Shown here: positions 1 to 64,000 of the stretch, in pieces | How the letters are laid out: each line of letters begins with the position of its first letter | How positions within the stretch are numbered: position 1 is the first letter of the stretch | Assembly: GCA_947481575.1 (NCBI GenBank) | Contig: CANKGV010000001.1 | Span: 186,001 to 250,000 of the forward strand | Direction: 5' to 3' | Source of the DNA: Alphaproteobacteria bacterium | GTDB lineage: Bacteria > Pseudomonadota > Alphaproteobacteria > UBA2966 > CAIVPW01 | DNA length: 64,000 nt | The notes under the pieces: model-generated | What the model was told of the DNA's origin: nothing | The model's database searches: none | What the model saw: the letters and a program-made list of their open reading frames with translations, nothing else | Program-made: the position numbers and the translations under genes

Positions 1-1431
1 GCGCCAGTCCAACTCGGCGTCGATGACGCGGCGGCCGAAGTCGTCGCGCCAATGGGCAAACGCGGCGGGATCGGCGCGGCGGAAGCCGTAGATCGACTGC
101 TTGGGGTCGCCGACTGCGAACACGGTGCGCGGGTGCACGGACGCGCCCTGGCCGACGAAGAACTCGCTGGCGATGGCCGCGATCACGTCCCACTGTTCGG
201 GGCTGGTGTCTTGGGCTTCATCTAGCAGGATGTGGTCGAGCCCGCCGTCCAACTTGTAGAGCACCCACGGCGCGGCCGCGCGGTTCGCCAGCAGGTCGCC
301 CGCTTTCAGGATCAGGTCGTCGTAGTCAAGCAGCGCGTGGCGCTCTTTGGCGGCCTCGTAGCGATCGAGCAGGGTTTCGCCGAACGTGAGCAGGGCCGCG
401 GTGTTTTCGGCAACCTCTAGTGCGCAAAGATGCTCTGTAATGACCTTCAATCTCGCCTCTTCGCGGCGCAACACATCATCGCCATCCGGCGCGAAGCGAA
501 GGGAATCTTTATAGATGAGGTCCTTTAGCGTGCCGCCGTCCTTCTTAAAGAATACGGCGCGATACGTTGGGAACTGAGACGCGCGGCCCGCAGCATCGGC
601 GCGAATCCAGGCGTCAATGACCCCGCCGCGTTCGGTATCCTTCTTGCTACCGCCCAGCATGGCTCCCGCAACGCGAAGCAGATTGCGTTCGTCGCACGCA
701 CCTTTGGCGCTAGCGGCGACGAATACCGACTCCTCCGTTTCGCCTTCGTCCACGCCGAGCGTGGCACGCAGGCGGGCGAGCACTGGCGCCAAGCCACCCT
801 CGAACACCGCCTCGAAGCGCGGGCGGTCGCGGCGCAGGGCCAGCATCAACTCGCGGAACTGGTTCTCGTTCAGCCGCTCGGCCAGCACGCCCATGGCGGC
901 GGAGATCGCCGCGGTGGGGTGCGCGAGAATCTCGTCGCGGGCGGCGTCCATCATCTCGGCGGCGGTGCGTTCGTCCGCTACCTGGAAATGCGCGGCGATC
1001 TTGCTTTCGACCGGGAAGCGGCCAAGCAGCGATTCGCAGAACGAATGGATCGTCTGAATGCGCAGTCCGCCGGGGGCGTCCAGCACCCGCGCGAACAAGC
1101 TGCGGGCGAACGCAATGCGCTCGGCGTCGGGGAACCCGGCGCCGCCTTCGAGCAGATGCACTTCTTCGCGCACCACCGCGGGCGGCACGGTCGCCCACCG
1201 GGCGAGGCGCTCGACCACGCGCAGCTGCATCTCGGCGGCGGCGGCCTTGGTGTAGGTGAGGCACAGAATCGCGGCGGGGCGGGTGCCGGCCAGCAACAGG
1301 CGCAGGGCGCGGTCGGTGAGCACCTGGGTCTTGCCGGCGCCGGCGGACGCGGTGACCCACGACGAAACGCGGGGGTGCGCGGCGGCGAGCTGGTTGGCGG
1401 TGGGCGGAACGACCTTGCGATCCAGCCTCAT
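1..1431 (-). CDS. addA: AddA helicase-nuclease, N-terminal part (runs off the left edge)
   Basis: This is the large subunit of the AddAB helicase-nuclease, which resects double-strand breaks for RecA-dependent repair. Only the first 477 residues are inside the window. The frame is open throughout. The UvrD-type Walker A motif ASAGAGKT lies at residues 28-35 and motif II, DEAQDTSPEQ, begins near residue 404. The ATG at 1431 overlaps the addB stop codon by 4 nt (ATGA), so the two are translationally coupled, as expected for subunits of one complex. The C-terminal nuclease domain would lie outside the window and cannot be judged. Confidence 0.93.
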   Translation of the reverse strand, partial: MRLDRKVVPPTANQLAAAHPRVSSWVTASAGAGKTQVLTDRALRLLLAGTRPAAILCLTYTKAAAAEMQLRVVERLARWATVPPAVVREEVHLLEGGAGFPDAERIAFARSLFARVLDAPGGLRIQTIHSFCESLLGRFPVESKIAAHFQVADERTAAEMMDAARDEILAHPTAAISAAMGVLAERLNENQFRELMLALRRDRPRFEAVFEGGLAPVLARLRATLGVDEGETEESVFVAASAKGACDERNLLRVAGAMLGGSKKDTERGGVIDAWIRADAAGRASQFPTYRAVFFKKDGGTLKDLIYKDSLRFAPDGDDVLRREEARLKVITEHLCALEVAENTAALLTFGETLLDRYEAAKERHALLDYDDLILKAGDLLANRAAAPWVLYKLDGGLDHILLDEAQDTSPEQWDVIAAIASEFFVGQGASVHPRTVFAVGDPKQSIYGFRRADPAAFAHWRDDFGRRVIDAELDWR

Positions 1432-4409
1432 GGCCACGTCTCGTCTTCGCCCTTGCCCGAGGACCATTCCATGATCCGGGCGAGGTGGTCGTAGTCGGAG
1501 AAGCGTGGGCCGTAGTCGGGCCGCGGGCGCGAGCGGTACGGCATGGTGGGATCGTCGAACGCGGCGACGTAGGCGAGCAGGCCTTCCGTGACGCGCGTGA
1601 TCACGTCGTTGGGGTCCTTCACGAGCGAGATCGGATCGGCGTCGTCGCGGCCGTTGAGCTTCCAATGCGCCAACTCGCTGACATCGGCGGCGGGCACGCC
1701 GGTGAAACCGCCGCCCATTGCAATGAGGGCTTCCAGCGGCAACTGGGGTGCGAACCCGGCGGCGATTTCTTTGGCGGGCGGCACCGATCCGGTCTTGTAG
1801 TCGACGATGGCAAGGGTGCCGTCGTTGAGCCGATCGATACGGTCGGCGCGCGCCTGCACCGTGAACTTCGCCGTGGTGCCGATTTCGACTTGGCCGCGCA
1901 CCTCGCTGGCGGCAAGCTTCGCGATGGTGCGGCGCTCGCGTTCGTTGGCGACGAACCACACGGCGATGCGCTGGAACAGCGGCCACCAGAACGCGCGCAC
2001 GCTGGGCCGGTCGAGGGTGGCGCCGAACGATTGCTCGCCGGCCGCCAGCATTTGCCGGAGCGCGTCGGGCCGCAGCGGGTCGCCGGCCACCTGCAGGAAC
2101 GCATCGACCGCGTCGTGCAGAATGCGGCCCCGGTCGGCGGCGGTCGCATCGGCATCGATGGGGTCCAGCGCATCGAGCCGCAGGATCTTCTTGGCATAGA
2201 GGCCGTAGGGGTCGCGCACCCACGTCTCGATAGAGCTGACCGACAACTTGCGGGGGCGCACGGCCACGGGCGGGGTGGGCGCCGGCGCATCGATGGGTTC
2301 AACCCTCGCCGGCTCATCGAGGGTGGCCTGCCACGCCAGCCACGGCGACGGGGCAAACTTCAGGTGCTTGGCCGCGAGAACGGCTTCGAGGCGCGCGAGC
2401 CAGCGCGACGGTACGGTGGGCTCGCCCTGTACCTTGGTGGCGCGCGTGAGCACGACCATGGGGGCGGCGGCGCCTTGGACGAAGTCATGGGCCGAGAGGC
2501 CGATGCGGCGTTCGGGTTGCGGCAGGCCAACGTCTTCGCGCATGGGGCGCGACAGCCACGGATCGGCGGCGGGGTCGGGCGGCCAGGTGCCTTCGTTGAG
2601 CGCGCCGAGCACCAGCACGTCGGGCTGCTGCAGGCGCGCTTCGAGCGGGCCCCAGATGTGGACGCGCGGGTGCCGCGGATAGGCCGGGCGCACCACCACG
2701 CCGGACATGAGTTCGGTGACCACAGCGGCGTAGTGGCGGCCTTCGAACTGCGGGGCGTGGACGGCAGCGCGGAGCGTCTCTTCGACCCACAGGGCGGCGT
2801 GTTCACCGTCGTCGTTGCTCCACAGGCGCGCTGCCGCGGTGCCGGTGCGGCGGTTGTCGGAGGCCAGTGCTTCGGCGAACGTGACGTGGGCGCGCAACAG
2901 GTCGGCGAGGTTTGCGTCGGTGCGGTTGGCCGCGGCCTCCAGCGGCGCGGCGGCAGTGGCGATCGCGGCGAGCCATGGCTGCAGCACGGCGGCGCGCTTG
3001 GCCTTGAACGCGGCGCCGGGCTCGTCACTTTCCGCATTGCGGACGAGGGCATCGAGGGCAGCGGCGAGACCGGCGAAGCCGGGTGCGGGACGGATGCCGC
3101 GCAGCACGAGCTTTTCCAACTGCCGCACGCGCATGCGGAATTTGCCCGCGGCGAGGCCACCGGCCGCCAGCGGATGTTTGAGCGCCGACAGCAGCGCCAC
3201 CGGCGCGACTTGTTCCGCCACCAGTGCCGCGGTGTGGCGCAGGAACGAACCGACGGTGGTGAGGGCGAGCGGTGTACCGGCGGAGTCGTCGACTTCGACG
3301 CCCCAGCGCAGCAGTTCCACGGCCACGCGGCGAGCAAGGCCGCGGTCGGGGGTGACCAGCGCGGCGGTGCGGCCCGGAGTCTCCAGCGCCTCGCGCAGCA
3401 CAACCGCGACGGCGCGAGCTTCTTCTTCCGAGCCGCCTTTGCATTCGAGCATGTGGAAGCCGCGCAGGGCTTCCGCCGCGACCTGCGGCTCGCGCCACGC
3501 GGCGGCGGGGCGCATGGCTTCGGACAGCAGCGTGACGCGGTGCGGTTCGGCGGCGGGCACGCCGGGCGCAGGCCATACCTGCACGGTGTCGCGGGTGGCG
3601 CCGATGCGCTCCAGCAACTGGCGCATGGCGAACTGCGGATGAGTGGGATCGAGCACCGCCCAGGCTTCCGCATCCAACTCCTGGTCCAGGCCGGGCAGGA
3701 CCACGGCGCCATGGGGGAGCCCGGAGATCACGCCGAGCAGGCGGGCGGTGGCGGGGACAGTACCGGTGGACCCGGCGGCGATCACCGGATGGGTCGGAGG
3801 CTGCTTGCGCCACAGATCGGACTGCGCATCGAGCAGCAGGCTGCGGCGCCGCGCGGGGTCGATTTGGCCGCGGTCTGCCAACTCGGCCGGCCAGTACTCG
3901 GACACGATGCGGAGGAATTCGAGGGTCTGCTGCCAGTGGGCCGCGAGGTTCTCTGGCACGATGCCCTGCAGCTTGTCGAACGGCACTTCTTCGATCTGCA
4001 TTTGATCCAGGAACCGGGCGAGTTCGCCGGCGAGGAACAGGGCTTGGTCGGCCGGCATGCCGGGATCGCGCCGCAGCACCAACTGGGAAAGCAGCAGGCG
4101 GCGGCTGAACGGCGAGATGGCGGGCGGCACGTCGAACGCGGCGTCGCCTTCCCAATCGAAATCGTTGACCGCCAGGGCCAACTCATCGGCGTCGACATCG
4201 CCGAGGGGGCGCAGCACCGGCAGCAGCAGCGGCGTTCCCTTGGTGCGCCGCAGGAATGCTTCGCGCAGGGCCCGGCAGGCGCGGCGCGTGGGCAGCAGCA
4301 CCAGCACACGCGACAGGCCGAGCGGATCGGCGCCGTGGCGCGCCAGGATGCCGGCGGCCAATGCATCGGCGAACGGCGTGCCGGGCGGGATTGCGTACAG
4401 GCCGCTCAC
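1428..4409 (-). CDS. addB: AddB, double-strand break repair subunit
   Basis: AddB is the second subunit of the AddAB complex, with an inactivated helicase fold and a C-terminal RecB-type nuclease. The product is about 993 aa, as usual for alphaproteobacteria. The N-terminus (LLPTRRACRALREAFL) matches the family. The nuclease core is visible near the C-terminus as LAIVDYKTGSVPP, the D..DYK signature. I chose GTG at 4409 because it overlaps the tsaE stop as GTGA and directly precedes the conserved start of the protein; a much longer open frame upstream only shadows tsaE. The order is tsaE-addB-addA, with 4-nt overlaps at both junctions. Confidence 0.93.
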   Translation of the reverse strand: MSGLYAIPPGTPFADALAAGILARHGADPLGLSRVLVLLPTRRACRALREAFLRRTKGTPLLLPVLRPLGDVDADELALAVNDFDWEGDAAFDVPPAISPFSRRLLLSQLVLRRDPGMPADQALFLAGELARFLDQMQIEEVPFDKLQGIVPENLAAHWQQTLEFLRIVSEYWPAELADRGQIDPARRRSLLLDAQSDLWRKQPPTHPVIAAGSTGTVPATARLLGVISGLPHGAVVLPGLDQELDAEAWAVLDPTHPQFAMRQLLERIGATRDTVQVWPAPGVPAAEPHRVTLLSEAMRPAAAWREPQVAAEALRGFHMLECKGGSEEEARAVAVVLREALETPGRTAALVTPDRGLARRVAVELLRWGVEVDDSAGTPLALTTVGSFLRHTAALVAEQVAPVALLSALKHPLAAGGLAAGKFRMRVRQLEKLVLRGIRPAPGFAGLAAALDALVRNAESDEPGAAFKAKRAAVLQPWLAAIATAAAPLEAAANRTDANLADLLRAHVTFAEALASDNRRTGTAAARLWSNDDGEHAALWVEETLRAAVHAPQFEGRHYAAVVTELMSGVVVRPAYPRHPRVHIWGPLEARLQQPDVLVLGALNEGTWPPDPAADPWLSRPMREDVGLPQPERRIGLSAHDFVQGAAAPMVVLTRATKVQGEPTVPSRWLARLEAVLAAKHLKFAPSPWLAWQATLDEPARVEPIDAPAPTPPVAVRPRKLSVSSIETWVRDPYGLYAKKILRLDALDPIDADATAADRGRILHDAVDAFLQVAGDPLRPDALRQMLAAGEQSFGATLDRPSVRAFWWPLFQRIAVWFVANERERRTIAKLAASEVRGQVEIGTTAKFTVQARADRIDRLNDGTLAIVDYKTGSVPPAKEIAAGFAPQLPLEALIAMGGGFTGVPAADVSELAHWKLNGRDDADPISLVKDPNDVITRVTEGLLAYVAAFDDPTMPYRSRPRPDYGPRFSDYDHLARIMEWSSGKGEDETWP

Positions 4410-4906
4410 GATGCGAACCCCGCGTGGGTCAGCGCCGTGCTGAGCGCAGGCAGGCGGGCGGCCCAAGGCCCATGCGCTTGGATGCGGGCGGTCCGGACCT
4501 CGCCTTCGCCGTAGTCCAACGACACGTCGAGGCGGTCCTTGGGCAGGAGCGGGCCGAGGCGTTCGGGCCATTCGACCAGGGCGATGCCGTGGACCGCTTC
4601 GTCGAGGCCGAGTTCGTCGGTTTCTTCCCAGCCGCCGATGCGGAACAGGTCGAAGTGCCAGATCTCGTCGCCGCCGAAGTCGTAGACCTGGACCAGGGTG
4701 AAGGTGGGGCTGGGCACGGTTTCTTCCGGCGCGCCGCGGGCGGCGGCGCGCGCCGTGATGAAGGCGCGCGCCAGGGCGGTTTTGCCGGCGCCCAAGGGGC
4801 CGTAGAGGGCAATGAAGTCCCCCCGTTTGGCCACGCCGGCCAGGGCTGCCGCGAGGCGCCCGGTGGCGGCGAGATCGGTGAGCGACAGGGTGAGTGCGGG
4901 GTCCAT
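4406..4906 (-). CDS. tsaE: TsaE, ATPase of the tRNA t6A modification complex
   Basis: TsaE is the ATPase partner of TsaB and TsaD, which make N6-threonylcarbamoyladenosine at position 37 of ANN-decoding tRNAs. The 166-aa product carries the P-loop GPLGAGKT near residue 32, the SPTF motif and the HFDLFR motif typical of the family. I place the start at ATG 4906, giving the usual short lead into the P-loop; a longer frame to 5020 would run up to the start of the divergent reductase gene. It overlaps addB by 4 nt. Confidence 0.93.
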   Translation of the reverse strand: MDPALTLSLTDLAATGRLAAALAGVAKRGDFIALYGPLGAGKTALARAFITARAAARGAPEETVPSPTFTLVQVYDFGGDEIWHFDLFRIGGWEETDELGLDEAVHGIALVEWPERLGPLLPKDRLDVSLDYGEGEVRTARIQAHGPWAARLPALSTALTHAGFAS

Positions 4907-5031
4907 CGGGGGGCCAGCATCCGGCGCGGCCGGGCTTGTGGCAATCCCGAAGCGCGGGCCTGCTTCCGACCCCTTGAGAACGAGGCCGAGAGCCGCCAAG
5001 GTAGCGGCCCTTGCTGCCACCGGAGCCCCGC

Positions 5032-6066
5032 ATGACCACGCCTGCCGTTACCGACGTTGCCATCATCGGCGCCGGGCCCATTGGCCTGTTTGCCGTGTTT
5101 CAGTGCGGCATGCTGGGCTTTCGCACCCACGTGATCGACGTGCTGGATGCGCCGGGCGGGCAGTGCACGGCGCTGTACCCGGAGAAGCCGATCTATGACA
5201 TTCCCGGCTACCCGGCGATCAGCGGATCGGAACTGATCGACAAGCTGCTGGAACAGGCCGCGCCGTTTGCGCCCACCTTTCACCTGGGTCACCCGGTGCT
5301 GAAGATGGAGCCGCTGGGGCCGGGACCGAACGGCGTGAACCGCGGCTGGCAACTGGAACTGGCAGGCGGCACCAAGATTGCGGCGCGCGCGGTGATCATT
5401 GCCGGCGGCACGGGCGCATTCGGCCCGGTGCGCCTGCCGCTGCCTAACGTGGCGGAGTTCGAAGGCAAGAGTTTGTTCTATCTGGTGCGGCGCAAGTCGG
5501 ACCTGGCGGGCAAGCGCGTCGTGATTGCGGGGGGCGGCGACTCGGCGGTGGACTGGGCGCTGGCGCTGGCCGGGATCGCATCGAAGATCTATGTGGTGCA
5601 CCGCCGCGACAAGTTCCGCGCGGCGCCGGAGAGCGTGCGCAAGATGCACGAACTGGTAACGGCCGGCGTGATCGACATGGTGGTGCCGTATCAGATGTCG
5701 GGCCTGGTGGGCGCGAACGGGCACCTGACGGAAGCCAAGGTCGCGACGCTGGACGGCGCCGAGAAAAGCATCCCCGCCGACGTGGTGCTGGCGTTCTTCG
5801 GCCTAGTGAACAACTTGGGGCCGATCGCCGACTGGGGCCTGACCCTGGACCAGAGCCACATCGTGGTGCGGCCCGATACGTGCGCGACCAACCTGCCCGG
5901 CGTGTTCGCCGCGGGCGACATCGCCACCTATCCCAACAAACTGAAGCTGATCCTGTCGGGCTTTGCCGAAGTGGCCCAGGCGGCCCACGCCATCCACCCG
6001 ATCATCCATCCGGATAAGGCGCTGCACTTCGAGTACTCGACCAGCAAGGGCAAGCCGGGGGCCTAA
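5032..6066 (+). CDS. Ferredoxin--NADP(+) reductase, thioredoxin-reductase type
   Basis: This is a 344-aa flavoprotein of the TrxR-like ferredoxin/flavodoxin-NADP reductase family. It should move electrons between NADPH and ferredoxin. The FAD-binding GAGPIG is at residues 13-18, NADPH-binding GGGDSAVDWAL near 165, and FAAGDIATYP near the C-terminus. The CxxC of true thioredoxin reductases is absent, which supports ferredoxin reductase. The start is ATG 5032; a TTG at 5011 is also in frame. It is transcribed away from tsaE, and its TAA overlaps the stop of the convergent NACHT gene by 3 nt. Confidence 0.9.
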   Translation: MTTPAVTDVAIIGAGPIGLFAVFQCGMLGFRTHVIDVLDAPGGQCTALYPEKPIYDIPGYPAISGSELIDKLLEQAAPFAPTFHLGHPVLKMEPLGPGPNGVNRGWQLELAGGTKIAARAVIIAGGTGAFGPVRLPLPNVAEFEGKSLFYLVRRKSDLAGKRVVIAGGGDSAVDWALALAGIASKIYVVHRRDKFRAAPESVRKMHELVTAGVIDMVVPYQMSGLVGANGHLTEAKVATLDGAEKSIPADVVLAFFGLVNNLGPIADWGLTLDQSHIVVRPDTCATNLPGVFAAGDIATYPNKLKLILSGFAEVAQAAHAIHPIIHPDKALHFEYSTSKGKPGA

Positions 6067-8336
6067 AGGACCTCAACCGCCGCCACAAGCGGATGATTTG
6101 ATTGTTTTGGAGCCTTAAGTATCTCCCAAGCTTCCCCCGCTTTGGCGCGATTTGGAATCCAGACTCTAGGTCCGTTGACCTTATAGGGTCGCGCAAAATG
6201 GTGCTGTTCGACCAAGCGCAGAATGCCGTCAACGTAGGAGCGGGCGCGGTGATCGAAGCCCCGAAAGAACGCACTCTCTCGGCGTCCTGACCCTGACTGC
6301 ACAAAGAGCTTTCTTAGTACTGTCAGTAGAACTCGGCGGCCGAGCGAGATGCTTAGCCCCATAATGTCAGCGTTGGTCTGTGCCTCATTGAGGAAGGCGT
6401 GAACAACGGTGCTCGAATCGAATATCCCGACCGGCAGGTCCCCTGGTCCCTGGGGTCCAACGATACTCTCGACGTCACAATGAACGAAACGAGGACCCCT
6501 GGCATTGTGGCCCTCCACAACGGCCCGCCCAATGAAGCAGGATTCCAGGCAAATACCGGAGAGATCACCACCGTCGACTATCACGACGTCGGAGAACATT
6601 CCGTTTCTCACGTACGCGGGCGTTCCCGTGTAGTCGAGCTGTAGCTCCTGAAAAAGCCCTACTAAATCAATCGAAAGGCCACTCAGCGTTTCCTGCTCTG
6701 TTGATTTCCGCAATGCCGCCGATAGCTTTCCGGCGCTTGAGCCAGTCAGCTTGTGGGCGGCCAATCGACACCCTAAGTCGCCCATCTGGTTGGTGATTTC
6801 AATCTCGGCGATGTGCTCGTCGTGAGGGTGGTCAACAAACCGCACGACGTCCCCGGCGCGGCAGGCATCCACAAAATCCCCATCCACAAACTCTCTCGCA
6901 TCATCCTTGGAAGTGGTCAGCCCGGGGAGCCTTGAGATTAGAATCTCGGACTTCTCGTCGGGCCGCACCTCGAATATCTCCTGAAATACTTCGTCGATGT
7001 CCTTTGCATAGATGGGTCCGCGGCCCGAGGTCGTCGATCTTACGCCGGTTGCGAGACGCTCAATGAATTGTCTCACCTGCTTCGGGTCTACGGACGGATT
7101 GATCTGCTTCGCCTCGCGTTCGCACACGCGATCTAGAAGGAAGTCCCAACCTTCCTCTCGGCCCGCCAAGCTCAGGTCCGAGTGTTGCGTCTTTCCCGCA
7201 AGATACGCCAACAACAACGGCCGAGACGGTATCCAGTCAGGCACATCTATGTCGGAGCGGTTCCTCTTCCGCAGGTACTCTTTGATCTGCTTTATCGTGA
7301 ACTCCTCGACGTGGAGGAGGACATCTTGTTCGTCGAGACCAAGGGCCGCGGTCAACTCACGGTCGCTGTCAAAGTAGTGTTCGCGACCGCTCAGAAGTTT
7401 TGCTGAGTCCTGGGACGTACTCTCAAGGAAGTTGCGGACGAGCTGAACTGCCTGTCGCCGGGCTGCTCTCAACCGCTGTGATTCCCTGACCATTCGCGAC
7501 GATGACACCTCGTCATACCCGTCAAGGAGTACGTGACACAGCCCCGCATTCCATGCCGCTACGAGCTGCGACGGTCCTGAGAAACCGATGCGTGTTCCGT
7601 GACGCATCAGCGCCTCAGCCGGATCGTCCTGCCCAAAATGATCGCGGAGATTGATGTAGATCGGAAACCGCGGGTCAGAATTGGTTACATACGCGTCTTC
7701 CAGCGCGTAGAAGACGCTCCGCATTGTCATACTCTTGCCCGAACCGTAGTCGCCCAAAAGGACAACAGTCCTGCGGGTGTCTGATCGCACAAGATCGGGA
7801 ATGCTTGACCCGTCTACCTCGGTCCGATCTGCGGCATTGATTAGTGCAACTGAGATGTAGTCAGAGCGAGGAACCCGGAAATCCTTTTCGTTGTCAGGAT
7901 TCCGAATCGACCCAAATGGATAGTTGCCGCGGCGTTGCAGGTATTCGCGCGCATCGATGATACGCCCCGCAAAATGCTTGTGGCTCAGCATTTCTACCGG
8001 GCACTTCGCTTTGGCCTTGGCCGACGCTACGAGTGCCACTTGGTCACCCGTCGGATCCTCCCGCGTGACAATCCAAATCTTGAAATTCTTTGTCGGGTCA
8101 GTCTTGCGGCCGTCTCTTACGAGCTCGATGCTTTTTCGAAGATCGCGCTCAACTTTTTCCACCTTTCTTGAAACGGTGGCCTCAACCACGTGAACGACAT
8201 CGCCGGTCTCAAAAACACCGTCACGTTCTCTACCTAGGACTACAGTCGGGTGCGGTGCGACCCGTTGCGGCCATAGAATTCCCGCGATCCGACGAACGTC
8301 GGCCTCAAAGGCAGTTTCTTCTTCTTGTGGACTCAT
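6063..8336 (-). CDS. NACHT-domain NTPase with nuclease-like N-terminus (candidate antiphage protein)
   Basis: The protein is about 757 aa and looks like a bacterial STAND/NACHT NTPase. Walker A, GDYGSGKS, lies near residues 195-202. The Walker B block LLDGYDEV, of the NACHT LLDGxDE type, lies near 270-277. An R-E pair typical of these ATPases follows in LLSGREHYF. The first 130 residues resemble a restriction-endonuclease fold: an ERDGVF turn is followed by the strand VVEATVSRK, so a catalytic E is plausible, but the usual ExK reads EAT. Residues 575-630 show short repeats suggesting a small beta-helix, and the C-terminus has no family I can name. Base composition is clearly less GC-rich than the flanks. 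The start is ATG 8336; TTG 8342 is also possible. An immune role is inferred from bacterial NACHT proteins generally. Confidence 0.82.
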   Translation of the reverse strand: MSPQEEETAFEADVRRIAGILWPQRVAPHPTVVLGRERDGVFETGDVVHVVEATVSRKVEKVERDLRKSIELVRDGRKTDPTKNFKIWIVTREDPTGDQVALVASAKAKAKCPVEMLSHKHFAGRIIDAREYLQRRGNYPFGSIRNPDNEKDFRVPRSDYISVALINAADRTEVDGSSIPDLVRSDTRRTVVLLGDYGSGKSMTMRSVFYALEDAYVTNSDPRFPIYINLRDHFGQDDPAEALMRHGTRIGFSGPSQLVAAWNAGLCHVLLDGYDEVSSSRMVRESQRLRAARRQAVQLVRNFLESTSQDSAKLLSGREHYFDSDRELTAALGLDEQDVLLHVEEFTIKQIKEYLRKRNRSDIDVPDWIPSRPLLLAYLAGKTQHSDLSLAGREEGWDFLLDRVCEREAKQINPSVDPKQVRQFIERLATGVRSTTSGRGPIYAKDIDEVFQEIFEVRPDEKSEILISRLPGLTTSKDDAREFVDGDFVDACRAGDVVRFVDHPHDEHIAEIEITNQMGDLGCRLAAHKLTGSSAGKLSAALRKSTEQETLSGLSIDLVGLFQELQLDYTGTPAYVRNGMFSDVVIVDGGDLSGICLESCFIGRAVVEGHNARGPRFVHCDVESIVGPQGPGDLPVGIFDSSTVVHAFLNEAQTNADIMGLSISLGRRVLLTVLRKLFVQSGSGRRESAFFRGFDHRARSYVDGILRLVEQHHFARPYKVNGPRVWIPNRAKAGEAWEILKAPKQSNHPLVAAVEVL

Positions 8337-8406
8337 CGCCAATCACCACCAGTTCGGCCTGAGTGCAATGATATGGAGCCAGCGTCAATTCGGCGAGTCC
8401 CGTTGA

Positions 8407-8457
8407 ATCCCAGTTGGAATGCGCTCCGATGGCCCTTCCCACTATGATCCCAGCTGG
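8407..8457. repeat. Short imperfect direct repeat beside the PAS-gene truncation point
   Basis: Two 11-bp copies, ATCCCAGTTGG (8407-8417) and ATCCCAGCTGG (8447-8457), differ at one base. The second covers the stop codon region of the truncated PAS gene. They fall where base composition drops toward the NACHT gene. I found no further copy at the other end of the insert near 6060, so an attachment-site reading is unproven. Confidence 0.35.
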
Positions 8458-10184
8458 TGCGGCCCGAGCCGCGTGCCTTCGGTGACGTCGAAGTAGGTGT
8501 AGAGGCTGTTGCCGTCGGGGAGCGGCACGGACGCGAATTCGACGACGCGGCCGTCGGGGCGCTCCAAGCGTTCGACGCGGCCGGTGCGCTCAAGCGTCCG
8601 GGCGACAATGCGGTCGCGCAGCGGGAGCCATTCGCCGGGGGCGTGGGCGAACAGGGCGCGGCAGCGCTCGGCCACATCCGTGACGTGGGGCTGGGTGGCT
8701 AGGAAAGCCTGGTCCAGTTTCCAGATGCGGGCGAAGCCGGGGTTGAACAGCTTCAGACGCCCATCGGCGCCGTACACGGCGACGCCTTCGAACAGGTTGT
8801 CGAGCGTGGCCTTTTGGACCGCTTCCAGCGTGTTGCGCGAGCGCTCCAACTCCAAGCGGCTGCTGATGTCGTCGTAGATGAACACGAGGCCGCCGAAGGG
8901 ATGCGGTGCGGTGGCGACGCGCAGCGTGCGGCCATCGGGCAGATGCAGGTTTTCTTCTTCCGGCGTCAGCACGCTGGAATAGAGGCCGAGCACGGATGCC
9001 TTGTAGGCGCGGAAGTCGGCTTGCTCGGGCAGGCGGCGGGCTTCGCGCAGGGCTTCCAGGATTTCGCCGTGGGTGGGCTTCGCATCCAGCCAATCGCTGT
9101 CCAAGCCCCACAGCTTGGCAAAGGCTTCGTTGGCGAAGCGGGCGCGTTTGTCGGGGCCGAAGATGACGATCGCCGACGGCAACAGATCCATCACCGTTTC
9201 TTGGGCATCGGCGTGGCGGCGCAGTTCGTGCCACGCGTCCTCGCGTTCGGTGACGTCGCGGGCATAACCCGCGGTGGCGCCGGCATCCAGCGGCGCTTCG
9301 GTGATTTCGAACACGCGGCGATCGCCGCCGACATTGAAGCGGCGCTGGTCGGTTTGCGGGCGGCCGGTTTCGCGCGCCAGCGCGGCGAGGGAGCGCGACT
9401 GCTGCGGGCCGGTGCCGGGAACGAATTCGACGCCCTTGGCGACCGCGGTGGCGGGATCGGTTTCGACCGCTTCGCAGTAGGCCTGGTTGACCCACGCGAT
9501 GCCGAGATCGGGATTGCGGCGCCACGTGGGGAACGGAGCAACGTCCAAGATTTCCTGGAGTTGGTCGCGCTGGCGCTCGGCCTCGCGCAGATCGGCTTCC
9601 ACTTGGGACTGGCGGCCGTGGCGGGCGGTGGCGTCGAAGAACCAGATGACGTAGGCGAGCGGGTCGCCCGACTGCCCTTTCACCACCCGGCCGCGCACCA
9701 TGAGGACGCGGCCGTTGCGGGCGCGGACTTCGCCATCGAAGCCGACGCGGTCTTCGCGCAACGTAGCCGCTGCGGTTTCCAGCGACGCGTAGTCATCGGC
9801 CACCAGCAGGTGCGAGAGGTCGCGGAACGAGCGGGTGGAGACTGCCGGTGCGTTGAGCGAAGCGACGAGCGCGGGGGAGTATGTTTCCAGTCCGGAGCCG
9901 GCGGCCCAGGCGAAGTAGCCATCGGGGGCGTGGTCGAGCATGGCGGACAGGCGGCCGACCGCGTCTTGCAGCTCGCCCATGCGGAGCGCGTTGGCCTTGA
10001 GGGCGCGGCGCGCCGAGATGGTCATGGTGAGCCCGAGCACCAGGGCCGCGGCGACGACGATGACGGCGCCGGCGACGATGACGAGCGCCAGCGCCTGCAG
10101 CGACGTGCCGGTGGATTGAGCGAACGCGGGCGCGGGCAGGAGCGCGGCGAGTGCCGCGACTCCTGCTGTGGTGCGCCGCACCAT
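8442..10184 (-). CDS. DivL-like multi-PAS membrane protein, truncated before the kinase core
   Basis: The 580-aa product has an N-terminal signal-like segment, one transmembrane helix around residues 30-56 and four PAS domains, starting near 75, 205, 325 and 455. It follows ahcY on the same strand, 4 nt after its stop. As I recall it, alphaproteobacteria keep a DivL-type PAS histidine kinase between ahcY and tsaE. Such kinases continue from the last PAS domain into HisKA and HATPase domains. Here the frame ends a few residues after FDVTEGTR with an unrelated tail, and no H-box or N/G boxes appear in any frame down to 8337. I read it as the sensor half of a DivL-like kinase cut at the edge of the NACHT gene. 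It could still bind partners, since DivL works partly as a scaffold. Confidence 0.75.
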   Translation of the reverse strand: MVRRTTAGVAALAALLPAPAFAQSTGTSLQALALVIVAGAVIVVAAALVLGLTMTISARRALKANALRMGELQDAVGRLSAMLDHAPDGYFAWAAGSGLETYSPALVASLNAPAVSTRSFRDLSHLLVADDYASLETAAATLREDRVGFDGEVRARNGRVLMVRGRVVKGQSGDPLAYVIWFFDATARHGRQSQVEADLREAERQRDQLQEILDVAPFPTWRRNPDLGIAWVNQAYCEAVETDPATAVAKGVEFVPGTGPQQSRSLAALARETGRPQTDQRRFNVGGDRRVFEITEAPLDAGATAGYARDVTEREDAWHELRRHADAQETVMDLLPSAIVIFGPDKRARFANEAFAKLWGLDSDWLDAKPTHGEILEALREARRLPEQADFRAYKASVLGLYSSVLTPEEENLHLPDGRTLRVATAPHPFGGLVFIYDDISSRLELERSRNTLEAVQKATLDNLFEGVAVYGADGRLKLFNPGFARIWKLDQAFLATQPHVTDVAERCRALFAHAPGEWLPLRDRIVARTLERTGRVERLERPDGRVVEFASVPLPDGNSLYTYFDVTEGTRLGPHQLGS

Positions 10185-10188
10185 GCGT

Positions 10189-11484
10189 TTAGTAGCGGTA
10201 GGCGTTCGGCTTGTAGGGGCCGTTGACTGCGACGCCGAGGTATTCGGCCTGGTCGTTCGACAGCACCGTGAGCTTGGCGCCGAGGCGGGCCAAGTGCAGC
10301 GAGGCGACCTTTTCGTCCAAGTGCTTCGGCAGCACGTAGACCTTCTTCTCGTAGTTTTCCGGGTGGGTCCACAGTTCGATCTGCGCCATCACCTGGTTGG
10401 TGAACGACGCGGACATGACGAAGCTGGGGTGGCCGGTGGCGTTGCCCAAGTTCACGAGACGGCCCTTGGACAGCACGATGATGCGCTTGCCATCGGGGAA
10501 TTCGACTTCGTCCACCTGCGGCTTCACTTCGTGCCACTTGAGGTTCTTCAACGCGGCGATCTGAATTTCGCTATCGAAGTGGCCGATGTTGCAGACGATG
10601 GCGCGGTCGCGCATCTTCCGCATGTGTTCCAGGGTGATGATGTCTTTGTTGCCGGTGGCGGTGACGAAGATGTCGCCCAGCGCACAGGCGTCATCCATCG
10701 TGGTGACTTGGTAGCCTTCCATCGCCGCCTGCAGCGCGCAGATCGGATCGATCTCGGTGATCATCACGCGGGCGCCTTGGCCGCGCAGCGAGGCCGCCGA
10801 ACCCTTGCCGACATCGCCGAAGCCGGCGACCACCGCGACCTTGCCGGCCAGCATGACATCGGTGCCGCGCTTGATGCCGTCGATGAGGGATTCGCGCACG
10901 CCGTAGAGGTTGTCGAACTTCGACTTGGTGACCGAGTCGTTGACGTTCATCGCCGGGACCATGAGGGTGCCCGCTTCCTGCATCTGGTACAGGCGGTGCA
11001 CGCCGGTGGTGGTCTCTTCCGAGATGCCACGCACGTTCTTCATGTCGGACTTGTAGTCCTTGTGCATGACGACAGTGAGGTCTCCGCCGTCATCCAAGAT
11101 CATGTTGGGGCGCCAATTGTTCGGGCCGACGATGGTCTTGGTCACGCACTCCCAATATTCCTCTTCGGTCTCGCCCTTCCAGGCGAACACCGGAACACCG
11201 GCGGCGGCGATAGCGGCCGCGGCGTGATCTTGGGTCGAGAAGATGTTGCACGACGACCAGCGGATGTCGGCGCCCAGCTCGCGCAGGGTTTCGATCAGCA
11301 CCGCGGTTTGGATCGTCATGTGCAGGCAGCCCGCGATGCGCGCGCCCTTCAAGGGGTTCTTGCCCTTGTATTCCTTGCGCAGCGCCATGAGGCCCGGCAT
11401 TTCGGTTTCGGCGATGGCGATTTCGCGCCGCCCCCAGTCGGCAAGTTTGATGTCGGCGACTTTGTAGTCGGGGGTCTTGGTCAT
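10189..11484 (-). CDS. ahcY: S-adenosylhomocysteine hydrolase
   Basis: AhcY hydrolyses S-adenosylhomocysteine to adenosine and homocysteine, keeping methylation reactions going and feeding the methionine cycle. The 431-aa product starts [18 protein letters not shown] at ATG 11484 and ends in the family tail NAYRY. The NAD-binding loop is [12 protein letters not shown], and ISEETTTGV and [16 protein letters not shown] are near-invariant substrate and cofactor blocks. It is the short form: the roughly 40-residue insert present in many bacterial AhcYs after MILDDGGD is missing, as in eukaryotic enzymes. A promoter and a palindrome sit upstream. The PAS gene follows after 4 nt. Confidence 0.97.
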
Positions 11485-11537
11485 GGCGCTCCGGGGGTGT
11501 GAACGGGATGAAAGGCGGGTCGAAACCCTGCTTGGCT

Positions 11538-11566
11538 CGTATACCAGCGTCATTTTCGGGGAACAA
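11538..11566 (-). promoter_or_regulatory. Sigma70-type promoter of ahcY
   Basis: Read on the minus strand, TTGTTC (11561-11566) and TATACG (11538-11543) are separated by exactly 17 nt. The -10 lies about 54 nt before the ahcY ATG. An 18-bp palindrome starts one base upstream of the -35. Confidence 0.55.
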
Positions 11567-11567
11567 G

Positions 11568-11585
11568 CATAAAGAAATCTTTATG
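11568..11585. promoter_or_regulatory. 18-bp palindromic operator upstream of ahcY
   Basis: CATAAAGAAATCTTTATG is a perfect 7-bp inverted repeat around a 4-bp centre. It lies directly upstream of the ahcY -35 and stands out in otherwise GC-rich DNA. By position it could bind an activator or a repressor. ArsR-family SahR is a candidate because that family controls S-adenosylhomocysteine recycling genes in Proteobacteria, but I cannot compare motifs here. Confidence 0.6.
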
Positions 11586-11828
11586 TATGAATGTTCCAAT
11601 GATTCCGAATCGGTGCGGAACGTGTCGGGCGGGACATGCTCCGGGTCCCCGTTTGCGCGTAAATACGCGGGATTTACGCCAGAACCGGTTCGTGACGGTA
11701 TGTATACTAGTCAATACGCAATGTGTCAACCGCACTGGCAGGAAGACGTGGATACGCGGGACAAGCCCGCGCATGACGGGCGGAGAGGCGCGCGCACATA
11801 CTGCGATCGCATCCGAGGGGGAACACGC
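11586..11828. other. Non-coding stretch between ahcY and the 11.8-kb gene
   Basis: I see no credible gene here. The stretch holds the start of the divergent spacer, a TATACT at 11703-11708 that may be a -10 for the rightward gene but lacks a good -35, and one copy of the GC hairpin repeat at 11748-11779. I looked for a SAM or SAH riboswitch upstream of ahcY and found none. Confidence 0.6.
11748..11779. repeat. Intergenic hairpin repeat, copy 1
   Basis: This copy has GTGGAT at the left, an inverted CGCGGG / CCCGCG pair (11755-11760 and 11766-11771) around ACAAG, and CATGACGG at the right. It has the same layout as the copies near 13.02 and 13.52 kb. Confidence 0.7.
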
Positions 11829-12203
11829 ATGCCTGAGATCAGCGCAATCGGAATTCGCGAAGTGTTGGAAGGATCAGTCACCCAAGACGGGCGCCATGTG
11901 TTGCTGACGTTTGTTCAGGGCGGCGGGGCGGAAATGTGCTTGGCGATTCCGCATGGGCAGATGGGCGGGTTGCTGGGGCTGTGCGCGGAGACGACCGCCG
12001 AGAGTCAGCGGAAGCTGGGGCTGGGTGCGCCGGTGATCGCGGTGACGGGATGGCAGGTGGATGCGCTGGCGGAGAGCGCGGACATTGCACTGACGCTGAG
12101 CATGGGGCCGGGGACGGCGTTGACGTTCCGGTTGCCGGGCGCGGACATCCAGGGGCTGCGGGATACGCTGACGGCGGCGCTGGCGATGGGCGGCGGGCAC
12201 TAA
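11829..12203 (+). CDS. Hypothetical protein, 124 aa
   Basis: I do not recognise the family. The start ATG 11829 has a good ribosome-binding site (GAGGGGGA). The product begins MPEISAIGIREVLEGS, has no signal peptide or membrane helix, and is soluble with mixed alpha/beta character and few charged patches. Codon use looks like the neighbours, so I take it as a real gene. It ends 3 nt before the exported hydrolase-like gene and is probably cotranscribed with it. I assign no function. Confidence 0.65.
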   Translation: MPEISAIGIREVLEGSVTQDGRHVLLTFVQGGGAEMCLAIPHGQMGGLLGLCAETTAESQRKLGLGAPVIAVTGWQVDALAESADIALTLSMGPGTALTFRLPGADIQGLRDTLTAALAMGGGH

Positions 12204-12206
12204 GCG

Positions 12207-12992
12207 ATGCTTAGATTTCTGGGCGGCGCGCTGGCGGTCCTGCTGGCCTTTCCGGCGGTAGCGCAGGAGCGCGTGGTCGATGTGGCGTCGCGGCCGGGCG
12301 TGACGGTGCGGGTGCTGGCGGCGGTTCCGCCGAATCCGGCCGGCACCGTGGTGTTGCAGACCGGCGGCGACGGCATTTTGAACATCGCCGACAACGGGCG
12401 GCCGGGCGCGCTAAGTCTGAACCAAGTTGTGCGCTCGCGGGGGCAGTATGTCGCGGCCGGGTTTGCGACGGTGGTCCCCGACATTCCGCCGGACCTGCGG
12501 CAGACGCCGAATTTTCTTACCACCGCCGCGCATGCCAACGACCTGGGCGCCGTGGTCGCGTTCGCGCGCACGCTGGCGGAGCCGGTGTATTTCGTAGCCA
12601 CCAGCAATGGTGCGATTTCGGCGGTGGCGGTGATGACGCTGCAGTCCCGGTCGCTGCCCGACGCGCTCGTCATTACCTCCGGCGTCTTGGTATCGCTCCC
12701 GAGCCGGATGGCGGCGGACCGGGTCGGGGACCTGACGAAGATCAAGGTTCCGGTTCTGCTGCTCAGCCACACCCTGGATGAGTGCCCGCTGAGTGCGCCG
12801 GGCGATCGCATCCGGTTCCGCGCGTTGCTGACGGCCGCGCCGCGCGTCGACCTGCAGAACCTAACGGGTGGAACGGCGGTGGGTCTCGGCTTCCCGGCGG
12901 TGTGTGACTACAACCACTATCACGGCTTCAACGGCATCGACGACAAGGTGACGGCGGCGATTACCGCCTGGATCAAGAGCCTGCCGCGGTAG
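12207..12992 (+). CDS. Exported alpha/beta-hydrolase-like protein
   Basis: The 261-aa product has a clear signal peptide (MLRFLGGALAVLLAFPAVAQ). The body reads like an alpha/beta hydrolase: a nucleophile elbow at ATSNGAISA, an acidic residue in SHTLDECPLS and a late His in HYHGFNGID could form a Ser-Asp-His triad. The elbow lacks the first Gly of the usual GxSxG (it reads TSNG), so activity is not certain. It is therefore periplasmic, with unknown substrate. It lies 3 nt after the 124-aa gene. Confidence 0.7.
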   Translation: MLRFLGGALAVLLAFPAVAQERVVDVASRPGVTVRVLAAVPPNPAGTVVLQTGGDGILNIADNGRPGALSLNQVVRSRGQYVAAGFATVVPDIPPDLRQTPNFLTTAAHANDLGAVVAFARTLAEPVYFVATSNGAISAVAVMTLQSRSLPDALVITSGVLVSLPSRMAADRVGDLTKIKVPVLLLSHTLDECPLSAPGDRIRFRALLTAAPRVDLQNLTGGTAVGLGFPAVCDYNHYHGFNGIDDKVTAAITAWIKSLPR

Positions 12993-13017
12993 GTACGGCG
13001 AACCGACGCAGGCGTGG

Positions 13018-13040
13018 ATGGCCGGAACAAGTCCGGCCAT
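13018..13040. repeat. Intergenic hairpin repeat, copy 2
   Basis: A perfect 9-bp inverted repeat, ATGGCCGGA / TCCGGCCAT, surrounds ACAAG; it is flanked by GCGTGG on the left and GACG on the right. It follows the exported hydrolase gene and ends just before the membrane-protein gene. Confidence 0.75.
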
Positions 13041-13063
13041 GACGAATGAATAGAGGATTCGAA

Positions 13064-13483
13064 ATGTTCACTGCGGTTTTGATGCTGCACATCCTGTCGG
13101 CGATCTCCGGGATCGGCGCGACCATCTTCATGGCGACGTTGATGCCCCGGCTGCGGGGAGCGCCGGATGCACAGCCGGTGATGAAGTACGTGGGGGCGAA
13201 CCTAAGAGTGCTTGGGCCGCTTTCGCTGGCGGTGTTGTGGATCACCGGTGCGTGGCTCGCGTACGGCTATGGCCTGGCGGAATCGGGCGGCGTTTGGTTC
13301 CAGGTGAAGGTGGGGCTGGTACTGGTGCTGACAGTGCTGGTCGCCCACGGGCACTACATGCGGTACCGCATGGCGCGCGGCGCCGACCCGAAACCGCTGA
13401 TGGCGATGATGCGCGTGATTCAGCCGGTCAACACGGCGGTGGCGATCCTGGTGGTCGTCACCGCGGTGCTGGCGTTTAGGTAG
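13064..13483 (+). CDS. Small integral membrane protein with four helices (CopD/HemJ-like)
   Basis: The 139-aa product has about four transmembrane helices. An early His (LMLHILSAISGIGATIF) and a second in AHGHYMRYR resemble the haem-ligand pattern of the CopD/DUF2269/HemJ group, which is my best guess. I place the start at ATG 13064 because AGAGGA lies 6 nt upstream; an earlier ATG at 13046 sits on the edge of the hairpin repeat. No partner gene in the area points to a substrate. Confidence 0.65.
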   Translation: MFTAVLMLHILSAISGIGATIFMATLMPRLRGAPDAQPVMKYVGANLRVLGPLSLAVLWITGAWLAYGYGLAESGGVWFQVKVGLVLVLTVLVAHGHYMRYRMARGADPKPLMAMMRVIQPVNTAVAILVVVTAVLAFR

Positions 13484-13513
13484 CGGCGCGAACAAAAACC
13501 AGGCAAGTCGTGG

Positions 13514-13536
13514 ATGCGCGGGCCAAGCCCGCGCAT
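13514..13536. repeat. Intergenic hairpin repeat, copy 3
   Basis: A perfect 9-bp inverted repeat, ATGCGCGGG / CCCGCGCAT, surrounds CCAAG, with GTGG on the left and GACGG on the right. It lies between the convergent membrane-protein and EI genes, where a hairpin could serve both transcripts, but there is no T-run. Confidence 0.75.
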
Positions 13537-13542
13537 GACGGA

Positions 13543-15318
13543 TCAATCGCCGAAACTGTCGAGCAGCGCGGAGATGCGGGCGGAGTCGGGTTGGTCCAGC
13601 ACCAAGTGGGCGCGGCGGGTGGCTTCGGACAGATCAATCTCGCGGACGCGGCGTTTGATGCGCGGCAGGTTGGTGGCGTGCATCGACAGGTCGCGCAGAC
13701 CTAAGCCCACCAGCAGCTCGGTGAAGCGCGGATCGCCGGCCATTTCGCCGCACAGGCCGATGGGTTTGCCGGCGCGTTCGGCGCCTTCGATGGCGAAGCG
13801 GATCAGGCGCAGCACCGCGGGGTGGAGCGGGTCGTAGAGGTCGGCGACCTGCTCGTCGCCGCGGTCGATGGCGAGCGTGTACATCGTGAGATCGTTGGTG
13901 CCGAGGCTGAGAAAATCGGCGGCGTCGGCGATGGCGCGGCTGCCCAGCGCAGCGGCAGGGATTTCGATCATCGCGCCTAGGGGCGGCAGCGGATCGGGGA
14001 TGCGGACGCGGGCGGCGGTGAGCTTGCGGGCGACGCGGTGCATGACGCCGCGCACGCGATCCATTTGTGAGGCCGCCGAGATCATCGGCACCAGGATGCG
14101 CACGGGGCCAAAGGCGGCGGCGCGCAGGATGGCGCTGAGCTGGGTTTCCAGGAGTGCCGGAATCTTCAACTGCAGGCGGATGGCGCGCAGGCCCATGGCG
14201 GGGTTGGGGCTGCTTTCGATTTCCTGGCCGAGCGACGCAGCGATCTTGTCGCCGCCAACATCGAGCGTGCGGACTGTGGTGGGGCGGCCATCCATGCCTT
14301 CGATGAACGCGCGCACGGCGGCGTATTGCTCGTCTTCGGAGGGAAGATCGGGGCGGTTCATGTAGAGGAATTCGGTGCGCAGCAGGCCGATGCCGCTTGC
14401 CCCGGCGCGCACCGCCAATTCCGCGTCGCCGGCCAGTTCCACATTGGCCTGCAACAGCACCGGGGTGCCGTCCAACGTGACGGCGGGCAAATCGCGCAGA
14501 CGGCTTAGCGTGCGGCGCTCGCGCTGCATGGCGGCGCGGCGTTCGTCGTACAGCGCGAGGGTTGCGGGTTCGGGGCGCAGGATGACCTTGCCCTCGGTGC
14601 CGTCGACGATGATGACGTCGCCGGTGGCGACCACGGTGTCGATGTCGGCGATGCCGAGCACGGCGGGCAGGCCCAGGCTGCGCGCCATGATCGCGGTATG
14701 GCTTTCCGGGCCGCCGACCGCCGCCGCGAAACCGCCCACCCGCGCCGGGTCCATCAGCGCAGTATCCGCGGGCGTAATGCGCTCGGCGACGATCAGCGAG
14801 CCTTTGGGCAGGTCTTCGTAGCCGGCTTCCGCCACCGTGGTGTTGGTGAGGTTGCGGATTAGGCGGACGCCGACGTCGTTGATGTCGTGGATGCGGCCCG
14901 CCAGATAGGCATCGGGCACCTGGGCGAATTCATCACCGATGCGGCGGATTTCCGCTTCGACTGCGGACTCGGCGTTGACGCGGTCGGCGCGGATGCGTTC
15001 GGCGACGCCGCGGATCAGCGAGCCGGACAGCATTTGCACGGACGCATCGAGCAGGTAGCCGATTTCTTCGGCCGCCGCGCTGGATAGCCGCGCGGTCTTT
15101 TGCTGCAGCTGGCGGATCTGGTTGGCGCTGGAGGCGACGGCAGCGGCTAAGCGCTCGCATTCGGCTTCGACCGCGGCGGCCTTGATGCGGATGCGGCGGA
15201 CGCGCGGGCGTCCGCTTTCCACCACAAATGCTGGGCCGATCGCGACGCCGTGCGCAACGCCGAGGCCTTCCAGCACACGTTCGCCGGTGTTCGCTGCGCC
15301 GCGGCGGGCGCGGCTCAC
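13543..15318 (-). CDS. ptsP: Phosphoenolpyruvate--protein phosphotransferase (enzyme I)
   Basis: Enzyme I takes phosphate from phosphoenolpyruvate and passes it to HPr. The 591-aa protein has the HPr-binding N-terminal region, the active-site His in GGPESHTAIMAR, and the PEP-binding barrel with LLRTEFLYM, DVGGDK and the Cys loop GLCGEMAGDP. It lacks the N-terminal GAF domain of PtsP/EI-Ntr, so it has the plain EI layout; the symbol follows common alphaproteobacterial annotation. The GTG start at 15318 overlaps the HPr stop as GTGA and has GGAGG upstream. It is the last gene of the chvI-led run, and its role is probably regulatory because no sugar permease is nearby. Confidence 0.92.
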   Translation of the reverse strand: MSRARRGAANTGERVLEGLGVAHGVAIGPAFVVESGRPRVRRIRIKAAAVEAECERLAAAVASSANQIRQLQQKTARLSSAAAEEIGYLLDASVQMLSGSLIRGVAERIRADRVNAESAVEAEIRRIGDEFAQVPDAYLAGRIHDINDVGVRLIRNLTNTTVAEAGYEDLPKGSLIVAERITPADTALMDPARVGGFAAAVGGPESHTAIMARSLGLPAVLGIADIDTVVATGDVIIVDGTEGKVILRPEPATLALYDERRAAMQRERRTLSRLRDLPAVTLDGTPVLLQANVELAGDAELAVRAGASGIGLLRTEFLYMNRPDLPSEDEQYAAVRAFIEGMDGRPTTVRTLDVGGDKIAASLGQEIESSPNPAMGLRAIRLQLKIPALLETQLSAILRAAAFGPVRILVPMISAASQMDRVRGVMHRVARKLTAARVRIPDPLPPLGAMIEIPAAALGSRAIADAADFLSLGTNDLTMYTLAIDRGDEQVADLYDPLHPAVLRLIRFAIEGAERAGKPIGLCGEMAGDPRFTELLVGLGLRDLSMHATNLPRIKRRVREIDLSEATRRAHLVLDQPDSARISALLDSFGD

Positions 15319-15596
15319 ACTTCCTCCATGTCGGCGCGCGACAAGAGTTCGGCCAGAGCGGTGAGTGCGGCACGGGCCTGGCGGCCGGTGGAGCGGAGTT
15401 CGAGGCGCGATCCGGGACCGGCGGCGAGCATCATGAGGCCCAAGATCGAATCCCAGGCGACGGCGGTTTCGCCCTTCGCCACCATAACCTGTGCATCGAA
15501 CGTGGCGGCGAGTTTGACGATCTTGGCCGCCGCGCGCGCATGGATGCCCCGTTCGTTGCCGACGATCACGGTGCGGGTGTTGGGATCTCCGTCCAT
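15315..15596 (-). CDS. ptsH: HPr phosphocarrier protein
   Basis: This 93-aa HPr carries the phosphorylatable His in GIHARAAAKIV and a regulatory Ser in AWDSILGLMMLAA, the Ser46-type site targeted by HPr kinase. Both sites being intact fits the presence of enzyme I and HprK in the same locus. Only 39 nt separate it from rapZ, the place where related genomes usually have a mannose-type EIIA gene. Confidence 0.94.
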   Translation of the reverse strand: MDGDPNTRTVIVGNERGIHARAAAKIVKLAATFDAQVMVAKGETAVAWDSILGLMMLAAGPGSRLELRSTGRQARAALTALAELLSRADMEEV

Positions 15597-15635
15597 AGCC
15601 TGTTGTAGCGCAAGCGCGGCCGGTTGCGCGACGCT

Positions 15636-16577
15636 CTAGAGCGGCTCGGCCTGCTGCGCGACTTTGGCATCGATATCGCGGTGGCGGACGTGTACGCGCT
15701 CGCCACCTTCGCGCAGATATTCGGCCAGCCGCTCAGCCACATAGACCGAGCGGTGGCGGCCGCCGGTGCAGCCGACGGCGATGGTGAGGTAGCTTTTACC
15801 TTCGTCGCGGTAGCGCGGCAGCAGGCCGTCCAAGAGCGCCGCCAGCGCCGAGAAGAACGGCGGGTAGCCGGCATCGGCGGCGATATACGCGCCGACGGCG
15901 GCATCGAGGCCGCTGTTGGGCTTCAGCGTCTCCACATAGTGCGGATTGCGCAGGAAGCGCACGTCGAACACCAGGTCGGCTTCGCGCGGCAGGCCGCGGC
16001 CGTAGGCGAACGAGACCACCGACACCGCCATGTGGTGCTTGGCGTCGGGGGAGAACCGGCGTTCCAACAGGCGCTTGAGGTCTAGGCCGGTCATCATGCT
16101 GGTGTCGACCACGACGCTGGCGACTTCGCGCACCGGGGCGAGCAGTTCGCGTTCGATCTTGATGCCGTCGGCGACCGGGCGGTCGTCGGCGAGCGGATGG
16201 CGGCGGCGGGTTTCGGTGAAGCGCTGGCCCAGCACCAGGGAATCGCAATCCAGGTACAGCACCGTGAGGACGAGATCGGGCCGCGCGGCCAGCGGCGCGA
16301 TTTCGCGCGCGAACGCATTGGCGTCGAAGTCGCGGGTGCGGATATCGACGCCGACCGCGATCGGCGCGGCCGGATCGGCGCCGGGGCCGCGCCACAACAG
16401 GCGGCCCAACAGCGAAACCGGCAAGTTGTCGATGGCCTCAAAGCCGATGTCTTCCAGCACGCGCAGGGCGCTGGACTTGCCGGCCCCGGACATGCCGGTC
16501 ACGACCACCACCGGTATGGGGCCGGCGGCCACCGGCGCCGGAGCGGATTCGTGGGTGCCGGGATAGCGGCGCGTCAT
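15636..16577 (-). CDS. rapZ: RapZ-family nucleotide- and RNA-binding adaptor
   Basis: RapZ (YvcJ) is a P-loop protein; in enteric bacteria it directs RNase E to the small RNA GlmZ and so tunes amino-sugar synthesis. The 313-aa product has the P-loop GMSGAGKSSALR near the N-terminus, the DxDR-like VGVDIRTRDF, and the C-terminal signature GCTGGRHRSVYVAE. ATG 16577 overlaps the hprK stop by 4 nt. In alphaproteobacteria the RNA target is not established, so I infer only a regulatory role tied to HPr. Confidence 0.93.
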   Translation of the reverse strand: MTRRYPGTHESAPAPVAAGPIPVVVVTGMSGAGKSSALRVLEDIGFEAIDNLPVSLLGRLLWRGPGADPAAPIAVGVDIRTRDFDANAFAREIAPLAARPDLVLTVLYLDCDSLVLGQRFTETRRRHPLADDRPVADGIKIERELLAPVREVASVVVDTSMMTGLDLKRLLERRFSPDAKHHMAVSVVSFAYGRGLPREADLVFDVRFLRNPHYVETLKPNSGLDAAVGAYIAADAGYPPFFSALAALLDGLLPRYRDEGKSYLTIAVGCTGGRHRSVYVAERLAEYLREGGERVHVRHRDIDAKVAQQAEPL

Positions 16578-17002
16578 GACGCGGTCGCCGCCTCTACGGC
16601 GTGCGCGGCGGCGAGGCGGACCTTGGCGGCGGCGCTGGCGGTGAATGCGCTCATACGCACCAGGGGCAGGCTCAGGCCCAGGGCATGCCAGCGTTCGGGT
16701 TCGGGCAGGCGTTCCATCACCCCATTCGGGTCGAGATCGATGCTAAGTGCAAGCAGCACGCGCGGGGCCATGGGTACGCGCACCAGGCCGAGGCCGCGCA
16801 CTTCCAGCACCCGCGGCAGGCCGGGCGGGGGGGAGGCGAGCAGTGCGCCGCTGGCTGCTTCAATCTGCACCTGGTCGTCGGCCACGAGATGTGCGCCGCC
16901 ATCGATGAGGCGCAGGGCGAGATCGGACTTGCCGCTGCCGGAGGGGCCGAGCAGCAGCACGCCCGCTTCACCGATGCATACGCACGTGCCGTGAACCAGC
17001 AT
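16574..17002 (-). CDS. hprK: HPr kinase/phosphorylase, short form
   Basis: The 142-aa protein corresponds only to the C-terminal catalytic domain of HprK, the short form usual in alphaproteobacteria. It phosphorylates the Ser of HPr. The P-loop GPSGSGKSDLALRL is near residue 19, followed by LVADDQV, the HprK block holding a catalytic Asp; HGTCV precedes the P-loop. It sits between chvG (5 nt away) and rapZ (4-nt overlap), linking the membrane sensor to the PTS phosphorelay. Confidence 0.93.
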   Translation of the reverse strand: MLVHGTCVCIGEAGVLLLGPSGSGKSDLALRLIDGGAHLVADDQVQIEAASGALLASPPPGLPRVLEVRGLGLVRVPMAPRVLLALSIDLDPNGVMERLPEPERWHALGLSLPLVRMSAFTASAAAKVRLAAAHAVEAATAS

Positions 17003-17007
17003 CGCTG

Positions 17008-18663
17008 TTAGGCCGCCGGCAGGGTGACGACGAACCGCGCGCCGAGGATGCGGCCTTCGGCGCCGGTGCGGTTTTCGACGTGAATGCGGCCGCCATGGGC
17101 TTCGACGATCTGGCGCGAGATCGACAGGCCGAGACCGGAATGGGTGCCGAACTTTTCGCCTTCCGGGCGCAGCGAGAAGAACCGTTCGAACACCGCTTCG
17201 CGCTTTTCTTCGGGGACGCCGGGGCCATCGTCTTCGACGGTGACGCGGGCCGAATCGCCGGTGCGGCGCAAGTTGACCCGCACCTTGCCGTCGGGCGGGC
17301 TGAACGACACGGCGTTGGCGATCAAATTACGGACGACCTGGCCGAGGCGGTCTTCCACGCCCATGACCACCACCGCGCCATCGGCGTCGACCACGAACCG
17401 CACCTTGTGGCCGCTTTCTTCCGCGGTGGTGCGCTCGATTTCGATCAGGGTTTCGGACAGCGCCACGAGATCGACCTGCTTGGCTTCGGCGCGGGCCATT
17501 TCGGCGCCGAGGCGGGACGCATCGGAGATGTCGGTGATCAGCCGGTTCATGCGCCGCACGTCGTCGCCGACGATGGCGATCAGCTTGGTCTGGCGGTCCG
17601 GATCGCGGGTGCGCTCCAGGGTTTCCACCGCGCTGCGGATGCTGGTGAGCGGATTGCGGATTTCGTGGGCGACATCGGCGGCGAACGCTTCCAACGCGGC
17701 AAGGCGGTCGTACAGTGTGCCCGTCATCTTGCGCAGGGCGCCGGACAGGTCGCCGATTTCGTCGTTGCGGCCGGTGAAATCGGGAATGGCGGCGCGGCGG
17801 CCGGCGCGCTGGCCGACGCCTTCCGCCGCGGCGGCGAGCCGGCGGATCGGCCGGGCGATGGTGCCGGACAGGTACACCGACAGCAGCACGGTGACGGCGA
17901 GCGCGATGCCGAACACTTGCAGAATCGCGATGCGCACGCCGCGCACTTGGGCTTCGATATCCTCGCCATCGGCGGACACCATCAGCGCGCCCAACACACG
18001 CTTGAAGCGCTGCACCGGCAGGCCGACGCTGACGATCACGGTGCCGTCGGGACGAACCCGCACGGCATCGGTGGTTTCACCGGCCAGCGCGGTGGCGGCC
18101 TCTTCGTAATCGGTGACCGACTCGATGAGGTTTTCGGTATAGGGCGGCAAGCGCACCGGCGTGGGCGATAACTGGAGCAGGCGGTCGATCCATTCCACGG
18201 CGCGCTGGCGCAGGCCTTCGGCGCCCACGGGCGGCGGCAGCACCTTGGTTTGCACCTGGAGTGCGCCGGGGCCGATCTCGCGGCTGTCGGCGATCAAGAT
18301 GCCATCGCGTGCGAACAGCCGGGCGCGGGTTTCCGAGGAAACCGCCAACCGCGCCAGCAGCGAGCGCGCGAGGGTTTGGTCGAGCTCGGTGTCGGGCTGG
18401 GTCGCGGCCTCGCCCAGCGCGCCGGCCATCATCTGACCTTGAATGCGCAGGCTGTCGATCTTGGCCTGCACCAAGCCGTCGCGGTACTGGCCGAGGAACA
18501 ACGCACCGGCCAGCAGAATGCCGAGGGCCGGGATGTTGAGGGCCAGGATGCGGACGGTGAGCGGCGAGTACAGCCGCTGTTTGCGCGCGCGTGCCTCCGC
18601 CGCAGGCCGGGGACGGATCGCCTCGGCTGCGGGCGCCAAACGTTCGTGCGTCTCGGCAACCAT
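17008..18663 (-). CDS. chvG: Sensor histidine kinase ChvG
   Basis: ChvG is the inner-membrane kinase of the ChvG/ChvI pair, which responds to acid and envelope stress in rhizobia and relatives. The 551-aa protein has a cytoplasmic N-terminal tail, a first helix around 37-58, a periplasmic sensor domain to about 242, a second helix around 246-265, then HAMP. The H-box ADVAHEIRNPLTSIRS has its His near 333, and the ATPase core shows NLIANAVSF, DDGPGVP and HSGLGLSIS. It is followed by hprK after 5 nt. The order chvI-chvG-hprK is conserved in the class. Confidence 0.93.
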   Translation of the reverse strand: MVAETHERLAPAAEAIRPRPAAEARARKQRLYSPLTVRILALNIPALGILLAGALFLGQYRDGLVQAKIDSLRIQGQMMAGALGEAATQPDTELDQTLARSLLARLAVSSETRARLFARDGILIADSREIGPGALQVQTKVLPPPVGAEGLRQRAVEWIDRLLQLSPTPVRLPPYTENLIESVTDYEEAATALAGETTDAVRVRPDGTVIVSVGLPVQRFKRVLGALMVSADGEDIEAQVRGVRIAILQVFGIALAVTVLLSVYLSGTIARPIRRLAAAAEGVGQRAGRRAAIPDFTGRNDEIGDLSGALRKMTGTLYDRLAALEAFAADVAHEIRNPLTSIRSAVETLERTRDPDRQTKLIAIVGDDVRRMNRLITDISDASRLGAEMARAEAKQVDLVALSETLIEIERTTAEESGHKVRFVVDADGAVVVMGVEDRLGQVVRNLIANAVSFSPPDGKVRVNLRRTGDSARVTVEDDGPGVPEEKREAVFERFFSLRPEGEKFGTHSGLGLSISRQIVEAHGGRIHVENRTGAEGRILGARFVVTLPAA

Positions 18664-18696
18664 CGCCGTGCAGATCCCCCCGTACTGGCGTCCGGT

Positions 18697-19455
18697 TTAC
18701 GTGGCCGGTGCGCCGGTCTCGCTGTAGCGGTAGCCGACGCCGTACAGCGTCTCAATGCTCGAGAACTCGCCGTCGACCTCGCGGAATTTCTTCCGCAGGC
18801 GCTTGATGTGGCTGTCGATGGTGCGGTCGTCCACGTAGACGTTGTCGTCGTAGGCGATATCCATCAACTGATCGCGGCTTTTGACGTGGCCGGGGCGCTG
18901 GGCAAGCGCCTTCAGGATCAGGAATTCGGTGACGGTGAGACCCACTTCCTTGCCGCGCCATGTGCACATGTGGCGCACCGGATCGAGAATGAGATCGCCG
19001 CGCACCATGGCCTTTTCGCCCACTTCATCGCTGGTGGGGGCGGTGGCGGCACGGCGCAGCACGGCGCGGATGCGTTCGACCAGCAGGCGCTGGGAGAACG
19101 GTTTGCGCACGTAATCGTCGGCGCCCATCTTGAGGCCGAGGGCTTCATCGACTTCATCGTCTTTCGACGTGAGAAAGATCGCCGGCACCGTGGAGGTCTT
19201 GCGCAGGCGCGAGAGGAGTTCCATGCCGTCCAGGCGCGGCATCTTGATATCGAGCACGAGCAGGTCGGCCGGCTTTTGGGTCAGCGAGCGCAACGCTTCG
19301 GCGCTGTCGGTAAAGGTGCGGACCTTGAAGCCTTCGGCTTCCAGCGCCATCGATACCGATGCAAGGATGTTGCTGTCGTCGTCGACCAGCGCGATGGTGG
19401 CAGCCACGGCATCCCTCTCGGGGACAGGATTGGAACGAAGTTGCATAGTATACAT
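18697..19455 (-). CDS. chvI: Response regulator ChvI (OmpR family)
   Basis: ChvI is the DNA-binding partner of ChvG. The receiver domain has DDD at the acidic pocket, the phosphoacceptor Asp in [13 protein letters not shown], the conserved Thr/Ser in FLTSKDD and Lys in VRKPFS. The winged-helix effector ends GVGYRYSE. The product is 252 aa from ATG 19455, which has AGGGGA six bases upstream; GTG 19458 and ATG 19446 are alternatives. It begins the minus-strand run ending at enzyme I. Confidence 0.93.
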
Positions 19456-19559
19456 CACGCTTCCCCTGGACTGGGCCTTGGACTATGGCTCCAAGCGCCA
19501 AATTTGGTCACTCAATACGGCCCTTTCGCGGCGCTGGTGCGGTGCAACGGGGGCAGCGA

Positions 19560-20261
19560 ATGAGCGCGCGCGCGAGCACGTCGGGCAGCGCGGTGCGGAC
19601 CATGATGCGTACGCGGCTGACGGCCAGCCTGGCCACGACGCTGGTGCGGCCCGGGCCGAGCTTGGGGTGGCCCTATGCCTCGCTGGTGCTGGTGGCGGCG
19701 GACTTTGACGGCTCGCCCCTGCTGCTGATTTCGCGCCTGGCCGAGCACACCAAGAACATCGCCGGGGACAACCGGGTGTCGCTGCTGTTCGACAGTTCCG
19801 AGGAATCGCCGGACCGGCTGGCCGGCGCGCGGGTGACGGTGCTGGGGCGAGCGGCGGTGTTGGACAGCGCCAACGCTAAGGCGCGGTTCGTGCGGCGGCA
19901 GCCGGAAGCGGCGGGATACGCCGGGTTCGGCGACTTTTCGCTGTACCGCGTGGCGGTGGACAGCGCGCACTTGGTGGGCGGTTTCGGGCGCATCGAATGG
20001 ATCGACGGCGCAGCGATTGTCTTGGACGCCACCGGCTCCGAGGCCCTGGCGGAGGGCGAAGCGGCCCTGGTGGAACGCCTGAACAGCACCGGATTGGCCG
20101 AGAAACTTGCGCAATCCCAAGGGGTTGGGTCCGGTTGGACAGCGACCGGGGTGGACCCCGAAGGGATCGACCTGCGGCGCAGCGCCCAAGCGGCACGGGT
20201 CGCGTTTCCGGCGCCGGTGCGGGATGCGGCGGCGGCGCTGGCGTTTGCATCCGCCCAATGA
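19560..20261 (+). CDS. HugZ/pyridoxamine-phosphate-oxidase-like FMN-fold protein
   Basis: The 233-aa product has an N-terminal split-barrel domain of the pyridoxamine 5'-phosphate oxidase superfamily (GWPYASLVLVAADFDGSP, then SRLAEHTKNI) and a C-terminal DUF2470-like domain (TATGVDPEGIDL). This is the HugZ-type architecture, whose best-known members bind or degrade haem. The HMNxDH block that usually opens DUF2470 is replaced by RLNSTG, so haem degradation is doubtful. Start ATG 19560 has GGGGGCAG upstream. It diverges from chvI, so the roughly 100-nt spacer may hold both promoters. Confidence 0.78.
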   Translation: MSARASTSGSAVRTMMRTRLTASLATTLVRPGPSLGWPYASLVLVAADFDGSPLLLISRLAEHTKNIAGDNRVSLLFDSSEESPDRLAGARVTVLGRAAVLDSANAKARFVRRQPEAAGYAGFGDFSLYRVAVDSAHLVGGFGRIEWIDGAAIVLDATGSEALAEGEAALVERLNSTGLAEKLAQSQGVGSGWTATGVDPEGIDLRRSAQAARVAFPAPVRDAAAALAFASAQ

Positions 20262-20383
20262 GCGGCGCGCGTGACGGCGGCTACTGATTCCGGTTCACGG
20301 ATCGTTCTACAGGGGGATACGCGTGTGAACGGATTTGGTATACATTTCAGCCTGATCTACTCGATGGCCTGTTCGGAATAGCG

Positions 20384-21196
20384 ATGTCGATTCCAACGCT
20401 AGTCGGCTTCCTGGCGGCCTTGGCTTTGTTTGCCATGGCCATTGTCGAGCTGACCAACAACTATTTGGCGTTCTTCCACCTGTCCGGCTTTTTGCTGGTG
20501 TTCGGCGGCACCTTGGCCGCCGCCTTCATCGGCTATGAGTTCCGGTACGTAATGAAAGCCCTGGCGGCGATCGGCGGCCTGTTCATCAAGGGCAAGGCCG
20601 ACCGCAAGATGCTGGCGGTGGAAACCGGCAAAATCATTCGCTGGGGCTATCTGGTGAAGAAGAGCGGCCTGGTTGCCCTGGAAAAGGAAATCAAGGGCGC
20701 GAAGAGCCAGGACCACTTCCTGAACTACGGCATCGAGCTCGTCATCAGCGGCTATTCCGGCGAGGAAGTGCGCGCGATGCTGGCGACGGCCGCCAACGGC
20801 GCCTACCAGCGCAACACGGTGCCGGCCGACATTCTGAAGTCGATGGCGGGCAACGGCCCGGCCTTCGGGATGGTCGGCACGCTGATCGGCCTGGTCGTGA
20901 TGTTGCAGTCGCTGCAGTCGGACCCGGAAGGCATCGGCGAGGGTTTCGCGGTCGCGATCTTGGCGACGCTGTACGGCGTGCTGGTCGCGCGCATGATCTG
21001 CATGCCGGCCGCCAGCAAGCTGCTCCAGAAGGAAGCGATGCTGCGGTTCCGCAACTTCCTGGTGACGGAAGGCTATGCGATGCTGGCCGAGCAGAAGAGC
21101 CCACGCTACATGCAGGACAAGATGAACAGCTACCTGGATCCGGCGATCCACTACCACATCGATCGGCGCGGCGGAAAAGACCGCAAGGCCGCGTAA
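20384..21196 (+). CDS. motA: Flagellar motor stator protein MotA/PomA
   Basis: MotA is the channel-forming stator subunit that couples ion flow to flagellar rotation. The 270-aa protein has four membrane helices, the first two at the N-terminus (MSIPTLVGFLAALALFAMAI, then SGFLLVFGGTLAAAFIG) and the last two around 155-215 (GMVGTLIGLVVMLQ and AILATLYGVLVARM). The large cytoplasmic loop lies between. The GTLIGL motif and length fit the MotA/PomA family; residues do not settle whether H+ or Na+ is used. motB starts on the base after its stop. Confidence 0.92.
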   Translation: MSIPTLVGFLAALALFAMAIVELTNNYLAFFHLSGFLLVFGGTLAAAFIGYEFRYVMKALAAIGGLFIKGKADRKMLAVETGKIIRWGYLVKKSGLVALEKEIKGAKSQDHFLNYGIELVISGYSGEEVRAMLATAANGAYQRNTVPADILKSMAGNGPAFGMVGTLIGLVVMLQSLQSDPEGIGEGFAVAILATLYGVLVARMICMPAASKLLQKEAMLRFRNFLVTEGYAMLAEQKSPRYMQDKMNSYLDPAIHYHIDRRGGKDRKAA

Positions 21197-21877
21197 ATGG
21201 CCGGCGGCAACGACACGTTTGCCCAGGCCCACGAGGAACCCGAAGACGAGGGCTGGCTGCTTTCGTTCGCCGATCTGGTCACCAACCTGATGGCGCTGTT
21301 CCTGGTGCTGTATTCCATGTCGGACCCGGACCCCGGCAAGTTCCAGACCGCCGCGCAATCGATCGGCGCCGCGCTCAATGCACCCCCGCAGGCCGCGCCC
21401 TCGCCGTTCGCCGATCTCGTGGCGCAACTCAACCAGGAAAAGCAGAACGCCGGCGAGCAGACTAATGCGGTCGGCGCGCAGAGTTCGATGCGCACGACCA
21501 CCTTCGACTTCAAGACCAACGACATGTTCGCCAACGGCCAGGCCGACATCCTGCCGACCGCCGAGCCGACCCTGGACCGCGTGGCGCAGAATTTGGTGCT
21601 GCTCGGCATCAGGAACTATTCGGTGGAAATCGAAGGCCACACCGACGACGTGCCGATGACCAACTCGGCGAAGTTCCCATCCAACTGGGAGCTGTCCTCG
21701 GCGCGCGCCTCGGCGGTAGCGCGGTTCTTGATCACGCGCGGCGTCAGCGCCTCCCGCATCACCGTGATCGGCTACGCCGAGACCAAGCCGAAGGTCCCGA
21801 ACAAGGACGAAAACGGCACCCCGATCCCGGAGAACCGCGCCGAGAACCGGCGCGTCGTAGTTCGCATCCAGCGCTGA
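21197..21877 (+). CDS. motB: Flagellar motor stator protein MotB
   Basis: MotB anchors the stator to peptidoglycan and provides the ion-binding Asp. The 226-aa protein has one N-terminal helix with that Asp (SFADLVTNLMALFLVLYS), a plug/linker, and a C-terminal OmpA-like domain (VEIEGHTDDVPM, then NWELSSARASAVARFL, and NRRVVVRIQR). It directly abuts motA (TAA then ATG). No other flagellar gene is in the window, so the stator pair stands alone here. Confidence 0.92.
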   Translation: MAGGNDTFAQAHEEPEDEGWLLSFADLVTNLMALFLVLYSMSDPDPGKFQTAAQSIGAALNAPPQAAPSPFADLVAQLNQEKQNAGEQTNAVGAQSSMRTTTFDFKTNDMFANGQADILPTAEPTLDRVAQNLVLLGIRNYSVEIEGHTDDVPMTNSAKFPSNWELSSARASAVARFLITRGVSASRITVIGYAETKPKVPNKDENGTPIPENRAENRRVVVRIQR

Positions 21878-21919
21878 CGGCACTGCAGCGCTCGACACGA
21901 ACGGGCCGGCGGCAACCGG

Positions 21920-24727
21920 TCAGTGCGCCTCGTCCCAGTTCAGGCCGGCGCCGGTCTCCACGGTGAGCGGTACCGACAGGTAGGCGGCGCCTTCCATGGC
22001 GCGCTTGGCCATGGCGCGGAGCGTATCGACTTCGGCCTCCGGCGCTTCGAACAGGATTTCGTCGTGCACCGAGAGCAGCATACGGGCCTTGAGGGTGCTG
22101 CGGCGCAGAGCGCGGTCCATGCGCACCATCGCGCGTTTCAGAATGTCGGCGGCGGAGCCCTGCAGCGGCGCGTTGATCGCGGCGCGTTCTTGGAACGAAC
22201 GGTGGGCGTGGTTCTTGTCGTGGATGCCGGGAACGTGGATGCGGCGGCCGAATAGCGTGGTGACGAACCCGTTGTCGCGCGCCATCTTCTTGGCCCGCTC
22301 CATGTAGGCGCGGATGCCGGGATACCGTTCGAAGTACGCATCGATGTAGCGCGATGCGTCGTTGCGCGGGATGCCGAGCTGGCGGCTCAGGCCGAACGCC
22401 GAGATGCCGTAGATGATGCCGAAGTTGATCGCCTTGGCGCTGCGCCGGGTGGCGGGGTCCATACCCTCGATCGGCACACCGAACACTTGGCTGGCGGTCA
22501 GCGCGTGGATGTCGATGCCGTCCTTGAACGCCTGCTTGAGCGAGTCGATGCCGGCGACGTGCGCGAGCAGGCGCAACTCGATCTGCGAGTAGTCCGCCGA
22601 CACCAAGCGCCAACCCGGCGGAGCCACGAAGGCACGGCGGATCTTGCGCCCTTCTTCGGTGCGTACCGGGATGTTTTGCAGGTTTGGTTCGATCGAGGCC
22701 AAACGGCCGGTGGCGGCGCCCGCCATTTGATACGACGTATGGATGCGCCCGGTCGCAGGATTGATCTGGGCCCCGAGGGTGTCGGTGTAGGTCGACTTGA
22801 GCTTGGCGACCTCGCGCCACGCCAGCACCTTTTCCGGCAGCGGCTGGCCTTCTTCGACCAGCCCATCGAGGATGTCGGAATCGGTACTCCATGCGCCGGT
22901 CTTGGTGCGGCGGCCGCCGGCGAGCTGCATTTCGTCGAACAGCACTTCGCCCAACTGCTTGGGGGAGCCGACGTTGAACTCGCGGCCGGCGAGACGGTGA
23001 ATGTCGCGCTCCAGGTCCGCCATCCGTCGGCCGAAGTCTTCGGACAACCCCGCCAGCGCCAGGGGATCGACCTTGATGCCGTTCCGCTCCATGGCGAGCA
23101 GCACCGGCACGAGGGGGCGTTCGGTGGTCTCGTACACGGTGACCAGGCGCTGGCCGAACAGCTCGTGCCGCAGCGCGCGCTGAACGCGCAGAGTCGCCTC
23201 GGCCCGGGCGCCGGCGTAGGCGGCGGCGCGCTCGGGCGCAACTTCGGTCATCGCGACGGCGGCGCGGCCGGTGCCGGTGACGGCGGTGCGCGCGATGGGC
23301 TTCGCGCCCAGCAGGCGCTCGGCGATACCGTCCAAGCTGTGGTCGTCGCGGCCGCCGCCGATAACGAACGACAGCAGCATCGTATCGTCAATGGGCGCGA
23401 CGGTGAGGCCGTGGCGGGCGAGCAGCTTGAGCGCGTACTTGGCATCGTGGCCGATCTTGAGCACCGAGCGGTCGGCAAGCAGGCCACGCAGGGCTTCCAG
23501 CACCACCGGCAGCGGCAACAGCGGCGCGGCACCGGTGACGGCCAAGCTGCCCTGGGCCGCAGCGACGGTCGGCACGTACCAGCCTTCGCCTTCGCGATGC
23601 GAGCACGCGATGCCGACAATCTCCGCCTGCATCTCATCGGCGGCGGAGCCTTCGATGTGCAGCGCCAGCACGCCAGCAGCACGCGCGGCGGCCACGCGCG
23701 CCGTTAGATCGGACAGCGACAGGATCGCCGCGAACCCGGCCGGCGCGGCAGCGGGAGAGCGCTGCGGTGCCGCCGTGGGCGCGGCGGGTTCGCCGTGCAG
23801 TACCGGCACGGTACCGGTGTGATCGGAACCGAACCGCGACCGGAGGCGGGTGAGGATGTTGCCGAATTCCATCTGTTCGAGGAACGCGAAAAGCACGGCG
23901 GGATCGGGGCGGCGCAGCGTGAGCGCGTCCAGGCCCATGTCGAGCGGTACGTCGTCGCGCAGCTTCACCAGGTCGCGGCTGATGCGCGCCTTGTCGGCGT
24001 TGGCGATTAGGGCTTCGCGGCGCTTGGGCTGTTTGATCTCGTCTGCCCGGGCCAGCAGCGTATCGAGGTCGCCGTAGGTCGCGAGCAATTCGGCCGCGGT
24101 CTTGGGGCCGATGCCGGGCACGCCGGGAACGTTGTCGCTGGCGTCGCCCATCAGGGCGAGCAACTCCACCAGCTTGCCCGGCACGACACCAAACTTTTCC
24201 ACCACTTCGGTTTCGCCGATGGGGCGGTCCTTGATCGGGTCGTGCAGGCGCACGCCGGGGCGGATGAGTTGCATCAGGTCTTTGTCGGACGAGACGACGA
24301 CCACATCGTAGCCGCGTTCCTGCGCCTGCTTGGCGTAGGACGCGATCAGATCGTCGGCCTCCAGGCCTTGGCGCTCCAGGCACGGCAGGTTGAATGCGCG
24401 GGTCGCTTCGCGGATCGCGGCGAACTGCGGCACCAGATCTTCCGGCACCGGCGGGCGGTGGGCTTTGTACTCTGGGTACAGCGTGGTGCGGAACGTGTCG
24501 CGGCCCGCATCGAACAGCACCGCCACATGGCCGGCATCGCCGATGTCGGCGAGCAGCTTGGCCAGCATGTTGGTGAAGCCGTAGACGGCGCCGGTGGGCA
24601 TGCCGTCCTTCTTGCGAGTGAGCGGCGGCAACGCGTGATACGCGCGGAAAATGTACCCCGACCCGTCTACGAGGTAGACGCGGGGGCGCTTGGGCGGCGC
24701 GCGTTCGGGGCGAATCGGCACTTCCAT
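21920..24727 (-). CDS. polA: DNA polymerase I, with a degenerate 3'-5' exonuclease domain
   Basis: The 935-aa protein has the three PolA domains: 5'-3' exonuclease (about 1-290, with VYLVDGSGYIFRAYHAL and MGDASDNVPGVPGIG), a 3'-5' exonuclease-like domain (about 335-530), and the polymerase core (DYSQIELRLLAHVAG, INFGIIYGISAFGLS, VHDEILFE). In the middle domain the usual DTE metal site reads HIE (VLALHIEG) and the YxxxD motif reads YAGAR. Two metal-binding acids therefore appear lost and proofreading is probably absent. Start ATG 24727 gives the family-typical N-terminus. It converges on motB with a 42-nt gap. Confidence 0.95.
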   Translation of the reverse strand: MEVPIRPERAPPKRPRVYLVDGSGYIFRAYHALPPLTRKKDGMPTGAVYGFTNMLAKLLADIGDAGHVAVLFDAGRDTFRTTLYPEYKAHRPPVPEDLVPQFAAIREATRAFNLPCLERQGLEADDLIASYAKQAQERGYDVVVVSSDKDLMQLIRPGVRLHDPIKDRPIGETEVVEKFGVVPGKLVELLALMGDASDNVPGVPGIGPKTAAELLATYGDLDTLLARADEIKQPKRREALIANADKARISRDLVKLRDDVPLDMGLDALTLRRPDPAVLFAFLEQMEFGNILTRLRSRFGSDHTGTVPVLHGEPAAPTAAPQRSPAAAPAGFAAILSLSDLTARVAAARAAGVLALHIEGSAADEMQAEIVGIACSHREGEGWYVPTVAAAQGSLAVTGAAPLLPLPVVLEALRGLLADRSVLKIGHDAKYALKLLARHGLTVAPIDDTMLLSFVIGGGRDDHSLDGIAERLLGAKPIARTAVTGTGRAAVAMTEVAPERAAAYAGARAEATLRVQRALRHELFGQRLVTVYETTERPLVPVLLAMERNGIKVDPLALAGLSEDFGRRMADLERDIHRLAGREFNVGSPKQLGEVLFDEMQLAGGRRTKTGAWSTDSDILDGLVEEGQPLPEKVLAWREVAKLKSTYTDTLGAQINPATGRIHTSYQMAGAATGRLASIEPNLQNIPVRTEEGRKIRRAFVAPPGWRLVSADYSQIELRLLAHVAGIDSLKQAFKDGIDIHALTASQVFGVPIEGMDPATRRSAKAINFGIIYGISAFGLSRQLGIPRNDASRYIDAYFERYPGIRAYMERAKKMARDNGFVTTLFGRRIHVPGIHDKNHAHRSFQERAAINAPLQGSAADILKRAMVRMDRALRRSTLKARMLLSVHDEILFEAPEAEVDTLRAMAKRAMEGAAYLSVPLTVETGAGLNWDEAH

Positions 24728-24803
24728 GGGCCGCACTATACCCGGGTGCACCCAGATCGTTTTAGTCTGCGGCGAGACTGTTGCCGCCAGCCCCCGGAGC
24801 GCC

Positions 24804-25358
24804 ATGCCCGCCGCACTCCCCCACCCTGCCCTGACCGCCGGACACGTATTCATCGCCGCCAGCATGGACGGCTACATCGCCCGCCGCGACGGCGCGATCG
24901 ACTTCCTGGACCCCTATACCGAGGATCACGGCTACGACGCGTTCATGGCGGGCGTCGACGGCTTGATCATGGGCCGCGCGACGTTCGAGTTGGTAATGAC
25001 CTTCCCAGGCTGGCCGTTCACCAAGCCGGTCGTGGTTCTGAGCCGCTCCCTGGCGCCGGGCGCATTGCCCCAGACCCTCGCCGGCAAGGTCCGCATCCTG
25101 GACGGAACGCCGCGGGAGGTGATGCGCGACCTATACAAAGACGGGTGGCGCAACGCCTACGTCGATGGCGGCAAGGTCATCCAATCCTTCCTGCGGGACG
25201 GGCTGATTGGCGACTTGATCGTGACGCGCGTGCCGATCCTGTTGGGGGACGGCATTCCGCTGTTTGGTCCGCTCGCCAGCGATGTTGCCCTGCGGCACAT
25301 CGAGACCAAGACATTCGCCTCCGGCCTGGTGCAGTCGAAGTACGAAATACGGGGCTGA
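24804..25358 (+). CDS. Dihydrofolate-reductase-like protein (RibD C-terminal domain)
   Basis: The 184-aa single-domain protein belongs to the RibD-C/DHFR-like NADPH-binding family: AGHVFIAASMDGYIARRDG at the front, GLIMGRATFELVM, then NAYVDGGKVIQSFL and ITRVPILLGDG-like RVPILLGDGIPLFG. These are common stand-alone reductases of unknown substrate, and I would not call it a true DHFR. Start ATG 24804 follows CGGAGC. It diverges from polA with a 76-nt gap. Confidence 0.85.
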   Translation: MPAALPHPALTAGHVFIAASMDGYIARRDGAIDFLDPYTEDHGYDAFMAGVDGLIMGRATFELVMTFPGWPFTKPVVVLSRSLAPGALPQTLAGKVRILDGTPREVMRDLYKDGWRNAYVDGGKVIQSFLRDGLIGDLIVTRVPILLGDGIPLFGPLASDVALRHIETKTFASGLVQSKYEIRG

Positions 25359-25372
25359 GCCGGACGGCGGTG

Positions 25373-26410
25373 TTACTTCGCGTTGCCGAGCGGTGGCGGG
25401 CCCTTGGGCACACCCTGAATCGGACCGGGCTGGGGCTGACCCGGCAGCGGCGGCAGCACCTGCTGGCCCGGCGGGAGCGGGCGCGGCGGCTGCGGCTGAC
25501 CGGGCGCGACGGGTGCGCCCATAGCTTGGCGCGCAGCGTCTTCGCACGCCTGGTCGGCGGTCTTGAAAAACATGCGCCACTGGTTGAACGCAAGGCGGAT
25601 CACGGAGGGATCGGCGGCGAAGCCCGGGTAGTCGAGCCGGTTGCCCGGTTCATCGACCCATGTGCGGCCGCCGTCTTCCGAGACACGGCTTTGCATACCG
25701 CCCTGGCCGTTGAACAACAGGCGCACTTGGCCATCGTCCAAGCGCACGAGTTCGGGAATGCCGGCGTTCTTGAGCGTGGCAACGGTTTCGAACTTCATGC
25801 CATCGGGCGAGCGGGCGATGACGATTTCCTGCTGCTGGGCGCGGGCCACTGCCAGGATCCAATTGCCATCGGACAGCAACACGGCGGACAGATCCGTACC
25901 GCCGGCGATTTCGAACACCTTGCCTTCGACGGTGAAGTTCACGCCATCGCGCGATGATGCCGAATAGAACGTGCTGAGCCCGCCCGGTGCCGGTGGAGCG
26001 CCGCCGATGAAGCTGCCCTTGTAGTAGAACAAACGCACGCGATCGCCGAACAGAACCACCGCGTCGGGATCGACGGCGTTTTGGTCGTAGACCCCATCGA
26101 GCAGAATGCGTTGGCCGCGGTCCCACCGGGTGCCGCTTTGGCGGCCTAGGTAGATGCCGTGATCGGCGCCGTTGACGTAGAACACGCCAAGCGTGCCATC
26201 GGGCAGCTTCACGCCATCCGGTACCGAGGCGCGGTCCAAAAGCTGACCTTCGGCGCGGAATGATTTCGCGTCGGTGCTGATGGCGGTGTGGACCTGGTGG
26301 CAGCTGGGACCGCCGGTCACCGCGACAGCCGCCGGCTGCGGCGCCTGTTGCGCCGAGGCCCAGCCCGCACCGGCCAGCAGTGCGCCGGCAATCACCGCAC
26401 GGGTGCGCAT
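25373..26410 (-). CDS. Exported beta-propeller-like protein with a proline-rich tail
   Basis: The 345-aa product has a signal peptide cleaved after ASA. Its body contains blade-like repeats with FYSASSRDGVNFT, IVIARSPDGMKFET and SRVSEDGGRTWVDE, the Asp-box style seen in sialidase-like and five-bladed glycosidase propellers. The last 50 residues are rich in Pro, Gly and Gln, probably an unstructured tail. I see no convincing catalytic set, so it may bind rather than cleave carbohydrate. It starts on the base after the MOSC gene stop and is cotranscribed with it. Confidence 0.68.
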   Translation of the reverse strand: MRTRAVIAGALLAGAGWASAQQAPQPAAVAVTGGPSCHQVHTAISTDAKSFRAEGQLLDRASVPDGVKLPDGTLGVFYVNGADHGIYLGRQSGTRWDRGQRILLDGVYDQNAVDPDAVVLFGDRVRLFYYKGSFIGGAPPAPGGLSTFYSASSRDGVNFTVEGKVFEIAGGTDLSAVLLSDGNWILAVARAQQQEIVIARSPDGMKFETVATLKNAGIPELVRLDDGQVRLLFNGQGGMQSRVSEDGGRTWVDEPGNRLDYPGFAADPSVIRLAFNQWRMFFKTADQACEDAARQAMGAPVAPGQPQPPRPLPPGQQVLPPLPGQPQPGPIQGVPKGPPPLGNAK

Positions 26411-27061
26411 CTATTCGGCCGCCAAGAGACGCAGGCGCTTGGCCACCTGCGGACGCCAGCGCTCGGACAGCGCTGCGGTGCGGCCGAGCAGTTCCAGGCG
26501 CTCGCGCGGACCGCCCTCGCCGTACAGCAGGTCGACGGCTTCGCGCACGCTCATACCTTCGGCGCCGCGCGATTGGCGCGTAAACGCATCGCCCGCCCCC
26601 ACTTCGCCGGTTTGCAGGACGCGCAGGTAGAACCCATTGCGGCGGCTGGCGAGGAAGCGATCGGGGAACTTCGCGTCGCCCATGCGCAGCCCGAGCGTGG
26701 CGCACGGGATGCGCGGCTGGGTGACCTGGACCTCCGCTCCGCCGACACGGAACACATCGCCGATCCAGACCGCGTCCTCACGGATACCGGTAACGGTCAG
26801 GTTTTCGCCGAACTGGCCGTAGGGGAACGTGCGGCCCTCTTCGGCCTGCCACAGCGGATAGTGATCGGCGGAATAGAGGTAGACCGCGCCATCGGGGCCG
26901 CCGTGAACTTTCAGGTTGCCCTGGGCGTCGCCGGCGAGGCCGAGTTCACCCATCCACACGCGGCCGGTGACGGGCGATTTGCCAATGCCGGTGCGCAGCA
27001 TGACGCCGCGCCGGTTCTTCACATCCTGCAGCGCGCCGACGGAGACGGCGACGACCTGCAT
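26411..27061 (-). CDS. MOSC-domain protein (YiiM-like)
   Basis: The 216-aa protein is a stand-alone MOSC domain protein of the YiiM type, related to the molybdenum cofactor sulfurase C-terminus. It shows DAQGNLKVHGGPDGAVYLY, the FGENLTVTG block and the conserved Cys in PRIPCATLGLRMG. Family members handle molybdenum-cofactor-dependent reduction or sulfur transfer; no substrate can be inferred here. Start ATG 27061 lies 5 nt after the zinc-ribbon gene stop. Confidence 0.88.
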   Translation of the reverse strand: MQVVAVSVGALQDVKNRRGVMLRTGIGKSPVTGRVWMGELGLAGDAQGNLKVHGGPDGAVYLYSADHYPLWQAEEGRTFPYGQFGENLTVTGIREDAVWIGDVFRVGGAEVQVTQPRIPCATLGLRMGDAKFPDRFLASRRNGFYLRVLQTGEVGAGDAFTRQSRGAEGMSVREAVDLLYGEGGPRERLELLGRTAALSERWRPQVAKRLRLLAAE

Positions 27062-27066
27062 GGCGC

Positions 27067-27249
27067 TCAATGCCCGCCGGACGCCTTGGCGCCCGGCTTC
27101 AGCTCGAAGCGGCGGTCGCAATAGGGGCATTCGACGAAGCCATCGTGACCGACGGTCAGAAACACGCGCGGATGGTCGTGGGTAGGCCCATCGCATTTCA
27201 CGTTGGGCGTGTCGACGAAGACGGTTTCCGGCGGCGCGGTGATCACCAT
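27067..27249 (-). CDS. Small zinc-finger protein, NDUFS6-like
   Basis: The 60-aa protein matches the alphaproteobacterial CHCC zinc-finger family related to the NDUFS6 subunit of mitochondrial complex I. Ligands appear to be the Cys in VKCDGPTHDHPRVFL, an adjacent His, and the pair in ECPYCDRRF. It is likely a complex I accessory subunit, though no nuo genes are near. It leads a three-gene run with the MOSC and exported-propeller genes. Confidence 0.88.
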   Translation of the reverse strand: MVITAPPETVFVDTPNVKCDGPTHDHPRVFLTVGHDGFVECPYCDRRFELKPGAKASGGH

Positions 27250-27356
27250 GCGTACCCCTGCAATGTGCCCGGCGTGGTTGCGGGTCCGGACAGGGCGATG
27301 ATACCCATTGGTCCCGCGCGATCAACGCCCTACCCGCCCGAACGGAGCTCCGGCCC

Positions 27357-28298
27357 ATGGATTCAGCGCCGCCTGCGGCCGCCATCGTCGCCCAGGGCCT
27401 GACCAAGACCTATGGCGCACGCGGCAAGCGCCCGGCGGTGCAGGCGCTGAAGGCGGTCGACCTCAGCATTCCGACCGGGTCGTTCTTCGGCCTGCTGGGT
27501 CCGAACGGGGCGGGCAAGTCCACGTTCATCAACATCCTGGCGGGGCTGGTGAAGAAATCCGCCGGCACCGTGAGCGTGTGGGGCCACGACCTGGACAGCG
27601 ACATGCGGCGCGCCCGGGCCAGCATCGGCGTGATGCCGCAGGAGTTGAACCTGGACCCGTTCTTCACGGCGTTCGAGGCGGTGGAATTCCAGGCCGGGCT
27701 GTACGGCGTGCCGAAGCCGGAACGCCGCACGGCCGAGATATTGGACATGCTGCGGCTGACCGATGTGGCCCAAGCATGGTCGCGCAGCCTATCGGGCGGC
27801 ATGCGGCGGCGCTTGCTGCTGGCCAAGGCGATGGCGCACACGCCGCCGGTGCTGGTGCTGGATGAGCCCACCGCCGGGGTAGACGTGGAGCTGCGCCACC
27901 TGCTGTGGAGCAACCTGAAGCGCCTGAACGGCGAAGGCGTGACCATCCTGCTGACCACCCACTATCTGGAAGAAGCAGAAGAACTGTGCGACCGGATCGC
28001 CATCATCCACCGCGGCCAGCTGGTGGCGAGCGAAACCACGGCGCAGATGGTGCGCCGCATCGACCGCAAGGAAATGCACCTGAAGCTTGGCCATGCCCCG
28101 GCAGCGATGCCGCAGTCCCTGGCCAAGTTCGATCCGGAGTTGCGGCCCGACAACACCCTGGTGGTGCGCTATGCCCCGAGCCGCACCAGCGTGGCGGAAG
28201 TGCTGGCGGCGGTGCAGGCCGGCAACCTGGAGATTCTTGACCTCACCACCGAGCAGAGCGACCTGGAAGAGGTATTCCTGGCGCTGACCTCCGGGTAG
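27357..28298 (+). CDS. ABC transporter ATP-binding protein (YadG/CcmA type)
   Basis: The 313-aa ATPase has Walker A GPNGAGKST, the Q-loop MPQE, signature LSGGMRRR, Walker B VLVLDEPTAG and the switch His in LLTTHYLEE. The extra C-terminal region ends in EEVFLALTSG, typical of ATPases paired with ABC-2 permeases such as YadG/YadH. A permease gene would normally follow, but the next feature is a tRNA and a minus-strand gene, so the partner is missing locally. Confidence 0.92.
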   Translation: MDSAPPAAAIVAQGLTKTYGARGKRPAVQALKAVDLSIPTGSFFGLLGPNGAGKSTFINILAGLVKKSAGTVSVWGHDLDSDMRRARASIGVMPQELNLDPFFTAFEAVEFQAGLYGVPKPERRTAEILDMLRLTDVAQAWSRSLSGGMRRRLLLAKAMAHTPPVLVLDEPTAGVDVELRHLLWSNLKRLNGEGVTILLTTHYLEEAEELCDRIAIIHRGQLVASETTAQMVRRIDRKEMHLKLGHAPAAMPQSLAKFDPELRPDNTLVVRYAPSRTSVAEVLAAVQAGNLEILDLTTEQSDLEEVFLALTSG

Positions 28299-28332
28299 TC
28301 AGGCATGCCCCGCGGCGCTATGGTGCGCGCAC

Positions 28333-28408
28333 GCGCCCGTAGCTCAGTGGATAGAGTATTGGCCTCCGAAGCCAAGGGTCGCAGGTTCGAATCCTGCCGG
28401 GCGCGCCA
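28333..28408 (+). tRNA. tRNA-Arg (anticodon CCG)
   Basis: The 76-nt cloverleaf folds fully: acceptor stem GCGCCCG with CGGGCGC, a D arm, anticodon stem TTGGC/GCCAA with loop CTCCGAA (anticodon CCG), T stem GCAGG/CCTGC with TTCGAAT, discriminator G and an encoded CCA end. It reads CGG codons. It begins 34 nt after the ABC gene. I saw no integrated element at its 3' end; a GCCACCG/CGGTGGC hairpin follows at 28414-28434. Confidence 0.97.
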
Positions 28409-28449
28409 GTCTCGCCACCGAAGCCGCCGGTGGCCGCGGACGAACTCCG

Positions 28450-29289
28450 CTAAGTCGCCTCCCGGACCTCGTGGCCGGGGCCCCATTTCGTGATGGTTTG
28501 GCGGCACGCCTTGGCAACATAGCTGCAGAACGGTTGCTGTTTGCCGCCAGCATGGTGGGCGTGGTCGATATCGAAGCGGCCAACGTTGACCAGCAAGGGC
28601 CGCAACCCCTTTTCGCGGTCGATGATTGCGGCCAGCCCCAGGTAGGCCCGCAACTTTTCGACGCGCTTGCCCTCCGCGGTCTCCACCGCCCAGCCGCATT
28701 CTCCCGGCGCGATGCACGGCACCACGGCACCGAGCTCTCCGGATATCAGGTCATTGACCGAGGCGCGGCGGCCGGTGCTGGCCTGCATCCAAAACACATT
28801 GAACTCGGGATCCTGGACTTGCCATTGGCCGGTGGCGGGATTGAGCACGCCAAGGAACGTGTGGGACGGGTAGCCGTCGGCCAGGGCGTAGACAACGTCG
28901 GTGCGGGTATCAAACCCGAGTTGCTCCAAGACCGCCTGCATGAGTTCGGCGCGGCTCGCGCATTCCATGTGCGGGGGGAGCTCCGTTCCCAGGGAGAACG
29001 CGACCATCCGCCCGATCACCGCCGGCAGGTCGTGCCAGTACGAATAGAATTCGTCGTCGACCTCGTGGACACTGTTGGTGTTGATGAACGAGCGCACCCG
29101 GTCGACCTGTTCGTCGAACGGCATGTCGGACCGCACCCCCGCCAAGGTGAGAAGTTGGACGACGCCGTCGGAGACCGCGGCGGTGCGCGCCAGCGCGCTC
29201 TGAATGTGAACCGCCGCCGCCGTGGCCGCTGCCAAAGCGACAGCCGCTGCCAACGCTTTGGTGAACTTCTTCAAACCCGCGAATCGCAT
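28450..29289 (-). CDS. Exported transglutaminase-like cysteine-protease-fold protein
   Basis: The 279-aa protein has a basic N-terminus, then a hydrophobic Ala-rich segment suggesting export or membrane anchoring. The core resembles transglutaminase-like proteins: a Cys in HMECASRAELMQ, a His in GYPSHTFLGV and an Asp in WQVQDPEFNVFW come in the right order for a Cys-His-Asp triad. A Cys-rich C-terminal part (PCIAPGECGW, then FCSYVAKAC) may carry disulfides in the periplasm. It lies 15 nt after the response regulator and is probably in one operon with it. The substrate is unknown. Confidence 0.7.
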   Translation of the reverse strand: MRFAGLKKFTKALAAAVALAAATAAAVHIQSALARTAAVSDGVVQLLTLAGVRSDMPFDEQVDRVRSFINTNSVHEVDDEFYSYWHDLPAVIGRMVAFSLGTELPPHMECASRAELMQAVLEQLGFDTRTDVVYALADGYPSHTFLGVLNPATGQWQVQDPEFNVFWMQASTGRRASVNDLISGELGAVVPCIAPGECGWAVETAEGKRVEKLRAYLGLAAIIDREKGLRPLLVNVGRFDIDHAHHAGGKQQPFCSYVAKACRQTITKWGPGHEVREAT

Positions 29290-29304
29290 CGGTGCCCCCC
29301 TCCG

Positions 29305-30012
29305 TCAGTCCCGCCCCGGCCGGTACAGATAGCCGAAGCCCGGAACGGTCTTGATCACCTGCGGGTGCTTTGGGTCGTCGCCGATCTTCTTGCGCAGCCG
29401 ACCCACGACAACGTCGATGACACGCTCCCCCGGCGCGTCGCCGGTGCGAGCCAGCGCATCGAGCAGGTGATCGCGGCTTAGCACCCGGTTGGGCGCGCGC
29501 GCAAGAGCCACCAACACACTGTACTCCGACGGTGTAAGACTCACTTCGGCGCCGTTGGCCAGTGTCAAGGAATGGGCCTCCAGGTTCAGCCGGACGCTCC
29601 CCAGCGCCATAGACTCGGATTGCGCCTGCGCCGGGGTACCGCGCGACCGCGCCAGCAGGTTTTCGATGCGCAGCGTCATCTCGCGCGGGTCGAACGGCTT
29701 GACCAGGTAGTCGTCGGCGCCGATCTCCAGGGCGGCGAGACGGTCGCCGTGGCCGGTACGGGCGGTCAGCACGATGATCGGCGTTTCGTAGCGCGCCCGG
29801 AACTGCCGCGCGACGGCAATGCCGTCTTCGTCGGGCAGCCCAAGATCGAGCAGCAGGATATCGATCCGGTCGGTATCGAGAATACGCCACATAGCCCCGG
29901 CACTGCCGACCGCAGTGACGCTGTAGCCACTCTCCTGCAGGAAGGCGGTGAGCAGGCTTTGAACCATCTCGTCGTCTTCAACGATGAGAACGTGGGTGGC
30001 GCGGTGCGGCAT
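29305..30012 (-). CDS. Orphan OmpR-family response regulator
   Basis: The 235-aa regulator has an N-terminal receiver (acidic pocket VEDDE, phosphoacceptor Asp in LLLDLGLPDEDG, Thr in VLTARTG, Lys in LVKPFD) and a winged-helix DNA-binding domain ending VPGFGYLYRPG. No histidine kinase is next to it; the cotranscribed gene is the transglutaminase-like protein. A 10-bp-spaced direct repeat lies 32 nt upstream of its start, between it and the divergent Sel1 gene, suggesting autoregulation and control of that neighbour. Confidence 0.92.
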   Translation of the reverse strand: MPHRATHVLIVEDDEMVQSLLTAFLQESGYSVTAVGSAGAMWRILDTDRIDILLLDLGLPDEDGIAVARQFRARYETPIIVLTARTGHGDRLAALEIGADDYLVKPFDPREMTLRIENLLARSRGTPAQAQSESMALGSVRLNLEAHSLTLANGAEVSLTPSEYSVLVALARAPNRVLSRDHLLDALARTGDAPGERVIDVVVGRLRKKIGDDPKHPQVIKTVPGFGYLYRPGRD

Positions 30013-30043
30013 AGAACTAGCAACGGTGCGGTAACCGCCGCGT

Positions 30044-30063
30044 TTTTACAAGCTTTTACAAAA
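30044..30063. promoter_or_regulatory. Tandem direct repeat, candidate response-regulator site
   Basis: TTTTACAAGC is followed directly by TTTTACAAAA, eight identical bases repeated at a 10-bp period. This is the arrangement bound head-to-tail by OmpR/PhoB-type dimers. It lies between the orphan response regulator (start 30012) and the divergent Sel1 gene (start 30132). Confidence 0.6.
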
Positions 30064-30131
30064 CTGTTGCACGGCCTACGCGGGTTTGGAGCACCGGGTC
30101 GCCATTCTCCTTAAACAACAGGAGACCCGCC

Positions 30132-30797
30132 ATGTTCACCCGTTTCGCCCTCGCCCTGCTTTTGGCCTGCCTCACGGCACTGCCGGCCCGTGCCGACGGC
30201 GTTCGCGAGGCGCTGGGCGAACTGCGGACGGGCAATTTCGGTGCGGCGGCCGACGCGTTGGACGGCCCGAGCAAGGCCGGCGAGATCGCCGCCATGAACA
30301 ACTTGGCGTTTCTATATGTCGTCGGCAAAGGCGTGGACCGCGACTTGGCGAAGGCGTTGGACCTGCTGGTGCCGATGGCAAACGCCGGGTGGGCGCTGGC
30401 GCAATACAATCTGGGCATCGTCTATTCAACCCAGCCGGACATTCTGGCCGACCCCGCGGCAGCCCAGGAAATCGCCACCACCTGGTTCCGCGCAGCAGCC
30501 CACGGCGGCCACGTGCAGGCGCAGTTTCAGTTGGGCGTGCGCTCGTACCTCGGCACTGGCACCGAGAAGGACGGCCCGGCTGCCCTCGCTTGGCTGGCGC
30601 TGGCCCGTCAACATGCGGACCCGGCGCTGGTGGGCCAGATCGACAAGCTGATCCTGGTGCTGCGCAAGGTACTCACCGACCAGGAAATCCAAGCCGCGAG
30701 CACGCTGGCGAAGGCGATCGGCCCGACCCTGCCCGCCCCCAAGACGGACGGCGTGGCGACCGCGCAAGTGCTGACCACCCAAACGGCCGGCCGCTAG
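30132..30797 (+). CDS. Exported Sel1-repeat protein
   Basis: The 221-aa protein has a signal peptide (LALLLACLTALPARA) and about four Sel1-like/TPR helical repeats: AMNNLAFLYVVGKGVDRD, ALAQYNLGIVYS, HVQAQFQLGVRSYLG and similar. Sel1 repeats bind proteins, so this is probably a periplasmic adaptor or envelope-stress component. It diverges from the orphan response regulator with the tandem repeat between them. A second Sel1-type gene follows 71 nt later. Confidence 0.82.
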   Translation: MFTRFALALLLACLTALPARADGVREALGELRTGNFGAAADALDGPSKAGEIAAMNNLAFLYVVGKGVDRDLAKALDLLVPMANAGWALAQYNLGIVYSTQPDILADPAAAQEIATTWFRAAAHGGHVQAQFQLGVRSYLGTGTEKDGPAALAWLALARQHADPALVGQIDKLILVLRKVLTDQEIQAASTLAKAIGPTLPAPKTDGVATAQVLTTQTAGR

Positions 30798-30868
30798 CCG
30801 AACCCTCGTTGCGGCCCGGCGGCGGTTGCGAGATCATCACGGCAGAGTTCCTCCTGCCCGGTGATCCC

Positions 30869-31360
30869 ATGTTGCGTTGGTCTGCCGTTACCGCCCTTGC
30901 CGTTGGAATCAGCGTGGCTGTGCCCGCGTGGGGGGCGCCGATCGACGATGCGCTGGCGGCCTATGCCGGCGGCAACTATGCCGCGGCGATGACCGTAGCC
31001 AAACCGCTGGCGGAAGCAGGCGACGCGCGCGCGCAGACGCTGGTGGGCCGCATGATCCACTTGGGCCAAGGCACCGTTTCGGACGATCCGCTCGCACAGG
31101 TGTGGTTCTTGAAGGCGGCGCGCCAGGGCAACGCCGAAGCGCAGCTTGCCACCGCGAAGCTTTATGAGCTCGGCGAAGGCATCAACCAGAACATGGGCGA
31201 GGCGTACGCCTGGGCAGCCACCGCCGCGCAACTGGGGCTGGCGGACGCGGTGACCTACCGCGACACCGTGGCGACCTACATCAGCGGGACCGAACTGGCG
31301 CAAGCCAAACGCGACGCCGCCAAGTATTGGGACGACTACGGCGCGCCGTTCAAGAAATAG
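30869..31360 (+). CDS. Exported small Sel1-repeat protein
   Basis: The 163-aa product begins with a signal peptide ending AWG-A and contains Sel1-like repeats (RAQTLVGRMIHLGQGT, NAEAQLATAKLYELGEG, AWAATAAQLGL). It is smaller than the Sel1 protein upstream but similar in plan, so the two may be an old duplication. Start ATG 30869 matches the signal peptide; a longer upstream frame is a shadow of the first Sel1 gene. Confidence 0.8.
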   Translation: MLRWSAVTALAVGISVAVPAWGAPIDDALAAYAGGNYAAAMTVAKPLAEAGDARAQTLVGRMIHLGQGTVSDDPLAQVWFLKAARQGNAEAQLATAKLYELGEGINQNMGEAYAWAATAAQLGLADAVTYRDTVATYISGTELAQAKRDAAKYWDDYGAPFKK

Positions 31361-31375
31361 CCGCCGGGCGAACCC

Positions 31376-32452
31376 CTAGAGGTGGTAGCGCAGCCCGATC
31401 AGGAAGTTGTGCACCATCACCTCGGTCGTGAACTCGTCCAGCGCGGTGTCGGTGAGGGCCGGGCTTCCGCCGGAGAAGAGACGGTAGGACGCATCCAGCG
31501 AGAACCGCGGCGAGAGCGGGTAGGTTGCGCCGAACCCAAGCTGGTAGGCGAACGCGAAGGCGCTGTCGCTGGCCGTGACGACGCCAGGAGCGGCGACATC
31601 GGTGAACGCGGTCCGCGCCATGCCGATGCCGATGAGCCCGTAGGGGCGCAGCTTGGTGCGCAGGTCGAGCCGGTACACGCCGTTCACCAACAGGCCGAGG
31701 GTGCTGACCGTCCCGGTGGCGGTGGCGGCGGTGCCGCCCGACGGCGTGATCGTATCCGGGGTCGTGGTGCGCCAGTTCAGTTCGGTCTCCAACGCCCAGG
31801 CCGGGGTGGCCTGGAAGCCGACCAGGATGTCGCCGCCGTAGCCGGTGCCGAATTCCAGCGAGTTGTGGACGTTGGTGCCCGAGTTGCTGGCGGCGGAATA
31901 GGTGGCCATGCCGAGATCGCCACCGATGTAGGTGTGGCCGACAGCGAATCCGGCGGCGGGCCCGGCAAACGTGGGCTTGGGCGGCAGCGAAGCGGCGGGA
32001 CGGATTTCGACGGGCGCGGGGGCCGCGCGCGGGGGCGCGGCGGGAGCCGGGGCGGCCTGCGCTTGCTGCACGGGCGCGGGCGCCGGTTGCGCCGACAGGC
32101 GCGGCGGCGGCACGGCGATGGGCGCGCCGGGTTGGACCGGCGCAGCCGCGACCGGCGCAGGCGGCGGTAGCGGAGCCTGGGTTGGTGCCGCAGCGCGTGG
32201 CGCCGGAGCGGGCACAGGTGCGGGCGCGACCACATTCGCGGTGGCCGCCACAGGAGCGGCGGCGGGCGTTGCGGCGCGGGCGGGGGCAGCGGCCGGTGCT
32301 GGCGTCGGGGCCGGAGTGGCAACACCCCAGAACTGGTTGGCGAACGGATCCTGGCCGAAGATCATGTTGATCTCGGCGGCGAAGGCCGGACTGGCCAGCA
32401 GCCCTACCCCCAGCGCCACACCACAGGCCCGCATACCACTGCGCCGCACCAT
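31376..32452 (-). CDS. Outer-membrane beta-barrel protein with a long Pro/Ala linker
   Basis: The 358-aa protein has a signal peptide, a short conserved head (EINMIFGQDPFANQFWG), a roughly 110-residue Pro/Ala-rich linker, and a C-terminal porin-like barrel of the Omp25/opacity type (HTYIGGDLGMATYS, alternating strands, ending FLIGLRYHL with a terminal aromatic/hydrophobic pattern). The linker could span the periplasm or bind peptidoglycan; that is inference. Start ATG 32452 has GGGGGAGA upstream; ATG 32467 is the alternative. It converges on the second Sel1 gene. Confidence 0.78.
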   Translation of the reverse strand: MVRRSGMRACGVALGVGLLASPAFAAEINMIFGQDPFANQFWGVATPAPTPAPAAAPARAATPAAAPVAATANVVAPAPVPAPAPRAAAPTQAPLPPPAPVAAAPVQPGAPIAVPPPRLSAQPAPAPVQQAQAAPAPAAPPRAAPAPVEIRPAASLPPKPTFAGPAAGFAVGHTYIGGDLGMATYSAASNSGTNVHNSLEFGTGYGGDILVGFQATPAWALETELNWRTTTPDTITPSGGTAATATGTVSTLGLLVNGVYRLDLRTKLRPYGLIGIGMARTAFTDVAAPGVVTASDSAFAFAYQLGFGATYPLSPRFSLDASYRLFSGGSPALTDTALDEFTTEVMVHNFLIGLRYHL

Positions 32453-32529
32453 TCCCGTCTCCCCCATAAAAGCGGGCGTACCCTACCCGATCGCTGCAAG
32501 TGTGCGAAGAGTACGGCGAATGGCGGAAG

Positions 32530-33300
32530 CTAAGGTTTGCGGACCGCTGCCGCGTGCCAGCGGCGGATCATCGCGAGATCGATACAGGCCTCACCCATCG
32601 CATCGCCGGAACGGAACTGCGCCGGCGCGTCGGGCTCGCCGAAGCAATCGGCCACGGCCAGCGCGCCCTCGAACGTTTGGTCGTCGGTGTAGCTGGAATA
32701 GGTGATTACGGTCGGGATGCCGGCACCCAGCGCGGAGAACAATCCGTTGCGGGAATCTTCCAGCGCCACGCACTGCCCTGGGGGCAGGTCTAGCTGCGCG
32801 AGCGTCCATTGGTAGATGTCGGGCGCGGGCTTCTTCTTCGGCACGATGTTGCCGGCGCCGACCACCTCAAACCAATCCATGCGCACCGCATCGCGCGAGT
32901 TGTTGATCAGCGCGGAGACGTTCGCGGGACTGGTGGTGGTGGAGATGGCGAGGCGGATACCGGCCTCGCGCGCCTCCGTGAGCAGCCGCTCGACGCCGGG
33001 CCGCAGCGGGATTTCGCCGCGCTCCATTGCCGCGACATAGTGCACGGTCTTGGCCTTGTGCAGCGCCTTCACCATATCGGCGAATCCGGCAGCCTCGGCG
33101 TCCTTGGGCCGGTCCGTCAGCACGAAGTGGGTGATGCGTTCCACGCCGCCGGTCACTTTGAGCAGCTGGCGATATTTCGCCTGGCTCCACTCCCACGGCA
33201 ATCCGAACTCGGCAAACGTACGGTTGAACGCGTGCCGGTGCGCCTCTTCGGTTTCCGCCAGAGTGCCATCCACGTCCCACAGGAGTGCTTCGAGCGCCAT
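32530..33300 (-). CDS. HAD-family phosphatase, CbbY type
   Basis: The 256-aa hydrolase has the nucleophile Asp motif DVDGTLAETEE, the Thr motif AISTTTSPANV, the Lys in PKKKPAPDIY and the acidic motif ALEDSRNG. These are the four HAD signatures, and the cap position matches CbbY-like sugar-phosphate phosphatases. CbbY removes the inhibitor xylulose-1,5-bisphosphate in Calvin-cycle bacteria, but no Calvin gene is in the window, so the substrate remains open. Confidence 0.88.
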   Translation of the reverse strand: MALEALLWDVDGTLAETEEAHRHAFNRTFAEFGLPWEWSQAKYRQLLKVTGGVERITHFVLTDRPKDAEAAGFADMVKALHKAKTVHYVAAMERGEIPLRPGVERLLTEAREAGIRLAISTTTSPANVSALINNSRDAVRMDWFEVVGAGNIVPKKKPAPDIYQWTLAQLDLPPGQCVALEDSRNGLFSALGAGIPTVITYSSYTDDQTFEGALAVADCFGEPDAPAQFRSGDAMGEACIDLAMIRRWHAAAVRKP

Positions 33301-33364
33301 GACGTTCTCCCCGCTTTCACCGCCCGCTTGGGCGCGTTAGGGCGCGGAGAATACACTAGGCGGG

Positions 33365-33844
33365 ATGGAGGACGGCACTCCCCTGACCGGCCCGGATGCG
33401 CCGCTGGACGGCGCCGCGTTGGCGCGCGGCGTGGCGCGGCTGTTTGCCGATTTGGGCTACGCTGTGCTGACCGAATTTGCGTTGGCGACGGGGCGCCGGG
33501 CCGACGTGGCAGGCTTGGGCCGCGACGGCGTGTTCGCCATTGCCGAAGTGAAATCGTCCCTCGCCGACTTCCGCGCCGACCGCAAATGGCACGAGTACCG
33601 GCCGTTCTGCGACGTGTTCTACTTCGCGGTGTCCGAAGACTTCCCGCGGGCGGTGTTGCCGGAGGATGCGGGCTTGATCATCGCCGACCGGTTCGGCGGC
33701 ACGGTTGTTCGCCCCGCGGCGCCGGTGACGCTGAATGCCGCGCGACGACGCGCGCTGACGCTGCGGTTCGCGCGCACTGCCGGGTTCCGGCTGGAATACC
33801 ACGTGGACCCGCGCCGCGCGGCGCTGCCGGACGACAGCGCCTAG
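33365..33844 (+). CDS. mmcB: MmcB-family DNA repair protein
   Basis: The 159-aa protein belongs to the MmcB (DUF1052) family, an alphaproteobacterial marker implicated in mitomycin C resistance in Caulobacter. The PD-(D/E)xK-like core is visible as RRADVAGLG, then FAIAEVKSSLADFRADRKW, giving D...ExK. Its TAG stop shares CTAG with the convergent hldD stop. Placement beside an unrelated LPS gene suggests it is its own transcription unit. Confidence 0.9.
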   Translation: MEDGTPLTGPDAPLDGAALARGVARLFADLGYAVLTEFALATGRRADVAGLGRDGVFAIAEVKSSLADFRADRKWHEYRPFCDVFYFAVSEDFPRAVLPEDAGLIIADRFGGTVVRPAAPVTLNAARRRALTLRFARTAGFRLEYHVDPRRAALPDDSA

Positions 33845-34827
33845 CGGTACTGATTGGGCTGCTGCAGGTAGTCGCGCACGTAGCTGCCGACACCCGCTTC
33901 CAGCGACGTGAACGGCGCGGTGTAGCCGGCCGCCCGCAGGCGGTCCATGCGGGCCTGGGTGAAGTACTGGTAGCGGGCACGGAGCGCTTCGGGCGTATCG
34001 ACCCAGTCGATGCGCGGCTTCTTGCCTAGCGCGGTGAACACGGCGGTCGCGAGGTCGTGGAACGTGCGGGCCTTGCCCGTGCCGAGGTTGAACAGCCCCG
34101 ACACTTCGGGGTGATCGAACAACCACAGCATGACGTCAACGCAATCCTGCACGCAGACGAAATCGCGCAACTGGCCGCCGTCGGCGTATTTCGGATTGTG
34201 GGAGCGGAACAGCGTCACCGCCTCGCCCGCCGAAGCGGACTGCCACACCTGGTGCGCGACCGAGCGTTGCGCGCCCTTGTGGTACTCGTTCGGGCCATAG
34301 ACGTTGAAGAACTTCAGTCCGACCGACTGCGGCGGCGCGCTCACCCCGTTCGCCGTCATGCGCGCGACGCGGCGGTCGAACAAGTGCTTGGACCAGCCAT
34401 AGGCATTGAGCGGGCGGAGCTTCGCCAGTGCGGCGGGCGACGCGTCGTCATCAAACCCTTGGGCGCCGTCACCGTAGGTGGCGGCGGACGACGCGTAGAC
34501 CATGCGCACATTGTTGGCGGCGCACCACTCCCACAGGGCGAGCGAAAACAGGTAGTTGTTTTCGATCAGCAGGCCGGTGTCGGTTTCCGTCGTCTCGGAG
34601 ATCGCGCCCATGTGGAACACCATGTCCACCGCGCGTGCATTGCCGCGCAGAAAATCGAACAGGCGCTCCGGCGGCACGATCGCGGAGAGTTCGCGCGCCG
34701 CCACATTCTGCCAGCGCAGATCGCGGCCCATGCGGTCGCACACCAGGGTTTCGGTTTCGCCGCGCGCTTCCAGCGCCGCGACCAAATTGGAGCCGATGAA
34801 CCCGGCGCCGCCGGTGACGATGATCAT
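33841..34827 (-). CDS. hldD: ADP-glyceromanno-heptose 6-epimerase
   Basis: HldD (RfaD) converts ADP-D-glycero-D-manno-heptose to the L-glycero form, the last step in making the core heptose of LPS. The 328-aa protein is a short-chain dehydrogenase-type epimerase with GGAGFIGSN at the N-terminus and the YGWSK catalytic Tyr-Lys; FFNVYGPNEYHKG is a family block. ATG 34827 overlaps the hldE stop by 4 nt. It ends the minus-strand run that starts upstream with regB. Confidence 0.94.
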   Translation of the reverse strand: MIIVTGGAGFIGSNLVAALEARGETETLVCDRMGRDLRWQNVAARELSAIVPPERLFDFLRGNARAVDMVFHMGAISETTETDTGLLIENNYLFSLALWEWCAANNVRMVYASSAATYGDGAQGFDDDASPAALAKLRPLNAYGWSKHLFDRRVARMTANGVSAPPQSVGLKFFNVYGPNEYHKGAQRSVAHQVWQSASAGEAVTLFRSHNPKYADGGQLRDFVCVQDCVDVMLWLFDHPEVSGLFNLGTGKARTFHDLATAVFTALGKKPRIDWVDTPEALRARYQYFTQARMDRLRAAGYTAPFTSLEAGVGSYVRDYLQQPNQYR

Positions 34828-36311
34828 GGGCTTTTGCGCCCGCCGCCGAGCTTGCCGATGCGCTGAACGATTTTGGTGGAGCTCGCACCTTCGACAAGCT
34901 GCGCCAGATGCACGCGGCCGCCCCAGCTGTGGACGTGGTCGGCACCGACCACGGTATCGACCGTGTAGTCCGCGCCCTTGACCAGCACATCGGGGCGCAG
35001 CGATTCGATCAGGCGCAACGGCGTGTCTTCGCCGAACAGCACGACGAGGTCGACGGTGGCGAGGGACGCCAGCACTACCGCGCGGGCGGCTTCGCTTTGG
35101 ATCGGGCGTTCCTCGCCCTTCAGGCGGCGCACGGAGGCATCGGAGTTCAGCCCCACCACCAGGCGGTGGGCAGTGGCGCGAGCCTGGGCCAGCAGCGACA
35201 CATGGCCAGGGTGCACCAGGTCGAAACATCCGTTGGTGAACGCCACGGTTTCGCCGTTGCGGCGCCAGCGCTGCACGCGCTCCAACGCGGTGGCGAGGTC
35301 GACGATCTTGTCGTCGGCCGCCAACAGTTCGCGTGAATAGAGCGCCATGCGCACCTCGTCGGGCGAGGCGACCGCCGTACCGACCTTACCCACCACCACG
35401 GCGGCGGCGGCGTTGGCGAGTTCCGCGGCGGCGGCGAGCGTCGCACCCCCGGCGAGGGCGGCGGCGAGCATGGCCACCACCGTGTCGCCGGCGCCGGAAA
35501 CATCGCGCACTTCACGGGCCCGGGCGCGCAAGTGCACGGGCGCCTTGCCCTGTTCCACCACGGTGATGCCCGCCGCGCCGCGGGTGGCCACCACGGCGGG
35601 CACGCCCGATAGCTCCATGGCCCGGCGCGCGGCAGCTTCGGCGGTGGGATCATCGCGCACCGGCATGCCGGTCGCGGCCGCCAATTCGCCGGCGTTTGGC
35701 GTGAGCACCGATGCGCCGCGATAGCGGGCGAGATCGGCACCTTTGGGATCCACCAGCAACGGAATGCGAGCCTTGCGGGCCGCGGCAACCGCGGCGGCGA
35801 ACGTGGCCGCATCCACCACGCCCTTGGCGTAGTCGGACACGATGATCGCATTCGATTTGGCTGCGCCGCCGGTGATCGCCTGGCACAGCCGTTCGCTCGC
35901 GGCAGCGTTGAGCGGCACCACCACTTCACGGTCGGCACGCAGCAACTGGCGCTGGTCGCCGTAGTAGCGGGTCTTGACCGTGGTGGTACGCAGCGGCTCT
36001 TTCACCACCAGCGAAGTAAGCCGCGCGATCGCGGCCAACAGGCTGCCGAATTCATCCGCCGCCGGCTCGGTGCCGGTGATGCCGACGATGGCAGCATTGG
36101 CGCCGAGGGCGGAGACGTTGCGCGCCACGTTCGCCGCGCCGCCCACCATCGGATACTCCGATTGGATGCGCAGCACGGGGATCGGCGCTTCCGGCGAAAT
36201 GCGTTCGACGGTGCCGGACACGAACCGGTCCAGCATCACGTCGCCCACGACCAGCACATGAACGCGCGCGAGCTGCTCGAGCACACCCGCGAGCGCGTAG
36301 GGATCGGTCAT
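34824..36311 (-). CDS. hldE: Bifunctional heptose-7-phosphate kinase/heptose-1-phosphate adenylyltransferase
   Basis: HldE has both activities needed between GmhA and HldD, with phosphatase action in between. The 495-aa protein has an N-terminal PfkB/ribokinase domain (GGAANVARN, catalytic DVSGAGDT) and a C-terminal nucleotidyltransferase domain from about residue 355 (FTNGCFDLVHPGHVSLL). Length and order match fused HldE. Start ATG 36311 sits 16 nt after the gmhA stop. Confidence 0.95.
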   Translation of the reverse strand: MTDPYALAGVLEQLARVHVLVVGDVMLDRFVSGTVERISPEAPIPVLRIQSEYPMVGGAANVARNVSALGANAAIVGITGTEPAADEFGSLLAAIARLTSLVVKEPLRTTTVKTRYYGDQRQLLRADREVVVPLNAAASERLCQAITGGAAKSNAIIVSDYAKGVVDAATFAAAVAAARKARIPLLVDPKGADLARYRGASVLTPNAGELAAATGMPVRDDPTAEAAARRAMELSGVPAVVATRGAAGITVVEQGKAPVHLRARAREVRDVSGAGDTVVAMLAAALAGGATLAAAAELANAAAAVVVGKVGTAVASPDEVRMALYSRELLAADDKIVDLATALERVQRWRRNGETVAFTNGCFDLVHPGHVSLLAQARATAHRLVVGLNSDASVRRLKGEERPIQSEAARAVVLASLATVDLVVLFGEDTPLRLIESLRPDVLVKGADYTVDTVVGADHVHSWGGRVHLAQLVEGASSTKIVQRIGKLGGGRKSP

Positions 36312-36327
36312 CCCGGGGGAACCCCGC

Positions 36328-36915
36328 CTAGACCAGGCCGAGTTCGCGTTCCACCGCACCGCACAGGCACTGACCCAGGAACGTGTGCATCTCCTGGATA
36401 CGCGCCGTGTTGGTGCTGGCAACGATCATCAGCGGATCGCACAGGCCGACCAACTTGCCGCCGGTGCCGCCCGCGAACGCCGCCGGGGTGATGCCCATTT
36501 CCTTGGCCGTCTCCATCGCCTTGACGATGTTGGCGGAGTTGCCGGACGTGGACATGCCCACGACCACGTCGCCTTTCTTGCCGAGACCGCGGATCTGCCG
36601 GGCGAACAGGTGTTCCATCCCGTAGTCGTTGACCAGCGCGGTCAGCACCGAGGTATCGGTGTTGAGTGCGATCGCGGCGATCGGCGCGCGATCCTTGCCG
36701 TACTTCACGATCAGCTCGGCCGCGAAGTGCTGGGCGTCGGAGGCGCTGCCGCCGTTGCCGAAGAACATGATCTTGCCGCCCGCCGCCAAGGACTTGGCGG
36801 AGAGTTTGACCAGCCGGTGAAACGGCTCGGCGATCTTGGTGTAGCTCGCGTCGACCACGGTCTTGAGTTCGGCGTGTTCGGCACGGAAGTAGGATTCGAC
36901 GTCGAAGGTGCTCAT
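36328..36915 (-). CDS. gmhA: Sedoheptulose-7-phosphate isomerase
   Basis: GmhA makes D-glycero-D-manno-heptose-7-phosphate, the first step of LPS heptose synthesis. The 195-aa SIS-domain protein shows FFGNGGSASDAQHFAAEL, STSGNSANIV and the C-terminal IQEMHTFLGQCL. The family Zn/active-site residues His and Glu are in place. ATG 36915 overlaps the phosphoesterase stop by 4 nt, so heptose genes are coupled to it. Confidence 0.94.
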   Translation of the reverse strand: MSTFDVESYFRAEHAELKTVVDASYTKIAEPFHRLVKLSAKSLAAGGKIMFFGNGGSASDAQHFAAELIVKYGKDRAPIAAIALNTDTSVLTALVNDYGMEHLFARQIRGLGKKGDVVVGMSTSGNSANIVKAMETAKEMGITPAAFAGGTGGKLVGLCDPLMIVASTNTARIQEMHTFLGQCLCGAVERELGLV

Positions 36916-37703
36916 GTTTGCAGAATATGCTGCTCGGCCCCCGCCAGCACCAGACACGTCAGCCTTCCTGTGGCGAACGCGCCGGTGTCGATACCGATGC
37001 GGTTGGAGAGAAGGTCGGGCACCCGGCGGGGGGTGTGACCGTGGACGACGACCTTACCAAAATCCGCAGCAGAGTTCAGGAACTCATCGCGAATCCACAG
37101 CAGGTCGTCGGTAGCTTGCGAATCGAGCGGCACCCCCGGGCGGATCCCGGCGTGGGCGAAGAAATAGTCCCCTGCCGCGTGGGTCAGCGGCAGCCCGGAA
37201 AAGAACCCCTGGTGAGCGGCGGGCAACGCCGCGGCGAAGCGGTCGCGCACCCAATAGCAATCACCGCCCTTGGGGTCGACGCCGTAGCTGCGCAAGGTAG
37301 TGTCGCCGCCGTTCATCACCCACAGCCGGGCGCTTTCCGGCTTGGTCAGGAACTCCAGCATCAGTTCTTCGTGGTTGCCGCGCAAGGCGACGGTGCGGAA
37401 CCCGGGCAGCGCGTCGCTCAGGATCAGGTCCACCACGCCGCGGCTATCCGGCCCGCGGTCCACGTAGTCGCCGAGGTACACCACGACCTTGGTGGACTCC
37501 GGCGCATCCGAGGCATCGAGCCGGATGCGGGCGTGGAGGTAGCCGAGCAGATCGGCCCGGCCGTGGATGTCGCCGACGGCGTAGAGCCTTACCCCATTCG
37601 GTACCCGGGCGCGCGTTGCCGGCACGGGGACCACGGGCGGCGCCGGGTCGGCGTCGTCGTAAGCATCCACCGACACAGCATCGTCGAGGCCCGGGCCGGC
37701 CAC
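36912..37703 (-). CDS. Calcineurin-type metallophosphoesterase (PPP phosphatase-like)
   Basis: The 263-aa protein carries the metal and catalytic motifs GDIHGR, GDYVDRGPDS and GNHE, with HGHTPRR later, as in the bacterial serine/threonine (PrpE/ApaH-like) phosphatases. The first 40 residues are low-complexity. GTG 37703 is the furthest start, lying 3 nt after the regA stop. Its placement between regA and gmhA means it could act on a protein or on a heptose intermediate (a GmhB-type role), but GmhB enzymes are HAD-type, so this is a guess. Confidence 0.83.
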   Translation of the reverse strand: MAGPGLDDAVSVDAYDDADPAPPVVPVPATRARVPNGVRLYAVGDIHGRADLLGYLHARIRLDASDAPESTKVVVYLGDYVDRGPDSRGVVDLILSDALPGFRTVALRGNHEELMLEFLTKPESARLWVMNGGDTTLRSYGVDPKGGDCYWVRDRFAAALPAAHQGFFSGLPLTHAAGDYFFAHAGIRPGVPLDSQATDDLLWIRDEFLNSAADFGKVVVHGHTPRRVPDLLSNRIGIDTGAFATGRLTCLVLAGAEQHILQT

Positions 37704-37706
37704 GGC

Positions 37707-38273
37707 CTATTCCTTTGGCGAGCGCTTGGCGAGGATGCGCTGCAGGGTGCGGCGATGCATGTTCAGGCGGCGGGCGGTTTCCGAAACGTTGTGATCGCAC
37801 AGTTCGAACACACGGTTGATGTGCTCCCATCGCACCCGGTCCGCCGACATCGGCCGCTCCGGCGGCGGCGGGTGGTGGCCGCCCTGGGCCAGCAACGCGG
37901 CTTCGACCTCGTCGGCGTCGGCGGGCTTGGCGAGGTAGTCGACCGCACCCGCCTTCATCGCCGCCACGGTGCTGGCGATGTTGCCGTAGCCGGTGAGCAC
38001 GACGATGCGCATATCGGCCCGCAGGGCGCGCAACTTGGGCACCACTTCCAGGCCGCTACCGTCGATCAGGCGCAGGTCGACCACCGCGTACATCGGCACC
38101 ACCTCGGCGGCCTTCACCAGCGCCTCACTAGCGCCGGCGGCGGTGGCAACTTCGTAGCCGCGGGTGCGCATGGCCTGGGCCAGACGGGTGCGGAACGGCT
38201 CGTCGTCGTCGAGGATCAGCAGCGTGCGGCCGTCCCCGGACTTCACCACGTCACCCTTGCGCGTCTCTGTCAT
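37707..38273 (-). CDS. regA: Redox response regulator RegA/PrrA/ActR
   Basis: RegA is the global regulator of respiration and, in other species, of photosynthesis and nitrogen or carbon fixation. The 188-aa protein has a receiver with LDDDEPF, the phosphoacceptor Asp in VVDLRLIDGSG and Lys in YLAKPAD, a Pro-rich linker (HHPPPPERP) and a Fis-type helix-turn-helix (NVSETARRLNMHRRTLQRIL). The last is nearly invariant in RegA. It overlaps regB by 4 nt. Confidence 0.95.
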   Translation of the reverse strand: MTETRKGDVVKSGDGRTLLILDDDEPFRTRLAQAMRTRGYEVATAAGASEALVKAAEVVPMYAVVDLRLIDGSGLEVVPKLRALRADMRIVVLTGYGNIASTVAAMKAGAVDYLAKPADADEVEAALLAQGGHHPPPPERPMSADRVRWEHINRVFELCDHNVSETARRLNMHRRTLQRILAKRSPKE

Positions 38274-39589
38274 TTCCGTCCTGTACCGGCCAGCGCCGAG
38301 CGCGGCCATTCGATCTCGACTTTCGCGCCGCCTTCGGGGCGGTTGGTCACGGTGAACACGGCGCCGGTACGCTCCAGCAGCGTCTTCGAAATAAATACGC
38401 CCAGGCCCAGCCCCCCGCCTTCGCTGCGGGTGGACACATAGGGCTCGCCCAACGCACTCAGTACGTCGTAGGCGAACCCGGGCCCGTCGTCCAATACCCG
38501 GATCGTGACTTTGCGATCCCCAACCGCGCCCTGAATCATAACTTTGGACGAGGCGAAATCCACCGCGTTTTCGATCAGATTGGCCATGCCGTGCAGGATT
38601 TCCGGCATCCGGCCGACCGTAAACACGTCGCTGCCCGGCGCGTCGATCTCGACCGTAACCCCTTCACGGTGGTGATGGGAGGCAACTTCGCGCAATAGAT
38701 CCGCCAGGCCGACGCGGTGGAACGGGTCGTCGGCATCGCTGTCGGGGCGGCGGGCGATTTGGCCCAGGATCTCGCGGCACCGGCGCGCCTCGCGCAGGAT
38801 GAGCTCCACGTCATCGGAAACCGCGCTGCCTTTTGGCACGGCGTGGGCCATTTCCTTGGCGGCCATGACGATGGTGCCGAGCGGCGTACCGAGTTCGTGG
38901 GCCGCCGCCGCCGCCAATCCGCCTACCGCGGACAGCCGCTGCTCGCGCGCCAGCACCAGTTGGGTGGCCACCAGCGCATCGGACATCCGGCGCGACTCGG
39001 CCGACACCCGCCACAGGTAGGCGGACAAGAACACCAGCGCGACGACGATCGCCACCCACTGGCCGAAGACGAACAGCCCCGGCACCACCAAGGGTTCGGT
39101 CGGCCATGGCAGCGGCAAGTGTTCCACCGCCAGCACGCTGGCGCACGCCGACGCGATCACCCCCACCACGACAATGGCCCGCAGGCTGAGGAGCGTTGCC
39201 GCCACCGCGACCGGGGCCAGCATCAGCAGGGCAAACGGATTCTCCAACCCCCCGGTCAGGAACAGCAGTACCGCGAGCTGGATCGTGTCGTAGGCCAGAA
39301 ATGCCGCAGCGCCACGGTCGTCGAGCCGCAGCGAAGCCGGGTGGCGCAGGCCCAGCACCAAATTCAGGATGACCGACACGCCGATGGCGGCAAACGCATA
39401 GCCCAGCGGCAGAGGGTAGTTGAACCCAAAGTGCAGCACGACCAGGGTGGCCGCCTGGCCGGTAACAGCGAGCCAGCGAATCACCAGAAGGGTGCGGGCG
39501 CGCACACGTCCCGCCGGGCGCACGTCGCTGACGCTGCGGGAAGCGAATTCGGCCAGAGTCATGGTTTGCTTGTACGTGCGGCCCGGCAT
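38270..39589 (-). CDS. regB: Redox sensor histidine kinase RegB/PrrB/ActS
   Basis: RegB senses the quinone pool and phosphorylates RegA. The 439-aa kinase has about six N-terminal membrane helices with the ubiquinone-binding motif GGLENPF, the H-box AAAAHELGTPLGTI and the redox-active Cys in REARRCREIL. The ATPase core shows NLIENAVDFA and LGLGVFISKT. All three sensing elements known from Rhodobacter are intact. ATG 39589 is used; ATG 39562 is possible. Confidence 0.95.
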   Translation of the reverse strand: MPGRTYKQTMTLAEFASRSVSDVRPAGRVRARTLLVIRWLAVTGQAATLVVLHFGFNYPLPLGYAFAAIGVSVILNLVLGLRHPASLRLDDRGAAAFLAYDTIQLAVLLFLTGGLENPFALLMLAPVAVAATLLSLRAIVVVGVIASACASVLAVEHLPLPWPTEPLVVPGLFVFGQWVAIVVALVFLSAYLWRVSAESRRMSDALVATQLVLAREQRLSAVGGLAAAAAHELGTPLGTIVMAAKEMAHAVPKGSAVSDDVELILREARRCREILGQIARRPDSDADDPFHRVGLADLLREVASHHHREGVTVEIDAPGSDVFTVGRMPEILHGMANLIENAVDFASSKVMIQGAVGDRKVTIRVLDDGPGFAYDVLSALGEPYVSTRSEGGGLGLGVFISKTLLERTGAVFTVTNRPEGGAKVEIEWPRSALAGTGRK

Positions 39590-39613
39590 GAACGCAAACG
39601 CCGGCGTGTGCGG

Positions 39614-40690
39614 TCAGGCCAGCAGCCGCGCCACAGCGACCGCCGCCAGCAGACCAAGCATAAGCAGCGCCGCCACACCGTAGAGATAGGCGGCGCGGTT
39701 CAGGTCGGTCACCGCGGCGCTACGGCTGCCCGCGGCAACCAGGTCACGGCGGCCCGGCCCGGGGCGGCCAACGGCGGCGCTGACTTGGGTCCCGCTCCTG
39801 CGGACCCCGAGCGCGCCGGAGAACGCGGCTACCGGCCAGACCGCGGCACGCGAGCGCTTCGCACCGGCGATCCCGGCGAACGCGGCGCCGGCACCTTCGC
39901 CGGGTGCAGCGGCCGCAGCCAACGCGATCACCACGCTCGTCAGCAGCGCCGGCAAAAACACCAGAGCCTCGTGCAGGCGGCCGGGGGTTTGGCCGAAGTC
40001 CCCCAGGCGTTCCGGCATCACGCGGGCGGCGATATTGAGCATCCGGTATGCCGCAAGACCCGGCAGTCCGAGCAGCACGTACCAGAACACCGCCGCGACC
40101 AGCCCTTCGCACAGGCGCTCGGCCAGATACTGCACGCACACGCGCACCAAGCCCGGGTCATCCAGGCCGGCGGCGGATGGGCCGAGCACCGCCGCGGCCG
40201 GCGCCCTGTCGCCTTTGGCCAACCCGCGGGCGATGCGGCGCACGTCGTCCACCGGGCTGCGCAGCGTCACCAGGAGAAACAGCGCCACCAGCAATGCCAC
40301 CCAGCCGAACGGCAGGACGCTCAGGCCTTCGACCGCCCAGCCTGCGGCCGCGGCCGCGGCGCCAAGAAACACCGCCAGCAGCGAGCCGCGGATCAGGCGT
40401 TTGCCAGCGCTGCGGCCGGGGCGGTTGAGCTTGCGTTCGAGTTCGCCGGTCGCGCGCGCAGTGGCGCTGATGGCTTGGCGCAGGGCGCGGGGGCGTAAGC
40501 CGGCGGGAATCAGCGCGTCCAGCACCAGCGCCACAATCAGCAGCATGAGCGAGTCGGGGGCGCGGCCAAACGCCGCCAAGCTGAGATCAAGGACCGGCAC
40601 CAAGTCAGCTTCGGCGGTCTCCGGAGGGGCGTCAATCGGCCGCCACGGCGCTGTGATCGCGCAAACTGCCGCATGCCGTGAAATTGTCAC
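39614..40690 (-). CDS. CbiB/CobD-like membrane protein, divergent
   Basis: The 358-aa frame encodes a polytopic membrane protein resembling CbiB/CobD, the adenosylcobinamide-phosphate synthase. LMLLIVALVLDALIP aligns with the CbiB N-terminus, followed by QYLAERLCEGLVAAVFWYVLLG, matching the SLxENxxDGxVxPxFW block, and AYRMLNI in place of the usual YKAxNTLDSM. The substitutions suggest a diverged or altered function. The start is uncertain: GTG 40690 is upstream-most, but starts just before the first helix are more likely. It precedes regB by 24 nt. Confidence 0.65.
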   Translation of the reverse strand: MTISRHAAVCAITAPWRPIDAPPETAEADLVPVLDLSLAAFGRAPDSLMLLIVALVLDALIPAGLRPRALRQAISATARATGELERKLNRPGRSAGKRLIRGSLLAVFLGAAAAAAGWAVEGLSVLPFGWVALLVALFLLVTLRSPVDDVRRIARGLAKGDRAPAAAVLGPSAAGLDDPGLVRVCVQYLAERLCEGLVAAVFWYVLLGLPGLAAYRMLNIAARVMPERLGDFGQTPGRLHEALVFLPALLTSVVIALAAAAAPGEGAGAAFAGIAGAKRSRAAVWPVAAFSGALGVRRSGTQVSAAVGRPGPGRRDLVAAGSRSAAVTDLNRAAYLYGVAALLMLGLLAAVAVARLLA

Positions 40691-40713
40691 GGGCTGCGCT
40701 ATGATCGGCGCCC

Positions 40714-41385
40714 ATGGACCGCAATACCCTCACCGTCGTCGGCGTCTTCGTGTTCCTCGTGGCCGCCGTCACCGGCGGCATCTGGATCGGCCAGCGCGAA
40801 GGCTTTCTGGCAACGCCCGAGAACGCGGCCGCGATTGGCATCCAGCGCCGTGCGCCGGACCGCGTTCCCACGGCCAACGAAGCGGCGGCGGCCCTGATCG
40901 GCGGGCCGTTCCGCCTGACCGACCAGAACGGCAAGACGGTGACCGAGGCGGACCTGCGCGGGCATTGGTCGCTGGTGTACTTCGGCTACACGTTTTGTCC
41001 GGACGTATGCCCCCTTACCCTCCAGCACATGACCGCGGCGCTGGATGACCTGGGCCGCGACGCCGCCAAGATCGTGCCGTACTTCATCACGGTGGACCCG
41101 GAGCGCGACACCCAGGCGGTGATGGCCGAGTATGCTCCGCACTTTCACCCATCCTTGCGCGCCCTGACCGGCACGCCGGCCGAGGTGAAGGCCGCCACGG
41201 ACGCGTTCCGCGTATACGCCGCGCGCCAGGGCGGGGCCCCCGGCGCAACCGACTACCTGATGGATCACACGTCGGTGGTCTACATCCTGGGGCCGGACGG
41301 CAAGTACGTTTCGCTGTTCACCCACGAGGCGAACGCCGACGCGATGACCGCCAAACTCAAATCCCTTCTCCGCTCTCAGGGTTGA
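40714..41385 (+). CDS. Sco1/SenC/PrrC copper-chaperone family protein
   Basis: The 223-aa protein has an N-terminal membrane anchor and a periplasmic thioredoxin-fold domain with the Sco copper site: CxxxC in TFCPDVCPLT and the distal His in LMDHTSVVYI. Such proteins deliver Cu to the CuA site of cytochrome c oxidase. In Rhodobacter the prrC gene lies beside regB/regA (prrB/prrA), as here. It diverges from the CbiB-like gene; a second Sco-like gene follows 4 nt later. Confidence 0.93.
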   Translation: MDRNTLTVVGVFVFLVAAVTGGIWIGQREGFLATPENAAAIGIQRRAPDRVPTANEAAAALIGGPFRLTDQNGKTVTEADLRGHWSLVYFGYTFCPDVCPLTLQHMTAALDDLGRDAAKIVPYFITVDPERDTQAVMAEYAPHFHPSLRALTGTPAEVKAATDAFRVYAARQGGAPGATDYLMDHTSVVYILGPDGKYVSLFTHEANADAMTAKLKSLLRSQG

Positions 41386-41389
41386 CGCG

Positions 41390-42139
41390 ATGACTCGGGT
41401 TCAGATTGCCGCAGGCGCCGCAGTTGTGATCGCCGCCGCCGTTGGCGCGGCGTGGTGGTTTGCCGGCGCGGTCGGGCGCGAACGCGCCACACAGCCGGCA
41501 CGCCAACTGGTAATGCCGGCGCCGGCGGCGGCACACGCACCGCAACCGGCCGCCGCGGCGGCGCCGCAGACTCCGGCAACGACGGCGCAACTGAATGCGC
41601 CCGCGCCGGTGCAACTGGTGCCGCTGCAACCGGCCGGCACCATCAAGTGGACGCCGGGTCCGCTCAGTTCGATCGGCCAGTTCGCGCTGACCGACCAAAA
41701 CGGCAACCAGGTCAGCGAGGGCGCCCTGCGCGGCCACTACTCGCTGGTGTTCTTCGGCTACACGCACTGCGAGCTGTGCACCAACACGCTTAACGAGATC
41801 GTCGGTGCGTTCCGCGAACTCGGCGTGTCGGCCGAGACAACGCGTGCCTACTTCATCACCGTCGATCCGCTCCGCGACACCCGCGACGTGATGAAACGCT
41901 TGTTCGCCAACGCGCCCGAACAGATGATCGGATTGACCGGCACCGAGGACCAAGTGATGCAAGCGGTGCGGGCGTTCGCCGGCGCTCGCGTGGTGAAGCC
42001 CGGCGCCGATCCGGCGACCTACACCATCGACCACACCGCCGTGGTGTTCTTCGTCGGCCGCGATTCGCTGATCATTTCGGCGTTCCCGGAAAACACCCCC
42101 TGGAACGAGATGGCCCGCCGCATGCGCGACATGCGGTAG
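41390..42139 (+). CDS. Second Sco-like protein with a CxxC motif
   Basis: The 249-aa paralogue has an N-terminal membrane anchor, an Ala/Pro-rich linker of about 60 residues and a Sco-like domain (LTDQNGNQVSEGALRGHYS, FFGYTHCELCT, FITVDPLRDT, TIDHTAVVFF). The metal-site Cys pair is CELC, so the spacing is CxxC, as in thioredoxins, rather than CxxxC as in Sco. The distal His is kept. It may be a thiol-disulfide partner of the first Sco protein. Confidence 0.88.
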   Translation: MTRVQIAAGAAVVIAAAVGAAWWFAGAVGRERATQPARQLVMPAPAAAHAPQPAAAAAPQTPATTAQLNAPAPVQLVPLQPAGTIKWTPGPLSSIGQFALTDQNGNQVSEGALRGHYSLVFFGYTHCELCTNTLNEIVGAFRELGVSAETTRAYFITVDPLRDTRDVMKRLFANAPEQMIGLTGTEDQVMQAVRAFAGARVVKPGADPATYTIDHTAVVFFVGRDSLIISAFPENTPWNEMARRMRDMR

Positions 42140-42166
42140 ACCGCCCCTGCGCTCAACGGGCGCGGG

Positions 42167-44626
<2,460 letters not shown>

Positions 44627-45799
44627 CTAGCGGCCGGTTGCAGAGCCGTGGGCGACCGTCACGAACTGGGCGCGGCCTTCCAGTGACTGGAACGATGCGC
44701 GGTCGGTGCCGGTGGCCCAAACTTGAGCGCCCAGGCCGGTTGCGGCCTCGAACAGCTCGGCGCGGCGCGCCTCATCCAGATGCGCGGCGACCTCGTCCAG
44801 CAGCAACAGCGGCGCCCCGCCTGCGTTTGCGGCGAGCAGCCGGGCATCGGCGCGCACGATAGCGAACACCAACGACTTCTGTTCGCCGGTGGAGCACTGG
44901 GCAGCGGGCAGACCGCTGGCGGCGCGCCAGACGGCAAGATCGCTGCGGTGCGGGCCGGCTTCGGACCCGCCCACAATGGCGTCGCGCTCGCGGCCGGCGG
45001 CCAGAGCGTCGCGGAAGCGGGATTCCGCTTCCAGCGCCGGGTGCTGCGCCAGCCAGTCTTCGACATCACCCGCGGCGACGATGCGGGCGATGGGGGCGCC
45101 GTCTTCGCCTATGGCCAGGTTCAACTGCGCCACGTATTCGCGGCGGGCGGCGGCAATGGCGACGCCCAACTCCGCCAGCGTGCCTTCGAGGGCCTTAAGC
45201 CAGCGGGCATCGGCGTTGCGTTCGCGCAGCAGCTTGGAGCGCTGACGCAGGGTGCGCTCGTAGGACGACACGCGGCTGGCGTGGGCGCTATCCAGGCCGG
45301 CTGCGAGGTGATCGAGCCAGCGGCGGCGCGTGGAGGCGGATTCCTGAAACAGCCGGTCCATCTGCGGCGTGAGCCAGCGCACGGCGGCGACATGGGTGAG
45401 GGCGGCGGGCGCGGCGGTGCGGCCGTCGATGCGCACGACGCGGCGCTCGGAGGTATCTTCGGACTCGTGGTCATCGTCCGCCTCCGTGGCGCGGGCGACA
45501 AATTCGAGACCGGTGCCGACATCGAACGCGCAGCCGCGGGCAACCCCACGCACGGCGACGGACCAGGTGCGGCCCGGTTCACACGAACCATCGGCGTTGC
45601 GGCGAGCGAGTTCGCCCAGGCGGGCGCGGCGCAGGCCGCGGCCGGGGGCAAGCAGCGACAACGCTTCGAGCAGATTGGTTTTGCCGGCGCCGTTGGCGCC
45701 CACCAGCACCACCGGGTCGGCGCCGACATCGAGCCGCAAATCCGCGTAGTTGCGGAAATCCGTGAGCGCCAGCCGGGTGACGGCGGCGCCTGGGGACAT
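44627..45799 (-). CDS. recF: DNA replication and repair protein RecF
   Basis: RecF helps RecOR load RecA at gaps. The protein has Walker A GANGAGKTNLLEALSLL, the signature CSTGEQKSLVF and Walker B LLLLDEVAAHLDE. An acidic insert (EADDDHESEDTSE) sits in the middle. I use ATG 45799, which gives 390 aa and a start close to LALTDFRNY; GTG 45856 would add 19 residues and begins right after dnaN. Order dnaA-dnaN-recF-gyrB is the classical arrangement. Confidence 0.92.
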   Translation of the reverse strand: MSPGAAVTRLALTDFRNYADLRLDVGADPVVLVGANGAGKTNLLEALSLLAPGRGLRRARLGELARRNADGSCEPGRTWSVAVRGVARGCAFDVGTGLEFVARATEADDDHESEDTSERRVVRIDGRTAAPAALTHVAAVRWLTPQMDRLFQESASTRRRWLDHLAAGLDSAHASRVSSYERTLRQRSKLLRERNADARWLKALEGTLAELGVAIAAARREYVAQLNLAIGEDGAPIARIVAAGDVEDWLAQHPALEAESRFRDALAAGRERDAIVGGSEAGPHRSDLAVWRAASGLPAAQCSTGEQKSLVFAIVRADARLLAANAGGAPLLLLDEVAAHLDEARRAELFEAATGLGAQVWATGTDRASFQSLEGRAQFVTVAHGSATGR

Positions 45800-45861
45800 C
45801 ACCGGCGCGGGATAGGCCGGGGTCAGGTCGTGGGCGTGAACGGCGGCGAACTGCACTAGGC

Positions 45862-46977
45862 TTACACCCGCATGGGCATGAGCACGTAGAGCGCGCCGGC
45901 ATCGGTGCCATCGCGGATGATGGTCGGCGACACGGCATCGGCGAACGCGAATTCGGCCGTGGCGCCATCGATCTCGCCCAGAATCTCGATCAGGTAGCGG
46001 GCGTTGAAGCCGATCTCCAAGGCTTCGCCGCTGTAGTCGACGGCGAGTTCCTCGGTGGCGGTGGCGTTTTCCGCCGATGAGGCCGAGAGGGTCGCCTTGT
46101 CCTTGGACAGAGCGATTTTAACCGCGCGGGACTTTTCCGTGGACACGGTGGAGACGCGGTCGATGGCGGCGGCGAACGCCTTGGCATCCACTTCCAGCAT
46201 CTTGTCGTTGCCGGACGGAATGACCCGCTGGTAATCGGGGAACGTGCCGTCGATCAGCTTGGAGGTGAGCACGGCGCCATCGAAATCGGCGCGGATCTTG
46301 TTGTCGGACAGGGACAGCGCGATGTCGGTGTCGAGGTCTTCGACCAGACGCAGCAGCTCCAGCACCACTTTGCGCGGCACGATCACACCCGGCATGCCGG
46401 CGGCGCCCTTGGGCAGCGGCGATTCGACCTTGGCTAGGCGGTGGCCATCGGTGGCGACGGCGCGCAAGGAGGCCTCGCCCTTGCCGGTGGCGGCGTGCAG
46501 GTAGATGCCGGTGAGGTAGTAGCGGGTTTCCTCGGTGGAAATCGCAAACCGGGTTTTATCGAACAGGCGGCGCAGATCGGCGGCGGCCAGCGTAAAGCGG
46601 TGCGGGAATTCGCCTTCCGGCATCAGCGGGAAATCTTCGCGGCTGAGGGACGGCAGGTGGAACTTGGACCGGCCGGCGCGCACCATCAGGCGGCCATCGG
46701 CCTGGGCGGCCAATTCCACGTCGGAGCCATCGGGCAGCTTGCGCACGATGTCGTAGAGCGTTTGCGCGGGCACGGTGGTGCCGCCGGGCTGCTCCACTTC
46801 CGCATCCACCTGCTCGGCCATCCACAGATCGAGATCGGTGGCGGTGAGCGAAAGCTTGGGCCCCGAGGCGTCCAGCAGCACATTCGACAGGATCGGAATG
46901 GTGTTGCGGCGCTCGACCACGCTTTGCATGTGCCCGAGCGATTTCAGGAGGGCGGCGCGTTCAATCCGAAGCTTCAT
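45862..46977 (-). CDS. dnaN: DNA polymerase III beta clamp
   Basis: The beta clamp tethers Pol III and many repair proteins to DNA. The 371-aa protein has the three repeated clamp domains: N-terminal MKLRIERAALLKSLGHMQSV, DGHRLAKVESPLP in the centre and the C-terminal tail VLMPMRV, which lies beside the partner-binding pocket. Length is normal. It is 304 nt downstream of dnaA and 62 nt upstream of the chosen recF start. Confidence 0.97.
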   Translation of the reverse strand: MKLRIERAALLKSLGHMQSVVERRNTIPILSNVLLDASGPKLSLTATDLDLWMAEQVDAEVEQPGGTTVPAQTLYDIVRKLPDGSDVELAAQADGRLMVRAGRSKFHLPSLSREDFPLMPEGEFPHRFTLAAADLRRLFDKTRFAISTEETRYYLTGIYLHAATGKGEASLRAVATDGHRLAKVESPLPKGAAGMPGVIVPRKVVLELLRLVEDLDTDIALSLSDNKIRADFDGAVLTSKLIDGTFPDYQRVIPSGNDKMLEVDAKAFAAAIDRVSTVSTEKSRAVKIALSKDKATLSASSAENATATEELAVDYSGEALEIGFNARYLIEILGEIDGATAEFAFADAVSPTIIRDGTDAGALYVLMPMRV

Positions 46978-47281
46978 GGTCCGCGGTGTTTCTTGGGTGA
47001 AATGGGTGGCGTGCGATGGCGTAGTTCAGCGAATTGAAGTCCTGCGCCGCAACGCGCGGCCGGTTGGCGTGACCGAAAATCCGGGCTGTAGGAGGAGCTT
47101 GCGTCCGGTATTCGGCGACCGCTGGTCAGGCGGTACGGCAAGCCCCACGACCGGGATGGAAGTATAGCAGACGACGCCCGCCAAGGCATGCCTTTTCGCC
47201 CGCCGAGCGGGCGCAGAAAGCAATGCTAGTTCAATGACTTGGGACGACCCCGCGAGGGGAAATGGGCGCGCCCGGAAAGCC
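46978..47281. other. Intergenic region between dnaA and dnaN
   Basis: I see no gene here. A TATACT (read on minus, at 47161-47166) could be a -10 for dnaN, though no good -35 is spaced to it. A perfect hairpin, CGCCCGC/GCGGGCG, lies at 47197-47213 but has no T-run in the dnaA direction. I found no run of DnaA boxes of TTATCCACA type, so this does not look like the origin. Confidence 0.55.
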
Positions 47282-48652
47282 TTAGCTTTCGAGCATCCGG
47301 CGCAGGAGGTCGATGTCTTCGGACAGGGCCGGATCGGATTGGCGCAACTCTTCGATTTTGCGCACGGCGTGCATGACGGTGGTGTGGTCGCGCCCGCCGA
47401 ATTTGCGGCCGATTTCGGGGAGGCTGCGGGTGGTGAGTTGCTTGCACAGGTACATCGCGACCTGGCGCGGGCGCGCGACAGCGCGGGCGCGGCGCGGCGA
47501 GTGCATATCGCCGATGCGGACGTTGAAGTGCTCCGCCACGCGCTTCTGGATGTCTTCGATGCTGACGCGGCGGTCGTTGGCGCGTAGCAGGTCGCGCAGG
47601 ACTTCCTGGGTGGATTCCAGCGTGATCGGGCGGCCCACCAAGTTCGAATAGGCCAGGACGCGATTCAGGCCGCCCTCCAGCTCGCGCACGTTGGACGTGA
47701 TCTTGTGGGCGAGGAATTCCAACACCGGGGCCGGCACCGTGGCGCCCAACTGATCGGCCTTGGACTGCAGGATGCCGAGGCGCAGCTCGTAATCGGTGGC
47801 GTGGATGTCGGCGACCAGGCCCCAGCCCAACCGGGAGCGCATACGGTCTTCGATGTTCTCCAAGTCGCTCGGCGAGCGGTCGCTGGAGATGACGATCTGG
47901 CGGTGCAGATCGATGAGCGCGTTGAACGTGTGGAAGAACTCTTCTTGGGTCGATTCCTTGCCGGCGATGAACTGCACGTCGTCGATCATCAGCATGTCGA
48001 CGGAGCGGAACAGCTCCTTGAATTCCATGGTGCTTTTGTCGCGCAGCGCCCGGATGAATTCGTAGGTGAAGCGTTCCGCGCTCATGTAGACGACACGGCG
48101 GGTGGGGAAGCGCTTGCGGTATTGCGACGCGATGGCGTGCATCAAGTGGGTTTTGCCGAGGCCCACGCCGCCCGCCAGGTACAGCGGATTGAACGGCACG
48201 CTGTCAGCTTCGGCCACGCGCAGGGCGGCGTGGTAGGCGAGTTCGTTCGGCTTGCCGACGATGAAATTTTCGAACGTGAAGCGCGGATCGACGTCGGTTT
48301 CGGTACCGCGCTGCGGCTCGGCCGCGCCATCGGCGGATTCGGCGGCGCCGTTCGCGCCCGCGGTGGTGGGGCGGCGGCCGGCGGACATGACCGCGGCGGT
48401 GACGACCGCAACTTCAACCGATTCGATTCCAGCGTCTTCTTCGCGCCAGCAGGTGCGCATGCGGTCGGCGTAATGCTTGACCACCCAATCGCGCATGAAG
48501 CGCGTGGGGACATTGAGGCGCACCACGCAGTCCGCGACGCCGGCCAGGGTGATCGGCTTCAGCCAGCTGGAATAGGCGGCTTCACCCACCTCGGTGCGCA
48601 GGCGGGCGCGCACGCGCTCCCACTGGGCGTTGCGGTCCACGACCATCGTCAC
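47282..48652 (-). CDS. dnaA: Chromosomal replication initiator DnaA
   Basis: DnaA opens the origin and loads the helicase. The protein (about 456 aa) has domain I (SSWLKPITLAGV), a short linker rich in Ala/Gly, the AAA+ domain from FTFENFIVGKPNELAYHA with P-loop GGVGLGKTHL and Walker B MLMIDDVQFI, and the DNA-binding signature GRDHTTVMHA. GTG 48652 overlaps the rhodanese stop as GTGA and has GGGTG upstream; ATG 48646, two codons later, is equally plausible. It is apparently cotranscribed behind the rhodanese gene. Confidence 0.96.
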   Translation of the reverse strand: MTMVVDRNAQWERVRARLRTEVGEAAYSSWLKPITLAGVADCVVRLNVPTRFMRDWVVKHYADRMRTCWREEDAGIESVEVAVVTAAVMSAGRRPTTAGANGAAESADGAAEPQRGTETDVDPRFTFENFIVGKPNELAYHAALRVAEADSVPFNPLYLAGGVGLGKTHLMHAIASQYRKRFPTRRVVYMSAERFTYEFIRALRDKSTMEFKELFRSVDMLMIDDVQFIAGKESTQEEFFHTFNALIDLHRQIVISSDRSPSDLENIEDRMRSRLGWGLVADIHATDYELRLGILQSKADQLGATVPAPVLEFLAHKITSNVRELEGGLNRVLAYSNLVGRPITLESTQEVLRDLLRANDRRVSIEDIQKRVAEHFNVRIGDMHSPRRARAVARPRQVAMYLCKQLTTRSLPEIGRKFGGRDHTTVMHAVRKIEELRQSDPALSEDIDLLRRMLES

Positions 48653-49086
48653 GACTGCACCCACGGCAGGTCGGCGGCTTTCCAGCCGCTGACGGCACCA
48701 CGATGGCGGGTGGCATCGGGATCGCCTTCGAACCCACCGGCGACGTTGAAGCACTTGGTATAGCCCCGCGCGGCAATCATGGCGGCGGCGGCGGCGGAGC
48801 GGCCGCCGGAGCGGCACAGGAACAGCACCGGCGCGTCCTGGTTCGGCAGCGCCTTGGCGATCTGCTCAAGAAACTTGGGATTCATGTCGCCTTCCGGGAA
48901 GCGCTGCAGTTCGACCAGCAACGCGCGCTTGCCCAGCGAAGAGAGGTCCGGCGTGCCCACGTACGTCCACTCCGCCATCGTTCGCACATCCACCAACTGG
49001 GCGGACGGATCTTCCGACAACATCGTCCACGCCTCGGTCACCGAGACATCGCCGACATAGGCGGAGGAGCGAGAACGATCGATCAA
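48649..49086 (-). CDS. Rhodanese-domain protein upstream of dnaA
   Basis: The single-domain rhodanese (about 145 aa) has LVDVRTMAEWTYVG and the active-site loop LFLCRSGGRSAAAA with the catalytic Cys, then NVAGGFEGD. It should transfer sulfane sulfur or act as a thiol redox switch. I place the start at TTG 49086 because GAGGGG lies upstream at good spacing; no ATG or GTG nearby is as well supported. The stop overlaps dnaA. Confidence 0.82.
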   Translation of the reverse strand: MIDRSRSSAYVGDVSVTEAWTMLSEDPSAQLVDVRTMAEWTYVGTPDLSSLGKRALLVELQRFPEGDMNPKFLEQIAKALPNQDAPVLFLCRSGGRSAAAAAMIAARGYTKCFNVAGGFEGDPDATRHRGAVSGWKAADLPWVQS

Positions 49087-49228
49087 GAACCGCCCCTCTG
49101 GCGTGGCCCAACTACGGCAAACGAACGCTGACCAACCAACTCTTGCGGCACCGGACCGGCACAACCCCGGCTAAGCGAACACTGCGTTTCGACCGCAGCT
49201 TTATTGTACTTCGTCACCGCGCACCACC

Positions 49229-49258
49229 GTATTACTTGCTCTGTTGTTCGCACAACAA
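49229..49258 (-). promoter_or_regulatory. Candidate promoter with palindromic operator for rhodanese-dnaA
   Basis: On the minus strand TTGTTG (49253-49258) and TAATAC (49229-49234) are 18 nt apart. The palindrome TGTTGTTCGCACAACA (49242-49257, 6-bp arms around TCGC) covers the -35, so a bound protein would likely block initiation. The distance to the rhodanese start is about 140 nt, which is long, so the assignment is tentative. Confidence 0.4.
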
Positions 49259-49426
49259 AGGACGCCCGCACGCGCGGCAGTCAGCACATCGACCAATATT
49301 TGCTTATCCCCCCGGGGACGACTCAAAGGGTAATGGAAGCCCGGGCCGTGACGCAATGGGAAGGAATCGCGAACAGGTGTGTTTGTGACGCGTGCTTCAT
49401 GCGCAACTTGCGCGCAACAGCGCTCA

Positions 49427-49448
49427 CGCAGCGGGCACTCCCGCTGCG
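49427..49448 (-). terminator. Hairpin downstream of rpsT
   Basis: A perfect 9-bp stem, CGCAGCGGG with CCCGCTGCG and a 4-nt loop, starts 33 nt past the rpsT stop. No T-run follows on the minus strand, so it may end the rpsT transcript only with Rho or protect its 3' end. Confidence 0.4.
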
Positions 49449-49481
49449 CAAACGAACTCCAACCGGCGAAGGAACGAGTAG

Positions 49482-49748
49482 TTAGGCGGGCATCGCCTTA
49501 ACGCGCGCAGCCAAGCGCGAAACCTTGCGCGACGCTGCTGCGACGGAAACGATGCCGCGAGCGCCGCCCTTGGCCAGCTCGGGCTGGGCGGCACGCAGCG
49601 CCTCGGCGGCGGCGGTGCGGCTGCCGCCGGCGATCGCTTCTTCGACCTTGCGGACGAAGGTGCGCAGACGGCTGGTGCGAGCCGTATTGATGGACGCACG
49701 GTGGGCGTTGCGTTGGATGCGCTTCAACGCTGACTTGTGGTGCGCCAT
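49482..49748 (-). CDS. rpsT: 30S ribosomal protein S20
   Basis: S20 is a primary 16S rRNA-binding protein of the small subunit. The 88-aa basic protein starts MAHHKSALKRIQRNAHR and is entirely helical in character. A strong promoter sits about 70-100 nt upstream. Its position upstream of dnaA is common in alphaproteobacteria. Confidence 0.97.
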   Translation of the reverse strand: MAHHKSALKRIQRNAHRASINTARTSRLRTFVRKVEEAIAGGSRTAAAEALRAAQPELAKGGARGIVSVAAASRKVSRLAARVKAMPA

Positions 49749-49820
49749 GAAGACCGCTCTCTTTCGTTAGGCTTTTCGGACGAATGGGGTGTGCCAACCA
49801 GTGCAAACCCGCAGCCGCGC

Positions 49821-49849
49821 TGTATATCGGCGCTGCCGCTCCCCGTCAA
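49821..49849 (-). promoter_or_regulatory. Strong sigma70-type promoter of rpsT
   Basis: On the minus strand TTGACG (49844-49849) and TATACA (49821-49826) are exactly 17 nt apart. Each hexamer is one or two bases from consensus, which is unusually good for this GC-rich genome and fits a ribosomal protein gene. Confidence 0.75.
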
Positions 49850-49958
49850 GGCGCGGGCCCATCCGAGGTCCAAGAACCGCCAAGATGAGCGGCCATTCAC
49901 CAGGGGTAGTTGGCCGATGAGCCGGAGACCCACTTTGGGGCCGCAGAGTCCCGGTGCA

Positions 49959-50789
49959 CTACGTTTGAGTCCGCGGACAGTAGAACGTGGAGCGCGCACT
50001 CTGGACGACCCGCTGCACCCGGCACCGGGCGGTGGGAGAACAGCCGGGGCAGCGTTCGCCTTCTTTGCCGTAGACCGCCCAGCGGTGCTGGAAATAGCCG
50101 AGTTCGCCGGACGCCTGGACGTAGTTGCGAAGGCTGGACCCGCCGGCGGCGATGGCGTCGGTCAGTACTGCCTTGATGGCCTGGGCCAGCCGTTCGACCG
50201 CAGGGCCGCGCAGAGTGCCGGCGAGGCGCTCCGGCGACAATCCGGCGCGGTACAGGGCTTCGCACACGTAGATGTTGCCGAGGCCAGCGACCAACCGCTG
50301 ATCCAACAGCGCAGCTTTGAGCGGCGATTTGCGGCCCTTGAGCGCGGCCGCGAGTACGGGACCATTGAATTCGTTGCCCAAGGGTTCGGGGCCCATGTCG
50401 GCCAACAGACGATGCTGCGATGCATTGTCCGCCGTGGTCAGCGTCATCAAGCCAAAGCGGCGCGGGTCTTGGTAGGCGAGCGTGGTGCCATCGGAGAACG
50501 TGAAGACGACATGTTCGTGGAGTTCCGGCGCGCGCGGACCATCGCGCAGGATCAGCGTGCCGGACATGCCGAGGTGGACGATCAGCACCGGCCCGCCAGA
50601 AAACCGCCACAGCATGTATTTGCCGCGGCGGTCCACGCCTTCGAGACGGCGGCCTTCGAGTTGTTTGGCAAAGTCCGACGGCAGCGGAATGCGCAGATCG
50701 GGACGGCGCTGTTCGAGCCGCGTGAGGGTGAGCCCGACCACGCGGGCCAAGCCGCGGCGAACCGTTTCGACTTCGGGGAGTTCGGGCAT
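49959..50789 (-). CDS. mutM: Formamidopyrimidine-DNA glycosylase, with an altered zinc finger
   Basis: MutM (Fpg) removes 8-oxoguanine and formamidopyrimidines and cuts the backbone. The 276-aa protein begins with the catalytic [13 protein letters not shown], has the Lys in RRGKYML, the LGMSGTL block and the helix-two-turns-helix ([18 protein letters not shown]). The C-terminal finger reads [11 protein letters not shown], then [10 protein letters not shown]: the fourth zinc Cys, normally CPxC, is Thr, and the spacing between Cys pairs is larger than usual. DNA binding may be weakened or use the extra Cys. Confidence 0.93.
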
Positions 50790-50840
50790 GGGCGGGCGGC
50801 GAACGTAGCGCCAAATGGGTACCCGCGCTATTGTCCGGCC

Positions 50841-51644
50841 ATGAAGGCGGCGAGGCTTGAGGACCTACCGGCGTCCGAAGATCTCGCGGACTTCGGCGAC
50901 CAACGCGTTCCGCGCGGCGAAAAGGCCTCGCTGGTGCGCGCCCTGTTCAACGGGGTGGCGCCGCACTACGACCTGATGAACGACCTGATGAGCGCCGGTA
51001 TCCACCGCCAGTGGAAAGCCGCGCTGGTGGATGCCCTGAACCCCGCGCCACCGCTGAATTTGGTGGATGTGGCGGGGGGCACCGGCGACATCACGTTCCG
51101 CATTTGGGACCGCATGGCGCGGCGCTTCGATGCCGAAGCCATGGCCGCGTGCCGTTTGATCGTGTGCGACCCCAGCGACGGCATGCTGGGGGTGGGGCGC
51201 GACCGGGCACTGGACCGCGGGCTGCCGGTGGCTGCGGTGCAGTTTATCGGCGGCATGGCGGAAGCCCTGCCGCTGCCCGATACCAGCCAAGACGCCTACA
51301 CAATCTCGTTCGGCCTGCGCAACGTGACGGACATGGATGCGGGCTTGGCGGAAGCGCGCCGGGTGCTGCGTTGGGGCGGACGGTTTTTGTGCCTGGAGTT
51401 CGGCGGTCCGGTGGCGCCGGCACTGGCCGCGGCCTACGCCGTGTACTCTGACCACGTGATTCCGCGACTGGGCGGAATGGTGGCGGGACAGGAGGATTCC
51501 TACCGCTATCTGGTGGAGAGCATCCGCCGGTTCCCCGACCGCGCTGACGTGGTGGCGCGCATGGAACGCGCGGGCTTGGCCCGTGTGCACGCCCGGCCAC
51601 TGCTGGGCGGTATCGCCACGCTGTATTCGGCGTGGCGGATCTGA
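50841..51644 (+). CDS. ubiE: Ubiquinone/menaquinone C-methyltransferase UbiE
   Basis: UbiE adds the ring methyl in ubiquinone synthesis using S-adenosylmethionine. The 267-aa protein shows [18 protein letters not shown], the SAM-binding [34 protein letters not shown] and the C-terminal [16 protein letters not shown] 50841 begins the family-typical sequence. ubiB follows 12 nt downstream, as is standard. Confidence 0.96.
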
Positions 51645-51656
51645 CGATCTCCCCGC

Positions 51657-53207
51657 GTGCTGCGCGCATTTCGTAACCTTGGCCGGGCGATCGGGCTAGC
51701 GCGGACGCTGGCGCGCTTCGACGCCCTGTTCGTGCTGGACCGGCTGCAACTGCCGGTACCGCGCAGCATGGTGGCGCTGGTGACCGGGCGGCCAGGGACC
51801 GCTGGAAAGGGCCTGCGCCCGGGACAACGGCTCGCGGCGGCCCTGCAGGCGATGGGCCCAAGCTTTGTGAAGCTGGGGCAGTCACTATCGACCCGCGCCG
51901 ACCTGATCGGTACGGAGCTTGCCGCCGATCTGGCGGAACTGCGCGACCGCATGGCGCCGTTTCCGGCGGCGGAAGCGCGGCGCGTGATCGCCGAGCAGCT
52001 GGATCAAAGCATCGAAGAAGCGTTCGCGACGTTCGAGGACGTGCCGGTGGCGGCGGCATCGATCGCCCAGGTGCATTTCGCCACCCTGCCCGGCGGCATC
52101 GAAGTGGCGGTGAAGGTGCTGCGGCCCGGCATCGAGGATTTGTTCGCCCGCGACTTGGACCTGTTCGAGTGGCTGGCGGAAATGCTGGAGATGCTGCGGC
52201 CCGATCTGCACCGGCTGCGGCCGACCGAAGTGGTGCGAACGATCCGTGCGGCGGTGGACGCAGAATTGGACCTGCGCATGGAGGCAGCGGCGGCCACCGA
52301 AATGGCGGAGTTCTTCGCCGGCGATCCGACATTCCAAGTGGCGGACGTGGATTGGCGCCTGACCCAGCGCCGGGTAATGACGGCGGCGCGCGTGCGCGGC
52401 ACGCCGGTGGGGGACCGCGCGGCGCTGCTGGCGGCGGGGCATAACCCGGAGCGCATCGTCCGCAACCTGATCACCGCGTTCATGAAACAGGCGTTCGTGT
52501 TCGGCTTTTTCCACGCCGACCTACACCACGGCAACCTGTTCGTGGACCAGGACGACAACCTGATCGCGGTCGACTTCGGCATTACCGGGCGGCTGAACCC
52601 GGAAACCCGCGCCTATGTGGCGGAGATGCTGCTGGGCATGCTGACGGGGGACTTCCGCCGCGCGGCGGACGCGCACTTCCGCGCCGGTTACGTGCCGCGC
52701 ACCCAATCGATGGACAATTTTGCGCAAGCGCTGCGATCCATTGCGAGCCCGGTGCTGGACCGCCCGGCGCGCGAGATTTCCATCGCCCGCCTGCTGGGAC
52801 AGATGTTCGAGGTGACGGAAACCTTTGCCATGCGCACGCAGCCGCAACTGCTGCTGCTGCAAAAGACTCTGGTTGTGGTGGAAGGGCTGTGCCGCGAAGT
52901 AGCGCCGGATGCCGACCTGTGGGCGATCGCGCGCGACTGCCTGCGCGAAAGCAGCAATCTGCCGCGGGCGGCGGTGATCGCCCGGGAAGCGGTGGAGTCT
53001 TCGATGGCCGCGCTGCGGCGCATCCCCGATCTGATGCAGAAGGCGGAACTGGCGGCGGGGACGTTTACGCCCGACGGCCTGAAGCTGCACCCGGACAGCG
53101 AGGCGGCGCTGACCCGCCGCAAGCGCGGCACCAGCCCGCGGCAACTGATCATCTATGCCGTGGTGGTGGTGATCGCCCTGGTATTCTTCCTGCGGATGTA
53201 CCGCTAA
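51657..53207 (+). CDS. ubiB: Ubiquinone biosynthesis atypical kinase/ATPase UbiB
   Basis: UbiB is a membrane-associated kinase-fold ATPase needed for ubiquinone synthesis. The 516-aa protein has the KxGQ motif (FVKLGQSLSTRADLI), the Ala-rich loop AAASIAQVHFA, the catalytic block FFHADLHHGNLFV and metal motif DFGITGRL, and a C-terminal membrane helix (LIIYAVVVVIALVFFLRMY). The start is GTG 51657. It pairs with ubiE. Confidence 0.95.
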   Translation: MLRAFRNLGRAIGLARTLARFDALFVLDRLQLPVPRSMVALVTGRPGTAGKGLRPGQRLAAALQAMGPSFVKLGQSLSTRADLIGTELAADLAELRDRMAPFPAAEARRVIAEQLDQSIEEAFATFEDVPVAAASIAQVHFATLPGGIEVAVKVLRPGIEDLFARDLDLFEWLAEMLEMLRPDLHRLRPTEVVRTIRAAVDAELDLRMEAAAATEMAEFFAGDPTFQVADVDWRLTQRRVMTAARVRGTPVGDRAALLAAGHNPERIVRNLITAFMKQAFVFGFFHADLHHGNLFVDQDDNLIAVDFGITGRLNPETRAYVAEMLLGMLTGDFRRAADAHFRAGYVPRTQSMDNFAQALRSIASPVLDRPAREISIARLLGQMFEVTETFAMRTQPQLLLLQKTLVVVEGLCREVAPDADLWAIARDCLRESSNLPRAAVIAREAVESSMAALRRIPDLMQKAELAAGTFTPDGLKLHPDSEAALTRRKRGTSPRQLIIYAVVVVIALVFFLRMYR

Positions 53208-53312
53208 GCGACTGGCGGACCTGCGACAATTCCCCCGCCTTGCCCCACCGGGTTTGGCGTCCTACATTTTAAATTACACCCAAACCTGGGGAAATCTGCG
53301 GAGGCGCCGGAT

Positions 53313-54584
53313 ATGGCGGACGCTGCAAGGAACAATTCGGGCTTGGCCAAGACGGGCATCGCGGGCCGCACGATCCTGTTGGTGATCGCCGGGGGCATCG
53401 CGGCCTACAAGAGCCTGGAGACGATCCGGCGCCTGAAGGATCGCGGCGCCCGGGTGCGCTGCGTGCTGACCCAGGGCGGCGCGGAATTCGTGACGCCCCT
53501 GTCGGTACAGGCGCTGTCCGGCGAGCCGTTGTTCCAGGACCTGTTTTCCCTGACCGGCGAGGGCGAGATGGGCCACATCCGTCTGTCGCGCGAGGCGGAC
53601 CTGATCGTGGTGGCGCCGGCCACCGCCGATATCTTGGCGCGCATGGCGGCGGGTTTGGCGAACGACCTCGCGACGACAGTGCTGCTGGCGACCGACAAGC
53701 CGGTACTGGTGGCGCCGGCGATGAACGCCGCGATGTGGTCGCACCCGGCGACCCAGCGCAACGTGGCGACGCTACGCGGCGACGGGATCCAGTTCATCGG
53801 CCCGGCAGCAGGCGACTTAGCGTGCGGCGAAGTGGGCGTGGGCCGGATGGTGGAACCGGACCAGCTGGTGGCGGCGATTGCCGCGCTGTTGAGCGGAGCG
53901 GCCGGGCGCGCCGACCTGAGCGGGCGCACGGCGCTGGTGACTTCGGGGCCGACCCGGGAGGCGATCGACCCGGTGCGCTACATCGGCAATTTCTCCTCCG
54001 GCAAACAAGGCCACGCCATTGCGGCGGCGCTGGCGCGGCGTGGCGCGGCAACGACGCTGATCAGCGGGCCGAGCAGCGAGCCGGACCCGGAAGGCGTGAC
54101 CGTGCTACGCGTGGAATCGGCGCGCGAGATGCTGGCGGCGTGTACGGCGGCGCTGCCGGTGGACATCGCGGTGTGCGCAGCGGCAGTGGCGGACTGGCGC
54201 GTGGAGGCCATGACCGCCGCCAAGATCAAGAAGGGCGCCAACGCACCGGCCCTGCAATTGATCGAGAACCCGGACATTCTGGCTACGCTGGCGCGCGCCA
54301 CATTGCGGCCGCAGCTGGTGATCGGCTTTGCCGCGGAGACGGAAAGCGATCCCGAAACCCTGGTGCGGATTGCCGACGCCAAGCGCGCTAAGAAGGGCTG
54401 CGACTGGATCGTGGCCAACGACGTTTCGGCCGGCACCGGCGTGATCGGCGGCGAGCGCAATGCGGTGCATCTGGTGACGGCGGCCGGCACCGAATCGTGG
54501 GCCGCCATGGATAAGACCGCGGTGGCCGAGAAGCTCGTGGATCGGATCGCCGCGGCGGTGACGGCGGCGGCGCCCGCAGCATGA
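53313..54584 (+). CDS. coaBC: Phosphopantothenoylcysteine decarboxylase/synthetase CoaBC
   Basis: CoaBC makes 4'-phosphopantetheine for coenzyme A. The 423-aa protein has the flavin decarboxylase half with GGIAAYKSLE, the substrate clamp APAMNAAMW and the Cys flap LACGEVGVGRM, then the synthetase half from about residue 210 (LVTSGPTREAIDPVRYIGNFSSGKQG, then AAVADWR). ATG 53313 gives a 20-residue lead. It overlaps dut by 4 nt. Confidence 0.96.
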   Translation: MADAARNNSGLAKTGIAGRTILLVIAGGIAAYKSLETIRRLKDRGARVRCVLTQGGAEFVTPLSVQALSGEPLFQDLFSLTGEGEMGHIRLSREADLIVVAPATADILARMAAGLANDLATTVLLATDKPVLVAPAMNAAMWSHPATQRNVATLRGDGIQFIGPAAGDLACGEVGVGRMVEPDQLVAAIAALLSGAAGRADLSGRTALVTSGPTREAIDPVRYIGNFSSGKQGHAIAAALARRGAATTLISGPSSEPDPEGVTVLRVESAREMLAACTAALPVDIAVCAAAVADWRVEAMTAAKIKKGANAPALQLIENPDILATLARATLRPQLVIGFAAETESDPETLVRIADAKRAKKGCDWIVANDVSAGTGVIGGERNAVHLVTAAGTESWAAMDKTAVAEKLVDRIAAAVTAAAPAA

Positions 54585-55030
54585 CGGCATTGATGGTGCC
54601 GGTGGAACGCATGCCCGGATGCGAGGACCTGGAATTGCCGCACTACCGGTCGGAGGGCGCGGCGGGGCTGGACTTGCTGGCGGCGGTGACCGAGGCGGTG
54701 ATGATCGAGCCGGGGGCGCGCGCGCTGATTCCGAGCGGCATCCGCATCGCCTTGCCGGCAGGCACCGAGGGGCAGGTGCGCCCGCGCTCGGGCCTGGCGC
54801 TGCAGTACGGCGTGACGGTGCTGAATGCGCCCGGCACCATCGATTGCGACTATCGCGGCGAGGTGAAGGTGCTGCTGGCCAACTTGGGGCCGGAGATGTT
54901 TGCGGTGGAACGCGGCATGCGCGTGGCGCAGCTGGTGGTGGCCCGCGTGGAGCGCGTGACCCTGCATGAGGGTGAACCCCTGCCGGGCTCGGACCGCGGC
55001 GCCGGCGGATTTGGATCGACCGGGCGCTGA
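54581..55030 (+). CDS. dut: Deoxyuridine 5'-triphosphate nucleotidohydrolase
   Basis: Dut hydrolyses dUTP to dUMP, which keeps uracil out of DNA. All five motifs are present in the 149-aa protein: GAAGLDL, RPRSGLAL, GTIDCDYRGE, ERGMRVAQLV and the flexible C-terminal RGAGGFGSTGR. It overlaps coaBC by ATGA. The dut stop overlaps the next ATG by one base (TGATG). Confidence 0.97.
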   Translation: MTALMVPVERMPGCEDLELPHYRSEGAAGLDLLAAVTEAVMIEPGARALIPSGIRIALPAGTEGQVRPRSGLALQYGVTVLNAPGTIDCDYRGEVKVLLANLGPEMFAVERGMRVAQLVVARVERVTLHEGEPLPGSDRGAGGFGSTGR

Positions 55031-55482
55031 TGCTGCGGCTATCACGCAAATTGCTGTACGCGTTGGAGGCGGTGGTGGATATCGCCTACAACGCCGGCAC
55101 CGACCCAGCGCAATCGCGCGACATCACCAAGCGCCAGGGGATTCCGCCGCGCTATCTGGAACAGGTAATGCAAAAGCTGGTGCGCGCGGGAATCTTGCGC
55201 GGTGTGCGCGGGCCGCGCGGGGGCTATCGTTTGGCGCGCGAGCGGCGGCGCATCACTGTGGGCGAGGTGGCCCGCGTCGTGTACGAATCGGACAGCGGCG
55301 ACGCGATGACGGACGCCAATGCCTCCGAATTGGCACGCCGCGTGGTCCGGCCCCTATGGGGGGAAGTCCAGGACACGGTGATGCGCGAGCTGGATGCGAT
55401 CACCATCGAGGACTTGTGCCTGCGCGCTCACGCCAAGGGTGTGGAAAGCCCCACAGGCGAGCGCGTGCATTTCGATATCTGA
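55030..55482 (+). CDS. Rrf2-family transcriptional regulator (CymR-like)
   Basis: The 150-aa protein has the Rrf2 winged-helix domain (YALEAVVDIAYN, RYLEQVMQKLVRAGILRGVRG, GPRGGYRLAR). It has a single Cys, not the three-Cys cluster that holds the Fe-S centre in IscR, RirA or NsrR, so it should not bind a cluster. Lying 61 nt before cysK, it is probably a CymR-type regulator of cysteine synthesis. Confidence 0.9.
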   Translation: MLRLSRKLLYALEAVVDIAYNAGTDPAQSRDITKRQGIPPRYLEQVMQKLVRAGILRGVRGPRGGYRLARERRRITVGEVARVVYESDSGDAMTDANASELARRVVRPLWGEVQDTVMRELDAITIEDLCLRAHAKGVESPTGERVHFDI

Positions 55483-55543
55483 TATTTCGACATTTTAACC
55501 GTTTTGACCCATTTCACCCTGCGACTGGATTTTTAGGCGGACC

Positions 55544-56542
55544 ATGGCGACACGCACCCCACCTCCCCACCCGAGCGCGGCGCAGCCCAATGCAGGCACG
55601 CCCGGTCGCGGCCGCGTTTACGACAGCATCCTGGACACGATCGGCAACACGCCGCTGGTGCGGCTGCCGCGTCTGACGCAGCATTTCCGCTGCCATGCCG
55701 AGGTGTTGGCGAAGCTGGAGTTCTTCAACCCGCTCGGCTCGGTCAAAGACCGCATCGGGCTGGCGATGATTGCGGCCGCGGAACAGGCGGGCAAGATCGG
55801 GCCGCATACGACGATCGTCGAGCCGACATCCGGTAACACCGGCATCGCGCTGGCGTTTGTGGCGGCGGCGAAGGGCTACCGGCTGATCCTAACCATGCCG
55901 GAGAGCATGTCGGCCGAGCGGCGCAAGATGCTGGAGCTGCTGGGCGCACGGCTGGAGCTGACCCCGGCCGACCAAGGCATGCGCGGGGCGATCGCGCGCG
56001 CCGAAGCGCTGGTCGCCGAGATCGGCGATGCGGTGATGTTGCAGCAGTTCGAGAACCCGGCAAACCCGGCGATTCACCGCCGCACCACGGCCGAGGAAAT
56101 CTGGAACGACACCGAGGGGCGGGTGGACGTGGTGGTGTGCGGCGTGGGCACCGGCGGCACGCTGACCGGCGTGGGCGAGGTGCTGAAGGCGCGCAAGCCG
56201 AGCGTGCGCATGATCGCGGTAGAGCCGGAAGACAGCCCGGTGCTTTCGGGCGGCAAGCCGGGACCACACAAGATTCAGGGCATCGGCGCGGGATTTGTGC
56301 CGGCGATCCTGAAGACCGAGCTGATCGACGAAGTGATCACGGTGGGCAACCAGACCGCGTTCGAGACGGCGCGGCTCGCCGCCAAGATCGAGGGGCTGCC
56401 GGGCGGGATTTCTTCGGGCGCCGCGCTGGCGGCAGCATTCGAGGTGGGCAACCGCAGCGACATGGTGGGCAAGACCATCGTGACGGTCGTGCCGTCGTTT
56501 GCCGAGCGGTACCTTTCCACCGCATTGTTCAGCGGCACCTGA
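55544..56542 (+). CDS. cysK: Cysteine synthase (O-acetylserine sulfhydrylase)
   Basis: CysK joins sulfide to O-acetylserine to make cysteine using PLP. The 332-aa protein has the PLP Lys in [11 protein letters not shown], the substrate loop [11 protein letters not shown], the phosphate loop [12 protein letters not shown] and the C-terminal PLP Ser region (GGISSGAAL). A 22-residue Pro-rich N-terminal extension precedes the catalytic fold. Its stop overlaps the next start by one base (TGATG), coupling it to the E1-like protein. Confidence 0.95.
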
Positions 56543-57384
56543 TGGACCTGCGCGACGACCAGATCGAGCGTTACGCCCGCCACATCATCCTGAAGGAAGT
56601 GGGCGGGTCGGGGCAGGCCAAGCTGCTCAACGCCCGTGTGCTGGTGATCGGCGCAGGGGGGCTTGGCTCGCCGCTGATTCTGTATCTGGCGGCAGCGGGG
56701 GTCGGCACGATCGGCGTGGTCGATTTCGACGACGTGAGCTTGTCGAACCTGCAGCGCCAGATTCTGCACACCACCGACCGCGTCGGCATGCCCAAGACCG
56801 AGAGCGCGGCGGCGGCCGTGGCGGCGATCAACCCGGACGTGCAGGTGGTGGTCCACCAGGGCAAGATTTCGGCCGACAATGCCCTGGCACTTGTGTCGGA
56901 CTACGACATCGTCGCCGACGGCTCGGACAACTTCGCCACGCGCTTCATCGTCAACGACGCGTGCATGTTTGCCGGCAAGACACTTGTGTCCGGCGCCCTG
57001 TCGCAGTTCGACGGGCAGGTGGCGACGTTCAAGCCGTACCTCGCTGGCGACCACCCGTGTTACCGCTGCATCTACCGCGAGCCGCCGCCGCCGGGCTTGG
57101 CGCCGAGTTGTGCCGAGGCCGGCATCCTGGGTGCGCTGGCGGGGGTGGTGGGATCGCTGCAGGCGGTGGAAGTGCTGAAGGAAATCGTCGGCATCGGCGA
57201 CAGCCTATCGGGCGGGCTGATGATCTACGACGCGCTGTACGGCAACTGGCGCAAGGTGAAGGTCCACCGCGACCCGCACTGCGCCCTGTGCGGCACCAAC
57301 CGCACCATCACCACGGTGGAAGTTCCCCCCGGCCAGCCGGAGCCCGGCGCACCGGCGTGCGCGGTGCCGGCGCCTAGGTCGTAA
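56542..57384 (+). CDS. moeB: MoeB/ThiF-family adenylyltransferase (E1-like)
   Basis: This 280-aa E1-like enzyme adenylates the C-terminus of a small sulfur carrier such as MoaD, ThiS or CysO. It has the ATP-binding GAGGLGSPLILYLAAAG, the catalytic region SDNFATRF, the active-site Cys near CAEAGILG and two zinc Cys pairs (CYRC and CALC). It lacks a C-terminal rhodanese. Coupling to cysK suggests sulfur carrier-dependent cysteine, thiamine or molybdopterin work; the symbol is the commonest label, not proof of substrate. Confidence 0.87.
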   Translation: MDLRDDQIERYARHIILKEVGGSGQAKLLNARVLVIGAGGLGSPLILYLAAAGVGTIGVVDFDDVSLSNLQRQILHTTDRVGMPKTESAAAAVAAINPDVQVVVHQGKISADNALALVSDYDIVADGSDNFATRFIVNDACMFAGKTLVSGALSQFDGQVATFKPYLAGDHPCYRCIYREPPPPGLAPSCAEAGILGALAGVVGSLQAVEVLKEIVGIGDSLSGGLMIYDALYGNWRKVKVHRDPHCALCGTNRTITTVEVPPGQPEPGAPACAVPAPRS

Positions 57385-58378
57385 CGCCCTCGATCACGCG
57401 GTCCGGCGGCGGGTTGCCGTCGACGAAGCTGCGGATGTTGATAATCACCTTTTCGCCCATGGCGATGCGGCCGGCGAAGGTGGCCGAGCCCATGTGCGGG
57501 GTGAGCACGACGTTTTCCAGCTTGAGCAGGCGCGGGTTCACGTGGGGCGCGTTTTCGAACACGTCCAAACCGGCGGCGGCGATCTTGCGGGACTCCAGCA
57601 TGTCGCACAGCGCGGCTTCATCGATGATCGCGCCGCGGGCGGTGTTCACCACCACGGCGTGGGGCTGCAGCTTCGCCAGCCGGCGCGCCGACAGCAAGTT
57701 GCGGGTTTCATCGGTGAGCGGGCAGTTCACCGATACGATGTCCATGTGGGCGAGCATCTGGTCGAGGTCCTGCCAGTAGGTGGCTTCCAACTCGTGCTCG
57801 GTGACTTCGGCGACCGGGTGACGGTTGTGATAGTGGATCGACAGGCCAAAGCCGCGGGCACGGCGCGCCACCGCCTGGCCGATGCGGCCCATGCCGATAA
57901 TGCCCAAACGCTGACCGGCGATGCGGTGGCCGAGCATGAACGTGGGCGCCCAGCCCTGCCACTTGCCGGCGCGCAGGAGCCGCTCGCCCTCGGCGATGCG
58001 GCGCGGGGCGGCGAGGATCAGCGCCATGGTGAGGTCGGCGGTGTCTTCGGTCAGCACGCCGGGGGTGTTGGTGACGGTGATGCCGCGTTCTTCGGCCGCC
58101 TTGAGATCGATGTGATTCACGCCGACGCCGAAGTTGGCGATCAGCTTGAGTTGCGGACCGGCGGCGCGGATCACGGCGGCATCGATACGGTCGGTGACGG
58201 TGGGCACCAGGACGTCGGCGGTGGCGACGGCGGCCAACAGCTCAGCGTTGGAATACGGGTGATCGTCGATATTCAGACGCGCGGTGAATAGCTCCATCAT
58301 GCGCACTTCCACCGCTTCCGGCAGCTTGCGCGTGACGACGACGACGGGCTTTCTTGCTCCAGGCACCGTGAGCACCAC
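57374..58378 (-). CDS. 2-hydroxyacid dehydrogenase (glyoxylate/hydroxypyruvate reductase type)
   Basis: The enzyme (about 334 aa) belongs to the D-isomer-specific 2-hydroxyacid dehydrogenases. The NAD(P) loop is GIIGMGRIGQAVARRA, and the catalytic Arg, Glu and His are in VNTARGAIIDE, GLDVFENAP and LTPHMGSAT. It likely reduces glyoxylate or hydroxypyruvate. I choose GTG 58378, preceded by AGGG; GTG 58375 and 58366 are also in frame. Its stop overlaps the convergent E1-like gene by 11 nt. Confidence 0.9.
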   Translation of the reverse strand: MVLTVPGARKPVVVVTRKLPEAVEVRMMELFTARLNIDDHPYSNAELLAAVATADVLVPTVTDRIDAAVIRAAGPQLKLIANFGVGVNHIDLKAAEERGITVTNTPGVLTEDTADLTMALILAAPRRIAEGERLLRAGKWQGWAPTFMLGHRIAGQRLGIIGMGRIGQAVARRARGFGLSIHYHNRHPVAEVTEHELEATYWQDLDQMLAHMDIVSVNCPLTDETRNLLSARRLAKLQPHAVVVNTARGAIIDEAALCDMLESRKIAAAGLDVFENAPHVNPRLLKLENVVLTPHMGSATFAGRIAMGEKVIINIRSFVDGNPPPDRVIEGVTT

Positions 58379-58479
58379 CTGACCCTGCCAACCTAGCGAC
58401 TCTGGTAACACGCGCGCCGCTTCCGGGAAACCGTGGCCCGGCCTTGACGATCCGCGCCCCACCGGATACCGCACCTAGC

Positions 58480-58974
58480 ATGTTCGGCAAGCCCACTCTG
58501 GCGGCGCTTCTGCTGGCCCTGTGCTTGGCGGCAGGGGCCGCCCCGCCCGCGTTCGCCGATACCGGCCTGCCCTTGCCCCGGTTCGTGAGCTTGCGGTCCG
58601 GCGAGGTGAACGTGCGCGCCGGGCCGGGCACGCGCTACCCGATCGCCTGGATGTTTGTGCGGTCCGGGTTGCCGCTGCAAGTGATCGCCGAGTTCGACGT
58701 GTGGCGCAAGATTCGCGATATCGACGGCGCCGAGGGGTGGGTGCACCAATCGCTGCTGTCGGGCGAGCGCACCGCCGTGATCACCGGTGCGGTACGCACC
58801 CTGCTCAACACGCCCGAACCCTCGGGCGTGCCGGTGGTGAGTGCCGAGCCAGGGGTGATCGCCAAGGTGCTGGAGTGCAAGGGCACGTGGTGCCGCCTGC
58901 AATTGGGCAAGTTGAAGGGCTGGCTGCCGCGCGACGAGTTCTGGGGGACGTTCCCGGACGAGACGGTGAAGTAA
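58480..58974 (+). CDS. Exported SH3-domain protein
   Basis: The 164-aa protein has a signal peptide (AALLLALCLAAGAAPPAFA) and two bacterial SH3-like units: VNVRAGPGTRYP followed by GWVHQSLLSG, and VIAKVLECKGTWCRLQ followed by GWLPRDEFWG. Bacterial SH3 domains often bind peptidoglycan, so it is likely an envelope protein. The gene diverges from the hydroxyacid dehydrogenase. Confidence 0.88.
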   Translation: MFGKPTLAALLLALCLAAGAAPPAFADTGLPLPRFVSLRSGEVNVRAGPGTRYPIAWMFVRSGLPLQVIAEFDVWRKIRDIDGAEGWVHQSLLSGERTAVITGAVRTLLNTPEPSGVPVVSAEPGVIAKVLECKGTWCRLQLGKLKGWLPRDEFWGTFPDETVK

Positions 58975-59559
58975 CTAGGCGAAGTCCTTCGCCAGTTCCT
59001 GACGCACCGCATCCGAGAGCCCCGCCGCATGGCGGTAGTGCTGGTGGCGGAATTCGAGCATGACGTCGCCCTGACCGGATCGGAACGCCATCACCTGGGC
59101 ATCGCTGAACGGGAAGTGGACGAAGTGCACGGACGACGTGCGGCCTTCGGCGGTGCTGCGCTCGGTGTCTTGTTCGGGCACGGCGCGGATCGCATCAGTA
59201 CCGATGCGCAGGTAGATCTGGTCTTCGACGCCGCCCATGCGGCCCAATTCGCGGGCGCGGCGCACCGGCTCATCGATCTCGAACATGAGGGTCGCGGCGA
59301 GATCGCGGCCTTTGGGCACCATCGGGTTGTAAGCGGCCAGTTCATCCACCAACTGGGCGTCGCCGCCCTTTTCGGTGCGCAGCATCTCGTGAATCTGCAG
59401 CCACATCGAGTCGTAGTTCTCGAACGTGAAGGTGGCGAACGGGCCGACCTCGATCTGGCGGTTGCGCTTGGCCTCGCGCACGGCGGCGCGCCTATCGGAG
59501 CGCACCGTCTCGTAGACGGGTAGCGGCAGGATATCGGCGCGGGTGATTTCGGTTCTCAC
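58975..59559 (-). CDS. DUF3501 family protein
   Basis: The 194-aa protein matches DUF3501, a family of unknown biochemistry found beside rubrerythrin and a GlpC-like Fe-S protein. Features include ITRADILPLPVYETVR, FTFENYDSMWLQIHEMLR and FPFSDAQ; no cofactor motif or membrane segment is evident. GTG 59559 overlaps the Fe-S gene stop as GTGA. Conserved neighbours imply a role in the same peroxide-defence system. Confidence 0.88.
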   Translation of the reverse strand: MRTEITRADILPLPVYETVRSDRRAAVREAKRNRQIEVGPFATFTFENYDSMWLQIHEMLRTEKGGDAQLVDELAAYNPMVPKGRDLAATLMFEIDEPVRRARELGRMGGVEDQIYLRIGTDAIRAVPEQDTERSTAEGRTSSVHFVHFPFSDAQVMAFRSGQGDVMLEFRHQHYRHAAGLSDAVRQELAKDFA

Positions 59560-60881
59560 GGCGAGACCCCATAGGAGCGCGCGAACAGCTCGATCGGGTG
59601 CTGCGCGGGCGACGGCTTGGCCCCCAACTCTTCCATGCCTTGGACAATGTGATCGGCGGCCAGCGGGCATTCCGACGACACGTGGCGCGCGCCCGAATCG
59701 ATGGCGGCCTGGGCGACCGGACGGCCGAGCTTGAGCGCCACCGGGAAGTTTTCCTTGGTGACACCCCAGGCGCCGCCGTGTTCGGAACAGCGTTCGACCA
59801 CCGTGACTTCGGCGCCCGGAATAAGGCGCAGCAGTTCGGCCGCCTTGGGGCCCATATTCTGGGCGCGGCTATGGCACGACAGATGCAGCGCAACGGGGGC
59901 ATCCAACGGCTGCAGCTCGCCGGGCAGGCCGTCCTTCTTGGCCACCTCGACCACGTATTCGGCTATGTCGCGGGTGGCAGTGCTGAGCTTGCGCACGTTG
60001 GGATCGTTCGGCGCGATCAGCGGCCATTCGAATTTCAGCATCAGTGCGCAGCTGGGGGTGAGCGCCAGCACGTCGTAGCCGCGGTCGACCCACGGGGCGA
60101 GCGCGGCCGAGATCGTTTTGGCCGATTCGGCAACGGCGGCGAGGTCGCCGGTTTCCAAGAGCGGCATGCCGCAACAGCCGGGGTGCACGACTTCCACCGC
60201 AACGCCGGCCTTGGCCAGCACGGCGCGGGTGGCGATGCCGATCGACGGCTTGTTGTAGTTGCCGAAGCACGTGGCGTAGATCACCGCCTTGCGGCGCGGC
60301 GCGGCGGGCGCGACCGGCGCCAGTGCGCGCGCTTGGGCCACCAGAGTGCGGGCGGCGTAGAGCGGCAGACCCGCCTTGCGGTGAATGCCGGCGAAGGTTT
60401 CCAACAGGCTACGGGCGAGCGTGTTGGTGGTGCGGGTCGCCCAGTTGGCGAGGGTGCTGAGCCGCACGCCCCAGGTGCCGTTGCGTTCGGTCTTGCGCAG
60501 TTGACGATCGACGAACCCCACTTTGCCTTGCGCCAATTCCGCGGTGCGGTAGCGCAGCATCAGGTGCGGAAAGTCGAGATTGAATTCATGCGGCGGCACG
60601 TAGGGGCACTTGGTCATAAAGCACATGTCGCACAGCGTGCATGCGTCCACGACCGGTTTGAAATCGGCGGAGGAGACCGAGTCGAGCTCGCCGGTCCGGG
60701 AGTTGTCGATGGCATCGAACAATCGCGGGAAGCTGTCGCACAGATTGAAGCAGCGGCGGCACAGGTGGCAGATGTCGGCGACGCGGCGCATTTCCGCGTC
60801 GAGCGCTGCGACATCGGTGAACGCCGGTTCGCGCCAGGCGATGACTTCGCGCGTTGGCGCGCCGGTACCTGCTTCGTGCAT
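59556..60881 (-). CDS. GlpC-like Fe-S oxidoreductase of the rubrerythrin cluster
   Basis: The 441-aa protein has two N-terminal 4Fe-4S motifs (CHLCRRCFNLC, and CTLCDMCFMTKCP) and two cysteine-rich CCG-type domains. The first CCG is intact (HPGCCGMPLL); the second reads ERCSEHGGAWG. This resembles GlpC and heterodisulfide reductase subunits and probably passes electrons to rubrerythrin. Start ATG 60881 follows 75 nt after rubrerythrin, and it overlaps DUF3501 by 4 nt. Confidence 0.9.
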   Translation of the reverse strand: MHEAGTGAPTREVIAWREPAFTDVAALDAEMRRVADICHLCRRCFNLCDSFPRLFDAIDNSRTGELDSVSSADFKPVVDACTLCDMCFMTKCPYVPPHEFNLDFPHLMLRYRTAELAQGKVGFVDRQLRKTERNGTWGVRLSTLANWATRTTNTLARSLLETFAGIHRKAGLPLYAARTLVAQARALAPVAPAAPRRKAVIYATCFGNYNKPSIGIATRAVLAKAGVAVEVVHPGCCGMPLLETGDLAAVAESAKTISAALAPWVDRGYDVLALTPSCALMLKFEWPLIAPNDPNVRKLSTATRDIAEYVVEVAKKDGLPGELQPLDAPVALHLSCHSRAQNMGPKAAELLRLIPGAEVTVVERCSEHGGAWGVTKENFPVALKLGRPVAQAAIDSGARHVSSECPLAADHIVQGMEELGAKPSPAQHPIELFARSYGVSP

Positions 60882-60956
60882 CGCTGCTGGTGCTCCGGTG
60901 GGTAAGTGGTGCGGGCCCGCGGGCAAACGCCCACGGGCCCTTATGCGATGGTGTGA

Positions 60957-61376
60957 CTAGGCCAGACTGTCGAGCGCCTTTTGGAAGCGGCCGGCGTGGG
61001 ACTTTTCCGCCTTCGCCAGCATTTCGAACCAGTCGGCGACTTCGGTGAAGCCTTCGGCGCGGGCAGTGCGCGCCATGCCCGGGTACATTTCGGTGTACTC
61101 GTAGGTTTCGCCGGCGATCGACGCCAACAGGTTCATCTTGGTGTCACCGATCGGCTTGCCGGTAGCCGGGTCGCCAACCGCTTCAAGGAATTCGAGGTGG
61201 CCGTGAGCGTGGCCGGTTTCGCCTTCCGCGGTGGAGCGGAACACGGTCGACACGTCGTTGTAGCCCTGCACATCCGCCTTTTGTGCGAAGTACAGGTAAC
61301 GGCGGTTCGCTTCGCTTTCGCCCGCGAACGCGGCCTTCAGATTGTCGGCGGTCTTGGTGCCTTTGAGATCTTTCAT
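60957..61376 (-). CDS. Rubrerythrin-like diiron protein without a rubredoxin domain
   Basis: The 139-aa ferritin-like protein has the helix ligands [39 protein letters not shown] and EKSHAGRF, giving the E and ExxH pattern of the diiron site. It lacks the C-terminal rubredoxin domain, so electrons must come from another protein, likely the adjacent Fe-S gene. It should reduce peroxide. GAGGAACC lies before ATG 61376. A strong promoter and an Irr box are upstream. Confidence 0.93.
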
Positions 61377-61429
61377 GGTTCCTCGCCTCAGTGTGCCAAC
61401 CCGGTCCGCGAAGTGTGCGGCCTGCGGGA

Positions 61430-61458
61430 AAGATAGGACCCGCATCGGGCCCCGTCAA
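61430..61458 (-). promoter_or_regulatory. Strong promoter of the rubrerythrin operon
   Basis: On the minus strand TTGACG (61453-61458) and TATCTT (61430-61435) are exactly 17 nt apart. The -10 lies about 54 nt before the rubrerythrin ATG. The Irr box at 61462-61478 starts 4 nt upstream of the -35. Confidence 0.7.
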
Positions 61459-61461
61459 TAG

Positions 61462-61478
61462 TTTAGAACTACTCTAAA
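61462..61478. promoter_or_regulatory. Irr box (ICE-type) upstream of rubrerythrin
   Basis: TTTAGAACTACTCTAAA matches the iron control element consensus TTTAGAA-N3-TTCTAAA in all but one position. It lies just upstream of the rubrerythrin -35 and next to the irr gene. Confidence 0.8.
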
Positions 61479-61527
61479 TAGGAACGCGTACGGCGCGACG
61501 GACTCAACCTTGGGGCCGGGCGCCCAC

Positions 61528-61962
61528 TCAACCTTTGCGGTGGCGCAAGCGGACCACGACATCGACGCGCGCGACTTCAGTGCCGCGCGGTGCGGCGGGC
61601 AGTCCGGTGACGCGCACGTTGGCGGCGTCTACATCCCGCAATTCGCCGGTATCTTCGAAGTACAGGTGGTGGTGTTCGCCCAGGTTGGTGTCGAAATACG
61701 ACGGGCCGGAATCGACCACAACTTCACGAAGGAAGCCCGCGCCGGTGAACTGGTGCAAGGTGTTGTAGATCGTGGCGAGCGAGACCTTGATGCCGGCGCG
61801 CGCGGCCTCGATATGCAGCGCTTCCGCCGTAACGTGGCGCGGGCGCGGGTGGGCGCCGGGCCCAAGCAGCAGGCGGGCCAACGCCACGCGCTGGCGCGTC
61901 GGGCGCAGCCCGGCCGTGCGCAGGCGATCCAATTCGGTCGAAGTGCCGGTGAGCAACGCCAT
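61528..61962 (-). CDS. irr: Iron response regulator Irr (Fur family)
   Basis: Irr is the alphaproteobacterial regulator of iron and haem genes, stable when iron is scarce. The 144-aa protein has the Fur-type helix-turn-helix (LRPTRQRVALARLLL, ATIYNTLHQF) and the His-rich motif GEHHHLYFEDTGEL, the HHH element distinguishing Irr from Fur and Mur. No N-terminal haem regulatory motif of the Bradyrhizobium type is seen. It is just upstream of the rubrerythrin operon, and its own promoter holds an ICE-like site. Confidence 0.93.
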   Translation of the reverse strand: MALLTGTSTELDRLRTAGLRPTRQRVALARLLLGPGAHPRPRHVTAEALHIEAARAGIKVSLATIYNTLHQFTGAGFLREVVVDSGPSYFDTNLGEHHHLYFEDTGELRDVDAANVRVTGLPAAPRGTEVARVDVVVRLRHRKG

Positions 61963-61970
61963 GGCGCTAT

Positions 61971-61987
61971 TCTGGAATACTTCTAAT
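61971..61987. promoter_or_regulatory. ICE-like site overlapping the irr promoter
   Basis: Read on minus, ATTAGAAGTATTCCAGA matches TTTAGAA-N3-TTCTAAA at 11 of 14 defined positions. It overlaps a possible -10 TATTCC (61974-61979), 18 nt from TTGTTC (61998-62003), so Irr bound there would block its own transcription. Confidence 0.55.
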
Positions 61988-62034
61988 CCGAGCGCGAGAA
62001 CAATTGGTGCGCCCGGAGCGCTAGTCAGGAGCCG

Positions 62035-63432
62035 CTAGTCGCCGGTCATCATCCGGTCGACCAGTTCTTTCACCGTGGGAATGAACCGGTTGGAATAGAA
62101 CGGGTCGGACGCGAAGCGGTACGCGCCGTGGCCGGCGAACATCAAGTTGTTGTCGATGCTGCCGCCGTGCGAGATGTCTTGCAGCGTCTTTTGGATGCAG
62201 AAGCTGCGCGGATCCGCCTTTTTGCCGCTGGTGCCTTCGGGGCCTTGGTTCCAGTTGGAGAATCGGCATTCGCTGAGGCAGCCCATGCATTCGATCTGGT
62301 CGAGGCGGATCTGTCGGCCCCGTTCCGGGGTCACGAAGATCAACGTGGACGACGGCGTGCGCAGGACCTCGGTAAAGCCCTGCGCCATCCAGCCTTCGGC
62401 GTGAATCTTGTCACCGGGGGTGAGAAACACCGAGCGGCCACGCGGGCCGACACTGAACTCCGCCAAGTGCTCGCCCACGGGATCCGAAGAATAGGCGACT
62501 TGGCGTTCGTTGCGGCCTTTGAGCTCGCGCAGGAAGTCGTTTTCCACCGCCGACGACCAGAACCCGGTCGGGCTGAAGCGGTTGAGGTAGATGTCGCCTT
62601 CCTTGAGCGTGAGGAGCTTTTCCTTCCACGCATCGGAGATTTCGCTTTCGCGGGTCAGCAGCGGCCGGGTGCCGAGCTGGAACACGATCGGGCCCAGTTC
62701 CGGGTTGTCGATCCATTCCTGCCAATCGCGCAGGTACCAGACGCCGCCGGCCATGACGATCGGCGTGTCCTTCAGCCCCACTTCGACCATCTGGGCGCGT
62801 AACTCGCGCACGCGCGGCAACGGGTCTTCCGGCTTGGTGGGGTCTTCGGAATTGGACAGGCCGTTGTGGCCACCGGCCAGCCACGGATCTTCGTAGACCA
62901 CCGCGCCGAGGAATTCCGAGAACTTGTGGTAGGCGCGCTTCCACAACGCGCGGAACGCACGCGCCGACGAGATGATCGGGTAGTAGTAGACGCCGTAGCG
63001 GCTGGTGATTTCCGACAGCTTGTAGGGCATGCCGGCGCCGCACGTGACGCCGTGCACCATGCCCTTGGCGCCTTCCAGGATGCCGGTGAGCACCCGTTCG
63101 GCACCACCCATCTCCCACAAGATGTTCATGTGCAGACGGCCTTGGCCGCCGCGCAAATCGTGGGCCATTTGGGCTTGGGCGATGCCGCCCTTGATGCCGA
63201 ACGCAACCAGCTCGTCGTGGCGCTCGCGGCGGGTCTTGCCCTTGTAGACCTGCGGCACGATCTGGCCGTCCGCGCCGTAGAAGTCGGCGTTGACGCCAGA
63301 GAACGTGCCTACGCCACCGGCGGCGGCCCATGCTCCCGACGAGCGGCCCGTGCTGACGGCGACGCCCTTACCGCCTTCGATCAGCGGCAGGACTTCGGCG
63401 CCAGACAAGCGAACGGCGTTCAGTGTCTTCAC
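62035..63432 (-). CDS. Nitronate-monooxygenase-family flavoprotein
   Basis: The 465-aa protein is in the 2-nitropropane dioxygenase/nitronate monooxygenase family, a TIM-barrel FMN enzyme, with VVSTGRSSGAWAAAGG-like GRSSGAWAAAGGVGTFSG near the start, THGVTCGAGMPYKLSE-like GVTCGAGMPY and VMAGGVWYLRDWQEW. It is longer than classical members and carries a C-terminal Cys cluster, IECMGCLSECRFSNW, that could bind a metal. No substrate can be assigned. Confidence 0.82.
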   Translation of the reverse strand: MKTLNAVRLSGAEVLPLIEGGKGVAVSTGRSSGAWAAAGGVGTFSGVNADFYGADGQIVPQVYKGKTRRERHDELVAFGIKGGIAQAQMAHDLRGGQGRLHMNILWEMGGAERVLTGILEGAKGMVHGVTCGAGMPYKLSEITSRYGVYYYPIISSARAFRALWKRAYHKFSEFLGAVVYEDPWLAGGHNGLSNSEDPTKPEDPLPRVRELRAQMVEVGLKDTPIVMAGGVWYLRDWQEWIDNPELGPIVFQLGTRPLLTRESEISDAWKEKLLTLKEGDIYLNRFSPTGFWSSAVENDFLRELKGRNERQVAYSSDPVGEHLAEFSVGPRGRSVFLTPGDKIHAEGWMAQGFTEVLRTPSSTLIFVTPERGRQIRLDQIECMGCLSECRFSNWNQGPEGTSGKKADPRSFCIQKTLQDISHGGSIDNNLMFAGHGAYRFASDPFYSNRFIPTVKELVDRMMTGD

Positions 63433-63516
63433 TACGGAGTCCCCCCTTGGGTCCGAGGGGGGAGCATAGACCGATCCGCGCCCCGCATCGGGACCCCGGG
63501 GGTTCCGCGCCCGCCG

Positions 63517-64000
63517 CTAGACGGCCGGCTGACCGGCGTCGGCCGCATCGCGCGGCTTGTCGGTCTGCGGGATGTCTTCGCCGGTCTTTTGGTCGACGAC
63601 CTTCATGCTGAGGCGAACCTTGCCGCGGTCGTCGATGCCCAAGACCTTCACGTAGACCTCGTCGCCTTCGTTGACGACGTCATTGACCTTGGCGACGCGA
63701 CGCGGCGCGAGTTCCGAGATGTGCACGAGGCCATCGCGGTTGCCGATGAAGTTCACGAAGGCGCCGAAGTCGACGGCCTTCACGACCTTGCCCTTGTAGA
63801 TGGTGCCGATCTCGGGCTCGGCGACGATGCCCTTGATCCAATCGACAGCAGCCTTGGCGCTGGCCGGATCGGTGGCGGCAACGCGCACGGTGCCGTCGTC
63901 TTCGATGTCGATCTTGGCGCCGGTGGTCTCGGTGATCTCGCGGATGACCTTGCCGCCGGTGCCGATGATTTCGCGGATCTTATCCTTCGGTACGGTGAAG
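63517..64000 (-). CDS. pnp: Polynucleotide phosphorylase, C-terminal part (runs off the right edge)
   Basis: Pnp is the 3'-5' phosphorolytic exoribonuclease of mRNA decay. Only about 160 C-terminal residues are in the window: the end of the KH domain ([19 protein letters not shown]) and the S1 domain ([30 protein letters not shown]), plus an acidic tail. The 5' part of the gene lies beyond position 64000. Confidence 0.95.

What the first reader, a model, noticed from the sequence alone, without database searches (positions are those of the whole stretch)
6063..8336. Solitary NACHT NTPase with a nuclease-like N-terminus in otherwise housekeeping DNA
Walker A (GDYGSGKS) and the NACHT-type Walker B block (LLDGYDEV) are seen directly. 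The first 130 residues have a restriction-endonuclease-like outline (ERDGVF then VVEAT), and the C-terminal third matches no family I can name. The gene is visibly AT-richer than both flanks. Bacterial NACHT proteins are established antiphage proteins, so this is the best candidate here for a little-described defence gene. The EAT in place of ExK raises the question of whether the nuclease domain cuts or only senses.
Basis: partly seen in the sequence, partly recalled or inferred. Interest (0 to 1): 0.72.

Follow-up and report, generated by a model that had tools for sequence, protein, structure and literature searches.

The report
Acquired NLR-like antiphage nuclease gene
A single foreign-looking bacterial gene encodes a protein built like an animal or plant immune receptor, with a DNA-cutting-type front end and an unusual sensor end, and it belongs to a rare, widely scattered family carried by bacteria, plasmids and phages that probably protects cells against viruses.

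Summary
Window 6063-8336 (-) is an intact 757-aa gene with a NACHT domain above Pfam's cut-off. It is the most AT-rich 2.3-kb stretch of the window, and none of 7 same-family genomes has it. It sits in a variable spot between two convergent genes, where relatives carry other small genes or nothing.

It belongs to a patchy, unnamed family of about 70 proteins with the same ~750-aa layout, from eight phyla, a plasmid, temperate phage Haddon and other viral contigs. A 59-sequence AlphaFold model (pLDDT 91) shows a restriction-endonuclease-like domain, NACHT, a helical region, a short pentapeptide-like beta-helix and a winged helix. The N-terminus aligns with Mrr nucleases. Motif III lysine is Thr/Ser in 59/59 members, but Lys61 on the next helix is in 58/59. 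Such lysine migration is documented in PD-(D/E)XK nucleases.

The closest solved folds are NLRC4, NOD2 and phage-sensing Avs4/Avs3. Genes beside the homologs are rich in defence genes compared with a random control.

Best explanation: a single-gene bNACHT/Avs-like sentinel that oligomerises on a phage cue and cuts DNA, causing abortive infection. Cutting and the trigger are untested.

The parts
6063..8336 (-). Whole gene: NACHT STAND NTPase, 757 aa (alternative TTG start at 8342)
   Evidence: full-length homologs
7917..8336 (-). Residues 1-140: restriction-endonuclease-like (Mrr-type) N-terminal domain, putative effector
   Evidence: AlphaFold order a-b-b-b-a-b-a-b; hhalign to Mrr_cat prob 88.5, E 2.7e-6; member L073 over Pfam Mrr_cat cut-off
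8220..8222 (-). Motif II Asp39 (58/59 members)
8175..8183 (-). Motif III Glu52-Ala-Thr54: Glu in 54/59, Thr/Ser in 59/59 in place of Lys
8133..8156 (-). Helix after motif III with Lys61 (58/59), Asp65 (55/59), Lys68 (56/59): candidate migrated lysine
   Evidence: precedent in PMC1913061
7263..7772 (-). NACHT domain, residues 189-358
   Evidence: Pfam PF05729 33.5 bits vs 26.7
7731..7754 (-). Walker A GDYGSGKS, residues 195-202
   Evidence: G198, G200, K201, S202 invariant in 59/59
7506..7529 (-). Walker B block LLDGYDEV, residues 270-277
   Evidence: D272, G273, D275, E276 invariant in 59/59
6642..7160 (-). Residues 393-565: helical region with family signature RLPGL...R.FVD
6432..6617 (-). 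Residues 574-635: short beta-helix, pentapeptide-repeat-like, ~21-residue spacing; putative sensor part
   Evidence: Three strand pairs in the model; C-terminal profile matches pentapeptide protein 2w7z at E 2.2e-4
6114..6344 (-). Residues 665-741: C-terminal winged-helix-like domain with conserved K.F.Q.G.GR.E.AL.RG
   Evidence: Helix-helix-helix-hairpin in the model; conservation; sequence matches only weak, eS19 winged helix E 0.32
8442..10184 (-). Left context: PAS-domain protein without kinase domain; boundary of the insertion spot, not part of the system
5011..6066 (+). Right context: FAD-dependent reductase (FNR/TrxB-like), convergent, its stop codon overlapping the NACHT stop; not part of the system

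Best explanation
The gene encodes a stand-alone, horizontally acquired antiphage sentinel of the bacterial NACHT (bNACHT/Avs-like, NLR-related) kind. The C-terminal beta-helix and winged helix recognise a product of infection, or a host complex changed by it. ATP-dependent rearrangement of the NACHT core then drives oligomerisation. This brings the N-terminal Mrr-type nuclease domains together, and they cut DNA, halting phage multiplication at the cost of the infected cell. The active site would use D39, E52 and a lysine supplied by the following helix (K61) instead of the usual ExK lysine. Shown here: domain order, family conservation, absence from relatives, mobile carriage and a defence-rich neighbourhood of homologs. 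Inferred: oligomerisation, DNA cutting, the trigger and phage protection.
For: NACHT above cut-off. Walker A and B invariant in 59/59. AlphaFold model pLDDT 90.9, pTM 0.82; its best folds are NLRC4 (E 3.5e-11), NOD2, Avs4 with phage portal (4.5e-8) and Avs3 with terminase (1.4e-7). N-terminus aligned to Mrr_cat by hhalign at prob 88.5, E 2.7e-6, with E11, D39, E52 and T54 falling on E, D, Q and K of Mrr; seven controls give prob under 1%. Member L073 passes Pfam Mrr_cat (21.8 vs 21.0 bits). D39 58/59, E52 54/59, K61 58/59. Lysine migration to motif IV with Thr in motif III is described for DUF1626 (PMC1913061). bNACHT25/32, with N-terminal PD-(D/E)XK plus NACHT, protect against phage, degrade DNA on infection, and lose both with D48A (PMC12169576). 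Homologs in phage Haddon (33% over 96%), an Erwinia plasmid and 8 IMG/VR contigs. Homolog neighbours include type ISP R-M, HsdR, DrmC, DpdF and HerA. The 114 neighbour ORFs match 106 PADLOC models at 1e-15 against 1 model for 113 control ORFs. GC of the gene is below its flanks at 63 of 63 homolog loci, mean -12 points.
Against: No experiment. The canonical catalytic lysine is missing in every member. A supported clade (L044, L046, L050, L053), and also L054, has Met in place of E52, so cutting cannot be universal by this active site. The fold search was run on the whole model, so its hits rest on the NACHT core and do not test the N-terminus. Direct sequence search of the N-terminal profile found no nuclease in the PDB. 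The window gene has no defence genes beside it. The PADLOC counts are models, not proteins: one defence protein hits 14-19 models.
Confidence: 0.6

Rival explanations
1. NLR-like antiphage protein whose N-terminal restriction-endonuclease fold no longer cuts: it binds nucleic acid (a sensor or adaptor), and the effect comes from oligomerisation or from a partner.
For: Motif III lysine is absent in 59/59; five members also lack E52; the conserved helix K61/D65/K68 could be a DNA- or RNA-binding surface.
Against: E11, D39, E52 and K61 are 92-100% conserved, which fits selection on a metal-dependent active site. Lysine migration is a known variation. No conserved partner gene was found at 72 loci.
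Confidence: 0.22
2. A phage-borne superinfection-exclusion gene that integrated with a prophage and persisted after the prophage decayed. Its present host role may be weak or absent.
For: Closest clade includes temperate phage Haddon; IMG/VR homologs lie beside tail and UmuC-like genes.
Against: No phage genes, attachment repeats or integrase at the window site. Most homologs were found in bacterial genome contigs rather than phage records. This differs from the best explanation mainly in history.
Confidence: 0.1
3. A STAND signalling protein unrelated to phage, such as a transcriptional or stress regulator acting through its winged helix (as SWACOS/MalT-type STAND regulators do).
For: C-terminal winged-helix-like domain; the window copy sits among metabolic genes.
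Against: Nuclease-like N-terminus, patchy transfer among phyla, phage and plasmid carriage, defence-rich neighbourhoods of homologs, absence from relatives.
Confidence: 0.06

Closest known systems
bNACHT25 / bNACHT32 (clade 6 bacterial NACHT proteins; PMC12169576)
   Same: Single protein, N-terminal PD-(D/E)XK-type domain, central NACHT, C-terminal sensor region; experimentally antiphage.
   Different: They carry an NCH1 helical domain and a nuclease whose D48A mutation abolishes defence. Here motif III lacks the lysine, and the C-terminus is a pentapeptide-like beta-helix plus winged helix.
Avs3 / Avs4 (phage terminase and portal sensors)
   Same: STAND core, N-terminal nuclease effector in many members, C-terminal sensor; fold match of the whole model.
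   Different: Avs proteins are 1,500-2,000 residues with large repeat sensors; this is 757 residues and no TPR or HEAT array was matched. TM-score normalised to the query is only 0.25-0.31, so the resemblance is in the core.
Mrr-type restriction endonucleases (PF04471)
   Same: Fold and motif layout E-D-E/Q.
   Different: QxK/ExK replaced by ExT/S, candidate lysine in the next helix.
DUF1626-type PD-(D/E)XK nucleases (PMC1913061)
   Same: Thr in motif III with conserved Lys/Arg in the motif IV helix.
   Different: Known only as a comparison from the paper; no NACHT fusion is mentioned in the passages read, and no sequence comparison was made here.
P4-satellite STAND proteins with Mrr_cat effectors (PMC9122126)
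   Same: Effector-STAND-sensor layout, Mrr_cat effector among variants, carried by phage satellites.
   Different: Those have C-terminal repeats such as TPRs; not compared by sequence here.

Membership tests
NACHT STAND NTPases | NACHT profile with Walker A and DGxDE Walker B | tested here: met
   33.5 bits vs 26.7; residues invariant in 59/59
NACHT STAND NTPases | ATP binding and oligomerisation | not testable with these tools
   Needs biochemistry
bNACHT antiphage proteins | Tripartite effector-NACHT-sensor layout in one bacterial ORF | tested here: met
   AlphaFold model and profiles
bNACHT antiphage proteins | Experimentally shown phage protection | not testable with these tools
   Only indirect: neighbourhoods and mobile carriage
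bNACHT clade 6 (bNACHT25/32) | NCH1 helical domain, clade placement in the published NACHT tree | not tested
PD-(D/E)XK / Mrr-like nucleases | abbbab core fold with motif I Glu, motif II Asp, motif III Glu/Gln | tested here: met
   Secondary structure, hhalign, E11/D39/E52 conservation
PD-(D/E)XK / Mrr-like nucleases | Motif III catalytic lysine at its usual position | tested here: not met
   T54 or S in 59/59
PD-(D/E)XK / Mrr-like nucleases | Substitute lysine from motif IV helix placed at the active site | tested here: inconclusive
Avs (AVAST) systems | Large repeat-built sensor for terminase or portal | tested here: not met
   757 aa, no TPR/HEAT match in Pfam scans; short beta-helix and winged helix instead
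Pentapeptide repeat proteins | Right-handed beta-helix of pentapeptide coils | tested here: inconclusive
   Profile match to 2w7z E 2.2e-4, but no Pfam pentapeptide hit and only about three coils
MADS mad8 | PADLOC mad8 model over the whole protein | tested here: not met
   17.9 bits over 133 residues of the ATPase core only

The most novel reading that the evidence does not exclude
A distinct, undescribed NLR-related defence family. Its effector is a PD-(D/E)XK nuclease with a catalytic lysine moved to the neighbouring helix. Its sensor is a DNA-mimicking pentapeptide beta-helix joined to a winged helix, so that it may detect DNA-bound or DNA-mimicking phage proteins rather than terminase or portal. 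One sub-clade has lost the catalytic Glu and works without cutting.
Probability: 0.2. Interest if true: 0.68.

Novelty: new variant of a known kind. Interest (0 to 1): 0.52.

Why it matters
Bacterial NLR-related proteins are the presumed source of eukaryotic NACHT immunity, yet for few of them are both effector and trigger known. This family is compact, works as one gene, is carried by temperate phages, and combines an atypical nuclease active site with a small sensor. That makes it a tractable test of how little sensor an NLR needs, and of whether the lysine-migrated nuclease is active. It has no name in NCBIfam and no full-length model in PADLOC, so annotation pipelines are likely to miss it.

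Tried and rejected
Idea that the insertion truncated the neighbouring PAS histidine kinase: rejected, because the PAS gene also ends after its last PAS domain in G003, G004, G006 and G007. Idea of a two-gene system: no conserved partner among flanking ORFs of 72 homolog loci; shared clusters were common dehydrogenase, ABC, GntR or prophage genes. MADS membership: only a weak ATPase-core match. Single-sequence AlphaFold gave a useless model (pLDDT 34) and was not used. Single-sequence search of genome contigs found nothing; the alignment found 71 loci, a few of them only weak NACHT matches. N-terminal profile against the PDB gave only coiled-coil Tektin noise. Winged-helix assignment by sequence is weak and rests on the model. 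No terminal repeats, integrase or IS at the site; no sigma-70-type promoter match in the 106-bp leader. PADLOC neighbour counts were corrected after seeing that one protein hits 14-19 models.

Full report
Observation. The ORF at window 6063-8336 (-) is intact and 757 residues long. Walker A GDYGSGKS (195-202) and LLDGYDEV (270-277) are present. Pfam NACHT matches residues 189-358 above its cut-off, while NCBIfam has no match and PADLOC gives only a weak mad8 hit on the ATPase core. GC is 0.561 against 0.670 for the window, and GC3 is 0.62 against 0.84-0.87 in well-framed neighbours. It is the lowest-GC 2.3-kb stretch in the 64 kb.

Site and history. It is the only copy in its genome. Seven genomes of the same family lack it, and one of 95 relatives carries a full-length homolog (28%). 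A wider profile search found three hosts besides the window's own genome among 385 class genomes and three among 399 phylum genomes, G056 being counted in both. The gene lies between a PAS-domain gene and a convergent FAD-dependent reductase gene; its TAG stop overlaps the reductase's TAA. In G003, G004 and G006 this spot carries small lipoprotein-like genes plus a different third gene in each; in G007 there is about 460 bp, and in G001 and G009 only 24-48 bp. The spot is therefore a gene-turnover site, and the gene was most likely gained there. No repeats, integrase or transposase mark the ends.

Family. An alignment of the window protein with a Pseudomonas phage protein (Haddon CDS0030, 33% over 96%), an Erwinia plasmid protein and one alphaproteobacterial-class relative retrieved 71 loci from genome contigs and 13 from viral contigs, of which about 70 are full-length or near full-length relatives. 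They come from Pseudomonadota, Actinomycetota, Bacteroidota, Bacillota, Myxococcota, Planctomycetota, Chloroflexota and Acidobacteriota. The tree mixes phyla. The window protein groups with gammaproteobacterial bins and phage Haddon at moderate support, 93/92. Some copies are frame-broken or truncated, typical of genes under variable selection. At 63 of 63 loci the gene has lower GC than its flanks, on average by 12 points.

Anatomy. With 59 sequences AlphaFold gives pLDDT 90.9 and pTM 0.82. The order is: helix and mixed strands typical of restriction endonucleases (1-118), NACHT core, helical region (393-565), three beta-strand pairs at about 21-residue spacing (574-626), then a winged-helix-like end (665-741). 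The whole-model fold search returns NLRC4, NOD2, NLRP9, Avs4 with phage portal and Avs3 with terminase. These hits rest on the core; they do not test the ends.

Is the N-terminus a nuclease? Profile-profile alignment with about 20 Mrr_cat domains gives probability 88.5% and E 2.7e-6 over 105 columns. E11, D39, E52 and T54 fall on the Glu, Asp, Gln and Lys of Mrr. Five column shuffles, a reversed profile and the C-terminal profile stay below 1%. Member L073 passes Pfam's Mrr_cat cut-off on its own. Conservation is E11 58/58, D39 58/59, E52 54/59, K61 58/59, D65 55/59, K68 56/59, while the motif III lysine is Thr or Ser in every member. Knizewski and colleagues describe just this change in DUF1626 (Thr in motif III, lysine moved to the motif IV helix) and related moves in DUF506 and DUF790 (PMC1913061). 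L044, L046, L050, L053 and L054 have Met at position 52, so at least those may have lost cutting.

Sensor end. The C-terminal profile matches a pentapeptide-repeat protein (2w7z, E 2.2e-4), and the model shows a short beta-helix there. The last 90 residues carry the family signature K.F.Q.G.GR.E.AL.RG in a winged-helix order; sequence matches are weak. Pentapeptide proteins have been suggested to inhibit DNA-binding proteins (PMC7159879), and are known as DNA mimics (established knowledge), so a DNA-related cue is possible, but this is inference.

Defence association. Immediate neighbours of homologs include a type ISP restriction enzyme (L025), HsdR (L055), DrmC of DISARM (L028), DpdF (L058) and HerA (L066), while others sit beside housekeeping genes such as gyrA, uvrA or glyA, as in the window. 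Among 114 neighbour ORFs 106 PADLOC models match at 1e-15, against one model among 113 ORFs from random stretches of other genomes. One protein can hit 14-19 models, so this stands for perhaps ten proteins (an estimate), still a clear excess. In phage Haddon the gene sits alone in the accessory region between a DNA methyltransferase/excisionase block and the lysis genes.

Mechanism. By analogy with bNACHT25/32, where an N-terminal PD-(D/E)XK domain degrades DNA on infection and D48A abolishes defence (PMC12169576), the protein most likely senses infection through its C-terminus, oligomerises through NACHT, and cuts DNA. Shown: architecture, conservation, distribution and context. Inferred: trigger, oligomerisation, cutting and protection.

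Standing. It works like a bNACHT/Avs protein, and it is a NACHT STAND protein by every feature that could be tested. It is not a standard PD-(D/E)XK nuclease at the lysine, and it is not an Avs by size or sensor. The published bNACHT clade tree could not be consulted, so the family may correspond to an already numbered clade; hence 'new variant of a known kind' with moderate interest.

Noticed in passing
G000:C30:10462-10965 (L179), outside the window: A second open frame (418 aa) in the same genome scores above the Pfam NACHT cut-off (31.7 bits); whether it is a NACHT or another AAA-type ATPase was not examined.
   Followed up: no
window 6063-8442 and L121, L122, L123, L125: The spot between the PAS gene and the convergent reductase gene holds different genes in each relative (lipoprotein-like genes plus a variable third gene), so it behaves as a small gene-turnover site.
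   Followed up: partly
window 8442-10184: PAS-domain protein without histidine kinase domains, also ending after the last PAS domain in four family relatives, while G001 has an 839-codon open frame version that continues beyond the PAS domains.
   Followed up: partly
L044, L046, L050, L053, L054: Members with Met in place of the nuclease motif III Glu; L044, L046, L050 and L053 form one supported clade. Possible natural loss of cutting, useful as a comparison.
   Followed up: partly
L026, L048, L061, L071, L083, L086: Copies of the family that are frame-broken or truncated in their genomes, as expected for a defence gene under on-off selection.
   Followed up: no
L014, L015, L016: Viral-contig homologs lie next to UmuC-like and UmuD-like genes beside tail genes, suggesting a phage accessory region shared by related prophages.
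   Followed up: no

Follow-up and report, generated by a model that had tools for sequence, protein, structure and literature searches.

A naturally short, conserved DivL ending ahead of the DHp-CA half in an alphaproteobacterial family where it is accompanied by DivK absence

The window, the whole 64,000-nucleotide stretch of DNA analyzed here, carries at 8442-10184 a gene whose product is, by its sequence, an orthologue of DivL, a cell-cycle pseudokinase of alphaproteobacteria. This gene is a naturally short, conserved divL and not a damaged remnant. The best overall explanation, which we hold to be likely, is that the DHp-CA half was lost before a NACHT gene came to lie downstream, that DivK is gone as well, and that the remaining PAS array still supports CckA.

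The domain content of the protein was examined with Pfam and an AlphaFold model (Table 1). Together, they confirmed the original prediction of four PAS domains followed by a stop of the frame ahead of HisKA. Pfam assigned PAS_7 (two stretches), PAS_4, and PAS_8, and found neither HisKA nor HATPase in the protein. The model, built from 11 sequences, had a mean pLDDT of 75.7 and a pTM of 0.37, with residues 570 to 580 below 50. In this model, the frame stops about 14 residues past the last strand of the final PAS unit. When the model was compared with the PDB using Foldseek, multi-PAS proteins such as PpsR and FixL were matched. From sequence and model, the N-terminal helix is presumed to be a membrane anchor. 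In the alignment, the last 10 or so residues showed no resemblance to the tail of any relative; the DHp helix of full-length DivL starts where residues 570 to 580 of the window protein lie.

Table 1. Short divL, its parts, and its neighbors in the window
Feature	Position	Strand	Basis or remark
Short divL, 580 aa	8442-10184	-	Membrane helix (presumed) and four PAS-like units; stop precedes DHp-CA
Long N-terminal helix, residues 29-83, hydrophobic first part	9936-10100	-	AlphaFold secondary structure
PAS-like unit 1, residues ~87-184	9633-9926	-	AlphaFold model alone; best Pfam stretches elsewhere
PAS-like unit 2, residues ~208-310	9255-9563	-	Pfam PAS_4 214-315 and AlphaFold model
PAS-like unit 3, residues ~330-439	8868-9197	-	Pfam PAS_8 329-380 and AlphaFold model
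PAS-like unit 4, residues ~462-567	8484-8801	-	Pfam PAS_7 461-570 and AlphaFold model
C-terminal tail, residues 570-580	8445-8477	-	Alignment and AlphaFold model
ahcY, S-adenosylhomocysteine hydrolase, conserved upstream neighbor	10189-11553	-	Pfam and related loci
NACHT gene, between divL and FNR	6063-8342	-	Pfam NACHT; GC; search of relatives
FNR-type pyridine nucleotide-disulphide oxidoreductase, ancestral convergent neighbor	5032-6066	+	Pfam and related loci
tsaE (longest ORF), ancestral neighbor	4406-5020	-	Pfam and related loci

A DivL protein search was carried out in 41 genomes, eight of which (G000 to G007, with G000 being the window's own genome) make up the window's family. In its PAS part, the window protein was 54% identical to the full-length DivL of G001, and this part was conserved over 11 aligned rows, the PAS residues strongly so. 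The G001 protein runs on into a DHp-CA region with the H-box SYELRTPL, and the closest solved structure to its core is that of Caulobacter DivL (PDB 4q20). Among 80 named loci, 70 encoded a full-length DivL, 7 a short one, and 3 were cut by contig ends; because the 7 short loci are contigs of G002 to G006, G008, and G009, they are not independent of the 41-genome search. At the position of the phosphorylated histidine, Tyr was present in 66 of the 70 full-length relatives (in two of these, it was identified visually in the sequence tail); 2 others had His, 1 had Ser, and 1 had Ala. In Caulobacter DivL, Tyr550 is described as replacing the phosphorylated histidine (PMC4211667). The DivL-like identity proposed earlier was thus borne out by the ahcY neighbor and by this Tyr, and the place behind ahcY was indeed the usual site of divL, being found in 11 of 14 related loci; ahcY was not found in the other 3, one of which is a cut contig. 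As to the catalytic core said to be missing, full-length DivL, with Tyr for His, is itself a pseudokinase, so no active-kinase core was lost.

Next, DivK was searched for in 18 genomes. Orthologues with 68 to 80% identity were found in G001, G008, G009, G015, and G023, and none was found in G000, G002 to G007, G010 to G013, G020, and G038. Within the family, DivK was therefore absent from all seven genomes with a short DivL, including G002, which is only 79% complete, and present in the single full-length genome, G001. The best match in the window's genome (98.7% complete, 47 contigs) had 33% identity and lay in a 250-aa frame. ChpT was found in all eight family genomes, the window's included. 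A full CtrA orthologue, with 71 to 74% identity, was present in six of the eight, including the window's genome (71%), where the best PDB match of the homologue was CtrA itself; only a partial CtrA was detected in G006, and the search of G001 yielded none (best match, 37%). Just four of the eight family genomes (G000, G004, G005, and G007) had a CckA core reaching 52% identity or higher. The one in the window's genome, at G000:C13, had 54% identity, and a 690-aa hybrid kinase at G000:C9, considered as CckA, was dropped in favor of this closer match. The best CckA matches in G002, G003, and G006 had 43 to 46% identity, and nothing in G001 passed 1e-40. G001, the sole full-length genome of the family, had the least complete relay, perhaps owing to an assembly gap (94% complete). 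By these sequence matches, the window's genome keeps the CckA-ChpT-CtrA relay.

We propose that the DHp-CA half of DivL disappeared in a common ancestor of the window's lineage and genus g4, and that this loss would have preceded the NACHT insertion and been independent of it. In Caulobacter, the DHp-CA half is the sensor of DivK~P (Childers 2014, PMC4211667). DivK is gone in the window's lineage as well, which would have left this half without its ligand. The membrane-anchored PAS array most likely retains the other task of DivL, which is to hold CckA in the kinase state, and the CckA-ChpT-CtrA relay would then be fed without the DivK brake. By analogy with the short DivL of R. capsulatus, the kinase activity of CckA is most likely supported by the window protein without DivK input; both the binding of short DivL to CckA and the sign of its effect are inferred. 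An improbable alternative is that the PAS array now serves a new purpose, as a ligand sensor or a scaffold, that has nothing to do with CckA. It would account for the persistence of short DivL in G002, G003, and G006, in which the search yielded no clear CckA orthologue, but these three are incomplete drafts and still have ChpT and CtrA, the latter being partial in G006.

Support for an intact rather than a decaying gene came from the family. The end point of DivL was common to seven of the eight genomes, including the window's, with only G001 having a full-length protein. These seven proteins stop at most about 20 residues past their final PAS domain and differ in their tails, and their frame is open in all seven genomes, one being cut by a contig end. 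The original prediction took the truncation to be special to this place, provided that homologues in relatives did not share its end. Homologues in six other family genomes end there too, without a NACHT gene, and that reading is thereby refuted. Between the short forms of G003, G004, and G006, all of genus g4, dN/dS was 0.16 to 0.19. Pairs including the window DivL gave 0.21 to 0.54 at high dS, and hence are little informative, so that the evidence of constraint is less direct for the branch of the window itself. The open frames, the PAS conservation, and the dN/dS values within g4 argue against a damaged remnant. As suggested originally, a PAS-only form could plausibly still function. A pseudogene on its way out would have a counterpart in genus g6, where ChpT was not found in G010, G012, and G013, CtrA-level matches reached just 33 to 34%, DivL was missing from G010 and G013, and G012 was left with a 459-aa frame. 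We nevertheless think such decay unlikely for the short DivL of the window's family, in view of the seven open frames, the strongly conserved PAS residues, the dN/dS within g4, and the relay genes present in the window's genome. As for g6 itself, its CtrA and CckA matches were weak or absent, the 459-aa DivL frame lies at 9132-10511 of L041 (G012), and the pattern looks as if DivL decayed once its relay had been lost.

The gene order on the minus strand of the window is ahcY, divL, NACHT gene, tsaE, and addB, with the FNR-type oxidoreductase gene on the opposite strand and its stop overlapping that of the NACHT gene. Among 21 genomes, the NACHT protein was detected only in that of the window and was absent from the 20 relatives. 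Its gene has a GC content of 0.56, compared with 0.67 for the window, and a GC3 of 0.62, compared with a GC of 0.69 and a GC3 of 0.85 for divL. Therefore, the NACHT gene seems to have arrived later, at a convergent junction. It also gave a weak PADLOC match to mad8 (E of 4e-4). The FNR gene lies between divL and tsaE in seven related loci (L031, L033, L034, L035, L037, L040, and L044), and the idea of FNR and NACHT as one foreign island was rejected, as FNR separates divL and tsaE in several relatives. In L032 (G002), FNR adjoins divL and is followed by the contig end; there, the stop of the short divL is 4 bases from that of FNR, with nothing in between. In genus g4, small ORFs occupy the interval between divL and FNR. 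One of about 130 aa, lipoprotein-like and similar by eye, was seen in L031 (8787-9467), L033 (9285-9934), and L037 (3139-3537), and was followed by a second small ORF in L031 and L033.

It is tempting to think that the insertion of the NACHT gene removed the 3' half of divL and left a recent remnant, since the inserted gene has a low GC content and is foreign to the family, and since it lies only 99 bases past the divL stop (gap at 8343-8441). This is very unlikely, as six other family genomes have the same end without a NACHT gene and the short divL of G002 lies directly next to FNR. At most, the insertion may have shortened divL by its final codons, given that the last 10 or so residues match no relative's tail. 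The suggested tie between truncation and NACHT gene consequently fell, with the latter restricted to one genome and six genomes equally short in its absence. The NACHT gene is unconnected with the shortening of DivL, which corrects the appealing story of an immune gene breaking a cell-cycle kinase.

A missing kinase core was also looked for. No H-box or ATPase motif was found in the six frames of 5901-8600, with L006 serving as a positive control. The earlier statement that no such motif occurs toward the NACHT gene holds, although it was weak in itself because of the shortness of the gap. When the core of a full-length DivL was used in tblastn against window positions 1-9000, the best E value was only 0.24, whereas three full-length DivL loci gave 3e-166, 2e-88, and 1e-76 (the query was taken from the first). 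A tblastn match at 17715-17017 of the window (L073) was rejected because it belongs to a different histidine kinase, the H-box of which has the usual His. Besides divL, the best match to the DivL core in the window's own genome had 35% identity and an ordinary His H-box, the H-boxes having been read in the kinases retrieved with the loci, a subset of the 17 HisKA matches in this genome. A split gene with its core elsewhere in the genome was rejected for the window on the basis of the core tblastn and this reading. A sequencing or assembly frameshift concealing the kinase half, conceivable in a draft of 47 contigs, has a negligible chance and is excluded as the cause of the divL end, because other family genomes end at the same point and no core lies downstream in any frame (tblastn E of 0.24, versus 1e-76 or less in full-length loci).

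Beyond the family, genus g5 (G008, L039/L236; G009, L040/L237) has a short DivL alongside an intact divK-pleD pair. The best PDB match of G008 DivK was Caulobacter DivK, and a pleD-like frame lies right behind divK. A tree of the PAS part placed the eight family genomes in one group (99) without resolving G001, G002, and the rest. A tree of neighboring genes, for which G002 was just 31% filled, joined G001 and G002 as sisters (96/96) and the window with g4 (99/98). In group f2, DivL is full-length in G011 but short in G008, G009, and G012. If the loss is irreversible, the neighbor-gene tree implies two losses in the window's family and further losses in f2; an automatic count of changes, with no irreversibility assumed, gave 3 on the neighbor-gene tree and 2 on the PAS tree. 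Repeated loss of the DHp-CA half within this order is thus probable. That it was lost several times, in g5 despite an intact divK-pleD pair, is a reading to which we give even chances. If real, DivL can leave the DivK pathway first while DivK persists with other partners, and the window's family would amount to a natural experiment in which the two DivL functions come apart. Genus g5, as an exception, is also relevant to the question of whether DivK depends on DivL in the first place. Because both forms of DivL occur in the window's family, close relatives can be compared as to when the domain and the partner were lost.

The association was also examined across 144 sampled genomes of the class, of which 76 were scored as full-length, 5 as short or degenerate, and 63 were omitted. 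The omitted genomes comprised 62 without DivL at an E of 1e-55 (including G056 and G116, whose matches were judged to be other kinases) and G140, with DivL in two frames; the output names only some of the genomes without a match. Scoring was based on the matched range, and sequences were read for doubtful cases and for the set used in the end-point comparison. G143, with a degenerate ATPase remnant, was scored as short, and G061 (degenerate core) and G138 (cut by a contig end) as full. DivK was absent from 4 of the 5 short or degenerate genomes, versus 10 of the 76 full-length ones (Fisher P of 0.003, uncorrected for kinship). The link between short DivL and DivK loss is not strict, since G008, G009, and these 10 genomes break it. 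In the 18-genome search, G011 had a full DivL and no detected DivK. Two loci of the sample had unusual structures: L228 (G143, without DivK) encodes at 1606-3315 a DivL without a recognizable DHp and with a degenerate ATPase-like C terminus, and L227 (G140) has at about 2339-4638 the PAS and DHp-CA parts in two frames overlapping by about 10 bases, either a split gene or a frameshift.

A short DivL with loss of DivK has already been described, mainly in Rhodobacterales, so the window represents a known kind in another family. Brilli 2010 (PMC2877005) reports that some DivL proteins have a kinase domain and others lack it, DivK always being absent when the protein is short; Childers 2014 (PMC4211667) repeats this link. 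PMC9430884 describes short DivL as a common trait of Rhodobacterales and reports one genome with both a short DivL and DivK; the g5 genomes likewise run against the published "always." In our literature searches on DivL, no title or beginning of an abstract among the papers listed described the window's family. Our results add an apparently independent lineage to the co-loss of DivK and the DivL DHp-CA half first noted by Brilli 2010.

Like bacterial NACHT proteins, the product encoded downstream of divL matches Pfam NACHT, but it is only a neighbor, and no link between it and divL was found. The short DivL of Rhodobacterales (R. capsulatus rcc00042; Brilli 2010 cluster B; PMC9430884) is described as a similarly PAS-only orthologue, with CckA-ChpT-CtrA kept and DivK missing. 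This PAS-domain protein of R. capsulatus acts through CckA to promote the phosphorylation of CtrA (PMC9143464, citing Westbye 2018). The window's DivL differs in belonging to another family of metagenome-assembled genomes, near those labeled Sneathiellales in the PAS tree. It also has four PAS-like units and a close full-length relative, whereas one description gives the R. capsulatus protein a single PAS domain (PMC6473078). With the full-length DivL of Caulobacter crescentus (4q20), it shares the presumably membrane-anchored PAS array and, in relatives, the ahcY neighbor, but it has no DHp-CA half and hence neither the part that reads DivK~P nor the Tyr.
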